From NCBI RefSeq assembly GCF_002975205.1, contig NZ_PCOC01000001.1:2470001-2534000 (forward strand): 64,000 nt of DNA, given 5' to 3'. Below the pieces are notes generated by a model that saw only the letters and a list, made by a program, of their open reading frames with translations, did not search any database and was not told where the DNA came from. Positions 1 through 64,000 of the stretch are shown one piece after another; positions within the stretch are counted from its first letter, which is position 1; each line of letters opens with the position of its first letter. The DNA comes from Ochrobactrum vermis (lineage in GTDB: Bacteria; Pseudomonadota; Alphaproteobacteria; Rhizobiales; Rhizobiaceae). The translations under genes were made by a program, and so were the position numbers.

Positions 1-488
1 TCTTCCGCTCGCCATTCGGCATGCGCCGTCATCCGATCCTCGGCTATAGCCGCATGCATACCGGCGTGGACTGGGCAGCACCGCGCGGCACGCCGATCAT
101 CGCGTCCGGTAATGGCGTGGTGGAAAAAGCCGGATGGACCAACGGTTATGGCAACCAGACCTTGCTTCGCCACGCCAATGGTTATGTGAGCAGCTACAAT
201 CACCAGAACGCAATCGCCCGTGGTGTTACGGCCGGTGCACGCGTAAGACAGGGACAGGTGATCGGCTATGTTGGATCGACGGGCCTGTCGACCGGTCCTC
301 ATCTTCACTACGAGCTGATCGTGAACGGCACCAAAGTCGATCCTCTACGCATCCGCCTTCCGGACAACAAGGCACTTTCCGGCAAGGAACTCGAAGCCTT
401 CAAACAGGAACGAGACCGCATCGACACGCTTTTGAACAGCGATGAAAACGGCACCAAGCTTGCCTCGAACGGATCGACCAAGAGCTGA
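1..488 (+). CDS. M23 family metallopeptidase, C-terminal part (5' end outside window)
   Basis: Reads open from the window edge, so only the C-terminal ~160 residues are present. It has the M23 (LytM/peptidase_M23) zinc site: H-x3-D in HTGVDW and H-x-H in GPHLHYE, with the glycine-rich beta core between. Enzymes of this family cut peptidoglycan peptide cross-links in the periplasm, or act as EnvC/NlpD-like activators when zinc ligands are lost; here the ligands are intact, so catalytic activity is expected. A charged tail of about 45 residues follows the domain. It converges on the L,D-transpeptidase gene, so two wall enzymes sit tail to tail. Confidence 0.88.
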   Translation, partial: FRSPFGMRRHPILGYSRMHTGVDWAAPRGTPIIASGNGVVEKAGWTNGYGNQTLLRHANGYVSSYNHQNAIARGVTAGARVRQGQVIGYVGSTGLSTGPHLHYELIVNGTKVDPLRIRLPDNKALSGKELEAFKQERDRIDTLLNSDENGTKLASNGSTKS

Positions 489-493
489 TAAAG

Positions 494-524
494 AAAAGGC
501 CGGGCGAAAAACTCCCGGCCTTTT
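494..524. terminator. Bidirectional intrinsic terminator between M23 and L,D-transpeptidase genes
   Basis: AAAAGGCCGGG and CCCGGCCTTTT form a perfect 11-bp stem with A and T runs on its two sides, so it can stop transcription from both converging genes. Confidence 0.85.
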
Positions 525-545
525 ACTTAAAGAATGTTGTCAGAC

Positions 546-2057
546 TTACTCGGTGAACTCGACCGTAACGCCAGCCTTCACCAGCTTTGCCAGCTCTTCC
601 GCGTCCCAATTGGTTAATCGCACACAACCGTGGCTCGACGTCTTGCCGATTCTCGACGGTTCAGGCGTGCCGTGAATGCCGTAGGTCGGCTTGGAAAGCG
701 CAATCCAGACAGTACCAACCGGACCATTCGGCCCTGGCGGAATAGTCAGCACCTTGTCATTATTACCCTGCTTGAAGTTGATCTTCGGATTATAGGTGTA
801 ATTCGGATTGATCGCGATGCGCTCGACCTGAACGATGCCGGATGGCGACGGATTGTCCGACGAGCCGATGGTCGAGGGATAGGCGACGACCAGCTTGCCG
901 GTTTCGTCATAGCCGCGAACCTGCTTGCGCCCCTTATCTGCAATGATGCGGGCGACTTTGGTCCTGACAGGCTTGCCGAGATTCGGAATCTTCACAATCG
1001 AGCCGGGCTGGTTGAAGTTCACACCGGGATTGATCTCTTTCAGATAGGTCTCGTCTATATGAAATTTCTCGCCCAGCATTTCGGTGATCGAAGTATAGGC
1101 CATCGCCGGGAGCTCCGCCTTATGGGCGTAATCCTCCGGAATAGAGGCAAGATATTGCCGCCCGACATCCTCGTTGGTGATGGTATATTCCGAGAAGGCC
1201 GGGCCGCCTGTAGCTTCAAGCTCGGCATTGACGGCCGATTCGTCTATCGGGTTGATCGACTTTCCGGTCAACTCGCCATAGGCAGCAGCCGCCTTGTCGA
1301 CATTGCTTCCCGAACGACCGTCGATGACGCCTGGCGATGCACCGGCGCGGTCGAGAAGTATCTGATAGGCTGCGATCTTTGCCTTGGCGCCTTGCCCCTT
1401 TGGCATTTCGATGGCCGGAGCCATGTCGTCCGGATTGGGAACACCCCTCGGCTGCTCATAACCCGGCTGTTCGTTACCGGGCTGGCCATAATCCTGTTGG
1501 CCATCATAACCGGGATTCGCACTCGCTGAGCTCGTGTTGGTATTGTCGGGATATTGATCGCCTGCCGGAGGCAGCTCCGACCGCTGCACTTGTCCATCCC
1601 GGTTACCGCCATATTGCGGTGCCGCCGGCGCATCCGGGTAATAGTTCGGATCTTCGGGCACATTGCCAAAGCCGTCATAGGGCGCGCCACCACCGACCGG
1701 ACCATCGAGCGTCCAGTTGTCGTCGGGCTGCGGTGCGCGGCGAACCCGACGATCATAAGCGTTCGGGTCATAATTATTGGCGTCCTCGACACTGAGAATA
1801 CGCCCGCGACGATCCATGGTAACGCGGCGACCCTGTTGGTCGATAAAGACCCGCACCCGTCGATCATGATAGATTTCTTCACCCGGATCATAAAGCTGCG
1901 CAAGCTGCACGGGGCGTTCGGTAGCTGTTGCAGAACCGCCTTCCTCTGCGCGTGCACTACCGTCAACGGCGGTTGCCGCAACAGAAGCAAACAAAGCGAA
2001 ATGAAGCATGCGTATGTAATGCGCCATGAAGAATGCCCTGGGTGATCGAGAGATCAT
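546..2057 (-). CDS. L,D-transpeptidase (YkuD/ErfK family) with PG-binding-like region
   Basis: A 503-residue exported protein. An N-terminal hydrophobic signal ends near SARA/EE. A long Pro/Tyr/Gln/Asn-rich linker follows (about residues 90-215), then a PG_binding_1-like stretch (QILLDRAGASPGVIDGR, about 230-265), a LysM-like stretch (about 325-362) and a C-terminal YkuD domain with HGTPEPSRIG and the catalytic SSHGCVRL. The family makes 3-3 cross-links in peptidoglycan or attaches outer-membrane proteins to it, which is established in Rhizobiales. The ATG at 2027 is an alternative start that still leaves a full signal peptide. A CtrA-like box lies at 2071-2089, very close to the longer start, which slightly favours 2027. 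Confidence 0.9.
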   Translation of the reverse strand: MISRSPRAFFMAHYIRMLHFALFASVAATAVDGSARAEEGGSATATERPVQLAQLYDPGEEIYHDRRVRVFIDQQGRRVTMDRRGRILSVEDANNYDPNAYDRRVRRAPQPDDNWTLDGPVGGGAPYDGFGNVPEDPNYYPDAPAAPQYGGNRDGQVQRSELPPAGDQYPDNTNTSSASANPGYDGQQDYGQPGNEQPGYEQPRGVPNPDDMAPAIEMPKGQGAKAKIAAYQILLDRAGASPGVIDGRSGSNVDKAAAAYGELTGKSINPIDESAVNAELEATGGPAFSEYTITNEDVGRQYLASIPEDYAHKAELPAMAYTSITEMLGEKFHIDETYLKEINPGVNFNQPGSIVKIPNLGKPVRTKVARIIADKGRKQVRGYDETGKLVVAYPSTIGSSDNPSPSGIVQVERIAINPNYTYNPKINFKQGNNDKVLTIPPGPNGPVGTVWIALSKPTYGIHGTPEPSRIGKTSSHGCVRLTNWDAEELAKLVKAGVTVEFTE

Positions 2058-2070
2058 GGATGCCGCGAAT

Positions 2071-2089
2071 ATGGTTAATAACTGATTAG
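2071..2089 (-). promoter_or_regulatory. CtrA-like box upstream of the L,D-transpeptidase gene
   Basis: ATGGTTAA, the complement of the CtrA 8-mer TTAACCAT, followed by N7 and TTAG. One mismatch from TTAA-N7-TTAA. Inferred from consensus only. Confidence 0.4.
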
Positions 2090-2172
2090 CTGATAACAGC
2101 AGATGCCAGATGAACTGGACATGAAAATGGCCGACATCGGAGGAAACCCGGAAAAACTATCAGGATCAGTAT

Positions 2173-2208
2173 GAAAAAGGCGCCGCAACCTATCCGGTTG
2201 CGACGCCT
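2173..2208 (-). terminator. Intrinsic terminator after clpB
   Basis: On the minus strand AGGCGTCGCAACC and GGTTGCGGCGCCT pair around a short loop, and a T5 run follows. It lies about 20 bases past the clpB stop codon. Confidence 0.85.
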
Positions 2209-2230
2209 GATGGCTTCAACTCTTGAACGT

Positions 2231-4852
<2,622 letters not shown>

Positions 4853-4944
4853 AATGTCTCCTTTGCCTTCCAGCCCGTCATGCGGCGCCAGAAGATGTAT
4901 GGTGACGAAGCCCCCACAATGGGCAGGCTCCTTTTCCAGTACAG

Positions 4945-4976
4945 CATATGGGACCATCACCGGGCTTCGGCAAGGG
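4945..4976 (-). promoter_or_regulatory. Sigma-32 (RpoH)-type promoter of clpB
   Basis: On the minus strand CCCTTG (4976-4971) is followed, 18 bases after its last G, by CCCATATG (4952-4945). This resembles the RpoH consensus CTTGAA / CCCCATNT. The match is by eye; placement about 90 bp before the clpB start is sensible. Confidence 0.75.
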
Positions 4977-5001
4977 TCACATGCGCTTGCAAAACCAAAT
5001 A

Positions 5002-5028
5002 AAAATGGCGCGGAAACCGCGCCATTTT
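5002..5028 (-). terminator. Intrinsic terminator of the DUF4167 gene
   Basis: AAAATGGCGCGG and CCGCGCCATTTT form a perfect 12-bp stem with a 3-base loop, with further T residues on the minus strand. It isolates clpB from read-through. Confidence 0.85.
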
Positions 5029-5051
5029 GAAGTCGTTACGAAGATACGAAG

Positions 5052-5849
5052 TTACGCGTCGGAATTCGCAGGTTCCGATGCCGGCGTCTCATCACCGCTA
5101 TCCTTGGCAGCGCGGCGCGGACGGCCCGGACGGCGCGTGGCGCGGCGTGGTGCGGCTTCCTCGCCAGATGCAGCATCGGCGACGGGAGCGGCTTCAACGG
5201 CCACCGGTGCTGCCTGCTCGGCAACAACCTCAGCCGGAGCAGGAACCTCTTCAGCCACCGGCTGAGCCTGCGTTTCCTGCGGCTGTTCGTCGGAACGTTC
5301 GTCGGCGTTGAAACGCTCACGCTGCGGACGGCGACCGCGACCAAGGCGACGATCACGATTGTCGCGTTCGCGCGGCTGCTGACGACCTTCACCGGACTTT
5401 ACCGGCTCGCCACCATCTTCACCGTAGACAACCTCGGCAGGCGTCCCTTCGATAACCGGCTGCGGGCCGGAACCGTTGACAGGCTGCTGTGCGACGGCAG
5501 GTGTGAAGCCTGCTTCCTCATCATCCGCACCATCATCGTCGAAAGTTTCCTCGCGCTGGAACGGCACCGGATTCTGCGCCATGGCAGCCATGATGATGCG
5601 ATTGTAATGTTCAGCGTGCTGAAGATAGTTTTCCGCTATCACGCGATCACCAGATGCCTGTGCGTCTCGCGCAAGTGCCGAGTATTTTTCTGCAATATGT
5701 TGCGCATTGCCACGGATCTTCACATCCGGGCCATTGCTTTCGTAATTGCGCGACAGAGGATTGGGGCCCTTGCGGTTGTTGTTATTATTATTGTTATTAT
5801 TGTTATTGCCCCGTCCGCGCATGCGCCTGTTCTGCTGTGCTGGCCTCAT
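5052..5849 (-). CDS. DUF4167 domain protein with poly-asparagine tract
   Basis: A 265-residue protein beginning MRPAQQNRRMRGRG, followed by an unbroken run of 11 Asn, then the conserved DUF4167 core (GPNPLSRNYESNGPDVKIRG to about residue 85, with the HIAEKYSALARDAQ helix). The rest is acidic, then Arg-rich, then an Ala/Pro/Glu-rich low-complexity tail. The family is confined to alphaproteobacteria and has no proven function; the basic R/G-rich N-terminus would suit RNA binding (inference). An in-frame ATG lies two codons upstream at 5855, but AAAGAG then directly abuts it, whereas 5849 has 6-base spacing. Confidence 0.88.
   Translation of the reverse strand: MRPAQQNRRMRGRGNNNNNNNNNNNRKGPNPLSRNYESNGPDVKIRGNAQHIAEKYSALARDAQASGDRVIAENYLQHAEHYNRIIMAAMAQNPVPFQREETFDDDGADDEEAGFTPAVAQQPVNGSGPQPVIEGTPAEVVYGEDGGEPVKSGEGRQQPRERDNRDRRLGRGRRPQRERFNADERSDEQPQETQAQPVAEEVPAPAEVVAEQAAPVAVEAAPVADAASGEEAAPRRATRRPGRPRRAAKDSGDETPASEPANSDA
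5775..5807 (-). repeat. Trinucleotide (AAY)11 microsatellite encoding poly-Asn
   Basis: Eleven consecutive AAC/AAT codons inside the DUF4167 gene. Such tracts change length by slippage in whole codons, so the reading frame is kept. Confidence 0.9.
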
Positions 5850-6238
5850 ATTCATCTCTTTTCAGATTAAAGGGCGTAGAAACTCCCAGCCAAAAAAGCT
5901 GCCGGTTTCACGCTATCGAGCCATGGAGGAAGTACGCCCTAAAAACTTCCCACAAATCGACTGCTCCTGAGTTAGGTACCTCTGTAGGTCACCGAAACTC
6001 CGCGGTTGCATTAATGCATAACCATTCCGAAAAGCTTGCTCTTCGAGATTATGCTTGAAAGTCGTGTACTTCCGCACAAGCCATCCCCAAAGAACCCTCC
6101 GGGGAGCATGACCAAAAATCGTCATGGAGCATTTCCGCCACCGCCCATCAGCGGGCAAAACCATTCTGGCTGTATACGGTGGCCGGAAACTAAACGGCTT
6201 CGCCGCAAATTCCAAGTGTTTTTTAGCGGTTCGCCGCA
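5850..6238. other. Non-coding stretch between prmC and the DUF4167 gene
   Basis: About 390 bases with no supported gene. It must hold the DUF4167 promoter. A perfect 12-bp palindrome TGCATTAATGCA lies at 6007-6018, and CATGAC/GTCATG arms around an 8-base spacer lie near 6106-6125. No known RNA family recognised. Confidence 0.5.
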
Positions 6239-7108
6239 TCAAAATTGCATATTCGATTTGTGCGCGAAAAGCATGGCCCTTCTGTGGCCACCAAGATCAC
6301 TCGCCTGTCCCGCGAGAGAAAAACCTGCGCTTTCGAACAGCGCCTCAACATCCTGGAATTGTCCGGCGCCAATTTCAACGGCAACCATTCCTTCCTTATA
6401 TAGGTGATCTACTGCCTTCAGCGCAAGGGCTCTGTAAAAATTCAGCCCGTCAGCGCCGCCATCCAGTGCTGCAAGCGGATCGTGCTCGCGAACTTCCCGC
6501 GACAATCCCGCAATGTCTTCATGCGGGATATAGGGCGGGTTTGAGACGATGAGATGAAACCGCCCGCACACATTTTCGAACCAGTCGCTTCTGAGTGCTG
6601 CAAAGCGGTCGCCCACCCCATTGGCAGTTGCATTGATTCGCGCCATTGCAAGCGCTCCCTCTGCCACATCGAGACCGATGCCGTGCGCGCGCTCGAAGTG
6701 GTGCAGAAGCGAGATGATGATAGCGCCCGTTCCCGTTCCCATATCGAGCAGTTCAAGCGTGCTCGTCTTTGCCGCGAGCGCATCCAATGCCGGAATGACC
6801 AGCTCCACCAGCACTTCCGTATCGGGACGCGGTTCGAGCGTATCGGCGGAAAGCCGGAAAGGCAGGCCGAAAAAATCGCGGGCACCCATGATCCGGTGAA
6901 CCGGCTCACCCTTTACGCGCCGATCCAACGCAGCGGAGAGGCGTTCGATCACGGCAGGCTCTATCGGTTGTTCAGGTGCGGAAATCAAATCGAGCCGCGT
7001 CTTGCCTGTCGCCCATTCGACCAGCAAGCGCGCATCGAGGTCTGGCGTCTCCAGCCCCGCCGCACGAAGCCTTGCCCGTGCATCGGCCATCAGATGGTCA
7101 AGGCGCAT
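6239..7108 (-). CDS. prmC: Peptide chain release factor N5-glutamine methyltransferase PrmC (HemK)
   Basis: Methylates the Gln of the GGQ loop of release factors RF1 and RF2. It has the N-terminal helical domain, a SAM site (LLDMGTGTGAIIISLL) and the diagnostic catalytic motif NPPY in IVSNPPYIPHEDI. It lies directly downstream of prfA, its substrate, on the same strand. The frame is open to 7174, but those extra 22 codons come from a repeat element; MRLDHLMADARARLRAAGLE is the family-like N-terminus, giving 289 residues. Confidence 0.94.
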   Translation of the reverse strand: MRLDHLMADARARLRAAGLETPDLDARLLVEWATGKTRLDLISAPEQPIEPAVIERLSAALDRRVKGEPVHRIMGARDFFGLPFRLSADTLEPRPDTEVLVELVIPALDALAAKTSTLELLDMGTGTGAIIISLLHHFERAHGIGLDVAEGALAMARINATANGVGDRFAALRSDWFENVCGRFHLIVSNPPYIPHEDIAGLSREVREHDPLAALDGGADGLNFYRALALKAVDHLYKEGMVAVEIGAGQFQDVEALFESAGFSLAGQASDLGGHRRAMLFAHKSNMQF

Positions 7109-7120
7109 CTCGCTCACCCT

Positions 7121-7225
7121 TAGAGCGCATCCCGAAAAGTGTGAAACGGTTTTCGGAAAAGATGCGCGGTTCAAAACAAGTATCTAGAGCGCCGATCTGA
7201 TTCAATCAGATCGAAACGCGCTCTA
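7121..7225 (+). repeat. Bru-RS-like imperfect palindrome, family 1, copy A
   Basis: A 105-bp element bounded by TAGAGCGC and GCGCTCTA with an internal GATCTGATTCAATCAGATC palindrome. Copies at 29910-30011 (inverted) and 61878-61975 match it closely. It fills the prfA-prmC gap, and its edge supplies the TAG stop codon of prfA. Confidence 0.88.
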
Positions 7226-8296
7226 ATGGCCCAGTTCCGTCAGAAGCGCGGTCTGGTGATCGGAAATCAGCGCATCCACCAGTTCATCCAGCTCACCTTC
7301 CATAACCCTGTCGAGTTTGTAGAGCGTCAGATTGATACGGTGATCGGTGACGCGCCCCTGCGGGAAATTATAAGTGCGGATACGCTCGGAGCGATCACCG
7401 GAACCAACCTGGCTGCGCCGCGATTCCGAACGTTCGGTATCCGCCTTCTGGCGCTCCATGTCGTAGAGGCGTGCGCGCAAAATCTGCATGGCGCGGGCGC
7501 GGTTCTGGTGCTGGGATTTTTCTGCCTGAACGACCATGATGCCGGTCGGAATATGGGTAATGCGTACGGCCGAATCGGTCGTATTGACGTGCTGGCCGCC
7601 TGCGCCCGATGCGCGCATGGTATCGATGCGGATATCCTCGTTGCGGATTTCGATATCGATATCCTCCGCTTCAGGCAGAACCGCGACGGTTGCAGCCGAC
7701 GTATGAATGCGCCCGCCAGCTTCTGTTTCGGGCACACGCTGCACACGATGCACGCCCGATTCGAATTTGAGTTTGGAGAACACGCCCTTGCCGGAAACTG
7801 TGGCGATAATTTCCTTGTAGCCACCGGCATCGCCTTCGCTGGCCGAGACCAGCTCGACCCGCCAGCCCTTTTCACCGGCATAACGCTCATACATGCGGAA
7901 CAGGTCACCGGCGAACAAAGCCGCCTCAAGACCACCGGTACCGGCGCGAATTTCGAGAATGGCATTCTTTTCGTCGGCAGCATCCTTCGGCAAGAGCAGG
8001 ATCTGCACTTCCTGTTCCAGTCCATCGATACGCTTTTCGACTTCCGGCAACTCTTCCTGCACCAATGCGCGCATCTCGGCATCGTTGGTTGCATCGTCCC
8101 GCATGGCCGCCAGATCGATTGCTTCCTTGCGGGCGTCCGTCAATTCGCGAATCTTGCCAACCACCTCCTGAAGCTCGGAATATTCCGATGCGAGCTTCAC
8201 ATAGGTTTCCGAATCCGGATTGTTGGCCATCTGGCTTTCGATCATCGAGAACCGCTTCAAGAGCTGGTCCATCCGGTCCTGCGGCAATGCGATCAT
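7223..8296 (-). CDS. prfA: Peptide chain release factor 1
   Basis: Terminates translation at UAA and UAG. The 357-residue sequence has the coiled N-terminal domain, the GGQ peptidyl-hydrolysis loop in [17 protein letters not shown], and the class-I anticodon-like tripeptide region [14 protein letters not shown] (PxT form, here PET). The conserved tail [20 protein letters not shown] is present. AGGA lies 6 bases before the ATG. It sits between ptsP and prmC; the methyltransferase that modifies its GGQ is next downstream. The stop codon TAG is formed by the end of a repeat element. Confidence 0.97.
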
Positions 8297-8392
8297 GTCA
8301 TGTCCTAAAAATTGTCAGCGGCGTGCAAGAATACAAAACGAGACGCCGCGCAGTCCTGCACCGCGACCGTCCCCTCAGATCAATCTGCTTCG

Positions 8393-10663
8393 CTATAACG
8401 GAATATCGTTGTCTTCGGCAAATTTCATCAGCAGTTCGCGCAGCGAATGCGCACTGTTCGGCTTGTCCAGCTCCTCCGCCAGCAAGGCCGTGAGCTTGCC
8501 TGCGTCCAGCGCATCGAGCATGGCCTTGACGGGCCCGATTGCCGCCGCCGACATCGAGATCGAGCGGAAGCCGATACCCACCAGCGCCATGGCAGGAAGC
8601 GGCCTGCTGGCCATTTCACCGCACAGGGTGACCGACTTGCCGTGACGATTGCCCGTCTCCACAATGAAGCGCAAAGCGCGCAGGAAGGCAGGCGAAAGCT
8701 GGTCGAAGCGACCAGACATCAGCGAGTTGCCGCGATCGGTCGCCATCAGGAACTGGAAAAGATCATTCGAACCGACGGAGATGAAATCGACGAGCGACAT
8801 CAGTTCCTCAAGCTGCCAAAGAAGCGACGGCACCTCGATCATCGCGCCCAGTTTCAGGCACATGGGCAGCTGATGGGCGAACCGCGACAAATGACGGACT
8901 TCACGGTCGATGATCTCGCGCGCGGCCTTCACCTCGCTGACTTCCGTGATCATCGGCAGCAGGATTTTCAATTCGCGTCCGCCCGCCGCCTTCAAAAGTG
9001 CTCGTAGCTGGGTGCGCAGCAATCCCGGACGGTCGAGCGTCAGGCGGATAGCGCGCCAGCCGAGTGCCGGATTTTCTTCCTGCACGGTCGAACTGAAATA
9101 AGGGAGAACCTTGTCTCCGCCGATGTCCAGCGTCCGGAAAGTCACCGGCTTGTCGCCTGCAGCCTCGATAACCGAGCGATAGAGGCGTTCCTGCTGTTCG
9201 GCACGCGGAAATGTCGAGGCGACCATGAACTGAAGTTCGGTACGAAACAGGCCGATCCCCGCTGCGCCGGAGGCCGACAACTGCGGTAGGTCGACAAGAA
9301 GACCGGCATTCATCAGAAGCGAGATATCGACACCGTCCTTCGTGACGGACGGCTTGTCGCGCAGCTCGCGGTAATGAGCCTGACGCCGCGCCCGGAAACG
9401 AACCTTTTCGGCATAAGCCGTCTCCAGATCGGACTGCGGACGCAGATGCATGATGCCTTCATCGCCGTCGACGATGGCCGCATCGTTGTTTTCGGCCATG
9501 GATACAATACCCTTGGCCTGACCAACCACCGGAATGCCCATGGCACGGGCAACGATCACAACGTGGCTTGTGGCGGCGCCGTCCTCCAGAACGACACCGC
9601 GCAAGCGTTCGCGCGGATAATCCAGAAGTTCGGCAGCTCCCATGGAGCGGGCAACGATGATCGCATCCTTGACCAGCGATTCGGCGATGGTCTTGATGTC
9701 GCGCCCCATGAGCTGGCGCAGAAGGCGATTCGCCAGATCATCAAAATCCGACAGGCGTTCGCGCATATAGGGATCGGTCAGGTGCACCATGCGCGCGCGT
9801 GTGTCGCTCTGCACCTTCTCGACCGCCGCTTCTGCAGTCAGACCGTTGTGAATAGCCTCTTCCAGACGGCGCACCCAACCGCGGTCATGAGCAAACATGC
9901 GATAAGCTTCGAGCACTTCGCGATGCTCACCTTCCGCCGCCACATCGCGGCGCGACAGCATGTCATCGATGGAGATACGCAGGCTGCCCAGCGCTTCGTC
10001 GAGCCGGTTGAGTTCCGCCTGACTGTCCTCGTTGAAAAGATTGGTGACGACGATGCGCGGTTCATGCAGAACCACATGGCCAAGACCAATACCGTCGTTG
10101 AAAGCATGTCCTGTCACGCTCATCGGGCGGCCGAGATCAAGCTCTATGCCCGGACGGGCCAGACGCAGACCGTCGCCGGTTGCGATGATTTCGGCAAGGA
10201 CCATGGCGGTGGTTTCAAGTGCTTCAACCTCGTCTTCCCGATAAGCCCGCTTGGTCTTGTTCTGGACGACAAGAACGCCCAAAGTACGGCCAGCGCGCAA
10301 GACGGGAACGCCAAGGAAGGAATTGTAGGCTTCTTCACCCGTTTCCGGCAGATAGGCGAAGGCCGGATGGCTTTGCGCATCCGTCAGATTGAGAGGACGG
10401 GCACTTGCCGCAATCGTACCGACCAGGCCCTGACCGAGGCGAAGCTGGGCAAGGTGAACAGCCTGCGGATTGAGGCCTTCGGTCGCGTAAAGTTCGAGAA
10501 CGCCGTCGGCGCGCAATATGTAGAAGGAGCAGACTTCCGCGACCATGTTCTGGGCGATTTCACGAACGATCCGGTCAAGGCGCGCCTGCGGTTCCAGCGG
10601 CTCCGCCATCAATTCGCGCAACCGCTTGAGCAGTACGCGGGGACCGGTTGTCAGCTCACGCAT
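8393..10663 (-). CDS. ptsP: Phosphoenolpyruvate-protein phosphotransferase PtsP (enzyme I-Ntr)
   Basis: First enzyme of the nitrogen PTS: takes phosphate from PEP and passes it to NPr. A 756-residue protein with an N-terminal GAF sensor domain (about residues 20-160), the enzyme I N-terminal domain, the swivelling His domain (DGAATSHVVIVARAMGIPVVG, phospho-accepting His) and the PEP-binding barrel with the catalytic CGEMA. The GAF domain separates it from carbohydrate enzyme I. It lies between lysC and prfA, an order shared in Rhizobiales. AAAGGAG lies before the start. No terminator is seen between ptsP and prfA. Confidence 0.96.
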   Translation of the reverse strand: MRELTTGPRVLLKRLRELMAEPLEPQARLDRIVREIAQNMVAEVCSFYILRADGVLELYATEGLNPQAVHLAQLRLGQGLVGTIAASARPLNLTDAQSHPAFAYLPETGEEAYNSFLGVPVLRAGRTLGVLVVQNKTKRAYREDEVEALETTAMVLAEIIATGDGLRLARPGIELDLGRPMSVTGHAFNDGIGLGHVVLHEPRIVVTNLFNEDSQAELNRLDEALGSLRISIDDMLSRRDVAAEGEHREVLEAYRMFAHDRGWVRRLEEAIHNGLTAEAAVEKVQSDTRARMVHLTDPYMRERLSDFDDLANRLLRQLMGRDIKTIAESLVKDAIIVARSMGAAELLDYPRERLRGVVLEDGAATSHVVIVARAMGIPVVGQAKGIVSMAENNDAAIVDGDEGIMHLRPQSDLETAYAEKVRFRARRQAHYRELRDKPSVTKDGVDISLLMNAGLLVDLPQLSASGAAGIGLFRTELQFMVASTFPRAEQQERLYRSVIEAAGDKPVTFRTLDIGGDKVLPYFSSTVQEENPALGWRAIRLTLDRPGLLRTQLRALLKAAGGRELKILLPMITEVSEVKAAREIIDREVRHLSRFAHQLPMCLKLGAMIEVPSLLWQLEELMSLVDFISVGSNDLFQFLMATDRGNSLMSGRFDQLSPAFLRALRFIVETGNRHGKSVTLCGEMASRPLPAMALVGIGFRSISMSAAAIGPVKAMLDALDAGKLTALLAEELDKPNSAHSLRELLMKFAEDNDIPL

Positions 10664-10880
10664 GATCGTCGGGGGCTCCTTTCAGGTTGCTGACGCGCTT
10701 TCGCCAGCTGATTCCCAATACCTGCCCGCGAAGCGTTACGCCAATCCCTTTGTGAGCATTTTTGACACGCGCGTCCAGAACAAATAGTCGCGCCTCGCAA
10801 AATGTTGCGGAGCCGCGCACCCTTTCGGATACGCGGCCCGGTGTACAACTATGTTTCAAAATGGAATGTGAACCGGCTGA

Positions 10881-12152
10881 TTACTTGTCGAGGCCATAGA
10901 CGGCATGCAACGTGCGCACGGCCAATTCCGCGTAAGGACCGTCGATCAGGATCGAAATCTTGATTTCAGACGTCGTGATGGCGCGGATGTTGATGCCCTT
11001 TTCGGCCAGCGCCTTGAAGGCGGTAGCGGCAACGCCAGCATGGCTGCGCATGCCGATGCCGATGACCGAAATCTTGGCGAGACCCGTTTCGGACTGGATG
11101 TTGTCGAAGCCGATTTCACCCTTGACCTTGTCCAGCACCTTCAGCGACTTGTCGACGTCGCCGGTCGGAATGGTGAAGGTCATGTCGGTCTTGGAGCCGT
11201 CTTCCGACACGTTCTGCACGATCATGTCGACATTGATGTGCTCTTCGGCGAGCGGCCCGAAAATTGCTGCCGAAACGCCCGGCCTGTCGGCCACGCGTCG
11301 CAGCGAGATCTGAGCTTCATCCTTCGCAAAGGCGATACCTGTGACGACCTGCTGTTCCACGATTTCATCCTCGTCGCAAATAAGGGTTCCGGGCGGGTTG
11401 ATCGGATCACCCATGCCCGGCGCATCTGGGTCCGTAAAGCTCGAGCGCACGAAAGTGCGCACCTTGTGCACCATGGCAAGTTCCACCGAACGCACCTGCA
11501 GAACCTTGGCACCAAGTGATGCCATTTCCAGCATTTCCTCGAAGGAAATCTTCGAAAGACGCTTCGCCTTCGGCTCCAGGCGCGGGTCAGTGGTATAGAC
11601 GCCATCGACATCCGTATAGATATCGCAGCGATCAGCCTTCACACCGGCGGCAATGGCGACAGCCGACGTGTCCGAACCGCCGCGCCCGAGCGTTGCAACG
11701 CGGTTGTCTGGTCCGATGCCCTGGAAACCGGCAACGACGGCAACCTGCCCCATTTCCATGCGGCGGATGATTTCCGAGCCGTCAATGTCCTGAATGCGGG
11801 CCGCACCATGGGCGTTGTCAGTCTTGATCGGGATTTGCCAGCCCTGCCACGAACGCGCATCGACGCCGATGGACTGAAGAGCGATCGCCAGAAGGCCGCT
11901 CGTCACCTGTTCGCCGGAAGCGACGATGGTGTCATATTCACGGGCATCGTAGAAAGGCGAGCTTGCGCCGCAGACTTTCGGCATGTTCTGCACCCAGCCG
12001 ACCAGTTCATTGGTCTTGCCGGACATGGCCGAAACGACGACGGCAACCTGATTGCCCGCCTCGACCTCGCGTTTGACGTGGCGCGCCACATTATAGATGC
12101 GTTCCAGATCAGCTACCGAAGTGCCGCCGAATTTCATCACGATGCGCGCCAT
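10881..12152 (-). CDS. lysC: Aspartate kinase
   Basis: Phosphorylates aspartate in the first step to lysine, threonine and methionine. The 423-residue protein starts MARIVMKFGGTSVADLERI with the KFGGTS nucleotide site, has the amino-acid kinase fold to about residue 245, and two ACT domains at the C-terminus that usually bind lysine or threonine for feedback control. It is a monofunctional enzyme with no homoserine dehydrogenase fusion. Divergent from ubiG; the 217-base gap must hold both promoters. Confidence 0.97.
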   Translation of the reverse strand: MARIVMKFGGTSVADLERIYNVARHVKREVEAGNQVAVVVSAMSGKTNELVGWVQNMPKVCGASSPFYDAREYDTIVASGEQVTSGLLAIALQSIGVDARSWQGWQIPIKTDNAHGAARIQDIDGSEIIRRMEMGQVAVVAGFQGIGPDNRVATLGRGGSDTSAVAIAAGVKADRCDIYTDVDGVYTTDPRLEPKAKRLSKISFEEMLEMASLGAKVLQVRSVELAMVHKVRTFVRSSFTDPDAPGMGDPINPPGTLICDEDEIVEQQVVTGIAFAKDEAQISLRRVADRPGVSAAIFGPLAEEHINVDMIVQNVSEDGSKTDMTFTIPTGDVDKSLKVLDKVKGEIGFDNIQSETGLAKISVIGIGMRSHAGVAATAFKALAEKGINIRAITTSEIKISILIDGPYAELAVRTLHAVYGLDK

Positions 12153-12369
12153 TTAAGGTTACGTCCCGCTGTTTAGAAAAATTTCACTCTCACCTGCCCA
12201 AACATTATATTGTTGCGACAGGCAAACCCGGGGTCACATAGCTAAAATGCCGCGCTTCCGCAAGGCCGCGATTTGTATCGGGCCACTTGAGAGCAAAATT
12301 GATTTGTTCCTTGACTTTGGAGTACTACCTTGAGAGCAGAACCGCACGCTTCCGCCGCTGGAGAATGAA

Positions 12370-13116
12370 ATGACCGAGACTGCCCGTACCACCATCGACG
12401 CTTCGGAAATCGAGCATTTTTCGCGCATCGCTGCGGAATGGTGGAATCCACAGGGCAAGTTCCGCCCGTTGCATAAATTCAATCCGACACGGCTTGCCTA
12501 TATCAAGGAAAAAATCTGCGCCAGGTTCAACCGCGATCCGAACGCATCGCGCCCCTTCGAGGGCTTGCGCCTGCTTGATATTGGCTGCGGCGGTGGGCTT
12601 CTCTGCGAGCCAATGGCACGTCTTGGAGCAACCGTAGTTGGCGCGGACGCCTCCACGACCAATATCGAAGTGGCAAAAATCCACGCCGCACAAAGCGGCG
12701 TCGAGATCGACTACCGTGCCACCACCGCAGAAGCGCTGGCAGAAGCGGGTGAAAAATTCGACGTGGTGCTCAATATGGAAGTGGTCGAGCACGTCGCCGA
12801 TGTCGACCTGTTCATGTCGGCAACGAGCGAAATGGTAAGGCCCGGCGGACTGATGTTCGTCGCCACCATCAACCGGACGCTGAAGGCTTACGGTCTGGCG
12901 ATCATCGGCGCGGAATACGTCTTGCGCTGGCTGCCGCGCGGCACGCATCAATATGAAAAGCTGGTTCGCCCGGAAGAACTCGAATCGGCGCTTGCGAAAG
13001 GCGGCCTGCGCCTCATCGACAAGCTGGGCGTGACCTACAATCCGCTGGCCGATAGCTGGAGCCGCTCCCGCGACACTGATGTGAACTACATGGTGCTTGC
13101 CGAACGGCCCGCCTGA
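12370..13116 (+). CDS. ubiG: Ubiquinone biosynthesis O-methyltransferase UbiG
   Basis: Carries out the two O-methylations of ubiquinone synthesis. The 248-residue sequence has the diagnostic N-terminal motif [22 protein letters not shown] motif [12 protein letters not shown], motif post-I GADAS, and [22 protein letters not shown] puts a ribosome-binding site just before the ATG. Transcribed alone and converging on the EamA transporter gene, with only 12 bases between the stops. Confidence 0.97.
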
Positions 13117-13128
13117 TCAATCTTATAC

Positions 13129-14010
13129 TCAGCCTCTCTGCGCGCGCGTTGTCATGGCAACGCCTGCGCAGATGACCAGCGCCCCGATCCAGGTCAGCGG
13201 CGGATAGTGTTCGCCGAGAAACAGTGTTCCCGAAATAAGCCCCAGTGCCGCCGCGACATAGCCGATCTGGCTGAGATAGACCGGGCCCCCAACCGCCTGT
13301 AACCGGAAGAACAGGGCGAACATGCCTGCCGATGCGATCGACTGGGCCAGCGCAGCCCATGGTGCGAATGCAAGAGTTTCAATCGGAAACCGACCGGTGA
13401 AGACAAATATTCCGACCAAAAGCATCAGTGCCGACGCCAGATGACTTCCCGCAGCAAGCTCGGTCGGATCGGAATTTTTCGGCCAGTCCAGTGTGCGATA
13501 GACATTCCCTATGGCCAGAAACACCGGAATGAGCAATGCCGCAGCGATCCACAATGGATCGGCAGGCTTCCCTACTTCGCCACGCGTCATCGCCACCATC
13601 ACCGCTCCGATGAAGCCCGCCGCTATACCGGCGATCCCGAGCGCATTGGGACGCCGCAGCCCAAACCCCATCGACAGAACAAGCGTGATGACCGGCGACA
13701 GTGTGTACATGATGCCAGTAAATCCTGCGCCAAGGCGCGGAATGGCGGAAAGAATGAGGAGATTGGGCAGCGCATAGGAGATGAACGCGGTGCAGATATA
13801 ATAACGCAACCGCCCGCCTGAAAAGCTGATTTTCTTTCCTTGCAGGAGAAGAACGGCGAAAAGAATAATACCGGCACTTGCCGAGAACAGAAATGTCCAG
13901 ATGGCTGGCGGGATACCTGACTGCGCGGCGATCTTGCCAAGCGGCAGGATGAGACCCAGCAAAGTGCCAGTTGCGATCAGCAAAAAAGGCGCAGAATCCG
14001 TCAGTTTCAT
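13129..14010 (-). CDS. EamA/DMT-family transporter
   Basis: A 293-residue inner-membrane protein with about ten hydrophobic segments arranged as two EamA repeats, typical of the drug/metabolite transporter superfamily. Substrate cannot be read from sequence; members export amino acids, nucleosides or other metabolites. TAGGAGA lies 8 bases before the ATG. Last gene of the minus-strand run comF-grxC-nitrilase-DUF1178-EamA. Confidence 0.9.
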   Translation of the reverse strand: MKLTDSAPFLLIATGTLLGLILPLGKIAAQSGIPPAIWTFLFSASAGIILFAVLLLQGKKISFSGGRLRYYICTAFISYALPNLLILSAIPRLGAGFTGIMYTLSPVITLVLSMGFGLRRPNALGIAGIAAGFIGAVMVAMTRGEVGKPADPLWIAAALLIPVFLAIGNVYRTLDWPKNSDPTELAAGSHLASALMLLVGIFVFTGRFPIETLAFAPWAALAQSIASAGMFALFFRLQAVGGPVYLSQIGYVAAALGLISGTLFLGEHYPPLTWIGALVICAGVAMTTRAQRG

Positions 14011-14033
14011 GCGCCCCGTCTCCTATGTGGCAA

Positions 14034-14459
14034 TCAGTTCTTGTCTTCAGGGAATACCGGCAGCGGCAGAACGTCGACACCGTCTTCGAGCAGCGTTTGC
14101 ACATCCTCGCGCGACGCTTCGCCGTAGATACCACGTGTCTCGGTTTCGCCGAAGTGGATCTTCCGGGCTTCCTCGGCAAATTTGTCGCCCACATAATCCG
14201 CATTCTCGCGAACTTTGCGGCTCAACTCCCGCATTTCGTCCAATATCTGCTTCTGGGTTTCGCCGAGTGCCATGGCAATCTTTTCCTTGCCACGGCTTGT
14301 CGAAACGGCTGGCGCCATCAGCGATTTCTGGACGGATTGCGAATTGCACACCGGACAAGCGACAAGCTTCATTTCCGACTGGCGGTCGAAATCGGCATTG
14401 TCGCGAAACCAGCCCTCGAATTCATGGCCCTGATCGCAATGAAGCGAAAAGCGGATCAT
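14034..14459 (-). CDS. DUF1178 family zinc-ribbon-like protein
   Basis: A 141-residue protein starting MIRFSLHCDQGHEFEGWF with C-x(n)-CPVC (VACPVCNSQSVQKSLMAPAV), resembling a small zinc ribbon, and a conserved C-terminal motif RGIYGEAS. Function unknown in the family. The start lies 5 bases after the nitrilase stop codon, so the two are almost certainly co-translated; a 12-codon upstream extension into the nitrilase gene is rejected. Confidence 0.9.
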   Translation of the reverse strand: MIRFSLHCDQGHEFEGWFRDNADFDRQSEMKLVACPVCNSQSVQKSLMAPAVSTSRGKEKIAMALGETQKQILDEMRELSRKVRENADYVGDKFAEEARKIHFGETETRGIYGEASREDVQTLLEDGVDVLPLPVFPEDKN

Positions 14460-14464
14460 GGAAT

Positions 14465-15319
14465 TTACGCGTCCTCTTTCTGCGTCGCGGAGCAAGTCCG
14501 AATATCGAACTCCCGCGCATTCTTCAGGTTCGGTATCTTGGCACGTGCAGCCGTGCTTTCCGCCACGTCGATGTCGGCCAGAATGACAGCCGGTTCGTCA
14601 TGGTCGGCTTCGGCGAGAATTTTACCCCATGGCGAAACGATGATCGAGTGACCATAGGTTTCGCGCCCGTCCTCATGCAGACCGCCCTGCGCGGCAGAGA
14701 TCAGGAAGGCGCCATTTTCAATCGCACGCGCACGCTGCAGGATATGCCAGTGAGCCTCGCCAGTCTGTTTGGTGAAGGCAGCCGGACCAGTAATCACATT
14801 GGCACCGGCGAGCGCCTGCGCGCGGAACAATTGCGGAAAGCGGATATCATAGCAGATCGCCATGCCGAGATTTGCGAAAGGCAGTTCCGCAATAATGGTT
14901 TCCTTGCCCGGCTCATAGGTTGCCGATTCGCGCCAGCTTTCACCATTGTCGAGATCGACATCGAACATATGGATCTTGTCATAGGTTACGAGCTTCTCAC
15001 CTGAAGGCGTGAAAATTCCGGCGCGATTGGCGATCTTGCCGTCTCCGGCATCGATAGCGGTTGAACCGATATGCAGGAAGATGCCGTGTTTCGCGGCAAG
15101 CGCCGAAGCAGCCTTGAAAACAAGATCGTTGGCCTCGTCACGCAGGCTCGCCTTGAAGGCCGCACGATCACGCATCATCGCGCCGGTCATTTCCGGCGAT
15201 TGCACATAAACCGCGCCCTTCGCTGCCGCCTCCGCGACGAATTTTTCCAGAGCCTCGATATTGCGGACAACATCTGTGCCGGAACGCATCTGTATTGCAG
15301 CAGCGCGGAAGGTGCTCAT
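14465..15319 (-). CDS. Carbon-nitrogen hydrolase (Nit1/nitrilase superfamily amidase)
   Basis: A 284-residue cytoplasmic amidase with the Glu-Lys-Cys triad visible: Glu in QSPEMTGAM, Lys in YDKIHMFDVD and Cys in GMAICYDIRFPQLFR. Closest in character to Nit1-type enzymes, some of which hydrolyse deaminated glutathione; that assignment is an inference, supported loosely by the neighbouring glutaredoxin. The frame stays open to 15532 across grxC, but MSTFRAAAIQMRSG at 15319 has a GGGGGAGA ribosome-binding site. Confidence 0.92.
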   Translation of the reverse strand: MSTFRAAAIQMRSGTDVVRNIEALEKFVAEAAAKGAVYVQSPEMTGAMMRDRAAFKASLRDEANDLVFKAASALAAKHGIFLHIGSTAIDAGDGKIANRAGIFTPSGEKLVTYDKIHMFDVDLDNGESWRESATYEPGKETIIAELPFANLGMAICYDIRFPQLFRAQALAGANVITGPAAFTKQTGEAHWHILQRARAIENGAFLISAAQGGLHEDGRETYGHSIIVSPWGKILAEADHDEPAVILADIDVAESTAARAKIPNLKNAREFDIRTCSATQKEDA

Positions 15320-15341
15320 CGGTTTCTCCCCCTTAAGATTT

Positions 15342-15608
15342 TTAGGCCAGTTCGCCAGTCTTGAGCAGGCCATCCAGCTTGCCCTGATCTTCCAGCGCGA
15401 AAAGATCATCGCATCCGCCGACATGAACGGAGCCGACGAAAATCTGCGGGAAAGTGTTGCGGCCCGAACGCTGCTGCATTTCGGCACGCAATTCCGGCGA
15501 TGCGCCTGCATCGATTTCATTATAGGCAACACCCTTGCGGGTCAGAAGGTCCTTGGCCCGGCTGCAATAAGGGCAGCCGATACGCGTGTAGATCGTTACA
15601 TCAATCAT
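15342..15608 (-). CDS. grxC: Glutaredoxin 3
   Basis: An 88-residue dithiol glutaredoxin that reduces protein disulfides with glutathione. It has the CPYC active site in YTRIGCPYCSRAK, the cis-Pro motif NTFPQIFVG and the GGCDDL glutathione-binding motif. Start chosen at MIDVTIYTRIG with GGAG 6 bases upstream. It follows comF and precedes the nitrilase in one transcription direction. Confidence 0.96.
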   Translation of the reverse strand: MIDVTIYTRIGCPYCSRAKDLLTRKGVAYNEIDAGASPELRAEMQQRSGRNTFPQIFVGSVHVGGCDDLFALEDQGKLDGLLKTGELA

Positions 15609-15701
15609 TATGAACTCCAATGTTTGACCACTATATAGGCGGCAAAAGCATCATCTGGAAGCCCCGAAGCTTTTCACGAGCCCGTGTAGCCATCATCCGC
15701 T

Positions 15702-16490
15702 TCAATCCGGCAAAACACGGCTGAAAGTCAGCACATCCACGCTTTTCGCGCCGCCGCGCAACAGGGCTCGCGTTACCGCCTTGACCGTAGCGCCAGTCGT
15801 ATAGACGTCATCGATCAGCAAAACTTGTCGGCCGCGAACGTGAATCTCATATTCCTGAGGCACACGAAACGCGCCGTCCACATTGCGCTTTCGTTCTTTG
15901 GTGCCGAGCCCAATCTGCTGTTCGGTCCGGCGCACACGTTTCACGCCTTGCGGCGCAAAAGGTTTCGATTCCAGTTTCGCCAAGGCACGGGCGAGTTCCG
16001 CCGACTGGTTGAAACGCCGCTGCCAGAACCGCCAGCGGTGCAGAGGTACAGGAAGAATAACCTCGCATTCATCCAGCAGTTCACGACCCGCGCGCTGCAT
16101 CCAGCGCGCCATCCACGGAGCAAGATCGGTCCGGTCATGAAACTTGAGCGAAACCGCCATGCGCTGCGCTGCTCCCCGATGCAGGACTGCGGACCGGAGA
16201 CGCCGGAAAGGTGGGGGATCGGCAATCGCTTCCGCACTCATGAAGTTCTCACCGAGATCATGACTGAAAGGTATGCCAAGCACCGGACAATAGGGCTTTT
16301 CTATAAAGCGCAGTTCCGGCCAGCATTCTGGACACAGCGTCCCTGGCTCGGATACATGCGTCCTGCAGCCGATACAGGTCGGCGGAAACAATATGTCCGC
16401 CGACGAGCGAACGGTGCGGCCGGCAAGCTTCAGCGGCCTGTCGCTAACCCCGCGCAAAAAGGTTTGATGCGTTCTATCGTCATCTGCCAT
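15702..16490 (-). CDS. comF: ComF family phosphoribosyltransferase-like protein
   Basis: A 262-residue protein with an N-terminal zinc finger (CIGCRTHVSEPGTLCPEC) and a C-terminal phosphoribosyltransferase fold with the PRPP motif VLLIDDVYTTGAT. Related proteins (ComFC, GntX) act in DNA uptake in competent bacteria; the role in Brucellaceae is not established. Divergent from the methyltransferase at 16568 over a 77-base shared promoter gap. Confidence 0.92.
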   Translation of the reverse strand: MADDDRTHQTFLRGVSDRPLKLAGRTVRSSADILFPPTCIGCRTHVSEPGTLCPECWPELRFIEKPYCPVLGIPFSHDLGENFMSAEAIADPPPFRRLRSAVLHRGAAQRMAVSLKFHDRTDLAPWMARWMQRAGRELLDECEVILPVPLHRWRFWQRRFNQSAELARALAKLESKPFAPQGVKRVRRTEQQIGLGTKERKRNVDGAFRVPQEYEIHVRGRQVLLIDDVYTTGATVKAVTRALLRGGAKSVDVLTFSRVLPD

Positions 16491-16567
16491 TGCATTCGCC
16501 CCCGTTCGAATGCATCTATCCCCGCAACGATTGTACTGAACCTTGCTCGAAAGAGAAGACGGATTCC

Positions 16568-17461
16568 ATGCCTGCGCCGACCGATGAAAACGCGATCTTC
16601 GATCGCGATCTCCTGCTCTCGTTTCGCCGCCGTGCCTTTGCGCGCGCCGAACCTGGCGCGGATTTCCTGTTGCAGCGCATTGCCGACGATCTCACTGATC
16701 GGCTCGACGCCGTGGAGCGGCGTTTTCCGGTAGCCATCGATCTCGCGAGCCATACCGGTGCTGCTGCCGTCGCCATTGCACATTCCGGCAAGGCGGACCT
16801 GATTGTCCGCATCGAACGCGACAAGGATTTTTTGCAAGGCCCATTCCCGGCTATTGTCGGTGATGAGGAAATGCTGCCGCTGAAACCTGGCAGTGCCGAT
16901 CTTGTCGTGTCCCTGATGGCACTTCACGCAACGAACGATACGCCGGGCACGATGGTACAGATCGCCCGTGCCTTGAAGCCGGACGGTTTGTTTCTGGCCG
17001 CCCTGAGCGGCGGCGGAACGCTTGGCGAACTGCGCGAAAGCCTCCTGCAGGCGGAAATCGAACTGACGGGCGGTGCCTCGCCGCGCATCTTCCCGTTCCC
17101 CGACGTGCGTGATGTGGGTGGCCTCCTGCAACGTGCAGGCTTTGCCCTGCCCGTAACCGACGTCGACAACGTTACCGTCCGCTACGATTCGCTGTTCAAC
17201 TTGATGGCCGACCTGCGCGCGATGGGCATGCAGAACATTCTGCGCGACCGTTCCAGAAAGCCGGTTTCGAAACGCCTTTTCCTGCGTGCTGCTGAAATCT
17301 ACGCAGAACGGTTTTCCGATCCGGATGGACGCATCCGGGCAACTTTCTCGATAATCTGGCTATCGGGCTGGGCACCGCATGAATCGCAGCAAAAGCCATT
17401 GAAGCCAGGCTCAGCAAAAGCATCGCTGGCCGAAGCACTCAAAAAAGCCGAAGAGGAATAA
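16568..17461 (+). CDS. SAM-dependent methyltransferase (BioC/NDUFAF5-like)
   Basis: A 297-residue class I methyltransferase. The SAM-binding core spans about residues 50-140 (AIDLASHTGAAAVAI, then LVVSLMALHATNDTPG), followed by a helical cap. Alphaproteobacterial members of this type resemble mitochondrial NDUFAF5, a complex I assembly factor, and BioC; which applies is undecided. Translation from MPAPTDENAIFDRD (16568) fits the family; 26 codons further upstream are open but lack a good ribosome-binding site. Its stop codon directly abuts the stop of the next, convergent gene. Confidence 0.85.
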   Translation: MPAPTDENAIFDRDLLLSFRRRAFARAEPGADFLLQRIADDLTDRLDAVERRFPVAIDLASHTGAAAVAIAHSGKADLIVRIERDKDFLQGPFPAIVGDEEMLPLKPGSADLVVSLMALHATNDTPGTMVQIARALKPDGLFLAALSGGGTLGELRESLLQAEIELTGGASPRIFPFPDVRDVGGLLQRAGFALPVTDVDNVTVRYDSLFNLMADLRAMGMQNILRDRSRKPVSKRLFLRAAEIYAERFSDPDGRIRATFSIIWLSGWAPHESQQKPLKPGSAKASLAEALKKAEEE

Positions 17462-17824
17462 TCAACAGTCGCCGTGATGGCTGCCGTTTGCCTCAATAAT
17501 GCAGACGGAATGCGAGCTTGGCTGAAGCACGCTCTTGCGCACCGTATAGGTCTGGCCTGCTGCGTGCGACCGGTTGCCGGTATCGCGCTTGATCGAACCC
17601 GTCATGGTGCGATCGATCCCGTCTGGAAGCACCGACTGAGCTGCGACCTTGTTTGCCTGATCGTTGAGAACCGGCACAATGATGAGAGCCAGAGCGACAA
17701 CGGCAGAGCCGAACAGCAGCACAACGCGCAGGATTCCGCGACCGGCCCCAAGACCGGTTTTGGTCAGCGACTTGGCCGTGTATTCGTTATGATCGGCGCT
17801 AAAATAATTGTTATCAAAACTCAT
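17462..17824 (-). CDS. Small single-pass membrane protein of unknown function
   Basis: A 120-residue protein: hydrophilic N-terminus (MSFDNNYFSADHNEYTAKSL), one transmembrane helix (ILRVVLLFGSAVVALALIIV, about residues 31-50) and an outside domain of about 70 residues with two Cys (HSVCIIEANGSHHGDC) that could form a disulfide. No family recognised. It ends exactly where the upstream convergent methyltransferase gene ends, with no room for a terminator. Confidence 0.75.
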   Translation of the reverse strand: MSFDNNYFSADHNEYTAKSLTKTGLGAGRGILRVVLLFGSAVVALALIIVPVLNDQANKVAAQSVLPDGIDRTMTGSIKRDTGNRSHAAGQTYTVRKSVLQPSSHSVCIIEANGSHHGDC

Positions 17825-17946
17825 GCTTCAAAACTCCGGGGCAGCTCGTGAACGAGAATGCCTCAACGGAGTGAATCATAGATTAACCGGCCGCCGGAAT
17901 CGTAAGAAATTGCCAACCTTTTCCACAGTCGGAAAAAGTACTCAGT

Positions 17947-18363
17947 TTACAAAAGATCGAGCAGGAACGGGATCAGCGGTTCATCGGCTGGTGGCATAGG
18001 ATAGTCGCGCATATCCTTCGGACGAACCCATTTCAGTGCCTGTCCTTCCAGCCCCTGTGCAATGCCGTCATAACGGCGGCAGACATAGAGGGGCATGAGC
18101 AGGTGAAAGTCATCATAGGTGTGGCTGGCAAAAGTCAGCGGTGCAAGGCAGGCCGCTTTCGTGGTGATGCCGATTTCTTCCTGCAATTCGCGGATCAGCG
18201 TCTCTTCCGGTGTTTCACCTGGCTCCACCTTGCCGCCGGGAAATTCCCATAGTCCGGCTAGCTGTTTACCCTCAGGGCGCTGCGTCAGCAGAACCCGGCC
18301 ATCCGAATCCACCAGCGCACAGGCCGCGACCAGAAGAATGCGGCGTCCATTCACCTCGGTCAT
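17947..18363 (-). CDS. mutT: 8-oxo-dGTP diphosphatase MutT (Nudix)
   Basis: A 138-residue Nudix hydrolase that cleans 8-oxo-dGTP from the nucleotide pool. The Nudix box is complete: GGKVEPGETPEETLIRELQE. Length and N-terminal RRILLVAACALVDSDGRVLL match bacterial MutT. The start ATG overlaps the stop of the GNAT gene as ATGA, so translation is probably coupled. Last of the argJ-GNAT-mutT series. Confidence 0.95.
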   Translation of the reverse strand: MTEVNGRRILLVAACALVDSDGRVLLTQRPEGKQLAGLWEFPGGKVEPGETPEETLIRELQEEIGITTKAACLAPLTFASHTYDDFHLLMPLYVCRRYDGIAQGLEGQALKWVRPKDMRDYPMPPADEPLIPFLLDLL

Positions 18364-19130
18364 TTCTCGTTGCTCTCCCGATAGGCATAGCGATAGGCTT
18401 CCTGAAAGCCGAAGCTCTCGTAAAGCGCAAGTCCGGCAACATTGTCCGCCTCGATCTGCAGCCATGCCGTCTTCGCGCCGAGCTTTGCCGCCCATTTGAG
18501 CGCAGAACCAACAACAGCATGCCCATGCCCCTTGCGCCTTGCATCGCGCCGGGTCCCGACATCGAACAGTCCCGCCATCACCCCATCCTGAACGCAAAGC
18601 AGGCTGGATACGGCACGTCCGCCCTCCTCCAGCACGAACATGCCCTTGTTCGGACGAACGCTGTTAAGAAGTTCGGAAAATCCGGGGCGCATATCCTCCG
18701 GTCTTTCGTGGATGGAAAGCGAAGCATCCACGAAGCGTCCGATATCCTTCAACGGTATCTGGTCAATGACGCCCGACAGATCGAGCGTCTCGAGATCTGC
18801 GGTCATCACGATGGTCTCGTCCTGACGCTTCCAGCCAAGCCCTTCGAGATAATCCTCAAGCTCGCGCGGCGCGAGCGGCGAAAGCCTGAAGCACGGGACG
18901 CGGCCATAAGCGCGGAAACGTTGCGCCGCCAGTTCCACGCGCGTTGGAATATCGCGCGTGTCGCCGGGATCGAGCGGGTTGATCGAGTTCAGACGCCTGG
19001 AAGGATGCGCCGCCGTCATGCGTATCGCCCATGTGCCGTCATAATGAACCGACGTGGCTGGCCAGGCACGGAAGCCGACGGCTTCGAGCTGGCGAACGAT
19101 GGCAAGACTTGGAGTGCTGGGCTTTTCCAT
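18360..19130 (-). CDS. GNAT family N-acetyltransferase
   Basis: A 256-residue protein with the GNAT acetyl-CoA fold in its second half (GLFDVGTRRDARRKGHGHAVV, the Q/RxxGxG loop region) and a degenerate GNAT-like first half. Substrate unknown. It lies between argJ, itself an acetyl-transfer enzyme, and mutT, and overlaps mutT by 4 bases. A TTG start at 19142, overlapping the argJ stop, is an alternative to the ATG used here. Confidence 0.88.
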   Translation of the reverse strand: MEKPSTPSLAIVRQLEAVGFRAWPATSVHYDGTWAIRMTAAHPSRRLNSINPLDPGDTRDIPTRVELAAQRFRAYGRVPCFRLSPLAPRELEDYLEGLGWKRQDETIVMTADLETLDLSGVIDQIPLKDIGRFVDASLSIHERPEDMRPGFSELLNSVRPNKGMFVLEEGGRAVSSLLCVQDGVMAGLFDVGTRRDARRKGHGHAVVGSALKWAAKLGAKTAWLQIEADNVAGLALYESFGFQEAYRYAYRESNEK

Positions 19131-19138
19131 TGCTTCAA

Positions 19139-20380
19139 TCAACTTCTGTAGTCGCCATTGATGGCGACATATTCCTTGGTAAGGTCGCAGGTCCAGACGG
19201 TTGCCTTACCCTTGCCGATCCCCAGATCGACGCGAATGCGAATATCCTCGCCCTGCATATAGGCGGACGTCGCTGCTTCCGAATAGGCCGGATCGCGCTC
19301 GCCCTGGTACGCTACGCGAATATCGCCGAACCAGATCGCCAGCAAATCGCGGTCGGCAGGTTCACCGGCCTTGCCGACAGCCATGACCACGCGGCCCCAA
19401 TTGGCGTCCTCACCGGCAACAGCCGTCTTGACCAGCGGTGAATTGGCGATGGAAAGCGCGATCTTCTTGGCAGAAGCCGCAGACTTCGCGCCTGTCACTT
19501 CGATTTCCACCATCTTGCGTGCGCCTTCACCGTCGCGCACAACCTGCAGCGCCAGTGATTTCAGGAGACGGCCCAGCGCCTTCTTGAATTCGCCCAGACG
19601 CTTGTCGGCAGGGTCGGTGATTTGAGGCGCACCACGTTCCGCCGCTGATCCGGTCGCGAACAGCATCAGCGTATCCGACGTGGAAGTATCACTATCCACC
19701 GTTACCGCATTGAAAGTCGAGCCAACGCCCTTGGAGAGCAGGCTCTGCAACACATCAGCCTTGATTGGTGCATCGGTGACGACGAAGGAAAGCATCGTTG
19801 CCATATCCGGCGCGATCATGCCCGCACCCTTGGCGATACCGTTGATTGTGACCGGCACCTGACCGAGCAGCACCGTTTCAGTCGCAACCTTCGGATAGGT
19901 ATCGGTGGTCATGATCGCCTTGGCGGATTCCGTCCAGAAATCCTCGACGGCATCCTTGTTCATATCGCCCAGCAGATGCGCGAACTTGCTTGCATCGAGA
20001 GGCTCGCCGATCACACCGGTTGAAGCCAGAAACACGTCAGTCGTGGCGCAACCGACGGCCTTTGCTGCAGCTTCTGCGGTTGCTTCCGTCGCCTCACGGC
20101 CCTTGACGCCGGTAAAGGCATTGGCATTACCGGAATTGACGACGACTGCACGGGCCTTTCCGTGCACGAGATTGCGACGGCAAAAATCCACCGGCGCCGA
20201 GGGACAAAGCGAACGCGTGAAGACACCTGCAGCTTCGGCCGGTCGGTCGAACACCATCAACATCACATCCGTCCGCCCCTTATACTTGATCCCGGCAGCA
20301 GCGGTGGCGATGCGCACACCATGAACGACCGGCATTGTTGGGTAATGTTTTGGAGCAAGCGGAGAAACAGACGCGGACAT
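19139..20380 (-). CDS. argJ: Bifunctional ornithine acetyltransferase / N-acetylglutamate synthase
   Basis: Transfers acetyl from N-acetylornithine to glutamate, recycling acetyl in arginine synthesis. The 413-residue protein shows the self-cleavage site [14 protein letters not shown], in which the Thr becomes the N-terminal nucleophile of the beta chain, and the C-terminal [15 protein letters not shown] typical of ArgJ. Start [14 protein letters not shown] has GAGG 5 bases upstream. argH lies 24 kb away in the same window. Separated from ppiC by a strong terminator, so it has its own promoter. Confidence 0.97.
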
Positions 20381-20531
20381 ATGTGCCTCGATGGGATGCG
20401 GTTTCGAAGAAAACCCGAGAATCGTAAAGCCCAGAAAACGGCGTTCCACGAATTTCGGATTCAAAGCATGACGCGCGCATTGGAAAGGTTTGCAGTCTAA
20501 AATCAAGCGGAAACGCAAGATCGAAATAAAA

Positions 20532-20555
20532 AACGCCCCGGCAAGCCGGGGCGTT
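20532..20555 (-). terminator. Intrinsic terminator after the parvulin gene
   Basis: AACGCCCCGG and CCGGGGCGTT form a 10-bp GC-rich stem with a CAAG-type loop and a T run on the minus strand. Confidence 0.88.
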
Positions 20556-20573
20556 GATGCTTGAAGTGAAATT

Positions 20574-21554
20574 TTACTGCTGCGGAGCAGCCTCTTCCGG
20601 GGCTCCGTCCTTGTCCGCCCCTTCCTGGGCAGCGGCGGCATCCTTCATGGCTTTCTCGACAGCCGGATCCTTGTAGTCGATTTTCATGCCGTCACGCAGC
20701 TTCTTGACCGCTTCGACATAACGCTCGCGCATGATGATCGAACGGATCTGGTCCTTAACCTGATCGAATGCCGGCGGCTGCTTGGTGCGGCGATCTTCCA
20801 GCTGGATCACATGGAAGCCGAACTGGGTCTGTACCGGCTCCTTGGTGTATTCACCTGGCTTGAGCGCAAGGGCGGCTTTTTCAAACTCCGGCACCATCTG
20901 ACCTTCGCTGAAATAACCAAGATCACCACCATTGGCAGCCGTGCCGTCGGTGGAGCTTTCCTTGGCAAGATCCTCGAACTTGGCGCCGCCTTCAAGCTTC
21001 TTGATGATCGCTTCGGCTTCTTCCTTCGTCTTCACGAGGATGTGACGCGCACGCACTTCTACCTGCGGCGGCATGGCCGCGATTTCCTTGTCGTAACGAG
21101 CACGGACATCGGCATCGCTGATCTTGTCGACAATCGCATCCTTGAAATATTCATTATGGAGCGCACGCTCGCGCAGGAACGCCATGCGATCCTTGAATTC
21201 CTGAGACTGGTCCAGCTTTTCCTTTTCCGCTTCACCAGCCATCGCCTTGATGTCGATCAGGGCGGCGAGCGCAGCCAGACGGCGCTGCTCGGCAGGAAGG
21301 CGCGAGAACTGCGGATCGAGATCGCCTGCAGCCTGATCGACCTCACCAACCGTGATATCCTTGCCGTTGACGGTGGCCAGAACCTTGGACGGGTCTTCCT
21401 TCTCTGCAGGGGCTGCGGCAGGCTTTTCAGTGCTCTGGGCAGCATCCTGTGCGAATGCGGCACCTGAGTAGCTTGCCAGCGCCACAGAGGCTGCCAGAGA
21501 CATGCCGACGACAGCGAGAGCCTTGCGATAAGGGGCTTTCAGAATGGCTTTCAT
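20574..21554 (-). CDS. Periplasmic peptidyl-prolyl isomerase, parvulin (PpiC/SurA/PrsA-like)
   Basis: A 326-residue exported chaperone. A cleavable signal ends near AAFAQ; a SurA-like N-terminal helical region follows (about 50-160), then the parvulin domain ([20 protein letters not shown] to [13 protein letters not shown], about 165-265), and an acidic Ala-rich tail. It helps fold outer-membrane and periplasmic proteins. It is divergent from secA, which drives export of its clients; this pairing is seen in other Rhizobiales. Confidence 0.94.
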
Positions 21555-21816
21555 ATGGAATTCTCTCCTTCGTGACCGCTTACCGGCCCGATGAATGCGG
21601 CGGAATTTGGCCCGGATACCTCCTATATTGCAACAAAGGAAAGGTTTTCCAGCCCTTAGAGCAACGTTGACATCGCCCGAAGCCCCTCTTATCTGTCCTT
21701 CGGCTTTACGTCCAGTAAGGGGCGGGTGAATTGCGCCGGAAATGCGCCGTACCTGGCAGCTTTCACGATGCAGTTTTCTTGCAATTGGTTCAATACGCGT
21801 GAATAAAGCATTCGAC

Positions 21817-21917
21817 GAAGCATTATCAGCAAAAGTGCGAAGCGGTTTTGTGTTCGAAAATGCGATAAAACAAAGAGTTAGCGCCTTTCGAGAATTTCAG
21901 TGAAATCGAAAAGGGCT
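21817..21917 (+). repeat. Diverged Bru-RS-like element, family 2, copy B, in the secA leader
   Basis: Shares CAGCAAAAGTGCGAAGCGGT, GAAAATGCG and TAAAACAAA blocks in order with the element at 34898-35001 (inverted), and more weakly with the three family-1 copies. Ends have drifted. Confidence 0.75.
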
Positions 21918-21922
21918 ATGGC

Positions 21923-21940
21923 GCCGGAAGCGCTTCCGGC
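21923..21940 (+). promoter_or_regulatory. Perfect palindrome in the secA 5' leader
   Basis: GCCGGAAGCGCTTCCGGC. As RNA it gives a 7-bp GC-rich hairpin with a GCGC loop about 10 bases before the secA ribosome-binding site. It also lies inside a 15-codon ORF (21918-21965) that overlaps the secA start as TGATG. Confidence 0.55.
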
Positions 21941-21964
21941 TGAACGGACAGGAAAGGACCAGTG

Positions 21965-24685
21965 ATGGTCAGCTTTGGCGGCCTCGCCCGCAAGATATTC
22001 GGTTCATCCAATGACCGTCAGGTAAAGACCCTGCGTCAGCGTGCGCAACAGATTACCGCGCTTGAGAAGAATTACGAAACGCTCACCAACGAGCAGCTTC
22101 AGGCCAAGACCGCCGAACTCCGCGCCGCGCTGGCTGACGGAAAGACGCTCGACGCCATTCTGCCCGACGCGTTTGCGACGGCGCGTGAAGCCGCGAAGCG
22201 CGTGCTCGGCATGCGCCCGTTCGACGTGCAGCTGATCGGTGGCATGGTTCTGCACGAACGCGGCATCGCCGAAATGCGTACCGGTGAAGGCAAGACCTTG
22301 ATGGCGACCCTGCCGGTCTACCTCAACGCGCTTGAGGGCAAGGGCGTCCATGTCGTGACGGTGAACGACTATCTCGCCACCCGTGACGCCGAAACCATGG
22401 GCCAGCTTTACAACTTCCTCGGCCTCACCGTCGGTGTCATCAAGCATGGCCTTGATGACGATGAGCGCCGTGCGGCCTATGCCTGCGACATCACCTACGG
22501 CACCAATAACGAACTCGGCTTCGATTATCTGCGCGATAATATGAAGTATGAGCGCGCCCAGATGGTGCAGCGTCCGCATAATTACGCCATCGTCGACGAA
22601 GTGGACTCGATCCTCATCGACGAAGCGCGCACGCCGCTGATCATTTCCGGCCCGCTGGAAGATCGTTCGGAGTTCTACAATCTCATCGACACCTTCATTC
22701 CGCCGCTGGCGGACGAAGATTACGAAGTCGATGAAAAGCAGAAGACCGCCATTTTCACCGAAGTCGGCACCGAAAAGGTCGAACAACTTCTGGAAGCGGC
22801 AGGCCACCTCAAGGGTGAAAGCCTTTACGACATCGAAAACGTTGCCGTCGTTCACCACCTGAACAATGCGTTGCGCGCTCACAAACTGTTCCAGCGCGAC
22901 AAGGACTACATTGTCCGCAACGACGAAATTGTCATCATCGACGAGTTTACCGGTCGTATGATGCCGGGCCGCCGTTATTCGGAAGGCCTGCATCAGGCGC
23001 TGGAAGCCAAGGAACAGGTGACGATCCAGCCGGAAAACCAGACGCTGGCGTCGATCACCTTCCAGAACTATTTCCGCATGTATAACAAGCTGTCGGGCAT
23101 GACCGGTACGGCTTCGACGGAAGCCGAAGAATTCGGCAATATTTACGGCCTCGAAGTGCTCGAGATTCCGACCAATCTGCCGGTTAAGCGTATCGACGAA
23201 GACGATGAAGTCTATCGCACTGTCGAAGAAAAATACAAAGCCATCGTTCGTGACATTCGCGCCTCGCACGAAAAGGGCCAACCGATCCTCGTCGGCACGA
23301 CCTCGATCGAAAAGTCGGAGCAGCTCGCCGAACGCCTTCGCAAGGAAGGCATCAAGGACTTCCAGGTCCTGAACGCCCGCTATCACGAGCAGGAAGCCTT
23401 TATCATTGCACAGGCCGGCGTGCCTGGAACCGTCACCATCGCCACCAATATGGCCGGTCGCGGTACCGATATCCAGCTCGGCGGCAATCTGGAAATGCGC
23501 GTTCGTCAGGAACTGACCGATGTTCCGGAAGGCCCAGAACGCGACGCCAAGATTGCAGAAATCAAAGCTGACATTGCGCAGCTGAAGGAGAAGGCTTTGG
23601 CCGCTGGCGGGCTTTACGTTCTCGCCACCGAGCGTCATGAAAGCCGCCGCATCGACAACCAGCTGCGCGGCCGCTCCGGCCGTCAGGGCGATCCGGGCCG
23701 TTCCAAGTTTTTCCTGTCGCTGCAGGACGATCTGATGCGCATCTTCGGTTCCGACCGCATGGACAGCATGCTGCAGAAGCTCGGCCTCAAGGAAGACGAA
23801 GCCATCGTCCACCCCTGGATCAACAAGGCGCTTGAAAAGGCGCAGAAGAAGGTCGAAGCCCGTAACTTCGAAATCCGCAAGAATCTTCTGAAATACGACG
23901 ATGTGATGAACGATCAGCGCAAGGTGATCTTCGAACAGCGTCTGGAAATGATGGACGAAGAAGACCTGACCGAGATCGTCGGCGAAATGCGCCACGAGGT
24001 CATAGAGGACATGGTCGCCCTGCGCATCCCGAAAGATGCTTATGCAGAAAAGTGGGATATTGCCGGTCTGAAGGAAGACATCATCTCCAAGCTCAATCTC
24101 GACCTTCCAATCGAGGATTGGGCCAAGGAAGAAGGCATTGCGGAAGAAGAGTTTGAAAACCGCATCAAGGAAGCCGCCGACAAGGCTGCAGCCGAAAAGG
24201 CCGAACGCTTCGGCCCGCAGATCATGACCTATGTCGAGAAATCTGTGATCATGCAGTCGCTCGACAATCTGTGGCGCGAGCATCTTGTCAATCTCGACCA
24301 TCTGCGCTCGGTGGTCGGTTTCCGTGGTTACGCCCAGCGCGATCCGCTGAACGAATACAAGACCGAAGCTTTCGAGCTGTTCCAGTCGATGCTTGCGAAT
24401 CTGCGCGAAGTGGTTATCTCGCAGCTGATGCGCGTCGAGATCGTTCGCGAAGCGCCGCCTGAACCGGAATTGCCGCCGATGACCGGCCGTCATATCGACA
24501 GCACGACAGGCGAAAACGATTTCGACGAAGCGTCCTGGTCTGAACATCAGCACGACGAGCGCAACGTGCCTGCTGCCGAACGCGATCCGGCCGACCCACG
24601 GACCTGGGGCAAGGTCAGCCGCAACGAACCATGCCCGTGCGGCTCCGGCAAGAAGTACAAGCACTGCCACGGCGCTTTCGAGTGA
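21965..24685 (+). CDS. secA: Preprotein translocase ATPase SecA
   Basis: The motor that pushes unfolded preproteins through SecYEG. A 906-residue protein with the helicase core (Walker [17 protein letters not shown]-type [12 protein letters not shown]), preprotein cross-linking domain, helical scaffold and wing, and the C-terminal SEC-C zinc motif [14 protein letters not shown] that binds SecB and lipids. Translation starts at the ATG after AGGAAAGGA; a GTG directly before it is ignored. A perfect terminator follows. The long open frame on the opposite strand is a codon-bias shadow. Confidence 0.98.
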
Positions 24686-24716
24686 TGTGAGCGAGCTCAA
24701 TCGTCGTCTCTAACAA

Positions 24717-24754
24717 ACAAACCCCGGCAAGCCATTTGCCGGGGTTTGTTTTTT
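24717..24754 (+). terminator. Intrinsic terminator after secA
   Basis: ACAAACCCCGGCAA and TTGCCGGGGTTTGT form a 14-bp perfect stem with a GCCAT loop and a T run. A second smaller hairpin with a T-rich tail (AAGGCAG/CTGCCTT) follows at 24785-24812. Confidence 0.92.
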
Positions 24755-24980
24755 CAATCAAGCAACCAATGCCGATATAAGCCGAAGGCAGTGATACTGC
24801 CTTTCTTATTTTAGATATCTCAAATATAGATGGCATTTAGGAAATACTCACCATTCCTTGAAGTCTTGCGAACTTCGGCAGATTAGACTTTTTCTTTTTC
24901 TCTTTATAAAGAACTCCTGTCTAAGGTTTTCATGCGCCTCTTGATTAACAGAGCATGGGCGTGAAAAACCGGGTTATCCG

Positions 24981-26453
24981 GTGCAGAACAAGCAAGTCCC
25001 GAGAGGCTTGCAAAGACAGGGTTGGCAAGTAGTGCGGTTTTCGGCGGCTGAAATGGCGAGCCGGTTTCTACCCGGCAGGATCGCAGCCAGACTTCGTCCT
25101 GTGACGGAGCGGCTGGATGCTGTGCTTACGGATAGCGGACCGCAGGCAAGCGCGCAGCGTTCTTCCCTTGTCGCCTTTTCCGTGCGCATTGCGAGTGCCG
25201 CCATCGCACTCCTGTCTCAAGTCATTCTGGCCCGCTGGATGGGTGAATTCGAATACGGCATTTTTGTCCTCGTCTGGTTGACCATGATCATCATCGGCGA
25301 TCTGGCCTGTTTCGGACTGCACACAACCATTATCCGTTACGTCCCGGAATATGTGCAGCGCCAGATGTTCGGCCTCGTGCGCGGTATTATCCTGACCGGG
25401 CGTATTTTCGCTTTCACAGCCGCCACACTCATCGCGCTTCTGGGGGTGGCCTTGCTGCTCCTGCTCAAGGACCATGTCACGAGCTATTATCTTGTGCCGT
25501 TCATCCTCGGTTTCATCTGCCTGCCGATGATTACGCTCGGTAATATGCTCGACGGCATAGCGCGCTCGCGCACCTGGGTGATGATGGCGCTGACACCAAG
25601 CTATATAGTCCGCCCGCTTCTGGTCCTCCTGTTCATGATCATCGCGCATGAGGCAGGGTTACCCTCCACGGCCACCGTCGCGCTGGCGGTATCAATCGCT
25701 GCGACCTGGCTCACAACCGTCGGACAATTTCTGACGGTCGGCCGCTCACTGGAAAAAGATATACCCCCGGCATCGCGCGACCAGCGCTTTGGCGAATGGA
25801 TGAAGGTTGCCCTGCCGATTTTCCTTGTCGAAGGGTTTTTCTTCCTGCTCATCAACGTCGATGTGCTGATGGTGGGTCACGCACTCGACCCTGAACACGT
25901 TGCAATCTACTTTGCGGCAACGAAGATCATGGCGCTTGCCCATTTCGTCTATTTTGCCGTGAAGGCGAGCGTCGCCCAGCGCTATTCGGACCTGCTGCAT
26001 AGCGGCGACCGCGCCGCATTTGCAAGCTTTGCCGAAGCCTCCGTTCGCTGGACATTCTGGCCGACACTTTTTCTGGGTGTCGTCATTCTGCTGGCAGGCT
26101 ATCCGCTTCTGCGGCTTTTCGGCCCCGCCTTCACTGCCGGCTACCCACTTCTGTTCATCCTCATCATCGGGGTAATCGCGCGCGCCAGTGTCGGCCCTGC
26201 GGAAAGCCTCCTCAACATGTCGGGAAAACAGAATATCTGCGCCTTGCTCTACGCAGCCACACTTGCCGTCAACGTCATTCTCAATCTGGTGCTGATACCG
26301 CGCCTCGGCCTGACGGGCGCCGCCATTTCGACAGCCATCGCCATGCTGATGGAAGCAGCACTTCTTTCGGCAGCCGTATCACGCACCTTGCACATAACCA
26401 TGTTCATTCTCATTCCACGAGACCGTACCAAGACCTCGGAGGGGACTTTGTAA
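24981..26453 (+). CDS. Polysaccharide/lipid-linked saccharide flippase (MATE/Wzx-like)
   Basis: A 490-residue integral membrane protein with about twelve helices in the polysaccharide-transport fold, preceded by a basic cytoplasmic N-terminus of about 60 residues. Such proteins flip lipid-linked glycans across the inner membrane. The start is uncertain: GTG at 24981 lacks a good ribosome-binding site, and an ATG at 25053 is an alternative. Its stop codon overlaps the ATG of the acetyltransferase gene by one base (TAATG) with GGAGGGG upstream, so the two are coupled. Together with eptA downstream this looks like an envelope-modification cluster. Confidence 0.88.
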   Translation: MQNKQVPRGLQRQGWQVVRFSAAEMASRFLPGRIAARLRPVTERLDAVLTDSGPQASAQRSSLVAFSVRIASAAIALLSQVILARWMGEFEYGIFVLVWLTMIIIGDLACFGLHTTIIRYVPEYVQRQMFGLVRGIILTGRIFAFTAATLIALLGVALLLLLKDHVTSYYLVPFILGFICLPMITLGNMLDGIARSRTWVMMALTPSYIVRPLLVLLFMIIAHEAGLPSTATVALAVSIAATWLTTVGQFLTVGRSLEKDIPPASRDQRFGEWMKVALPIFLVEGFFFLLINVDVLMVGHALDPEHVAIYFAATKIMALAHFVYFAVKASVAQRYSDLLHSGDRAAFASFAEASVRWTFWPTLFLGVVILLAGYPLLRLFGPAFTAGYPLLFILIIGVIARASVGPAESLLNMSGKQNICALLYAATLAVNVILNLVLIPRLGLTGAAISTAIAMLMEAALLSAAVSRTLHITMFILIPRDRTKTSEGTL

Positions 26454-27739
26454 TGGCCGCGAAACCTTTGCTTGAAGAATCGGCAGGCGGAAATGCAGCC
26501 CACATCGTTTCGGAACTTTCCGAAAGCGGCGTGGCCCATGAAGCCGCCAAGAAGCTTGAGGAAAGCCTTCATAGCCGCGATATACCGCGCAAGCTCGCAA
26601 TCTATGGCGCAGCAGCCGGCTTCGAGTTGCGGGATGAACTCGATCACTTGAGCAACCGTACGGTCGAGCCGAACGTCTTCTTCAATGCGCGGTTCCTGGC
26701 GCCAGCCATGCCGCGCCTTGAAGATCGCGAGGTTCGCTTCATGGTCATGCGCGACGAGAACGAAATCCGCAGCCGCTTGCGCTTCGTTATGCCCTATACG
26801 ATCGAGCGTCCCGGCCTACCGCTTTCGACGCCCGTGATCCGCGCCTGGTCCACACCGTTCGGGCCTCAGGGCACACCGCTGATCGATCACGACGACCCTG
26901 TCGGCGTGCTGGAGGACCTGTTCGATATTCTGGCGCGCCAGCATCTCAAACTGCCCGATGTGCTTGTCTTGCCGGAAATGCGAGCCAATGGCCCGGCGGC
27001 AAAACTGATCCGTTCGGTTGCTGTTGGCCGACAACTGCCTTTGGTCGCCATAGAACAGAAGGAGCGCCCCTTCCTCCAAAGCGAGCTGGATGGCGACGCC
27101 TATATCAAAGAGGCAATCGGCGCGCACCATCGCCGGGACTATAATCGTCTGTGGCGTCGGCTGGCGGAAAAAGGCGAGCTTGCCTATCGCGTCGCCCGCA
27201 CGTCTGACGAAGTGCGCCACGCATTCGAACATTTCCTGACCCTTGAAGCGAGCGGCTGGAAAGGCAAGCGCGGCACCGCCATGGCCGTCGACCGGTTTCG
27301 CGCGGCTTTCGCCCGCGAGGCGGTCAACAATCTTGCCGAGCGCGACTGCGTGCGCGTGCACACGCTTGAACTTGATGGACGGGTCATCGCTATTCTGATC
27401 GTCTTTACTGTTTCGGGCGAAGCCTGGACCTGGAAGACAGCCTATGACGAGAGCCTGAACGCCTGGTCACCCGGTGTGCTTCTGATGATCGAAGTCGTGA
27501 AGAACCATCTGAACGATCCGAATATCAACCGCACCGATTCCTGCGCCGTTCCAGATCATCCGGTCATGATGCGGTTGTTCGACAAACGCGAGACAATCGA
27601 AACTCTGGTGATCGGTCTCAATCCATCTGCGGACAAGCTTGTCCGTCAGGCTGCCTCGCAGATCCATCTCTATCAGCGAACACGCAATCTGGCCCGCATC
27701 GTGCGCAATCGCATCCGCAGCTTCGCCGAAAGGAAATAG
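26453..27739 (+). CDS. GNAT family acetyltransferase (Acetyltransf_6/BcsL-FemAB-like)
   Basis: A 428-residue protein. The second half (about 250-400) matches the FemAB/BcsL-like GNAT fold: FEHFLTLEASGWKGKRGTAM, then AILIVFTVSGEAWTWKTAYD and SPGVLLMIEVV. Relatives acetylate or aminoacylate envelope glycans and peptides. GGAGGGG lies 8 bases before the ATG, and TAATG overlap with the flippase gene implies the product acts on the flipped glycan or its precursor (inference). Confidence 0.86.
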   Translation: MAAKPLLEESAGGNAAHIVSELSESGVAHEAAKKLEESLHSRDIPRKLAIYGAAAGFELRDELDHLSNRTVEPNVFFNARFLAPAMPRLEDREVRFMVMRDENEIRSRLRFVMPYTIERPGLPLSTPVIRAWSTPFGPQGTPLIDHDDPVGVLEDLFDILARQHLKLPDVLVLPEMRANGPAAKLIRSVAVGRQLPLVAIEQKERPFLQSELDGDAYIKEAIGAHHRRDYNRLWRRLAEKGELAYRVARTSDEVRHAFEHFLTLEASGWKGKRGTAMAVDRFRAAFAREAVNNLAERDCVRVHTLELDGRVIAILIVFTVSGEAWTWKTAYDESLNAWSPGVLLMIEVVKNHLNDPNINRTDSCAVPDHPVMMRLFDKRETIETLVIGLNPSADKLVRQAASQIHLYQRTRNLARIVRNRIRSFAERK

Positions 27740-27740
27740 G

Positions 27741-27763
27741 GGTGAACTTAAGTTCACCTTAAA
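27741..27763 (+). promoter_or_regulatory. Palindrome containing a TTAA-N7-TTAA / PmrA-like box upstream of eptA
   Basis: GGTGAACTTAAGTTCACC is a perfect 18-bp palindrome at 27741-27758. Reading on, CTTAAG-N5-CTTAAA (27747-27763) resembles a PmrA box, and TTAA-GTTCACC-TTAA fits a CtrA box. Which protein binds, if any, is unknown. Confidence 0.5.
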
Positions 27764-27926
27764 AAAGCCCCGAAATCACTGTCCTGAATCACCGATCAGC
27801 GGATTTATCCGACAAAGAAAGTTGCGATTGCAGTTTCGCACAAGCCCTGCGAAGCTTCGCCCGCAACGGCAACTATCGGCCTGTACCGGCCCATACTCGC
27901 CCATATCGAATTGTGAAGGTTCAGGA

Positions 27927-29561
27927 ATGCGATTTCGACGCCCGACCATTGCCAGCGGTACGCTTTGCGTCCTGACCGCGATTTATCTCCTTGCCTTCAC
28001 CAACACTTCTTTCTGGCAGCGCTTGATCGCCTATTTCTCCGATCATCCGCAAAAGCTCGTTGTTGCGGCGGCGGCCCTTCTTCTCATCCATATTGCCGTC
28101 CTGATGGCTTTCTCGGCGAAATATATCATCAAGCCGGTTCTGATTTTCGCCATATGGGTCGCCGCAGGCGGATCCTATTTCACGGATACTTTCGGCACGA
28201 TCATCGACCGAAATGTGGTTGAGGCAACGCTCACGACGACAAAGGCCGAGTCGGGCCATCTGATAACGACGGGCTTTCTGCTGCATATGCTGCTTTACGC
28301 CGTCATTCCCTCGCTTCTCATCATCTGGATTCGCGTGAAGCATCGGCCTCTGCTGCAAAAGCTTCTCGTCAATACGGTTTCGATCATCGTCTGCCTGGCC
28401 GTCGCCATTGCGCTGATCGGTTCGGATTACGGCAGTTTCTCCTCGATGTATCGCGAGCATCGCTCCGACATCATGGAACGACTGATGCCCGGCACGCCGC
28501 TCAAGAGTACGGTGCAATATGTCGCGCGCGACCTGAATGACAGGCAAATCGTGATGCAACCACTCGGGCTCGATGCCAAACAGACATTGCCGCCGATTGC
28601 ATCGGGCAAAAAACTGCTGACGGTTGTCGTGGTGGGCGAAACGGCCCGCGCCCAGAATTTCAGCCTTTACGGCTACCCGCGCGAGACCAATCCCGAACTC
28701 AAGCAGCAGGATATCGTCACCTTCACGAACACGACAAGCTGCGGAACAGACACTTCTGTTTCCGTGCCATGCATGTTCTCGCCCTTTACGCGCGAGGATT
28801 ATTCGAGCTCCAAGTTCCATGGCTCGGAAAATCTGATGGATGTTCTCAAGCATGCTGACGTACAGGTTGTATGGTACGAGAACAACACCGGCAGTAAGGG
28901 CGTGTCGGACCGCATACCGACGGTCGATCTGCAGAATTCGAATAATGCGCAATATTGCGAAGGTGGCGAATGTCTCGACCAGATTCTGGTCGACCAGCTA
29001 CGCGATCACCTGAAAGGTGTGAAAGGCAATGCGACCATCGTCCTGCATATGACGGGCAGTCACGGACCATCCTATTATCGCCGCTATCCGCCGGAATTTG
29101 CCAAGTTTACACCGGAGTGCCGCACGAGCGAATTTTCCGACTGCACGACAGACCAGATCGTCAACGCCTATGACAATTCGATCCTCTATACCGACCATAT
29201 ACTGTCGGAGGTCATCAACGTCCTCAAGGCGAGCGAAGACCGCTTTGCCCCTGCCATGATCTACATGTCCGATCATGGCGAATCGCTTGGCGAAGATGGC
29301 CTTTATCTTCATGCGGCGCCCTATTTTATTGCTCCTGACGAACAGACGCATATTCCTTTCGTCGCGTGGTTCTCACCGGACTACGCCAATGCCACCAAGC
29401 TCGATACGGCTTGCGTCAGACAGGATGCCGCCGCACCTTCTTCACACGACAATCTGTTCCACACGATCATTGGCATGATGGGTATTAAAACCTCGGTCTA
29501 TGATCAGGCGCTGGACCGCTTTGCCAACTGCCGGAAAGCCAATGTCGCAAGGTCGAACTAG
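27927..29561 (+). CDS. eptA: Phosphoethanolamine--lipid A transferase (EptA family)
   Basis: A 544-residue inner-membrane enzyme that adds phosphoethanolamine to lipid A, lowering its negative charge and raising resistance to cationic peptides and polymyxin. Five N-terminal transmembrane helices, then a periplasmic sulfatase-like domain with the nucleophile Thr region TTSCGTDTSVSVPCMFSPF and zinc site SDHGESLGEDGLYLHAAPY. Length matches EptA (about 541-547). Start MRFRRPTIASGTL at 27927 has an AGGTTCAGGA ribosome-binding region; the frame open from 27639 inside the previous gene is rejected. The upstream PmrA-like box fits the classic pmrC control pattern. Confidence 0.95.
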   Translation: MRFRRPTIASGTLCVLTAIYLLAFTNTSFWQRLIAYFSDHPQKLVVAAAALLLIHIAVLMAFSAKYIIKPVLIFAIWVAAGGSYFTDTFGTIIDRNVVEATLTTTKAESGHLITTGFLLHMLLYAVIPSLLIIWIRVKHRPLLQKLLVNTVSIIVCLAVAIALIGSDYGSFSSMYREHRSDIMERLMPGTPLKSTVQYVARDLNDRQIVMQPLGLDAKQTLPPIASGKKLLTVVVVGETARAQNFSLYGYPRETNPELKQQDIVTFTNTTSCGTDTSVSVPCMFSPFTREDYSSSKFHGSENLMDVLKHADVQVVWYENNTGSKGVSDRIPTVDLQNSNNAQYCEGGECLDQILVDQLRDHLKGVKGNATIVLHMTGSHGPSYYRRYPPEFAKFTPECRTSEFSDCTTDQIVNAYDNSILYTDHILSEVINVLKASEDRFAPAMIYMSDHGESLGEDGLYLHAAPYFIAPDEQTHIPFVAWFSPDYANATKLDTACVRQDAAAPSSHDNLFHTIIGMMGIKTSVYDQALDRFANCRKANVARSN

Positions 29562-29656
29562 AACGCACGGTGTCGCGCAGATAGCTGATTATATCAGCCG
29601 AACCAATGATTTGAGCCATCCGACAAAGCATGATACACTTTGTCTTGGGAGAGCGC

Positions 29657-29728
29657 ATGGACAGGTGGATTAGGAGGTCCACACCGGTGCAATCCGGCAC
29701 TTTAAATGAGTGCCTGGAGCCCGGATAA
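29657..29728 (+). other. Possible 23-codon leader ORF
   Basis: Starts with ATG 4-5 bases after GGGAGAG and ends in TAA. The encoded peptide (MDRWIRRSTPVQSG...) resembles nothing known. It spans the CCGGTGCAATCCGG and GGCAC/GTGCC hairpins. Listed as a candidate only. Confidence 0.25.
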
Positions 29729-29789
29729 AATTGTAAAGCTTCCGCCTGGCTCAAACGCTATCGCGCCCTCCCGGGGAAGGAGATGCGCT

Positions 29790-29891
29790 ATGGAATATTT
29801 TCACTATGTCAGCACGCTGGATTACGTCCTGCTGGGTTTCATCGCCTTGCTGGTCTTCTGGAATCTGGTCGAGGCGAACATACACAGATAA
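29790..29891 (+). CDS. Candidate 33-residue single-helix membrane peptide
   Basis: A very short ORF with a strong ribosome-binding site, GGAAGGAGA, 6 bases before its ATG. It encodes an aromatic N-terminus (MEYFHYVSTLDY) and one transmembrane helix (VLLGFIALLVFWNLV) with a short polar end (EANIHR). No family recognised. Size and shape recall small membrane subunits such as CydX or KdpF, or type I toxin peptides, but there is no direct link to either. A structured leader lies upstream and a Bru-RS-like repeat starts 18 bases after the stop. Confidence 0.5.
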   Translation: MEYFHYVSTLDYVLLGFIALLVFWNLVEANIHR

Positions 29892-29909
29892 ATAGCGGCG
29901 ACTTATCTT

Positions 29910-30011
29910 GGAGTGCGTTTCAATCTGATTGAAGCAGATCGGCGCTCTAACTGATTGTTTTGAACCATGCATCTTTTCCGAAAACCGTTTCACACTTTTC
30001 GGGATGCTCTT
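29910..30011 (-). repeat. Bru-RS-like imperfect palindrome, family 1, copy C
   Basis: Reverse complement of the element at 7121-7225, with AGAGCATCCCGAAAAGTG, GAAACGGTTTTCGGAAAAG and TTAGAGCGCCGATCTG blocks in order. Confidence 0.88.
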
Positions 30012-30033
30012 TAAGTCGCTCGATCCCATGGAG

Positions 30034-30102
30034 CCTGTTGCGCCTGATACGATCAGGAACAGGGTTCTTTGACGAAAATACAGCCGTTGCGACGAACGGC
30101 TG
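30034..30102. other. Tandem hairpins of unknown function
   Basis: First hairpin 30034-30063: CCTGTT/AACAGG outside and CCTGAT/ATCAGG inside with an ACG loop and a 3-base bulge. Second 30081-30102: CAGCCGTT/AACGGCTG around GCGACG. No gene overlaps them; they may be a small RNA or terminators of either strand. From 30103 to the tRNA I see nothing else. Confidence 0.4.
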
Positions 30103-30256
30103 ATTGAGTTGTGTGTCATTACTTCTTTGCTCCGCCCGCTATCCGTACGGAGAGCGGTGGAAGCTGCACTTTTGAGCAATTGACCTCGTTTCGTTTAGCC
30201 GGTATATCCCAACCCGCTGTCCCTTGGACCATATCGAACTGCTTCGGCAGAAATGT

Positions 30257-30341
30257 GCGGGTGTGGTGGAACTGGTAGACGCGCCGGACTCAAAATCCGG
30301 TTCCGAAAGGAGTGTCGGTTCGATTCCGACCACCCGCACCA
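30257..30341 (+). tRNA. tRNA-Leu (anticodon CAA)
   Basis: An 85-base tRNA with acceptor stem GCGGGTG/CACCCGC, encoded CCA end, anticodon stem CCGGA/TCCGG around CTCAAAA (anticodon CAA, reads UUG), a long class II variable arm (TTCCGAAAGGAGT) and T-arm GTCGGTTCGATTCCGAC. The variable arm is right for leucine. No integrase or second attachment-like copy lies nearby. Confidence 0.97.
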
Positions 30342-30367
30342 TTTATCCCACCACACGTTTTATTTCG

Positions 30368-32247
<1,880 letters not shown>

Positions 32248-32373
32248 TCGTGTTCTCCTGGCTGCCTGATACCCGATGGTGCGCGTCTCCCCGTCGCAAC
32301 GCATTGACGCGGATCAATCGAGCTTTAACCCAAGCTAATACGCCAACTCCCAATTATGATGGAATTTACTTCC

Positions 32374-32400
32374 AATTTATTCGATTATAAAGAATAAATT
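32374..32400. promoter_or_regulatory. Inverted repeat in the uspA-cysK divergent promoter region
   Basis: AATTTATTC and GAATAAATT are perfect 9-base arms around a 9-base AT-rich spacer, 90 bp before cysK. The layout suits a dimeric regulator; identity unknown. Confidence 0.5.
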
Positions 32401-32489
32401 TCTAAACTTGATACGACAAGCGCATGCACCCAACTATGCTTTTGCGCAGTTTCCTCTTAAACTTTGCGCGACAATAGGGAGATCAAGCC

Positions 32490-33476
32490 ATGAACAAGCC
32501 CCTGAACGAACCGAAAACCGGCAAAACCGCAGGTCGCGGCCGCATTTATGATTCCATTCTCGACACGATCGGCAACACCCCGCTTGTGCGTATCGACAAG
32601 TTCGCCAAGGAAAAGGGCGTGGAAGCCAACCTTCTCGCCAAGCTTGAATTCTTCAATCCTCTGGCAAGTGTGAAGGACCGTATCGGCCTGGCACTGATCG
32701 AAGCGCTGGAACGCGATGGCAAGGCCGTACCGGGCAAAACGGTCTTCGTCGAACCGACTTCCGGCAATACAGGCATTGCGCTCGCCTTTGCCGCTGCAGC
32801 CAAGGGCTATCGCCTCGTCCTCACCATGCCGGAAACAATGTCGGTGGAACGCCGGAAACTTCTCAAGCTTCTTGGCGCTGAACTGGTTCTGACCGAAGGT
32901 GCAAAAGGCATGAAGGGCGCTATTGCCGAAGCAGAAGCCATTGCTGAAGGCAATCCGAACGCGATCATCCCACAACAGTTCGAAAACCCTGCCAACCCGG
33001 AAATTCATCGCCTCACGACGGCAGAGGAAATCTGGAACGATACCAATGGAGAAGCGGATATCCTGATCTCCGGCATCGGAACCGGCGGCACAATTACTGG
33101 CGTCGGCCAGGTCATCAAGGGACGCAAACCGTCCTTCAAGGTAATCGCGGTGGAGCCGAAGGATTCACCCGTTCTTTCGGGCGGAACACCCGGCCCGCAC
33201 AAGATTCAGGGCATCGGCGCAGGCTTTGCCCCAAAGACGCTCGATACCGGCATCTATGACGAAGTCGTTCAGGTTTCCAACGACGACGCTTTCGCCAATG
33301 CGCGCCTGCTCGCCCGTCTCGAAGGCATTCCGGTCGGCATTTCTTCCGGCGCCGCTCTGGCGGCCGCTGTCGAGATCGGCAAACGTCCGGAAAATGCTGG
33401 CAAGAATATCGTCATCATCATTCCATCCTTTGCCGAGCGCTATCTTTCGACGGCGCTGTTCGAGGGCCTTGAATAG
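32490..33476 (+). CDS. cysK: Cysteine synthase A (O-acetylserine sulfhydrylase)
   Basis: Makes cysteine from O-acetylserine and sulfide. A 328-residue PLP enzyme with the Schiff-base Lys in [11 protein letters not shown], the substrate loop [11 protein letters not shown], and the phosphate loop [18 protein letters not shown] lies 7 bases before the ATG. It has an N-terminal extension of about 18 residues before the usual [14 protein letters not shown]. Downstream sulfur link: the Cys/Met PLP enzyme lies only 0.8 kb away on the opposite strand. Confidence 0.96.
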
Positions 33477-33506
33477 CCTATTTCACGCGCGCGTTCTCAA
33501 AAGACA

Positions 33507-33536
33507 AAAGCCAGAGCGGGCAACCGTTCTGGCTTT
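33507..33536 (+). terminator. Intrinsic terminator after cysK
   Basis: AAAGCCAGAGCGG and CCGTTCTGGCTTT pair over 13 bp (one G-U) with a GCAA-type loop; the T tract is weak (CTTTACTT). Confidence 0.7.
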
Positions 33537-33590
33537 ACTTCAAACGTACCTGCCGTGCGTGAAACGAACGGAAGGCTTTAAGTGCTCATA

Positions 33591-33719
33591 TCAATGGTGC
33601 GTACGCGCCGCGCAAGCCGGTCCTGGTCCGCGCATATAATAACGCTCGGGCCTGTAGCTCGGTGCGACGAACTCGCGGATGACATTAACGCTGTCACGCA
33701 GCTGAACAAGAATGCTCAT
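33591..33719 (-). CDS. Candidate 42-residue small protein
   Basis: A short ORF beginning MSILVQLRDSVNVIREF and ending in an Arg/His-rich tail (CAARTHH). GAAGG lies 8 bases before the ATG. No family recognised. It is the only plausible gene in the 500-base gap between cysK and the hbd gene, and a perfect CtrA-type box lies 146 bases upstream on its coding side. Amphipathic rather than membrane-spanning. Confidence 0.4.
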   Translation of the reverse strand: MSILVQLRDSVNVIREFVAPSYRPERYYMRGPGPACAARTHH

Positions 33720-33864
33720 CGTCTTAACCTTCGTCAAAAACACGCTATTCGGAATGGATGCCCGTCATGTCCCGTCCAACCGGGACCATGAAACGTTGTT
33801 CATTTCCGAACATCTTAATGAAAACTTTAACAATCAAAGATGAATAAGCTCTGAACCCTTATGG

Positions 33865-33879
33865 TTAAGAGTAAGTTAA
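33865..33879 (-). promoter_or_regulatory. CtrA-type box (TTAA-N7-TTAA)
   Basis: TTAA-GAGTAAG-TTAA, preceded by ATGG so that it also contains the complement of TTAACCAT. Its only obvious target is the 42-residue ORF at 33591-33719. Confidence 0.5.
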
Positions 33880-33932
33880 TGGTAAGGATGTTGAAGCTTT
33901 CCACAGATCGCAAATTGCTGCCACAATTGAAA

Positions 33933-33954
33933 AAGGCCGGATTGAACCGGCCTT
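33933..33954 (-). terminator. Intrinsic terminator after the 3-hydroxybutyryl-CoA dehydrogenase gene
   Basis: AAGGCCGG and CCGGCCTT with a short loop, followed on the minus strand by T5. Confidence 0.85.
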
Positions 33955-33976
33955 CTTCGTGCAAAATTTATAAGTA

Positions 33977-34858
33977 TTACCGCGTCGGAACCGGATGCTC
34001 GCCACGATAATCGTAAAAGCCACGGCCTGTCTTGCGACCCAGCCATCCAGCCTCGACATATTTGACCAGAAGCGGACATGGGCGATATTTGGAATCCGCC
34101 AGCCCGTCGTGCAGAACCTGCATGATCGACAGACAGGTATCGAGGCCAATGAAATCGGCGAGCTGTAGCGGCCCCATTGGATGGTTGGCACCAAGCTTCA
34201 TGGCCGTATCGATCGCCTCGACGCTGCCGACGCCTTCATAAAGCGTGTAGATAGCCTCATTGATCATCGGCAAAAGGATACGGTTGACGATAAAGGCCGG
34301 GAAATCCTCGGCAACAGTTATCGTCTTGCCAAGCGCGGTTACGAAATCGTTCGATTTGCGGAAGGTTTCCTCATCGGTGGCAATGCCACGCACCAGTTCG
34401 ACAAGCTTCATCACCGGCACGGGATTCATGAAATGAATGCCGATAAAACGCTCGGGACGATCGGTCGTGGATGCGAGACGCGTGATCGAGATCGATGACG
34501 TGTTGGTCGCGAGTATCGCCTGCGGGTTCAAAGCCGAGCAAAGCTGCGCGAAGATCTTGCGCTTGACGGTTTCGTCTTCGGTTGCCGCTTCGATGGCGAG
34601 ATCGACGCCAGCCAGATCGGCCATGGAATTCGCCGGACGGATAAGCTTCATCGCCGCGGCGCGCTGATCTTCAAGCAGTTTGCCGGAAGAAACCTGACGC
34701 GCCATGTTGCCATTGATGGTGGCAATGCCCTTTTCGAGCCGATCCGCTGCCGCATCGTGAAGAAGCACATCGAACCCGGCCAGCGCGCATACATGAGCAA
34801 TACCGCTGCCCATCTGTCCTGCGCCGACCACCCCTACCGTCTTGATTGCCACAGTCAT
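33977..34858 (-). CDS. 3-hydroxybutyryl-CoA dehydrogenase
   Basis: A 293-residue NAD(P)-dependent enzyme that interconverts acetoacetyl-CoA and 3-hydroxybutyryl-CoA. The Rossmann motif is [20 protein letters not shown], the catalytic His-Glu region is [19 protein letters not shown], and the C-terminal domain has [18 protein letters not shown]. Length matches stand-alone bacterial Hbd/PaaH proteins. It lies downstream of etfBA on the same strand, pointing to a shared role in acyl-CoA oxidation, but a terminator and a repeat element separate them, so it has its own promoter. Confidence 0.94.
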
Positions 34859-34897
34859 AACTCCTTCATTCAGCCGCTCCGGAACGGAGCCGAGGCC

Positions 34898-35001
34898 TAG
34901 AGCATTTCCAATGATTCAGGAAACACGGAAATGCTCTATCTTTTGTTTTTACGCATTTTCCAACGCAAAACCGCTTCGCACTTTTGCTGGAAATGCTCCA
35001 G
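34898..35001 (-). repeat. Bru-RS-like imperfect palindrome, family 2, copy D
   Basis: A 104-bp element bounded by AGAGCATTTCC and GGAAATGCTC with an inner GGAAATGCTCT copy. Inverted match to 21817-21917 and distant match to the family-1 copies. It sits in the hbd promoter region. Confidence 0.85.
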
Positions 35002-35089
35002 TATACCAATTCCGTCCAAGACAGATACAGCCCTCATATTGCGAAAGGCAAAAACAGCGCTTTCATGCCGGAGGGCTTCCTATAAAGAA

Positions 35090-35116
35090 AAAGCGGCGGG
35101 ACTTGCCCGCCGCTTT
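35090..35116 (-). terminator. Intrinsic terminator after etfBA
   Basis: AAAGCGGCGGG and CCCGCCGCTTT, 11-bp stem, ACTTG-type loop, T run on the minus strand. Confidence 0.88.
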
Positions 35117-35124
35117 CTGATCGA

Positions 35125-36054
35125 TCAAAGCGCTTTTTGCAATTCAGGAAGAATTGTAAAGAGATCACCGACGAGGCCATAATCTGCCACCTGGAAGATC
35201 GGCGCTTCTTCGTCCTTGTTGATGGCGACGATGACGCGTGAGTCCTTCATGCCCGCCAGATGCTGGATCGCACCGGAGATACCGACGGCGATGTAGAGAT
35301 CCGGTGCAACCACCTTGCCCGTCTGGCCGACCTGCCAGTCGTTCGGCGCATAGCCCGCGTCGACAGCTGCACGGCTGGCGCCGACCGCCGCACCGAGTTT
35401 GTCTGCAACCGGCAGGATCACTTCCTGGAACTTTTCAGCCGAACCAAGCGCACGACCACCCGAGATGATGATCTTGGCCGAGGTCAGTTCTGGACGGTCC
35501 GAATCCGAGAGCGCGTTGCCCACGAAGCTCGACAGCGCCGGATCGACCGCTGCATTGACGCTTTCAACTGCAGCCGAACCACCGACACCCGTTGCCTGGA
35601 AAGAGGCGGTGCGGACCGTGATCACCTTCTTGGCGTCGGTGGATTGTACCGTCTGGATCGCATTGCCCGCATAGATCGGACGCTTGAACGTATCCGCCGA
35701 CACAACTTCCATGATTTCGGACAACTGCATCACATCGAGAAGGGCTGCAACGCGCGGCAGGATGTTCTTGGCCGAGGTGGTCGCCGGCGCAATGATCGTG
35801 TCGTAGTTGGCTGCCAGTTCCACAATGAGAGCTGCCGTCGGCTCGGCCAGACGGTTTTCCAGCGCATCGCTTTCAGCCAGCAGAACCTTGCGTATGCCCT
35901 TAAGCTTGGAGGCGGCATCAGCAGCAGCCTTCGCACCCTTGCCTGCAACCAGAACATCCACGTCGCCGCCGATCTGGGCAGCTGCCGTCAGCGCCTTGGC
36001 CGTCTGGTCCGAAAGGGTTGCATTGTCGTGTTCGGCAATAAGAAGAATAGCCAT
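35125..36054 (-). CDS. etfA: Electron transfer flavoprotein alpha subunit
   Basis: A 309-residue FAD-binding subunit that carries electrons from acyl-CoA dehydrogenases to ETF:ubiquinone oxidoreductase. The C-terminal FAD domain shows [35 protein letters not shown] and [24 protein letters not shown] precedes the ATG. Forms a heterodimer with the product of etfB just upstream. Confidence 0.97.
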
Positions 36055-36077
36055 TTATTTCGTCCCTTCCGATTTCT

Positions 36078-36824
36078 TTAGAGTACGCCGTCGGCCTTGA
36101 GCTTCTCGACCAGTTCAGAGACTGAACCGACCTTTACGCCAGCCTTGCGTCCACCTGGCTCTTCGGTCTTCAGGACCTTGAGGCGCGGCGCAATGTCGGC
36201 GCCGAAATCGGCAGGCGACTTTTCGTCGAGCGGCTTCTTCTTGGCTTTCATGATGTTCGGCAGCGATGCGTAGCGCGGCTGGTTCAGGCGCAGATCGACC
36301 GTAACGATGGCCGGGAGCTTCACGTCGATGGTCTGGAGACCGCCGTCAACTTCGCGCGTCACCTTGGCCGAACCGTCGCCCAGTTCCACCTTCGAGGCAA
36401 AAGTTGCCTGGCTCCAGTTGAGGAGCGCCGACAGCATCTGGCCGGTCTGATTCGAATCGTCGTCGATGGCCTGCTTGCCGAGGAAGACGAGGTCCGGCTT
36501 TTCCGCATCGACCACGCCCTTCAGCACCTTGGCAACACCGAGCGGCTCAACCGTTTCATCGCTCTTCACAAGGATCGCGCGATCGGCGCCCATGGCGAGC
36601 GCCGTGCGCAGCGTTTCCTGTGCCTGAGCCGGACCGACCGAAACCGCAACGATTTCCGTCACCTTGCCCGCTTCCTTCAGTCGGATCGCTTCTTCAACTG
36701 CGATCTCGTCGAACGGATTCATCGACATCTTGACGTTCGCAAGCTCAACGCCCGAACCGTCTCCCTTTACACGGATCTTAACGTTGTAATCGACAACCCG
36801 TTTCACTGCGACAAGGACTTTCAT
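36078..36824 (-). CDS. etfB: Electron transfer flavoprotein beta subunit
   Basis: A 248-residue partner of EtfA that holds structural AMP. It starts [20 protein letters not shown] and has the family signature region around [20 protein letters not shown] and [25 protein letters not shown] precedes the ATG. First gene of the etfBA pair; a perfect palindrome lies about 160 bases upstream. Confidence 0.97.
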
Positions 36825-37134
36825 CCGCGATTACCTCTTCAATAACTCTTGCAGCAGGACTATGCCGCCGTGAACTCCCACCCGCATGTCAAAATCCGAC
36901 ATGAAAGCGGCACCGGCGCAACTTGGGTTATGGCGCAAATGCGCTGCCTATCCGCCGGGAACCGGCACGAAACCTAAAGACGGTTGACGTGCACGTCAAT
37001 CAGGCTTGGGCCGCTATATCGATTAAAATCAATTTATCTTGACAAGAGGTCATTCCGAAACTGCGCAACCCGGCGCCCCCTGTTTTCATGTCGTTTACAA
37101 GCCACACGCCATGCTTTAGGTAACGCCTCGTAAT
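36825..37134. other. Divergent promoter region of etfBA and queCDE
   Basis: About 310 bases with no gene. It contains the TTGACGTGCACGTCAA palindrome, then an AT-rich stretch (37017-37045) with TTGACA-like and TATAT-like blocks that could serve queC, then about 90 bases of queC leader. Confidence 0.5.
36984..36999 (-). promoter_or_regulatory. Perfect 16-bp palindrome upstream of etfB
   Basis: TTGACGTGCACGTCAA. Form and target recall operators of MerR-type LiuR regulators of branched-chain amino acid and fatty-acid breakdown genes, including etfBA, described by comparative genomics. Assignment is tentative. Confidence 0.55.
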
Positions 37135-37164
37135 CCGGTCGCAGCCTACCCGGTCAAAACAAGG
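37135..37164 (+). ncRNA. PreQ1-I riboswitch covering the queC ribosome-binding site
   Basis: Stem strands CCGG (37135-37138) and CCGG (37149-37153 region) flank the loop TCGCAGCCTAC, and the 3' tail is CAAAACAAGG. The blocks GGTCGCAG, ACC and CAAAACAAGG match, in order and spacing, the minimal type II preQ1-I aptamer known from Thermoanaerobacter tengcongensis. The final AAGG is part of the AAGGAA ribosome-binding site 9 bases before the queC ATG, so ligand binding would block translation. Gene context (preQ1 synthesis) agrees. Confidence 0.88.
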
Positions 37165-37175
37165 AACCCTGACTT

Positions 37176-37874
37176 ATGAAAACGCTCGTCGTCTGCTCCG
37201 GTGGACTCGATTCCGTTTCGCTTGCTTACAGAATAGCAGCCGAACACCAACTCACCGCCCTCCTCTCCTTCGACTATGGCCAGCGCCACAAGAAGGAACT
37301 GGATTCGGCCAAAGCCTGTGCCGAAAGGCTGGGCGTTCCTCATCAGATCATCGACATTCGCCCGATCGGTGCCAGCCTGACCGGCTCGGCACTGACCGAC
37401 GACGTCGATGTTCCCGACGGACACTATGCCGAAGAAACGATGAAGGTCACCGTCGTTCCGAACCGCAATGCAATCATGCTGGCGATCGCATTCGGCGTAG
37501 CGGCTGCGCAAAAAGCGGACGCCGTGGCACTTGCCGTGCATGGCGGCGATCACTTCATCTATCCTGACTGTCGCCCCGGCTTTATCGATGCTTTCCAGAC
37601 CATGCAGAACCATGCGCTGGACGGTTATGCGGACATAAAGCTGCTCGCCCCCTATGTGCACGCGTCGAAAGCCGACATCGTTATCGACGGCGCAAAATAT
37701 CGCACACCCTTCGCGGCGACATGGTCCTGCTACAAGGGTGGGGAACATCATTGCGGACGCTGTGGCACCTGCGTCGAGCGACGCGAAGCTTTTCATCTCG
37801 CCGGTATTGAAGACCCGACGGTCTATGAGGATGCCGATTTCTGGCGCTCGGCAATCGAGAAGAGGAGCGCCTGA
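37176..37874 (+). CDS. queC: 7-cyano-7-deazaguanine synthase QueC
   Basis: Converts 7-carboxy-7-deazaguanine to preQ0 with ATP and ammonia, on the way to queuosine in tRNA. A 232-residue protein with the PP-loop SGGLDSVSLAY at the N-terminus and a C-terminal zinc site C-x8-C-x2-C-x2-C (CYKGGEHHCGRCGTCVE). First gene of queC-queD-queE; its stop overlaps the queD start (TGATG). Likely controlled at translation by the preQ1-I riboswitch just upstream. Confidence 0.98.
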   Translation: MKTLVVCSGGLDSVSLAYRIAAEHQLTALLSFDYGQRHKKELDSAKACAERLGVPHQIIDIRPIGASLTGSALTDDVDVPDGHYAEETMKVTVVPNRNAIMLAIAFGVAAAQKADAVALAVHGGDHFIYPDCRPGFIDAFQTMQNHALDGYADIKLLAPYVHASKADIVIDGAKYRTPFAATWSCYKGGEHHCGRCGTCVERREAFHLAGIEDPTVYEDADFWRSAIEKRSA

Positions 37875-38230
37875 TGTTTCGCATCACCAAGGAGTTTCAC
37901 TTCTCCGCGTCACACCAATTGACCGGACTACCCGCCGATCATCAATGCGCGCGGCTGCACGGCCACAACTATATTGTCGAGGTCGAGCTTTCGGCTCCCG
38001 ATCTCGACCAGCACGGTTTTGTCCGTGATTATCACGAACTGGCGCCGTTCAAGCACTATATCGATGATTGCTTTGACCATCGTCATCTCAACGATGTTCT
38101 GGGCCACAACCAGAGCACGGCTGAAACGCTTGCCCTGCATTTCTTCGAATGGTGTCATACGCGGTGGCCTGAAATTTCCGCCGTGCGGGTCAGCGAAACG
38201 CCCAAGACATGGGCCGAGTACAGACCATGA
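37874..38230 (+). CDS. queD: 6-carboxy-5,6,7,8-tetrahydropterin synthase QueD
   Basis: Turns dihydroneopterin triphosphate into 6-carboxytetrahydropterin. A 118-residue PTPS-fold protein: zinc ligands His in FHFSASHQL and in [12 protein letters not shown], and the catalytic Cys in [10 protein letters not shown]. Both ends overlap neighbours (TGATG with queC, ATGA with queE), so the three proteins are translated as a coupled unit. Confidence 0.97.
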
Positions 38231-38970
38231 CATCGGAACAGAAACCGGTGCGAGACATCCGCATCGCAGAGATTTTCGGTCCGACGATACAGGGCGAAGG
38301 TGTACTCATCGGTGAGCCGACGGTTTTCGTGCGAACCGGCGGCTGCGATTATCGCTGTACCTGGTGCGACAGCCTCCATGCCGTCGAAAGCCGCTTCCGC
38401 CATGATTGGCAAGCGATGAGCGTGGAGGCGATTTGGGATGAAGTGACGGCACTTTCCCGAAGAAAGCCGCTAACGGTGTCACTTTCTGGCGGCAATCCGG
38501 CCATTCAGCCGCTGGGACCATTGATTGAACGCGGCAAGGCCGAGGATTATCGCTTTGCACTGGAAACCCAGGGGTCGGTTGCGCAGGACTGGTTTTCCGC
38601 ACTCGACACGCTGGTGCTTAGCCCCAAGCCCCCCTCAAGCGCCATGAAGACAGATTTCGATGCGCTCACCGCATGTGTTGAAGCGGCCGGACCGAAGCCG
38701 CGAACGGTGCTGAAATTCGTCATCTTCGATGATGCCGATTACGCCTTTGCCAAAGAGGTGGCCAGTCGACATCCGCGATTGCCGGTCTATCTCCAGCCCG
38801 GCAATCATACGCCGCCGCCGCCTGAAGCACATGATGCCGCAATCGATATCGACGGTATCATGCGGCGGATGGAATGGCTGGTGGAAAAGGTGACTACGGA
38901 TGGCTGGTACGATGCACGCGTCCTGCCCCAGCTTCACGTGTTGATCTGGGGCAACAGACGCGGTGTCTAA
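38227..38970 (+). CDS. queE: 7-carboxy-7-deazaguanine synthase QueE (radical SAM)
   Basis: Contracts the pterin ring of carboxytetrahydropterin to carboxydeazaguanine. A 247-residue radical SAM enzyme with the 4Fe-4S motif C-x3-C-x2-C ([12 protein letters not shown]) and [20 protein letters not shown] typical of QueE. The start overlaps the queD stop as ATGA; an open frame six codons further up is not needed. A single base separates its stop from the stop of the convergent pduO gene. Confidence 0.97.
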
Positions 38971-38971
38971 A

Positions 38972-39562
38972 CTAGCGATTTGCGCCAGGCACCCAGAGAA
39001 TATCCTGCGCACCATTATCGTTGACAGTTCGCGATGCCACGAACAGGAAATCGGAAAGGCGGTTGATATATTGCAGGGCTTCCGCCGAAACGACCTCTCC
39101 TTCAACACGGGCAAGCGCAACCATCAGCCGCTCCGCCCGGCGTGAGACAGTGCGGGCGAGGTGCAATGCAGCCGATGCCGCCGAACCGCCGGGAAGAATG
39201 AATGAGCGGAGCGGCTGCAGATCAGCATTGAGGAGATCGATATCGGCTTCCACGCGCGAAACCTGCGACGCGACGATGCGCAGCGGTTCGTAGGCGAGCG
39301 GCTTGCCATCATCCGGCGTCGACAGATCGGCACCAAGATCGAAAAGATCATTCTGGATACGTGCCAGCATGGCATCAATCTGTGCATGGGCATTCTCTTC
39401 ACCGCCGGTATGAATGCGAGCCATGCCGATGCAGGCATTGGCTTCATCCACCGTGCCATAGGCTTCGACACGCAGGTCCGACTTCAGCCGACGTGGCCCG
39501 CTGGCAAGCCCGGTCGTGCCCTTGTCGCCAGTGCGGGTATAGATCTTGTTGAGCTTGACCAT
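38972..39562 (-). CDS. Cob(I)yrinic acid a,c-diamide / cobalamin adenosyltransferase, PduO type
   Basis: Adenosylates cobalamin to the coenzyme form. A 196-residue five-helix-bundle enzyme with the ATP motif YTRTGDKGTTGLASG at the N-terminus, VDEANACIGMAR, and the late signature SRRAERLMVALAR. It follows the HIG1 gene by 2 bases, so both are in one transcript. No cobalamin riboswitch is seen upstream. Confidence 0.95.
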   Translation of the reverse strand: MVKLNKIYTRTGDKGTTGLASGPRRLKSDLRVEAYGTVDEANACIGMARIHTGGEENAHAQIDAMLARIQNDLFDLGADLSTPDDGKPLAYEPLRIVASQVSRVEADIDLLNADLQPLRSFILPGGSAASAALHLARTVSRRAERLMVALARVEGEVVSAEALQYINRLSDFLFVASRTVNDNGAQDILWVPGANR

Positions 39563-39564
39563 AT

Positions 39565-39768
39565 TTACTGGCCGGTTTTCTGGCGGGCGAAGTAGATCGC
39601 CCCGACAATCAGAACAATGGCAATGAACTGCAGGAAAACGCGCAGCTGCATCATCTTGTTCGAGAAATTGCCATCACCGCCGCGCATCATGTTGCGCAGA
39701 CCGATGATCAGAACGACAGCCACAGCAAACATGGCCACCATTGCCGCGCCCTTGAACAGAACGTCCAT
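39565..39768 (-). CDS. HIG1-domain twin-transmembrane protein
   Basis: A 67-residue protein with two transmembrane helices (MVAMFAVAVVLIIGL and FLQFIAIVLIVGAIYFA) joined by a Gly/Asn-rich loop that leads into the HIG1 signature SNKMMQLRVFLQ. Relatives are mitochondrial Rcf1 and the alphaproteobacterial Rcf-like factors that associate with cytochrome oxidase; that role here is an inference. Two bases separate it from pduO. Confidence 0.88.
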   Translation of the reverse strand: MDVLFKGAAMVAMFAVAVVLIIGLRNMMRGGDGNFSNKMMQLRVFLQFIAIVLIVGAIYFARQKTGQ

Positions 39769-39801
39769 TTTATTTCCTTCCCATGCGCGCTGTTCCTGAC
39801 C

Positions 39802-40677
39802 TCATGACTGGTCGGACAGCATCCGGTAGAGCCAGCGTGCAGGCATCAGGCGCCGCGCCAATGACCCAAGTTTTGCCGGTCTTGTCACCACATAATGCGG
39901 ACGGGGACGCGGCGCCTCCAATGCATGAAGCAGTACAGCATAGACGGCTTCCGGTCCAAGCTTGTTCTTGGATTTTGTCCCGCCGCTTGTCAGTTTCGCC
40001 ATCTGGCGCTGGTAGAGCTCGCGATGCACCGAGGCTTCCATGTCGATATTGGCTCTAGCGTGGCTGGCGGCGTTATAGGTAAAACGCGAAACGATCGGGC
40101 CAGGCTCGATCAGCGACACATCGACACCGGAGCCTTCCAGTTCCATGCGCTGGGCGAGCATCAGTCCTTCAAGTGCGAATTTGGACGCCACATAAGCACC
40201 GCGCCATTTCATCGGCACGAGACCGAGGATCGATGAACAATGCACGATACGCCCATGCCCTTGCTGGCGCATGACCGGAACCATGCGCCGGGTAAGATCA
40301 TGCCAGCCGAAGAAATTGGCTTCGAACTGCTGGCGCAAAGCTTCGACCGGCAAGTCTTCTATCGCTCCAGGCTGAGCATAGGCGCCGTTATTGAACAGGG
40401 CGTCGAGCGTCCCGCCGGTCTGGCGCAACACCTCATCGGCAAGGGCCGCTATCGACTGCGGCTCCGTATAGTCGAGATAATGGGCTTCCATTCCCTTTGT
40501 CTGGAGCGCCGCAATATCCGCATCCTTGCGGGCGGTCGCAAAGACGCGCCAGCCACCTTTGTGAAGCGCCTCGGCACAATACGCTCCAATACCGGAGGAA
40601 CAGCCGGTTATGATGATACTGCGCTGTCGGTTCTGACCGGGTTCTGCCGGAGCCATATGTTCGTTTCCCGCTGCCAT
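39802..40677 (-). CDS. Short-chain dehydrogenase/reductase (SDR)
   Basis: A 291-residue classical SDR: cofactor motif TGCSSGIG, NNGA region (LFNNGAYAQPGAIEDLP), catalytic Ser in HCSSILGLVP and YxxxK in YVASKFALEG. The Asp/Arg after beta-2 (FATARKDADI) suits NADP. Substrate unknown. Tail is longer and more basic than usual. A second ATG at 40656 is possible. Confidence 0.92.
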   Translation of the reverse strand: MAAGNEHMAPAEPGQNRQRSIIITGCSSGIGAYCAEALHKGGWRVFATARKDADIAALQTKGMEAHYLDYTEPQSIAALADEVLRQTGGTLDALFNNGAYAQPGAIEDLPVEALRQQFEANFFGWHDLTRRMVPVMRQQGHGRIVHCSSILGLVPMKWRGAYVASKFALEGLMLAQRMELEGSGVDVSLIEPGPIVSRFTYNAASHARANIDMEASVHRELYQRQMAKLTSGGTKSKNKLGPEAVYAVLLHALEAPRPRPHYVVTRPAKLGSLARRLMPARWLYRMLSDQS

Positions 40678-40819
40678 TTCGCCAAGCTTGCTTGATTCGG
40701 GCTCGGTTTAAAACGGCCCATGCTCTTGCAATCCGCAGACCGATACTAGATTTAAGGCCTTGAAACACAGGCTGAACGCGTACCGAACATCGAAAGTGCT
40801 TTAGGGGACAAATCTGCGG

Positions 40820-41683
40820 ATGCGAAAAATCAGACGTTTTCTCCGTCAGATCACCTACGACGTCATCGGTCATTTCAGTTCGGACGATGGCTGGGCTTTC
40901 GCCAGTCACATTGCGCTTTCCGGCCTGATGGCACTGTTCCCGTTCCTCATCTTCGCCACGACGCTTGCGAGTTTTCTCGGCACCAAGGAATTCGCCGAAA
41001 CGGCGGTCCACGTTATTTTCGATATGTGGCCATCGAACATTGCAGGCCCCATCGCCAATGAAGTGACCAATGTTCTGACCGTACAGCGCAGCGGACTTTT
41101 GACGTTGAGCGTGATCGCCGCCGCCTATTTTGCTTCCAACGGCGTAGAGGCGCTGCGCATCGCGCTCAACCGCGCCTATCGCGTCACCGATCAGCGCTCA
41201 ATCATCTTTTGCCGCCTTCAGAGCCTCGGCTTCGTTCTGGTCGGCACACTCAGCCTGATGGCAATCAGCTTCCTACTGGTTCTTGCGCCACTGGCCGTGC
41301 GCATTGCCGAACAATGGTTTCCCGACATTGCACCGTTCACCGGCACCATCGCCTTTTGGCGCTATAGCGTCGCGGTGGCGGTTCTGGTGCTGGCACTGTT
41401 CACGGTGCATATCTGGCTTCCGGCCGGGCGGCGCAGCCTCGGTGATATCCTGCCCGGTATCCTCATCACGCTTCTCGCGTGGCTTGCCGCCGCGATGGCC
41501 TTTGCCAAATATCTGGAAACCTTCGCCACCTATGTAACGACCTATGCGGGTCTCGCTTCGATCATGGTTGCTATCGTCTTCCTCTACATGCTGTCGGCTA
41601 TTTTCATCATCGGCGCAGAGATCAACGCCGCAATCATGAATTTCCGCAAACGCGAGCAGCAGCCGGATTTGCTCGTCGAATAA
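40820..41683 (+). CDS. YihY/virulence factor BrkB family membrane protein
   Basis: A 287-residue inner-membrane protein with about six hydrophobic segments and the YihY/BrkB core (ALSGLMALFPFLIFATTLAS, GLLTLSVIAAAYFASNGVEA and a C-terminal GAEINAAI). Once wrongly called ribonuclease BN; function not firmly known. Its stop codon directly abuts that of the convergent EamA gene. Confidence 0.9.
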   Translation: MRKIRRFLRQITYDVIGHFSSDDGWAFASHIALSGLMALFPFLIFATTLASFLGTKEFAETAVHVIFDMWPSNIAGPIANEVTNVLTVQRSGLLTLSVIAAAYFASNGVEALRIALNRAYRVTDQRSIIFCRLQSLGFVLVGTLSLMAISFLLVLAPLAVRIAEQWFPDIAPFTGTIAFWRYSVAVAVLVLALFTVHIWLPAGRRSLGDILPGILITLLAWLAAAMAFAKYLETFATYVTTYAGLASIMVAIVFLYMLSAIFIIGAEINAAIMNFRKREQQPDLLVE

Positions 41684-42541
41684 TCAGCGTTTGATCGTGG
41701 TCAAGGCAACACCAAGTGTGGTTACGACCATGCCGGCAATCTGGATCGGACCGAGCGTTTCACCGAAAATCAGATAGGCCATAATCGCCGCCGCCCCCGG
41801 CACGAGATAAAACAGCGACGCGACTTTCGACATCGCTCCTTCGCGGATCATCACCAGAAGCGCCAGAATGGCTCCAATGGAAATCGCCAGCGTCAGCCAG
41901 ACCAGCGCGAAAATGAGCTGTGGCGACCAGATGATCACCCGGGTTTCAAAGCTGAATGCACAAAGCGCAGTCAGCACCGCCGCCGCAATATACTGAACTG
42001 CCGTGCCCGTTTTCAGATCGCTCGTCGTGCCGAAACGCTTCTGCCAGACCGTGCCTGTACTGATGGCCAGAACTGCAAAGAACGCCACTGCAAGGCTTTT
42101 CGGATCAACGCCGCTGCCTGCCGAAAACTTCGGCCACACAACCATCGCCACACCGAGAAAACCGATCAGCAATCCCGCCCACTGGCGTTTGCTAGCCCGC
42201 TCACCGAGAAGCATGGCGGCAATCAGCGTGGTGAGCATAGGTTGCAGGCCGGCGACGAGGCCCGACATGCCAGCGGGCAGGCCGTGATGAACGGCCCAGA
42301 ACAAAGCGGAGAGATAAGCGCCATGGATCAGACACCCGGCGATTGCCGCATGAACCAGCGTCGCCCCCTTCGGCCACATCGCCCTGCTTGCCAGCGCCCA
42401 GAGCGTCATGATGACCGCCGCGATGGAAAAACGCACCGCCATGAAGGTGAATGGTTCCGCATAAGGCATGGAAAGCCCTGCCCCGATAAAGCCGGTGGCC
42501 CAAAGCAGGACAAACATGATGGGGAAGAAACGGGCAGCCAT
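41684..42541 (-). CDS. EamA/DMT-family transporter
   Basis: A 285-residue protein with ten predicted transmembrane helices in two EamA repeats (LLWATGFIGAGLSMPYAEPF at the start of the first). Distinct in sequence from the EamA protein at 13129-14010. Substrate unknown. Convergent with the BrkB gene with no intergenic base. Confidence 0.9.
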   Translation of the reverse strand: MAARFFPIMFVLLWATGFIGAGLSMPYAEPFTFMAVRFSIAAVIMTLWALASRAMWPKGATLVHAAIAGCLIHGAYLSALFWAVHHGLPAGMSGLVAGLQPMLTTLIAAMLLGERASKRQWAGLLIGFLGVAMVVWPKFSAGSGVDPKSLAVAFFAVLAISTGTVWQKRFGTTSDLKTGTAVQYIAAAVLTALCAFSFETRVIIWSPQLIFALVWLTLAISIGAILALLVMIREGAMSKVASLFYLVPGAAAIMAYLIFGETLGPIQIAGMVVTTLGVALTTIKR

Positions 42542-42657
42542 GGCGAAACTCTCACTTTCGCGGCTCGCCTTATACCGGTTCGCAACGAACGCCTATCTTA
42601 TAAAACTGATTGCAGCGTTCAATTTGCCAAACAGGCGTCCGCATTTTATGAAGCAGC

Positions 42658-43143
42658 ATGAACAACGAACCCGAAACAATCCGCATTCTCGTCGATGCCG
42701 ACGCCTGTCCGGTGAAAGCCGAAATCTACCGTGTCGCGGAGCGGCATGGCCTGCCTGTCGTGCTGGTCGCCAACAGTTTCATGGCGATCCCGCGCGATGC
42801 CGAACGGGTGGAGCGCGTTGTCGTATCGGACAAGCTCGATGCTGCTGACGACTGGATTGCCGACAATTCGCGGCCGGGTGCAATCGTGATTACCGCCGAC
42901 ATTCCGCTGGCCAGCCGCTCGCTTGAAAAGAATGCAACCGTCATTGCGCCCAATGGACGTGTGCACACCCAAAGCACCATCGGCAACACGCTTGCGACAC
43001 GCAATCTGATGGATTCGTTGCGTTCCGCAGGCGAAGTCACCCGTGGTCCTGCACCCTTTTCACCCAAGGACCGCTCAGCATTTCTCTCCGCGCTCGATCT
43101 TGCCATCGTGCGTCTGAAACGCGCCGGTTTTACCTCAGCTTGA
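42658..43143 (+). CDS. YaiI/YqxD family protein (DUF188, UPF0178)
   Basis: A 161-residue PIN-like protein with the family signatures [14 protein letters not shown] near the N-terminus and [17 protein letters not shown] in the middle, whose acidic residues suggest a nuclease-type metal site. Function unknown. Its 3' end overlaps the convergent LysE gene by 9 bases. Confidence 0.93.
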
Positions 43144-43755
43144 ACGGATGGTCGCGGTTGCCACACCGGCGCCAATCAGCAAGGTTCCACCTGCGCGATT
43201 GAAAATCCGCAAGGCCCGCTCGCTGGCAAAGAAGCGCCGCGCCCGCGCCGCCGTCAGCGCATAGGCGAAGGCGTTGAGGAAGGCGAGCACCAGAAACGTG
43301 CTTTCGAAGACCAGCATCTGGGTCAGAAAATCCCGATGCGGACTCAGGAACTGCGGCAGGAAAGCCACGAAGAAGGTGATGCTTTTCGGATTGAGCGCCG
43401 TCACCAGCCAGGCGTGAACCAGCATCTTTGCCGGATGCACCTTGTCGTGCCGCGCCTTGGCATTCATCGTGCCTCCAGCCCGGAACAGCTTGATGCCGAG
43501 CCAGACGAGATAGGCAGCGCCAACCCATTTGACCGCCGTGAACACCGTTGCGGAAGCGGCAAGCAAAGCGCCCACCCCCAGCATGGAGAGCGTCATGGCT
43601 GTGAAATCGCCAAGTGCCACGCCCACCGCCATCGGGAAAGCCGTCTTCCAGCCCTGCCCCAGCGCATAGGAAACGACGAGCAGGACCGTTGGCCCCGGAA
43701 TGATCAGAAGCACGATGGATGCGGCGGTGAATGCAAGCCAGACGTCGAGGCTCAT
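43135..43755 (-). CDS. LysE/RhtB family amino-acid exporter
   Basis: A 206-residue protein with five or six transmembrane helices and the LysE signature [19 protein letters not shown]. Exports an amino acid or homoserine-lactone-like compound; substrate unknown. AAAGGAG lies 7 bases before the ATG but is paired in a 7-bp hairpin with an upstream CTCCTTT. Confidence 0.92.
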
Positions 43756-43762
43756 GGGATAT

Positions 43763-43779
43763 CTCCTTTGAAAAAGGAG
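43763..43779 (-). promoter_or_regulatory. Hairpin hiding the ribosome-binding site of the LysE gene
   Basis: On the minus strand CTCCTTT-TTC-AAAGGAG: a perfect 7-bp stem in which the 3' arm is the ribosome-binding site itself. Confidence 0.5.
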
Positions 43780-43809
43780 GAAGCCACCGATTCTAATATT
43801 TGTCGAGAA

Positions 43810-45951
<2,142 letters not shown>

Positions 45952-45975
45952 TCGCCGTTCAAGATAAAGTCATGC

Positions 45976-46002
45976 GAAATCATCCGGCCAACGGATGATT
46001 TC
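45976..46002 (+). terminator. Strong hairpin between argH and lptM
   Basis: GAAATCATCCG and CGGATGATTTC form a perfect 11-bp stem with a 5-base loop, but no T run follows. It may be a weak terminator or an mRNA-stabilising structure that lets lptM-lysA be read through. Confidence 0.6.
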
Positions 46003-46064
46003 ACTCTTGAGAATTTTGCGTTACAGCTAGCCCAACCAAGATTTTGATTCAGGAACCAAAGCTG

Positions 46065-46247
46065 ATGACAGGCCGCTCCGCCATTTCTTCTGTGCTTCTG
46101 ATCGCCGCGCTCGCGGCCACGCTCGCCGCTTGCGGTCGCAAGGGCCCGCTGGAGCCGCCGCCATCCGCCGTCGTGACGGACGAACAGGGGCATACCAAGC
46201 CGAAACCGAAGGAAGATAAGCCAATCATCCTCGACAAGCTGTTGTAA
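46065..46247 (+). CDS. lptM: LptM-like small lipoprotein (YifL family)
   Basis: A 60-residue lipoprotein. A signal peptide with lipobox LAAC leads to the mature start CGRKGPLEPPP, the hallmark C-G-x-K-G-P-L of the LptM/YifL family. In E. coli LptM aids disulfide maturation of the LptD translocon. The position between argH and lysA is widely conserved in proteobacteria and supports the call. A TTG at 46044 could add seven residues, but ATG at 46065 fits a signal peptide. Confidence 0.9.
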   Translation: MTGRSAISSVLLIAALAATLAACGRKGPLEPPPSAVVTDEQGHTKPKPKEDKPIILDKLL

Positions 46248-46269
46248 GTTTCCGCTACAGGGCCTTCCC

Positions 46270-47535
46270 GTGAACCATTTCGAATATCGCAACGGCGTTC
46301 TTCACGCCGAAAATGTCAGCCTGCCTGAAATCGCTCAGGCCGTTGGCACACCTTTCTACGTTTATTCCCGCGCAACCATCGAGCGCCATTTTCGCGTGTT
46401 CGGCGAAGCCTTCGCCGGCATGGAAACGCTCGTCACCTATGCGCTGAAGGCCAACTCCAACCTCGCAGTGCTGAAAACGCTGGCGAAGCTTGGCGCCGGG
46501 GCGGACACCGTTTCGGAAGGCGAGATTCGCCGGGCGCTTGCGGCGGGCATCCCCGCCAACAAGATCGTCTTTTCTGGCGTTGGCAAGACACCGCACGAAA
46601 TGGATTTTGCGCTGGAAGCCGGTATCTGTTGCTTCAACGTCGAATCCGAGCCGGAACTGGAAATTCTTTCCGCCCGTGCCGTCAAGGCAGGCAAGGTCGC
46701 ATCCGTATCGCTGCGCATCAATCCCGATGTGGATGCGAAGACACATGCCAAGATTTCGACCGGCAAATCCGAAAACAAGTTCGGCATTCCGCGTGTCAAG
46801 GCGCGCGAGGCCTATGCCCGCGCGGCAAGCCTGCCCGGTCTCGACGTGGTCGGCATCGATATGCATATCGGTAGCCAGATCATCGACCTTGAGCCGTTCG
46901 ACAATGCCTTTGCCCTGATGGCGCAACTGGTCAAGGAACTGCAGGGAGACGGCCATAACATCCGCCACGTCGATGTTGGCGGCGGGCTCGGCATTCCTTA
47001 CCGCACCGACAATACGCCTCCGCCGTTGCCTGTCGCCTACGCGGAAATCGTTGCAAAACACATAAAGCCGCTGGGCTTGAAGACCGTATTCGAACCGGGC
47101 CGCCTGATCGTTGGCAATGCCGGACTTCTGGTAACGGAAGTGATTTTCGTCAAGGAAGGCGACGCCAAGAACTTCGTCATCGTGGATGCGGCGATGAACG
47201 ACTTGATTCGTCCGACACTTTACGATGCGTTCCACGACATCAAGCCGGTAGCCATGCCGAAAGATGATGCGCCACGCATCCGCGCCGATTTCGTCGGTCC
47301 GGTCTGTGAAACCGGCGATTATCTCGGCCTCGACCGGGAAGTAGCAAAACCTGCTCCGGGCGATCTTATCGCCGTCTGCACGACGGGCGCATATGGTGCG
47401 GTGCTGTCCAGCACTTACAACAGCCGCCTGCTCATTCCCGAAGTGCTGGTCGACGGCGACCGTTATCATGTCGTGCGTCCACGCCGTACCTATGAAGAAC
47501 TGCTCGCGCTCGATTCCGTACCGGAGTGGTTATAA
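46270..47535 (+). CDS. lysA: Diaminopimelate decarboxylase
   Basis: Last step of lysine synthesis. A 421-residue alanine-racemase-fold PLP enzyme with the PLP Lys in TYALKANSNLAVL, the Gly-rich phosphate loop HVDVGGGLGIPY, and the active-site Cys in VCETGDYLGLDR. It starts with GTG (MNHFEYRNGVLHAENVSL). It follows lptM by 22 bases, so they are one operon. lysC at 10881 starts the same pathway. Confidence 0.97.
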   Translation: MNHFEYRNGVLHAENVSLPEIAQAVGTPFYVYSRATIERHFRVFGEAFAGMETLVTYALKANSNLAVLKTLAKLGAGADTVSEGEIRRALAAGIPANKIVFSGVGKTPHEMDFALEAGICCFNVESEPELEILSARAVKAGKVASVSLRINPDVDAKTHAKISTGKSENKFGIPRVKAREAYARAASLPGLDVVGIDMHIGSQIIDLEPFDNAFALMAQLVKELQGDGHNIRHVDVGGGLGIPYRTDNTPPPLPVAYAEIVAKHIKPLGLKTVFEPGRLIVGNAGLLVTEVIFVKEGDAKNFVIVDAAMNDLIRPTLYDAFHDIKPVAMPKDDAPRIRADFVGPVCETGDYLGLDREVAKPAPGDLIAVCTTGAYGAVLSSTYNSRLLIPEVLVDGDRYHVVRPRRTYEELLALDSVPEWL

Positions 47536-47552
47536 ATCTCGCGGCTATAATT

Positions 47553-47582
47553 ATCATGGCAAAGCCTCGTCTTTGCCATGAT
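47553..47582 (+). terminator. Hairpin after lysA
   Basis: ATCATGGCAAAG and CTTTGCCATGAT form a perfect 12-bp stem with loop CCTCGT. No T run, so termination may be partial. Confidence 0.65.
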
Positions 47583-47636
47583 GCGTGTTATCCTGTCGGC
47601 CGAACCGAAATCGGCTGACGCGAAAGACGAGTCCCT

Positions 47637-50321
47637 ATGACTGCCCCAAAGGCGGCCCCACAGACAGATAGAAGCAACGACAGGAAACCCCTGCCGCGTC
47701 ACGCGTGGGATGCTTTTCTACGGCTGTTTTCAGGTGAAGGCGCTGGCCTGCGACGTTTGCGTGCGCGTGCCTTTCTTTCGATCAGTTTCGAGCGGTTCTG
47801 GCCGCTCATCCTGCCGCTGATTCTTCTTATCGGTCTGTTCGCCAGTCTGAGCTGGTTCAGCCTGTTTGGCATGATGCCACGGTGGCTGCATATCGTTGTG
47901 CTGGCGCTCTTCGCCCTTGCAGGTCTTATTGCGCTTTACCTGCCGTTCCGGTTTCGGCCACCGGTGGAAAGTGACATCACCAACCGTATTGAGGCAATCA
48001 ACGGTCTGGTTCACGAGCCGCTCGCAGTGCAGACAGGCCATATGGCAACCGGCGAACAAGATCCCTTCGCCGTCGCCTTGTGGCGGGAACACCAGCGCCG
48101 CATGGCTGACCAGCTCAGGAACCTGCAATCCGGTCTGCCTCATACGCGCGTTCCCGAGCATGACCCCCTTGGCATTCGTGCGGTGGTTGCCCTGCTTTTC
48201 GTTACCGCCTTTGCCTATAGCCTCAGCCCCAACAGCGGTCGTATTGCCGATGCCTTTCATATCCGTCCGGGCGATGGCACCGCTGTTGCCCGCATTGATG
48301 CGTGGGTAACGCCGCCGCGCTATACCGGTCGCGCACCGGTCTTCCTGACCACTGCGGATGACAGTGAACAGGCCGCAATCAACGTACCGCAGGGCAGCAT
48401 TCTCTCGGTCCGCGTGATCGGTGGCGGTTCTGAACGCCTGACTGCGACCGATGCGGAAGGCGAGCGTCGTGACGTGCAGCCGGTAGGGGCGAAGGAAGAG
48501 CAGAAGGAGCCTGCAGAGCAGGCCGTTGTCGATGGCAGCCGCAATTTCCGCTACGATTTGCAACAGGACGAGACATTGGCACTTTCCGGCACCGATGCTC
48601 GCTGGAAATTTGCCGTCACGCCAGACAATCTGCCAACGATCCGCTTCACAAAGGAACCGGGGCATGCGCTGAACGGCACATTGCAGCTTTCCTATCAAAT
48701 CGATGACGACTATGCGCCGGTGAAGGCCGAAGGTCAGATCGTTTCGCTCAACAATGATGAGGACGAGGAAGCCGCACCGCTTTACGATGCACCGGAACTG
48801 CCGCTTGCATTGCCGCGTCGCGGCGTGAAAGACGCCACGACATCGAAGGACCTGACCGAACATCCATGGGCAGGCGAAAAAGTTGCGCTTACGCTGATCG
48901 TTACCGATGCCGCCGGACAAACGGGACGCAGCGAAACCAAGATCATCACCTTGCCCGAGCGCCCTTTCAGCAATCCGCTGGCCCGCGCTGTTGCGGAACA
49001 ACGCCGTATTCTCGCGCTCGATGCCACGCAGCGCGATCATGTTCTCGACATGCTGTCGGCAATCATGCTGCGTCCCGAAGAGACGATCAAAAGCGCGGCC
49101 CACTATCTGGGTCTGGTCACGATCCGGACGCGCCTTCGTGTTGCCAACAGCGATGACGCCCTGCGCGATACAGTCGACTATATGTGGCAGGTTGCGCTTG
49201 GCATCGAGGACGGAAACCTGTCCGCAGCCGAAAAGCGCCTGCGGCAGGCACAGGAAGCCCTGAAAAACGCTCTTGAGAACGGCGCCTCACAAGAGGAAAT
49301 CGAAAAGCTGTCGGCTGAACTGCGCAAGGCGATGCAGGATTTCCTGCGAGAGTTCGCCCAGCGCCAAAAACAAAATCAGAATGCACGCCGCGCCGCGCCA
49401 GACCCCAATGCGCGGATGCTGACGGAAAAAGACCTCCAGCGCATGATGGACCAGATCGAGAATCTGGCGCGTCAGGGCTCGCGCGATCAGGCGCAAGAGT
49501 TGCTGTCGCAATTGCAGAACCTGATGAACAATCTGCAGATGGGACAGGCGCAGCCGGGACAGCAAGGCCAGGGACAAGGCCAACAGGGCCAGATGCAGCA
49601 GCAGATGAACAAGCTTGGCGAACTGATGCAACGCCAGCAGCAGACGATGAACGAGACCTTCGATCTCGATCAGAAAATGCAACGCCAGTTTGGTGGCAAC
49701 GAAGGTGAAGGCGAATTCGGCGATAACATGTTCCCCGGCGATGACGGCTCCATGGGCGGCGGGCAGCCGGGCGGAGAAGCCGAAAACGGCCAGAGCGGGA
49801 ACGGTCAGGACGGTAAAGGTGACATTCCGCCCGATATGGCGGAAGCCATGCGCAAGCTGCAGCAAAAGCAGAAGGATCTCCAGTCCGATCTGCAAAAGCT
49901 GATGGACGATCTGAAAGGCATGGGCATCGAACCCGGCAAGGATTTTTCGGACGCCGGAAAATCAATGGGCGACGCCACGGATGCGCTCGGTCGCAGCGAG
50001 GGCGCGGAAGCGAGCGACCAGCAGGGCAGTGCACTTGATGCGTTGCGGCGCGGTGGACGCGATATGATGCAGAAAATGCAGCAGGCCATGGGCCAGCAAG
50101 GCCAGGGCCAGAACGGCGCCAATGGCAGTCGCGGAAAGGACCCGCTTGGGCGCCAGCAGGGCACCGGGGACAGTGGCCTCAACGATGACGTCAAGATTCC
50201 GGGTGAAATCGATATTCAGCGTGCACGTGAAATTCTCGATGAAATCCGCCGCAAGCTCGGCAATGCACTGACGCCGCAGATGGAAAAGGAATATCTGCAG
50301 CGCCTGTTGAAGTTCGATTGA
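47637..50321 (+). CDS. TIGR02302/DUF4175 family large membrane protein
   Basis: An 894-residue protein found next to lysA in many alphaproteobacteria; no function known. Three hydrophobic helices near residues 45-95 and about 180 anchor it; a large beta-rich region follows (about 220-440) and then a helical region. The last third is extremely Gln/Gly/Met-rich (repeats such as GQQGQGQGQQGQMQQQ near 640-660) before a final conserved ELD-type helix (RAREILDEIRRKLGN). The glutamine-rich part is low complexity, so similarity searches there mislead. Confidence 0.93.
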   Translation: MTAPKAAPQTDRSNDRKPLPRHAWDAFLRLFSGEGAGLRRLRARAFLSISFERFWPLILPLILLIGLFASLSWFSLFGMMPRWLHIVVLALFALAGLIALYLPFRFRPPVESDITNRIEAINGLVHEPLAVQTGHMATGEQDPFAVALWREHQRRMADQLRNLQSGLPHTRVPEHDPLGIRAVVALLFVTAFAYSLSPNSGRIADAFHIRPGDGTAVARIDAWVTPPRYTGRAPVFLTTADDSEQAAINVPQGSILSVRVIGGGSERLTATDAEGERRDVQPVGAKEEQKEPAEQAVVDGSRNFRYDLQQDETLALSGTDARWKFAVTPDNLPTIRFTKEPGHALNGTLQLSYQIDDDYAPVKAEGQIVSLNNDEDEEAAPLYDAPELPLALPRRGVKDATTSKDLTEHPWAGEKVALTLIVTDAAGQTGRSETKIITLPERPFSNPLARAVAEQRRILALDATQRDHVLDMLSAIMLRPEETIKSAAHYLGLVTIRTRLRVANSDDALRDTVDYMWQVALGIEDGNLSAAEKRLRQAQEALKNALENGASQEEIEKLSAELRKAMQDFLREFAQRQKQNQNARRAAPDPNARMLTEKDLQRMMDQIENLARQGSRDQAQELLSQLQNLMNNLQMGQAQPGQQGQGQGQQGQMQQQMNKLGELMQRQQQTMNETFDLDQKMQRQFGGNEGEGEFGDNMFPGDDGSMGGGQPGGEAENGQSGNGQDGKGDIPPDMAEAMRKLQQKQKDLQSDLQKLMDDLKGMGIEPGKDFSDAGKSMGDATDALGRSEGAEASDQQGSALDALRRGGRDMMQKMQQAMGQQGQGQNGANGSRGKDPLGRQQGTGDSGLNDDVKIPGEIDIQRAREILDEIRRKLGNALTPQMEKEYLQRLLKFD

Positions 50322-50346
50322 GCCGATAGGCCGCTGCCGAGCAGCC

Positions 50347-50883
50347 TTATTCCATCACACGTCCGACATAGGGCAGCTGGCGGAAGGCGTGCCCAACATC
50401 CATGCCATAACCGACGACAAAATAGTCCGGGCATTCGAAAGCCACGAAATCGGCATCGAGATCGACTTTGCGACGCACGCTCTTGTCGAGAAGAACAGCA
50501 ATGCTGACGCTCCGCGCCCCACGTTCCAGCATGAGTTCGCGAACAAACTTCAGCGTCTTGCCGGATTCCAGAATATCGTCGATCAGCAGCACATCACGGT
50601 CGTGCACGTCACTATCGATATCGCGCAACAGGCGAACTTCCGTACTGGTCGTGCCCTTGCCGTAGCTCGAAACGGTGATGAATTCGACATCGGGCTCTAC
50701 GCCTGCATCATGCATCGCACGAATGAGATCGGCCGCAAAAATGAAGGAACCTTTCAGGATCGAAATCGTCAGCAGATTGTGGAACTTGCGTTCAGAAATG
50801 GCCTTGGCGAGATCGAGATTGCGACCGGCAATCTCGTCCGGGCTAAAGAGAACTTCAATTGTCTTGCCACCGACTTCCGGCAT
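50347..50883 (-). CDS. hpt: Hypoxanthine phosphoribosyltransferase
   Basis: Salvages hypoxanthine and guanine to IMP and GMP. A 178-residue type I PRTase with the PRPP loop VLLIDDILESGKTL, a purine hood FECPDYFVVGYGMD and flexible-loop region SSYGKGTTST. AGGAGA lies 8 bases before ATG at 50883; 17 further upstream codons are not supported. Confidence 0.95.
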   Translation of the reverse strand: MPEVGGKTIEVLFSPDEIAGRNLDLAKAISERKFHNLLTISILKGSFIFAADLIRAMHDAGVEPDVEFITVSSYGKGTTSTEVRLLRDIDSDVHDRDVLLIDDILESGKTLKFVRELMLERGARSVSIAVLLDKSVRRKVDLDADFVAFECPDYFVVGYGMDVGHAFRQLPYVGRVME

Positions 50884-51048
50884 CTGCTGCTTCTCCTGAT
50901 CGTTCGCTTTCGCGCAGACTTGGGCGCGCATCAAAGGCGCCAGAAAGGCACGCTCTATAGCATGGTTTGAGGAAATTGCACCCCACCAGATGAAGATGCT
51001 CGGGCTTCTCCATTTCCCAGCGTCAAGATTTCATATAGCGTGACCATC

Positions 51049-51828
51049 ATGCATCCGGACATCATTGAACTGCGATCATTTTACGACACCACGCTGGGCC
51101 ACCTGGCGGAGCGCGCCGTCCGTATGGCACTTGCCGGGCTGTGGGGGCACGTGCCGGGAGAGCGGCTTGTCGGCATGGGCTACAGCCTGCCCTATCTCGA
51201 CCGCTTCAGTGCCGATACCGAGCGCACATTCGCTTTCATGCCGGCAGGTCAAGGAGCCGTTGCCTGGCCTTCGGTTGAGAAAACGGCGACAGCGCTTGTT
51301 TTCGACGAGGAACTGCCGCTACCCGATTCCTCGATTGACCGCGTGCTTATGGTGCATGCGCTGGAATATGCGGAAAACCCGACGGAAACGCTGAAGGAGA
51401 TGTGGCGCGTCCTGGCCCCCAATGGGCGGCTCGTTATCGTGGTGCCCAACCGCCGTGGCGTTTGGGCCCGCTTCGAACATACGCCTTTCGGCAGCGGACG
51501 TCCCTATAGCCGGACACAGCTGACAACCCTTTTGCGTGAGGCGAATTTCACGGTCAACACGGTGAGCGATGCCCTGCATTTTCCACCAGCAACGCGCCGA
51601 TGGATGATGCGGCCTTGTCTCGCTCTGGAAGGCATGGGACGGCGGCTGTGGCCGGTCTTTTCGGGCGTTCTGGTGGTCGAGGCACAGAAACGGCTCTATC
51701 AGGGATTGCCTGTCGCTCAACGCTCGTCGCGCCGCGTCTTCGTTCCTGTTCTCGCACCGCAAGGAACACCCGTCGGCGGATTGCGAAAGACACCGGTACG
51801 AACCAGCCGGACAGAGAGAAAAAGCTAG
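51049..51828 (+). CDS. Class I SAM-dependent methyltransferase
   Basis: A 259-residue protein with a methyltransferase_11-type core: LPLPDSSIDRVLMVHALEYA and MWRVLAPNGRLVIVVPNRRG. The usual glycine-rich motif I is degenerate (GMGYSLPYLDRF). The C-terminal 60 residues are basic. Substrate unknown. The ATG at 51049 is preferred to a GTG three codons before. It runs the same way as hisC-tyrC but is 145 bases away. Confidence 0.85.
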   Translation: MHPDIIELRSFYDTTLGHLAERAVRMALAGLWGHVPGERLVGMGYSLPYLDRFSADTERTFAFMPAGQGAVAWPSVEKTATALVFDEELPLPDSSIDRVLMVHALEYAENPTETLKEMWRVLAPNGRLVIVVPNRRGVWARFEHTPFGSGRPYSRTQLTTLLREANFTVNTVSDALHFPPATRRWMMRPCLALEGMGRRLWPVFSGVLVVEAQKRLYQGLPVAQRSSRRVFVPVLAPQGTPVGGLRKTPVRTSRTERKS

Positions 51829-51915
51829 GGCATTTGCGCATCACGACCCGCAAAAACGTACAGTTGCTGCGGTCGGCACGTACCACCGAACAAGGTTTTT
51901 CTCGACTTGGACGCA

Positions 51916-51935
51916 ATGGCGGGATATGCCGCCAT
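51916..51935 (+). promoter_or_regulatory. Inverted repeat in front of hisC
   Basis: ATGGCGG-GATATG-CCGCCAT, 7-bp perfect arms, 39 bases before the hisC start. Could be an operator or a leader hairpin. Confidence 0.35.
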
Positions 51936-51973
51936 CGTACAATTAACGTTGACCTTTTGGCGGAGCCAAAATC

Positions 51974-53080
51974 ATGACCGATACGCAGAACCTTACCCGT
52001 CCCCAGCCCAAGGCAGGCCTGCTCGATATCGCAGCCTACGTGCCTGGCAAGGAACATGTGGAAGGCGTTGCCAAGGTCTATAAACTCTCCTCCAACGAAA
52101 CGCCGGTAGGCCCAAGCCCGCATGCGGTCGAGGCCTATCGACACGCGGGCGAAAAACTGGAGCTTTATCCTGATGGGCAGGCGCTGGTGCTGCGCGAGGC
52201 AATTGCCGAAACGCAGGGGCTCAACATGGCCAATATCCTGTGCGGCAACGGTTCCGACGAGCTGCTCGGCCTGATCTGCCAGACTTATCTTGCTCCGGGC
52301 GATGAAGCTATCATCACCGAGCATGGTTTTGCCGTCTACAAGATCCAGACGCTGGGCGCCGGTGCGACACCGGTCACGGTCAGGGAGAAGAACGAGCGGA
52401 TCGATGTGGACGCCATTCTGGCCGGCCTGTCGCCCCGCACAAAGATTGTCTTCATCGCCAATCCGGCCAATCCAACGGGAACCTATCTGCCTTTCGAAGA
52501 GGTCCGTCGCCTTCATGTCGGACTGCCGAAACATGTGCTTCTGGTTCTCGATGCGGCCTATGCCGAATATGTCCGTCGCAACGACTATGAAGCAGGTCTC
52601 GAACTCGTTTCATCCAACGAAAACGTCGTCATGACGCGCACCTTCTCGAAGATCCATGGGCTCCCGGGCCTGCGGATCGGCTGGATGTATGCGCCACTGC
52701 ATGTGATCGATGCGACCAATCGCATCCGCGGGCCGTTCAACATGAATTCAGCCGCCATTGCTGCTGGTGCTGCGGCCATCCGCGACCGTGCCCATATCGA
52801 AAAATCGATCACCTACAATGACAAGTGGCTGGGCTGGCTGACCGAAGAGTTTACCAAGCTCGGCCTTCGGGTAACGCCATCAGTCACGAATTTCCTGCTG
52901 ATCCATTTTCCGGACGATGCCGCGCATTCGGCGGACAGGGCTGACGAATGGCTTTCCAGACGCGGCTACATTCTGCGTCGTGTCGGCGGTTACGGTTTTC
53001 CCAATGCGTTGCGCATGACGGTCGGACCGGAAGAAGCCAATCACGGCGTCGTCGCCGCCCTGACTGAATTTTTGAAGTAG
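51974..53080 (+). CDS. hisC: Histidinol-phosphate aminotransferase
   Basis: A 368-residue class II aminotransferase of histidine synthesis; many also act on aromatic amino acids. PLP Lys lies in [27 protein letters not shown] and [11 protein letters not shown] are typical of HisC. GGAG precedes the ATG. Four bases separate it from the prephenate dehydrogenase gene. This pairing, common in Rhizobiales, suggests that the enzyme also makes tyrosine or phenylalanine (inference). Confidence 0.95.
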
Positions 53081-53084
53081 AACA

Positions 53085-54023
53085 ATGTCCACGGTCCATT
53101 TCAACAAGATCGCCCTGATCGGTATCGGCCTTATCGGTTCATCGCTGGCTCGCGTCATTCGACGCGAAAAACTGGCAGATCACATCGCCATTGCCACACG
53201 CAGCAGTGAAACACTGAAGCGTGCCGATGAATTGGGGCTCGGTGACAGCTATACGACCGATAGCGCCGAAGCTGTCAAGGATGCCGATCTGGTCATCGTG
53301 TCGGTTCCCGTCGGCTCGTCAGGAACGGTAGCACGCCAGATTGCGGCAAACCTCAAGCCCGGTGTCATCATTACCGATGTAGGCTCCACCAAGGCTTCCG
53401 TGATTGCGCAGATGCAGCCGGAGCTGCCGGGCAACGTGCATTTCATTCCCGGCCATCCTTTGGCGGGTACTGAATATTCCGGTCCCGATGCCGGTTTTGC
53501 GGAGCTCTTCACCAATCGCTGGTGCATCCTGACCCCCTTGCCCGATACGGATGAAGCAGCACTGGAAAAGCTGAGCGACTTCTGGATCGCCTGCGGTTCG
53601 CGGCTCGACCGCATGGACCCGCAGCACCACGACCTGGTGCTGGCCATCGTCTCGCATCTGCCGCACATCATCGCCTACAATATCGTCGGCACGGCAAGTG
53701 ATCTGGAACAGGTAACCAAATCGGAAGTCATCAAATATTCCGCTTCCGGTTTCCGCGACTTCACGCGCCTTGCCGCATCCGATCCGACGATGTGGCGCGA
53801 TGTCTGCCTGCACAACAAGGATGCCATCCTTGAAATGCTCGGACGCTTTTCGGAAGACCTCGCCTCGCTGCAGCGCTCGATACGCTGGGGTGACGGTGAA
53901 GCACTGTTCGATCTTTTCACGCGCACACGCGCTGTCCGGCGCGGCATCATCGATGCAGGTCAGGAAGTGGATGCGCCAGACTTCGGACGTCAGGCTGCAA
54001 CACGCACCAGTGAACAGAAGTAG
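53085..54023 (+). CDS. tyrC: Prephenate/arogenate dehydrogenase
   Basis: Oxidative decarboxylation of prephenate or arogenate to the tyrosine precursor. A 312-residue protein with the NAD(P) motif GIGLIGSSLARVIR, the TyrA signature VGSTKASVIAQM and GHPLAGTEYSGP, and the catalytic His region IVSHLPHIIAYNIV. No chorismate mutase or ACT domain is fused. Follows hisC by 4 bases. Its end runs into an octamer repeat array. Confidence 0.93.
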   Translation: MSTVHFNKIALIGIGLIGSSLARVIRREKLADHIAIATRSSETLKRADELGLGDSYTTDSAEAVKDADLVIVSVPVGSSGTVARQIAANLKPGVIITDVGSTKASVIAQMQPELPGNVHFIPGHPLAGTEYSGPDAGFAELFTNRWCILTPLPDTDEAALEKLSDFWIACGSRLDRMDPQHHDLVLAIVSHLPHIIAYNIVGTASDLEQVTKSEVIKYSASGFRDFTRLAASDPTMWRDVCLHNKDAILEMLGRFSEDLASLQRSIRWGDGEALFDLFTRTRAVRRGIIDAGQEVDAPDFGRQAATRTSEQK

Positions 54024-54033
54024 GGGCAACGGA

Positions 54034-54055
54034 AGGGCAGCAAACATACTGCCCT
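54034..54055 (+). terminator. Hairpin after tyrC
   Basis: AGGGCAG-N8-CTGCCCT, a 7-bp stem without a T run. It is formed by an octamer unit meeting an inverted octamer unit. Confidence 0.5.
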
Positions 54056-54087
54056 AATCCCTTACTGCCTTATTCCCCTACTCCCCT
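54048..54087 (-). repeat. Five tandem degenerate octamers of Brucella VNTR type (AGGGCAGT)
   Basis: Read on the minus strand: AGGGGAGT, AGGGGAAT, AAGGCAGT, AAGGGATT, AGGGCAGT, in exact 8-base register. The unit equals the octamer of the Brucella HOOF-print VNTR loci. The array ends on the stop codon of the DUF2125 gene. Confidence 0.8.
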
Positions 54088-55105
54088 ACAGAGCGGGCAG
54101 CCGCCCAAGCGGAATAAATCCGGCACTGACTTTGCCCTTGCGAACGGCAATCTCCATCACGGGATTGCCGTTTTCGTCTTTCGGCATGGCCGAGAGAGCA
54201 AACAGAACAGTCGCGATATTGCCGCCCTGCTCGGGGAATACCGTTTGACCTGCCTGTGCCAGCGATTGCGGATTGACCAACGTAAGCTTTACATCGGCAT
54301 TGATCAGCCCGTCCGCATCGACCGAAAACGGCCCCGCAACAGAAACCATGGCGCCATTCGGCATGGACAGGAATGCTTGATTGATGGTGCCGGAATGCCC
54401 GCGCAGCCGTTCGTGAAAAGGAGCGTCGCCCCTTGCGAGCAGTGTTGCGGCGTCCAACACATCGATATCCGCCACACCGTCGATTTCAGGACTGGTGGCA
54501 CTGCCAATGGCAGCCTTGGCAAGCTTCAATCCAGCAAAGCGGCCATTAATCTTCAAGGTGCCGTCCGCTTGGCTCATGCGGAAATCCATCTGCTCAAGCG
54601 TGCTGAGCGGCTCCGTCGTCGTGGTTTCGGTGCGAAGGCCAACCGCGACCTCACGTGCCGCCAGTTCGATTTCGGTCGGGAACGGACGGGCCAGCCGAGT
54701 GTTGGAGGTAAACTTGCTCCAGTTGACTTCGAGCGGCTCCAGCCCCGGAAACTCGATGAAGGCGGGTCCAGTCAAGTCATTCGACAGGGAACGTGGCGCA
54801 TAGACCGGAGATCCCGAAGTGAAACGCCCGGCGCGGAAAGACATACCCTCGGAGGGACGCTGCCAGGAAATGCTGTCACAGACGACATTGACGCGCAACG
54901 GATAACCGCCCATGCGCAGGTCCTCGCATTTCACGCCGACACCTTGGGCAGCAAGCTTGGCCATGTCGGCCTTGGCTCGCGCCTCCAGCCTGTTTGCGAT
55001 GTAGAACCAGCCCGCCGTATAACCAGCGATCAAGACAACCAGAATGAGGATAAGCGCTATGGGACGCTTTCTGGCTTTCGGTGCGTTCATTCCTGTGTGC
55101 GCCAT
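54086..55105 (-). CDS. DUF2125 family envelope protein
   Basis: A 339-residue protein with an N-terminal signal-anchor (PIALILILVVLIAGYTAGWFY) and a long beta-rich extracytoplasmic region. DUF2125 features: CEDLRMGGYPLRVNVVCDSI with paired Cys and the C-terminal GKVSAGFIPLGRLPAL. Confined to alphaproteobacteria; function unknown, though its layout resembles AsmA/LptC-like lipid-handling proteins (inference). Its stop codon lies within the octamer repeat. Confidence 0.9.
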   Translation of the reverse strand: MAHTGMNAPKARKRPIALILILVVLIAGYTAGWFYIANRLEARAKADMAKLAAQGVGVKCEDLRMGGYPLRVNVVCDSISWQRPSEGMSFRAGRFTSGSPVYAPRSLSNDLTGPAFIEFPGLEPLEVNWSKFTSNTRLARPFPTEIELAAREVAVGLRTETTTTEPLSTLEQMDFRMSQADGTLKINGRFAGLKLAKAAIGSATSPEIDGVADIDVLDAATLLARGDAPFHERLRGHSGTINQAFLSMPNGAMVSVAGPFSVDADGLINADVKLTLVNPQSLAQAGQTVFPEQGGNIATVLFALSAMPKDENGNPVMEIAVRKGKVSAGFIPLGRLPAL

Positions 55106-55305
55106 TTCAAAAGCCTTACATTAATCAGACGGTTGTTTCGAAGAGCCTCGCTCCCGGTTCAGAACGATTATTCCAACCCCGTTGTGTTTGCTCCTCCCGA
55201 CTGTTGGCCATATTATGGCAGGAATGTGCCTTGTGAAGCGATGAAGAAGAAAAATCGAGGGATATCCGTTGATTACCAGTGGAAATCGGCGTTCACTAAA
55301 TCATT

Positions 55306-55896
55306 ATGGACACCCTCATGACCACACGCCTCGATGACAGACGAATGAATGATTTCTGGGTTTTCGGCTATGGGTCGCTGATGTGGCGGCCGGGCTTTGC
55401 GCATGTCGAAACCGTCCGTGCCCGTCTTTATGGCTACAGACGCAGCCTGTGCATCTATTCGCATGTTCATCGCGGAACACCGGACCATCCGGGCCTTGTT
55501 CTGGGACTGGACGCCGGCGGCTCATGCCTCGGCATTGCTTTTCGCGTACCCGGCGATATGACTGGCGAAGTGATAACCTATCTGCGCGAACGGGAAATGT
55601 CGAACCAGGTTTACCACGAAAAGCATCTTCGCCTACGTCTTGCCGACGGACGCGATGTCGATGCGGTTACCTATGTCGCGGACCGGCGCCACATACAATA
55701 TGCCGGATCGCTTTCAGCCGAGAATGCAGCGGCAATCGTCGCATCCGCGCGCGGCGATTCCGGTGCCAATGTGGATTACGTTGCCAATACGCTCCAGCAT
55801 CTGCGCAATATGCGTGTGCGCGATCACTGGCTGGAGCATGTCAACGATCTCATTCATCGTAATACTCAACGGCAATCGAACGATTCGACCGGCTGA
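55306..55896 (+). CDS. Glutathione-specific gamma-glutamylcyclotransferase (ChaC-like)
   Basis: Splits glutathione to 5-oxoproline and Cys-Gly in the cytoplasm. A 196-residue protein with the substrate loop FGYGSLMWRPGF at the N-terminus and the catalytic Glu in LREREMSNQVYHEK. ChaC family length is about 180-230. Three in-frame ATGs (55306, 55318, 55345) are possible; none has a strong ribosome-binding site. Unpaired neighbours: DUF2125 divergent, yggT downstream. Confidence 0.9.
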   Translation: MDTLMTTRLDDRRMNDFWVFGYGSLMWRPGFAHVETVRARLYGYRRSLCIYSHVHRGTPDHPGLVLGLDAGGSCLGIAFRVPGDMTGEVITYLREREMSNQVYHEKHLRLRLADGRDVDAVTYVADRRHIQYAGSLSAENAAAIVASARGDSGANVDYVANTLQHLRNMRVRDHWLEHVNDLIHRNTQRQSNDSTG

Positions 55897-55998
55897 AAAT
55901 ACGCTCAGTGCTTCCCAAAAAATCCACGCCTGCGCGCTCAGCCCTTGTTCTTGCCCCATGCAACCGCTACATCTCGGCCAATTGCCAAGGAGGCCTCC

Positions 55999-56289
55999 AT
56001 GATCGCATTGTTCCGCACCATTGATTTGGCGCTCGATATCTACACCTATATCATTATTGCGAGTGCTATCTTCTCATGGCTCTATGCGTTCAATGTCGTT
56101 AATTCCGGCAACCGCTTCGTGGCCTCAATCGGTGAGTTTCTCTACAAGGTGACAGAACCCGTCTTGCGTCCGATCCGCAATATTCTGCCCAATCTTGGCG
56201 GCATTGATATTTCACCGATCATCCTGCTGTTGATCATCTTCTTCGTCCGTCAGTTCATGTGGACAACGCTGCTGCCGCTTTTCCTGTAA
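55999..56289 (+). CDS. YggT family membrane protein
   Basis: A 96-residue protein with two YggT-type hydrophobic segments ([16 protein letters not shown] and [16 protein letters not shown]) around the conserved [20 protein letters not shown]. Relatives are linked to osmotic tolerance and, in some bacteria, to cell division or thylakoid organisation; role here unknown. AAGGAGG lies 5 bases before ATG at 55999, which decides the start. Confidence 0.93.
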
Positions 56290-56315
56290 GCGTACACGAC
56301 TGTTCACAAGCCCAT

Positions 56316-56353
56316 AAACAAAAGCGCCCGGACATCGCCGGGCGCTTTTGTTT
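56316..56353. terminator. Bidirectional intrinsic terminator between yggT and ppa
   Basis: AAACAAAAGCGCCCGG and CCGGGCGCTTTTGTTT form a perfect 16-bp stem, A-rich on the left and T-rich on the right, so it serves both converging genes. Confidence 0.95.
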
Positions 56354-56376
56354 TAGGCTGATCGGAGAGCTATCGC

Positions 56377-56907
56377 TTACTTGCCCTTGGCGCGTTCGAT
56401 AGCTTCGACGATGAACTTGCGTGCGTAATCTTCGTCACCCCAGTCACCGATCTTGACCCACTTGCCGGGTTCCAGATCCTTGTAGTGTTCGAAGAAGTGC
56501 GCGATCTGCTTCAGAGTGATCTCCGGCATATCGGTATAGTCGTGGATCTTCTCGTAGCGGCGCGTCAGGTGCGGTGACGGAACTGCGATGATCTTCTCGT
56601 CCTTGCCGGAATTGTCTTCCATGACCAGAACGCCAATCGGGCGAACATTGATCACGCAGCCGGGAACCAGCGGACGGGTGTTGCAGACGAGAACGTCAAT
56701 CGGATCGCCATCTTCCGAAAGCGTATGCGGCACGAAGCCGTAATTGCCCGGATAGGTCATTGGCGTGTAGAGGAAGCGGTCGACGATGAGGGCGCCGGCC
56801 TTCTTGTCCATCTCGTACTTGATCGGCTGGCCGCCGACAGGCACTTCAATGATGACGTTGACGTCTTCAGGAGGATTGGAGCCGATGGAGATGGCATCAA
56901 TATTCAT
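56377..56907 (-). CDS. ppa: Inorganic pyrophosphatase
   Basis: Hydrolyses pyrophosphate to drive biosynthesis. A 176-residue family I enzyme with the signature [11 protein letters not shown] (metal-binding Asp residues), [18 protein letters not shown] at the start and the [15 protein letters not shown] tail. Length is normal for a bacterial hexameric PPase. Confidence 0.97.
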
Positions 56908-57045
56908 GATGTGTCCTTTCGTGTCGGGCTCTGATAACGGGTTTCAAGGTTGCGTGCAAGAAAAACGAAAGTTCTAGAAAACGCGGCGAATTGTCGTTCT
57001 CGCAACGCAATTGAACGTGATCAGGCCGTTAACATGCTGTGAAGG

Positions 57046-57828
57046 TTAAGCGCCGAGCTCGTTCAGTCTTTGAACGGCAGTCGGTGGCATGGGTGGTGGA
57101 TTAGGATCGCGGCTGGCGGCGACCAGAAATTCGTCGCAAGCCGCTTCGGTCGTTTCGATCAGTCGTTTGAGGAATTCTTCCTTCGGAAGGCCCGGCGGAA
57201 TAGGCGGCAGAATACGGGCGCGAACGGTTCCGGGATAGCGCAGGAACTTGCGGCGCGGCCAGTAGAGACCTGCATTATGTGCAATCGGCACAACCGGCAG
57301 ATTGAGCGCTTCGTAGAGGTGGACGATGCCGTATTTGTACTGTGGTGGAGCGCCCGGCGCCCGGCGCGTTCCTTCGGGATAGATGAGAATCTGTCGACCT
57401 TCCGTGATCGCCTTTTCCGCTCCCTTGGTGATGGAATGCAGTGCCTTGACGCGAGAACCGCGATCGACCGGTATCATCTGCATCTTGGCGATATACCAGC
57501 CGAAAAGCGGAATACGCATCAGTTCCCGCTTCAGGATCAGCACGGGATCATCAAGATAAGGCAGGAAAGCGTAGGTGTCCCAGGCAGACTGGTGCTTGGG
57601 TGCACAGATATAAGCGCCTTCGGGAATGTTCTCCAATCCCTCGACCACATAGTCGGTGCCCACGATATGCTTCTGGAGCCAGAGATTGACCCGTGCCCAC
57701 AGCTTCGGCACGATCCAGGCCTTCTTGCGGGGCAGCAGAAAATAGAAAGGCGTATAGACGATCATCTGAACCAGTGTGCAGATATAAAACGCCGCATTGA
57801 ACACGATTGAGCGCAGATAGAGAAGCAT
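57046..57828 (-). CDS. plsC: 1-acyl-sn-glycerol-3-phosphate acyltransferase
   Basis: Adds the second acyl chain to make phosphatidic acid at the inner membrane. A 260-residue protein: an N-terminal membrane helix (VFNAAFYICTLVQMIVYTPF), catalytic H-x4-D in KHQSAWDTY, then the glycerophosphate motif YPEGTRRAPG. Downstream of ftsE-ftsX-ydcF on the same strand. Confidence 0.95.
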   Translation of the reverse strand: MLLYLRSIVFNAAFYICTLVQMIVYTPFYFLLPRKKAWIVPKLWARVNLWLQKHIVGTDYVVEGLENIPEGAYICAPKHQSAWDTYAFLPYLDDPVLILKRELMRIPLFGWYIAKMQMIPVDRGSRVKALHSITKGAEKAITEGRQILIYPEGTRRAPGAPPQYKYGIVHLYEALNLPVVPIAHNAGLYWPRRKFLRYPGTVRARILPPIPPGLPKEEFLKRLIETTEAACDEFLVAASRDPNPPPMPPTAVQRLNELGA

Positions 57829-57979
57829 CTGTCGGCGGAGACCCTGGCTAAAGCATTCTCGCTCCCGGCTGGCGGGAAACGATCACGCGCAAATTCTGGA
57901 CTTTCTTCAGAAAGTGACGGCACCGATATATCAGGAAGATCGGCCATTTCCATCAGGAAATTGTAATCCGGCAGCGAGA

Positions 57980-58888
57980 TCAGCTCTCGGTCGTTGCGCT
58001 GTGCTCAGGCTGCGTTCCAAACAGTTCGGTCGTACCCACGCGAACGGCCGCTCCGAGATACTTCACATATTCGATGAAGAGCACACGCAATGTGTCGCCT
58101 TCCGCAACCCAGCTATGTTCGCGGCGCTCCCCATTCACCACCGGATAGGGAATGAATTCCACATCCTTCATGCGATAGGACATTTCCAGCGTGCTGCGCG
58201 GGATGTGATAGTTGTTGGTGACCAGGATCACACGGCGATAATTGTTGCTCCGGATCCAACGTTCGCTTTCGGTCGCGTTGCCGATGGTGTTGAGTGCCGA
58301 CCGATCGAGATCGACGCAGCAGTCAAACAGGCTCTGGTCGGCATGCGTGGCACGTTGCAGCGCTTTTTCGTTGGTCGCCGGATGAACACCGCTGATCAAA
58401 AGACGCTTTCCGCGCTTGTCCTTGAGGAGGTCGACCGCCGCCTGAATTCTGGACTGGCCGCCAGTCAGGACGATGATCGCATCGGCAGGCTCGTCAATGA
58501 CCGGAGGCTGCATCCTGGTGACCTTTTCGCCGAACGCGACGAAGCCGACGAGAAACGCCAGAAGGATAACAAACAAGACGATGGAAACAGGTTGAAAACG
58601 TCTGAACATGCGCATCATGACAGACCATAGGAAATTGCCGGACGCAAGTGCAAAGGATTGCAGGGGAACGTCGTTCCGGCTACGGCGCCAGACCACATCT
58701 CCCGTGGAAAATCCGTTCGCTGTCTGTCTCTGTGCCACTGCATCGTCACTCGACCGGTTCCCGCCCGATAGCGCTTGCGGGATTCGCGTACCATCTCTTC
58801 TTCCATCATAGCCAGCATTGCGGCGAGAAGTCGGAGACGTAGCCGAAAATCTTGTCCTGAAAGCACCTGTATCGGAGAAGGTTCTCAT
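57980..58888 (-). CDS. YdcF-like (DUF218) membrane protein
   Basis: The DUF218 core (about residues 135-290) has DAIIVLTGGQSRIQAAVDLL, GVHPATNE and VILVTNNYHIPRS, after one transmembrane helix (SIVLFVILLAFLVGFVAFG). Relatives (ElyC/SanA) act in envelope integrity. The start is debated: ATG at 58888 overlaps the ftsX stop as ATGA and adds a 90-residue Arg/Ser-rich tail; ATG at 58618 gives a 212-residue protein of usual size but with no ribosome-binding site. The overlap favours the longer form. Confidence 0.8.
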   Translation of the reverse strand: MRTFSDTGAFRTRFSATSPTSRRNAGYDGRRDGTRIPQALSGGNRSSDDAVAQRQTANGFSTGDVVWRRSRNDVPLQSFALASGNFLWSVMMRMFRRFQPVSIVLFVILLAFLVGFVAFGEKVTRMQPPVIDEPADAIIVLTGGQSRIQAAVDLLKDKRGKRLLISGVHPATNEKALQRATHADQSLFDCCVDLDRSALNTIGNATESERWIRSNNYRRVILVTNNYHIPRSTLEMSYRMKDVEFIPYPVVNGERREHSWVAEGDTLRVLFIEYVKYLGAAVRVGTTELFGTQPEHSATTES

Positions 58889-59928
58889 TCGGAACGCACT
58901 CCCGGACCGTCCATGGTAGCAAGTTGGCGGATCACCGTCAGGCGGCTGGTCAGCATGGTCAGGAAACTGACCAGAATGATGATGACCGCAGCCCCGATAT
59001 AACCGTCACGCCCAATGGCGAAATTGCCGAACAGAGCCGCTGCCTGGTCGCCTTCGGGTGTCGCCATGCGGCTCGATGCCCACCAGGAAAAGATCAGGAA
59101 GACCAGCATTGCCGCCGCTCCTCCACATAGCGCACCCTTCAATGCGGTGCGAAAGAAATGCCATTCGAACTCGCGTGCTACAAATTTCGATTCCGCGCCG
59201 ATGAAATGCAGCACTTCGATAATGTGCCCGTTGCCTGACATTGCGCCGCGTGTAGCAAAGATCACAGTCAAGACGGTCGCGGCAACCACAAGCGAGAGAA
59301 CGCCCGTGCCAACGAACACCGTCGTATGCGCCATGGAGACAAGACGGTCGACCCATGTGCGATGATCGTCGAAGGACGCAGCCGGAATGGCGCGTGTGAT
59401 TTCAGCGCGCATGGTTTCAAAATCAGGCGGTGCATTTTCATCGATCGTGACGACGACAAGACGCGGCACGGGGAGTTCATCGATATTGAGACCACTGCCG
59501 AGCCATGGTTCGAGAAGCCGCGCGGTCGCATCCTTGTCGACAATATTTGTGCTTTTCACACCGGCAAAACCGCGTGCGATCTCGCTCGCCTGAGCCAGAG
59601 CCTCTTCCATGTCCTGTCCGTCGACAGGTCGGATCTGGATAGTGGCTTCGCGGGCAATCTGGCTCTGCCAGGCGGCAGCCGAGGCACGAACGAGTGTCAC
59701 ACCTCCCATCGTCAGACATGCCAGAAAGGTCATGATGGCGATAACAATGACGAGTGCGGTACCCGTAACGCTGCCATCGGGAACGATGGGACTTGGTCCC
59801 TGACGTTTCCGACGCTTGCCGATACGGACGAGCACCATATCCTTGAGGTCTTCAAGACGGACCCGAATATCATCCAGCGTGCGCTGACAGGCCTTCCTTG
59901 CATCAATCATAGATGTCGAGCCGCCCAT
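58885..59928 (-). CDS. ftsX: Cell division protein FtsX (ABC transporter permease-like)
   Basis: Membrane partner of FtsE in the divisome; the pair activates peptidoglycan hydrolases at the septum. A 347-residue protein: cytoplasmic N-terminus, helix 1 (GTALVIVIAIMTFLACLTM), an extracytoplasmic domain (about 85-205) and three C-terminal helices. Its start overlaps the ftsE end; an ATG at 59910 is an alternative. Overlaps the ydcF start by 4 bases. Confidence 0.92.
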   Translation of the reverse strand: MGGSTSMIDARKACQRTLDDIRVRLEDLKDMVLVRIGKRRKRQGPSPIVPDGSVTGTALVIVIAIMTFLACLTMGGVTLVRASAAAWQSQIAREATIQIRPVDGQDMEEALAQASEIARGFAGVKSTNIVDKDATARLLEPWLGSGLNIDELPVPRLVVVTIDENAPPDFETMRAEITRAIPAASFDDHRTWVDRLVSMAHTTVFVGTGVLSLVVAATVLTVIFATRGAMSGNGHIIEVLHFIGAESKFVAREFEWHFFRTALKGALCGGAAAMLVFLIFSWWASSRMATPEGDQAAALFGNFAIGRDGYIGAAVIIILVSFLTMLTSRLTVIRQLATMDGPGVRSE

Positions 59929-60562
59929 GTTCGAGGATCATGCGCCGCGCATCGACCTGATCCATCAGGGAAAGGTCGTGGGTCGCGATGATAACAGCCG
60001 TGCCCGAACGGTTCAGCTCGGTGAAAAGGCGCAGGAGGCGCTTTGCGAGCGGTGGATCGACATTGCCGGTCGGTTCGTCAGCCAGAAGCAGTTCCGGCTG
60101 ATCGATCAGCGCACGCGCAATTGCGGCACGCTGCTTTTCCCCGCCCGAAAGAACCGGCGGCAGTACATTCATGCGATCGCCGAGCCCAACCCAATGCAGA
60201 AGCTCCTCCACCTCATGGCGGTAGGTTACCTCCTCCTTCCCGCGCACCCGCAGCGGAAGAGCCACATTCTCATAAGTTGTCATATGGTCAAGCAGGCGAA
60301 AATCCTGAAACACAATACCGATACGGCGGCGCAAAAGCGGAATTTCGGCATGATTGAGCCGTGCAACGTCCTTGCCGAAAATATTGATAAGACCGCGCGT
60401 CGGCTTCAGCGCCATGAAGAGAAGGCGCATAAGCGAAGTCTTTCCTGCCCCGGAAGGGCCGGTCAGAAACTGGAATGAACGCGGCGGAATATGGAAACTG
60501 ACATCGCGCAGGATCTCAGGACCCATTCCATATCGCAGGCCGACATTCTCAAAACGTATCAC
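59903..60562 (-). CDS. ftsE: Cell division ATP-binding protein FtsE
   Basis: ATPase of the FtsEX complex. A 219-residue ABC protein with Walker A GPSGAGKTSL, signature LSGGEKQRAAIARAL, Walker B ELLLADEPTGNVD and the switch His in ATHDLSL. First gene of ftsE-ftsX-ydcF. A CtrA-type box lies 80-95 bases upstream, fitting cell-cycle control. Confidence 0.97.
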   Translation of the reverse strand: MIRFENVGLRYGMGPEILRDVSFHIPPRSFQFLTGPSGAGKTSLMRLLFMALKPTRGLINIFGKDVARLNHAEIPLLRRRIGIVFQDFRLLDHMTTYENVALPLRVRGKEEVTYRHEVEELLHWVGLGDRMNVLPPVLSGGEKQRAAIARALIDQPELLLADEPTGNVDPPLAKRLLRLFTELNRSGTAVIIATHDLSLMDQVDARRMILEHGRLDIYD

Positions 60563-60642
60563 CGGCTGTTTCTCTTAAATTGTCCGTGCGTTTGAAGACG
60601 AACGGATGACATCGATATCAGATCGACCTTTATCCTCTATGG

Positions 60643-60657
60643 TTAATGTTGCGTTAA
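60643..60657. promoter_or_regulatory. CtrA-type box between ftsE and the DUF3426-like gene
   Basis: TTAA-TGTTGCG-TTAA, preceded by ATGG so that the complement of TTAACCAT is also present. A second separate TTAACCAT lies at 60712-60719. Both between divergent genes. Confidence 0.65.
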
Positions 60658-60777
60658 TTCCGCCCGAACGAGCCGTAAAAAATGCGTGACCGTTGCTGCA
60701 GCCATGAAGCATTAACCATTATGAGCCAGTGTGTGGCACCAGTCGAAGGGGCGAAAAGCGCAAAGGAAGATGACGTC

Positions 60778-61410
60778 ATGATGGCGAAACAACCATCGAC
60801 AGCGCAGATTTCGCGGATGCCTTCGCGTGGACAACCTCCTGCAGCTTGGTTTGCTTCCAATGCCGGGCCGATTGAGGATGCTGAATTCGAAACCATCGCT
60901 CCAGCCTCGTCACGCCAAAAATCGTTCTCGCTCAGCATTTCGGAAAAGCTGTTTTTCACACGAAAACTTGCGTCTGAAACACGTCTCGCCAGCGAATGGC
61001 CGGGATTCGGATATTGGGTTTTCGTCGCTCTTTGCGCGACAACCGTTTTCTGGGTAGCTGGCGGATATACGCTGCTTGCCGACAGGAGGCCCGCACTCTT
61101 CGTCGGACAGCCGGCACTGCCGCTCATTTCAGCGCTTCAGCTCACAGAGCTGAAAACCAGTGTCGGAATACGTGACAAGAGCGACGTTTTGAGTGTCGCT
61201 GGACGCATCCAGAACAACACAACCGAAGAACGCGCCGCGCCACCGCTGATCGTCACGATTATCTATAGCGACGGCAGCAAACGTGAACGTCCTCTGGCTT
61301 CAGGCGAAGCCATGCTAAAACCAGGTGGATATATCGACTTCGAAACAATGTTACCGGCTCTGCGCGGCACAATCGAAAAAGTCGATGTCCGGCTGGCCGG
61401 CCTGGCCTGA
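60778..61410 (+). CDS. DUF3426-like single-pass membrane protein
   Basis: A 210-residue protein: Ser/Arg-rich N-terminal region, one transmembrane helix (YWVFVALCATTVFWVAGGY, about residues 75-93), and a C-terminal Ig-like beta domain (VLSVAGRIQNNTTEERAAPP to the end) like that of DUF3426 proteins. Those normally begin with an MJ0042 zinc ribbon (CPxC), which is absent here even in the open frame upstream. Start chosen for AAAGGAAG 7 bases before ATG; 60721 is an alternative. Divergent from ftsE, the usual place for this family in Rhizobiales. Confidence 0.75.
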   Translation: MMAKQPSTAQISRMPSRGQPPAAWFASNAGPIEDAEFETIAPASSRQKSFSLSISEKLFFTRKLASETRLASEWPGFGYWVFVALCATTVFWVAGGYTLLADRRPALFVGQPALPLISALQLTELKTSVGIRDKSDVLSVAGRIQNNTTEERAAPPLIVTIIYSDGSKRERPLASGEAMLKPGGYIDFETMLPALRGTIEKVDVRLAGLA

Positions 61411-61467
61411 TGCGTAGATTCAATAAGTTAGAGCGACCTTTGTGCGTCCAAATGAACGCACGGTGCT

Positions 61468-61749
61468 CTATTGCCAGCAACCCAGATTACGACCCTTGAG
61501 ATTGTGCGCATCAATATCGACCACGAGACGCGGGTCTTCACGCAAAAGAACCAGCGTCGTGCGCTGCTTGAGATCGATTTTCTGCCAGCCTGTGCATTCG
61601 GTCGGCATAGGGGTGGTGTCGATCTTCACCTTCTCCGTCCATGCCGTCGCTGTGCAACCCGACAGGGCTGCAATAATCGGAAAGACTTTGACGGCCCCCA
61701 AAACAAGCCTTTGCGCTTTCGTCCCAGGATGAGTGTTCAAGGCTGACAA
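61468..61749 (-). CDS. Small lipoprotein of unknown function
   Basis: Up to 93 residues with a lipobox ALSGC, then TATAWTEKVKIDTTPMPTEC and a C-terminus ending NLKGRNLGCWQ; two Cys may form a disulfide. No ATG precedes the signal: either TTG at 61749 or TTG at 61701 (AAAGG 6 bases upstream) must start it, the latter giving 77 residues. The conserved lipobox and the Cys pair argue that it is real. Confidence 0.6.
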   Translation of the reverse strand: MSALNTHPGTKAQRLVLGAVKVFPIIAALSGCTATAWTEKVKIDTTPMPTECTGWQKIDLKQRTTLVLLREDPRLVVDIDAHNLKGRNLGCWQ

Positions 61750-62213
61750 CTCCTATCTGCCCCGCGAAATCACCTGCCAATTGCACTTGCACTGGCCAGT
61801 GTCGCCCATTCGACAGTTGCGCTTATAACGTGCCGCCGCCCCTCTCCGCAATACGGCTGAACGGGTTCGGCGCCGTTTAGGGCGCATCCTGCAAAGTGTG
61901 AAACGGTTTTCGGAATGCGCATTAAAACAAGTATCCAGAGCGCCTATTTGGTTCAATCAGATCGAAACGCGCTCTAAAGAACAGGGCGATCAGCGCTTAC
62001 TATCCACCGGCGCCCAATTTGGAAGAGTTATAAAAGCAACCACGAATATAAGAAGAATAGCTTTCTCATTTACTGAAATGAATGATTAAATCCACAGAAA
62101 ACGAACGCTGCGCGTCAAGTTAAACATGATTGATTGAAGAAAAATACGATTATATGCTTCTCGCTAAATGATTCGCATGCGGCAGTTTCACTACACCAAC
62201 CTTGGGGATTTCC
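61750..62213. other. Non-coding stretch upstream of the aquaporin gene
   Basis: About 460 bases. Contains the Bru-RS-like copy at 61878-61975, then an unusually AT-rich 200 bases (62020-62170) that should hold the aquaporin promoter. No gene seen. Confidence 0.6.
61878..61975 (+). repeat. Bru-RS-like imperfect palindrome, family 1, copy E
   Basis: Same orientation as 7121-7225, sharing AAGTGTGAAACGGTTTTCGG, AAAACAAGTAT and TTCAATCAGATCGAAACGCG blocks; one arm is slightly shortened. Confidence 0.85.
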
Positions 62214-62900
62214 ATGCTGAATAAATTGTCGGCTGAATTTTTCGGAACATTCTGGCTCGTTTTCGGGGGCTGCGGCAGCGCAATCCTTGCCGCAGCCTTC
62301 CCTGAACTGGGCATAGGCTTTCTCGGCGTCGCCCTCGCCTTCGGTCTGACGGTCCTTACCATGGCCTATGCTGTCGGCGGCATTTCCGGCGGCCATTTCA
62401 ACCCCGCCGTCTCGTTGGGCCTCATGGTGGCTGGCCGTTTTCCAGCCAAAGACCTGATCCCTTACTGGGTCGCGCAGGTTCTGGGCGCCATCGCGGCCGC
62501 GGCCGTGCTCTTCCTCATCGCCTCAGGCAAGGAAGGCTTCTCGGCCGGCGGTCTCGCCTCGAACGGCTACGGCGAACTTTCGCCTGGCGGTTACAGCATG
62601 ATGGCAGGCCTGCTGATCGAAGTCATCCTGACGGCCTTTTTCCTCATCATCATTCTGGGCTCCACCTCGTCACTGGCCCCAGCTGGCTTTGCCCCGATTG
62701 CCATCGGTCTTGGCCTGACCTTGATCCATCTGATTTCAATCCCGGTCACCAATACGTCGGTCAACCCGGCCCGCTCAACCGGCGTTGCACTTTTCGCCGA
62801 CACGGCAGCGGTCAGCCAGCTCTGGTTATTCTGGGTAGCGCCGCTCGTCGGCGCGGCTATCGGCGCGATTATCTGGAAAGGCTTGCTCGGCAAGGATTGA
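62214..62900 (+). CDS. aqpZ: Aquaporin Z-type water channel
   Basis: A 228-residue six-helix MIP channel with both NPA boxes (GGHFNPAVS and TSVNPARS). The narrow-pore residues (Phe in helix 2 region, His in [12 protein letters not shown], Arg after the second NPA) fit a water-selective aquaporin rather than a glycerol facilitator. Same length as Brucella AqpX. Start [14 protein letters not shown] follows TTGGGGAT; the open frame four codons further up is ignored. Confidence 0.96.
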
Positions 62901-62918
62901 TCCAGAGCAATAACAATG

Positions 62919-62947
62919 AAAGGCCGGTTCAAACCGGCCTTTCTTGC
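62919..62947 (+). terminator. Intrinsic terminator after aqpZ
   Basis: AAAGGCCGGT and ACCGGCCTTT with a small loop and a T-rich tail (TTTCTT). Confidence 0.85.
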
Positions 62948-63066
62948 TTTCAAGCTCCGCTTGAGTTGCCTTGAATGAACCCCACAAAACAATTCCCAAA
63001 AAATTGTTCCGATCATGGGAAGGATGCTGTAAGTAACATCTATCTTTCCCTTAGATGTTCTGAGCA

Positions 63067-64000
63067 ATGTCCCCCTCCACCGATGCTTCTCCTGCGGATC
63101 GTTACGCAGCATTCCGGCACTCTGCCTTCAAAAAATATTGGGGCGCTCGTTTTCTGAGCGCATTTGCGGTCCAGATCGTGAGTGTGTCGGTTGGCTGGCA
63201 GATCTATGATCTGACCCGCGATGCCTTCAATCTCGGCATGGTCGGGCTGGTCCAATTTCTGCCGGCCCTGCTACTAGTTCTGGTGACCGGTGCTGCCGCC
63301 GACCGCTTCGGCAGGCGCCTCATTATGGGCCTGTCACTTATCCTGGAAAGTGTTGTGACGGCATTGTTGCTCGGGCTGACTGTTGCCGGTCTGTTCGAGC
63401 CTCTGACTGTCTTTGCAGCGCTGACGATTTTCGGTGTGGCGCGGGCATTTCTCGGACCTTCCTCAGCATCGCTGGTCGTCAATCTCGTACCGGCTGAAGA
63501 TTTCGCCAACGCCGTTTCCTGGAATTCTTCCGCATGGCAGGTTGCGACCATCGTCGGTCCGGTCGCAGGTGGCTTGCTTTATGGAATTTCGCCCGTTGCG
63601 GCTTATTCCGTCGCGACGATATTCCTGTTGTTAGGCTCCTTCCTGATCTTTTCCATTCCAAAGCCCAAGCAGCACACGCTTGCCGAGCAGCGCTCGTTGA
63701 CGAGCATGCTGGCCGGGTTCCGCTATATATGGAAGGAAAAGATCGTCCTTGGCGCGATTTCGCTCGACCTCTTCGCCGTTCTTCTTGGCGGGACGGTAGC
63801 TCTATTGCCGATTTATGCACGCGACATCCTCGATCTCGGCCCCTGGGGGCTTGGCTTGCTGCGCTCCGCTCCCGGTATCGGTGCGGTTCTAACCGCCGTC
63901 TGGCTGGCCGGGCATCCGATCCGCGACCATGCAGGCCGCGTGATGTTCGTCTTTGTCGGTCTATTCGGTCTGTTCAATATTATCTTCGGCGTCTCGACGC
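63067..64000 (+). CDS. MFS transporter, EntS/MFS_3-like (3' end outside window)
   Basis: Open from ATG at 63067 to the window edge (311 codons). Eight or nine hydrophobic helices are present, with the MFS loop motif AADRFGRRLIMG between helices 2 and 3. The N-terminus (HSAFKKYWGARFLSAFAVQI) and the motif GPSSASLVVNLVPAEDFANA are typical of the MFS_3/EntS-like subfamily, which exports siderophores or drugs; substrate unknown. No good ribosome-binding site precedes the ATG, so the start may differ. Confidence 0.9.
   Translation, partial: MSPSTDASPADRYAAFRHSAFKKYWGARFLSAFAVQIVSVSVGWQIYDLTRDAFNLGMVGLVQFLPALLLVLVTGAAADRFGRRLIMGLSLILESVVTALLLGLTVAGLFEPLTVFAALTIFGVARAFLGPSSASLVVNLVPAEDFANAVSWNSSAWQVATIVGPVAGGLLYGISPVAAYSVATIFLLLGSFLIFSIPKPKQHTLAEQRSLTSMLAGFRYIWKEKIVLGAISLDLFAVLLGGTVALLPIYARDILDLGPWGLGLLRSAPGIGAVLTAVWLAGHPIRDHAGRVMFVFVGLFGLFNIIFGVST

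What the first reader, a model, noticed from the sequence alone, without database searches (positions are those of the whole stretch)
37135..37175. PreQ1-I riboswitch overlapping the queC ribosome-binding site in an alphaproteobacterium
Directly seen: CCGG, TCGCAG, ACC, CCGG and CAAAACAAGG occur in the order and spacing of the minimal type II preQ1-I aptamer whose structure is known from Thermoanaerobacter tengcongensis. The last AAGG is the queC ribosome-binding site. Established: this class controls queuosine genes. Inference: it acts on translation of the coupled queC-queD-queE unit. The aptamer is best known from Firmicutes, so its presence here is notable.
Basis: partly seen in the sequence, partly recalled or inferred. 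Interest (0 to 1): 0.72.

Follow-up and report, generated by a model that had tools for sequence, protein, structure and literature searches.

The report
PreQ1 riboswitch controlling queC translation
A 30-letter RNA switch sits on the ribosome-binding site of the first gene for making the tRNA base queuosine and very probably turns the gene down when the precursor preQ1 builds up; it belongs to a known kind, but the standard RNA database model did not recognise this version, which is found in many alphaproteobacteria.

Summary
Window 37135-37164 reads CCGG-TCGCAG-CCTAC-CCGG-TC-AAAAC-AAGG, 11 nt before the queC ATG. Best explanation: a class I type II preQ1 riboswitch (confidence 0.9; ligand binding untested). 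Rfam RF00522 scores it only 12.8 bits (cut-off 39), but at its cut-off it also misses all 18 motif-bearing loci I gave it, Firmicutes queT/yhhQ leaders included, so the failure is probably the model's.

Evidence: (1) 20 of 25 orthologue-like queC leaders found by protein search carry it. (2) In 82 distinct aptamers P1 pairs 3 and 4 always pair, with four pair types each. (3) A fifth P1 pair forms in 51 of 54 long-L3 but 7 of 27 short-L3 aptamers. (4) The next gene is queC, queD, queF, queT or yhhQ in 210 of 220 contexts. (5) A second copy in this genome precedes queF. (6) A fixed-spacing promoter lies just upstream.

The window's form is compact (4-bp P1, 6-nt L3). In relatives where queC is missing at this place, the switch precedes a 10-34-codon micro-ORF ending at the queD start. 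New member of a known kind, with two new details.

The parts
37094..37122 (+). inferred promoter: -35 TTTACA (37094-37099), 17-nt spacer, -10 TAGGTA (37117-37122); expected start about 37129, i.e. about 6 nt before the aptamer
   Evidence: TTNAC-N18-TA found in 81 of 204 queC/queD/queF aptamer upstreams, against 0-5 for each of 17 other spacings; a generic promoter scan found nothing
37135..37138 (+). P1, 5' strand (CCGG)
   Evidence: covariation of P1 pairs 3 and 4
37139..37144 (+). L1 and P2 5' strand (UCGCAG; anti-Shine-Dalgarno)
   Evidence: residue roles from PMC11625349 section 4
37145..37149 (+). L2 (CCUAC), ending in the AC that marks type II; C37149 is the predicted ligand-reading base
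37150..37153 (+). P1, 3' strand (CCGG)
37154..37159 (+). L3 (UCAAAA), short form
37160..37164 (+). P2 3' strand CAAGG, of which AAGG is the queC Shine-Dalgarno; 11 nt to the ATG
   Evidence: 6-11 nt in 178 of 179 queC contexts, 13 in one
37176..37874 (+). queC
   Evidence: TIGR00364, 181.7 bits over cut-off 150.3
37874..38230 (+). queD; its ATG overlaps the queC stop (TGATG)
   Evidence: TIGR03367, 90.3 bits against cut-off 89.25
38227..38970 (+). queE; ATG at 38227 overlaps the queD stop (ATGA); an upstream ATG at 38209 also exists
   Evidence: TIGR03365, 382.9 bits over cut-off 206.1

Best explanation
A class I type II preQ1 riboswitch of translational type. When preQ1 is scarce the AAGG at 37161-37164 is free and the ribosome starts queC; queD and queE follow because their starts overlap the preceding stops. 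Shown here: sequence, P1 covariation, P1/L3 length coupling, gene context, spacing, stop-start overlaps, and a promoter-like element at fixed spacing just 5' of the aptamer. Inferred: P2, ligand identity, direction of the switch, the transcription start, and translational coupling itself.
For: Sequence and chance controls. Orthologue-like leaders: 20 of 25. Genus: the 6 same-genus genomes listed each have two matches, one before queC and one before queF. P1: pairs 1-4 canonical in 82 of 82 distinct aptamers; pair 3 is CG 78, AT 2, GC 1, TA 1; pair 4 is CG 74, GC 6, GT 1, AT 1. Pair 5 canonical in 59 of 82 (shuffled 37.0, sd 3.7): 51 of 54 with long L3, 7 of 27 with short L3 (the insertion form L019 is the one left out of that split). 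Next gene in 220 contexts: queC 179, queF 18, queD 8, queT 3, yhhQ 1, plus L194, a queD on inspection. AAGG-to-start 6-11 nt in 178 of 179 queC contexts, which leaves no room for a terminator before queC; none found at 36900-37300. tgt and queA present in the genome. Type II marker AC before the P1 3' strand.
Against: RF00522: 12.8 bits against 39. P2 hardly varies, so it has no covariation support of its own; constancy of GGTCGCAG, ACCC and AAAACAAGG in L040-L157 and L196-L201 is by construction, since those letters were in the search pattern, and the model R1 was built from such sequences. MFE folding gives P1 but no special stability (z +1.2; the method cannot model pseudoknots). 5 of 25 high-scoring queC leaders lack the motif. 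No ligand-binding or expression data.
Confidence: 0.9

Rival explanations
1. The aptamer is a preQ1 sensor but acts mainly on transcription (pausing or Rho-dependent termination when queC is untranslated), not directly by hiding the Shine-Dalgarno.
For: The B. subtilis type II member acts on transcription (PMC11625349 section 9 part 1). 14 of 18 queF contexts have the aptamer 53-94 nt upstream of the gene, with foldable sequence between.
Against: Before queC only 6-11 nt separate AAGG and the start in 178 of 179 contexts, and no terminator-like site lies at 36900-37300. Detached aptamers before queD keep a Shine-Dalgarno 7-9 nt before a micro-ORF start in 8 of 9 contexts.
Confidence: 0.06
2. 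The RNA binds preQ0 or another pathway intermediate as its true ligand.
For: QueC makes preQ0, and the Tte type II aptamer prefers preQ1 over preQ0 only 17-fold (PMC11625349, passages).
Against: It also precedes queF, which consumes preQ0 to make preQ1; feedback on queF fits preQ1 better. The predicted contact bases are those described for type II.
Confidence: 0.05
3. A conserved leader element that is not a riboswitch, such as a protein-binding site or a translation enhancer around the Shine-Dalgarno.
For: The loop letters are nearly invariant (in part by construction) and the element ends in the Shine-Dalgarno.
Against: Compensatory P1 changes and coupling of P1 length to L3 length; the same element before queT and yhhQ in Firmicutes.
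Confidence: 0.02

Closest known systems
Class I type II preQ1 riboswitch, Thermoanaerobacter tengcongensis (Tte), translational
   Same: H-type pseudoknot layout; AC before the P1 3' strand; L1/P2 letters UCGCAG and tail CAAAACAAGG (Tte letters recalled, not fetched); Shine-Dalgarno in the P2 3' strand
   Different: Window form has a 4-bp P1 with U.U where Tte has its fifth pair, an L3 three nt shorter and an L2 one nt longer (Tte side recalled); 30 nt against a Tte wild-type 33-mer (PMC10622847, passages). Precedes queC; the review links Tte-like SDS burial with queT
Class I type II preQ1 riboswitch, Bacillus subtilis queC
   Same: Subtype and gene
   Different: Acts on transcription through a terminator (PMC11625349); no terminator-like site found here
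Class I type III preQ1 riboswitch, E. coli yhhQ
   Same: Small size, AAGG in P2, AC at the specificity base
   Different: Type III has a short pyrimidine-rich loop and a UU flank; not seen here
B12 riboswitch of Mycobacterium tuberculosis ppe2 with a translated uORF
   Same: Riboswitch-controlled short ORF passes translation to the gene by termination-reinitiation (PMC11260477, outline and abstract seen): like the micro-ORF-queD arrangement in relatives
   Different: Different aptamer and ligand; the window itself has queC, not a micro-ORF

Membership tests
Class I type II preQ1 riboswitch (structural definition) | P1 stem of an H-type pseudoknot | tested here: met
   Pairs 1-4 canonical in 82 of 82 distinct aptamers, four pair types each at pairs 3 and 4; pairs 1 and 2 were imposed by the search pattern for most loci
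Class I type II preQ1 riboswitch (structural definition) | AC immediately before the P1 3' strand | tested here: met
   A37148 C37149; criterion from PMC11625349 section 4
Class I type II preQ1 riboswitch (structural definition) | A-rich L3 whose length fits P1 | tested here: met
   Pair 5 present in 51 of 54 long-L3 and 7 of 27 short-L3 aptamers
Class I type II preQ1 riboswitch (structural definition) | P2 pseudoknot between UCGCAG and CAAGG | tested here: inconclusive
   Nearly invariant, so no covariation; part of the invariance was imposed by the search pattern
Class I type II preQ1 riboswitch (structural definition) | Located before queuosine or preQ1-uptake genes | tested here: met
   queC 179, queF 18, queD 8, queT 3, yhhQ 1 of 220 contexts; 1 filed under queE is queD on inspection; 10 unassigned
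Class I type II preQ1 riboswitch (structural definition) | Binds preQ1 | not testable with these tools
   Needs in-line probing or calorimetry
Rfam RF00522 (the database model) | Score at or above the gathering cut-off of 39 bits | tested here: not met
   12.8 bits. Control: 0 of 18 motif loci reach it, so I treat this as a limit of the model, and file the element by structure, not under the Rfam model
Class I type I preQ1 riboswitch | UC before the P1 3' strand | tested here: not met
   AC instead; criterion
Class I type III preQ1 riboswitch | Short pyrimidine-rich hairpin loop with UU beside the P1 5' strand | tested here: not met
   UCGCAGCCUAC; criterion

The most novel reading that the evidence does not exclude
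Alphaproteobacteria hold a coherent compact form of the type II preQ1 riboswitch that the Rfam model does not see. It sits at the very 5' end of the mRNA, and its output is handed on by stop-start overlaps through queC to queD and queE. Where queC has left this place, a 10-34-codon micro-ORF of unrelated sequence takes over its start distance and often its one-base overlap with queD, so the riboswitch controls queD through a relay ORF.
Probability: 0.6. Interest if true: 0.6.

Novelty: new member of a known kind. Interest (0 to 1): 0.45.

Why it matters
Surveys that rely on RF00522 probably undercount this riboswitch. [quoted passage not shown] it lists RF00522 and studied 15 Rhizobiales and 15 Rhodobacterales genomes (PMC3766115, passages). 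Another, Rfam-based, marks Brucella abortus for the glycine but not the preQ1 riboswitch (PMC9495176 Table 1, passages), while the 6 same-genus genomes listed have two aptamers each (whether that species is among them is unknown). Adding these sequences to a type II model would mend the count. The natural 4-bp/short-L3 and 5-bp/longer-L3 forms are a ready-made series for testing how P1 and L3 set affinity, and the micro-ORF relay makes translational coupling behind a riboswitch testable.

Tried and rejected
Chance match: rejected. Rfam absence as refutation: rejected after the control. Transcription terminator before queC: none found and no room. Generic sigma-70 scan of the leader: nothing; the promoter appeared only by comparing upstreams. 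Viral origin: 6 IMG/VR stretches match the pattern; L198 and L200 are queC leaders like those of bacteria, L196 is queT-like, L197, L199 and L201 look like chance in coding DNA; not pursued. A first own-genome pattern search returned nothing because my minimum gap was too long. A conserved leader peptide before queF: rejected; starts and stops are not conserved there; a hairpin looks more regular by eye, but I ran no control on it. Matches I judged chance: L031, L195, L197, L199, L201, L233, L234, L275, L276, L278, L286, L287.

Rows dropped before counts: contexts without an assigned gene (except L048 and L095) and three unparsed ones (L068, L186, L277) were left out, then 209 contexts were collapsed to 82 distinct aptamers; L019 (43 extra nt) was left out of the L3 split. 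L065, L102 and L155 among the 10 unassigned contexts are spurious second places in loci whose true aptamer is counted elsewhere. L274 is a decayed copy without AAAACAAGG and entered no count. L281-L285 were fetched after and are not among the 82. L270 was left out of the chance estimate.

Full report
What is there. Window 37135-37164 is CCGG TCGCAG CCTAC CCGG TC AAAAC AAGG, followed by 11 nt and the queC ATG at 37176. queC, queD and queE pass their NCBIfam cut-offs, queD only just (90.3 against 89.25 bits). The queC stop overlaps the queD start (TGATG at 37872-37876) and the queD stop overlaps a queE start (ATGA at 38227-38230). The exact gapped pattern occurs once in the window and never in 100 shuffles.

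Rfam. No preQ1 family reaches its gathering score in the window, and RF00522 does not in the whole genome. With permissive settings the only match in 36960-37260 is RF00522 at 12.8 bits (cut-off 39, E 4.8), in register with P1 and the A-rich tail. As a control I gave the gathering search 18 loci that carry the motif (of 118), among them Moorella (yhhQ), Caldicoprobacter (queT) and gammaproteobacterial ones: 0 of 18 reached the RF00522 cut-off; the one hit in that call was a cobalamin riboswitch. The model seems to miss this group.

Orthologous leaders. A queC protein search over 121 genomes of the family gave matches in 38; the 25 matches with E below 1e-90 are orthologue-like. 20 of these 25 leaders carry the motif, one of them (L019) with about 40 extra nt in L3 that fold into a hairpin; L015, L017, L022, L023 and L025 do not. 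This is the least biased count, because the loci were picked by protein. A covariance model of 21 aptamers found matches in 24 of 121 and, in a larger draw, 81 of 327 genomes of the family; three of the 81 rest on matches I judge to be chance (L275, L276, L278). The 6 same-genus genomes listed have two matches each, one before queC and one before queF. Class-wide: 10 of 385 genomes, one (L195) probably chance. Family f107: 2 of 14. Family f25: 12 of 149, one of which rests only on a doubtful match (L233). Family f69: 8 of 75 at E up to 0.1, of which two (L286, L287) are chance on inspection.

The organism. Contig G016:C1 has the same length (468,945) as the Brucella daejeonensis contig found (L113; list), and G016 is of the same genus as the window. 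I therefore infer genus Brucella in the broad sense that includes Ochrobactrum. Species not determined.

Structure. From 220 unique contexts, 209 parsed and collapsed to 82 distinct aptamers. P1 pairs 1 and 2 were imposed by the search pattern for most loci and say nothing. Pairs 3 and 4 were free: both are canonical in 82 of 82, with four pair types each (shuffled expectation 75.2 and 67.5). Pair 5 is canonical in 59 of 82 (shuffled 37.0, sd 3.7); pairs 6 and 7 are at the shuffled level. When at most 2 nt lie between the fourth P1 pair and AAAAC, pair 5 forms in 7 of 27; when 3-19 nt lie there, in 51 of 54 (Fisher p 2.4e-10; the sequences are related, so p is only a guide). Longer stem, longer crossing loop: what an H-type pseudoknot needs. 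The window is of the short kind, 30 nt in all, the minimum seen (24 of 82). For scale, PMC10622847 (passages) gives wild-type lengths of 33 (Tte) and 36 (E. coli) and a 30-nt engineered E. coli construct. PMC9495176 gives a range of 25-45 nt for the class (passages), so I do not claim a record. L1 is TCGCAG in 80 of 82 and the tail AAAACAAGG in 81 of 82, but those letters were in the pattern for L040-L157 and L196-L201. P2 thus rests on the known structure, not on covariation here.

Context. The next gene is queC in 179 of 220, queF 18, queD 8, queT 3, yhhQ 1, one filed under queE that is queD on inspection, 10 unassigned. AAGG to queC start is 6-11 nt in 178 of 179, 13 in one. The own genome's second aptamer precedes queF (C1:1545364-1545391), and tgt and queA are present, so the tested parts of the pathway that makes and uses preQ1 are there.

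Promoter. TTNAC-N18-TA (a -35 with 17-nt spacer to a -10) occurs 34-62 nt upstream of the aptamer in 81 of 204 contexts; 17 other spacings give 0-5 each. The contexts are related, so the count is not of independent cases. In the window it is TTTACA 37094-37099 and TAGGTA 37117-37122. The expected start is about 37129, so the aptamer begins about 7 nt into the mRNA. The start site is inferred.

Mechanism. With the Shine-Dalgarno inside P2 and no room for a terminator before queC, the switch most likely acts on translation initiation, as in Tte (PMC11625349 section 9 part 1). Relatives give a natural hint of coupling. In 9 contexts the aptamer is far from queD. In 8 of these a micro-ORF starts 7-9 nt after the Shine-Dalgarno and ends within 10 nt of the queD start, in 5 with exactly the one-base overlap seen at the window's queC-queD junction (L107, L175, L180, L194, L255; in L180 another in-frame ATG lies 6 nt further up). 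The ninth (L270) looks by eye like a decayed queC. In f69, all 6 real matches (L194, L281-L285) have a micro-ORF of exactly 10 codons and the TGATG junction, though the peptides differ. In random linkers the chance per locus of ending within 12 nt is 0.025-0.24; the product, 4.6e-9, overstates the case because L185 and L269 share a genus and the set was noticed before the test. Before queF, 3 of 18 contexts (L165, L220, L222) abut the gene, 14 lie 53-94 nt upstream and one (L186) is undetermined; there is no conserved ORF there, which does not support a general relay. How those act is open.

Known or new. The review PMC11625349 (section 4) counts 521 type II sequences and includes Pseudomonadota, so some of these may be in McCown 2014, which is not held. 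My literature searches, judged from their listings, showed no paper on an alphaproteobacterial type II preQ1 riboswitch or a preQ1-controlled micro-ORF; the library is limited and the list was cut at 20. The B12 riboswitch of ppe2 is a precedent for a riboswitch-controlled uORF with reinitiation (PMC11260477, outline and abstract). Hence: new member of a known kind, with a compact geometry and a relay ORF in relatives as the new details.

Noticed in passing
L034 1499-1610 (own genome C1, about 1545363-1545474): Second preQ1 aptamer in the same genome before queF, with 56 nt between AAGG and the queF ATG, a small hairpin and a possible 9-codon ORF in between. By eye the hairpin is kept in the genus with changed letters, the ORF is not.
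   Followed up: partly
L194, L281-L285 (family f69): Variant aptamer with TCG(C/T)AG and tail AAAACAGGAG, followed by a 10-codon micro-ORF ending TGATG at queD in all six.
   Followed up: partly
L019 and L181 (same site): Aptamer with about 40 nt inserted into L3, able to form a hairpin, upstream of an intact-looking queC.
   Followed up: partly
L277: queC leader in which the P1/L3 region seems expanded into several CCGG-containing repeats, probably no longer a working aptamer.
   Followed up: no
L270: Aptamer followed by what looks like a decayed queC before queD, in a genome (G590) that has an aptamer and a full queC elsewhere (L218).
   Followed up: no
L026-L030 against L001-L025: Two queC lineages in the family: the window's CSGGLDS type and a distant type at 24-36% identity in these five loci; none of the five carries the motif.
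   Followed up: no
L015, L017: Both sampled genomes of one genus (g10) with a close queC lack the aptamer.
   Followed up: no
window 30257-30338: A tRNA gene, the only Rfam match over its gathering score in the window.
   Followed up: no
window 35125-36824 (-) and 38972-39562 (-): Electron-transfer-flavoprotein-like genes divergent from queC (matches below the curated cut-offs), and a PduO-type cobalamin adenosyltransferase gene facing queE.
   Followed up: no
L081 7371-7574 (-): Cobalamin riboswitch, 134 bits, in the same stored stretch as a queF preQ1 aptamer.
   Followed up: no
L198, L200 (IMG/VR contigs): Aptamer plus queC on contigs filed as viral; they may be host DNA or prophage flanks.
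   Followed up: no
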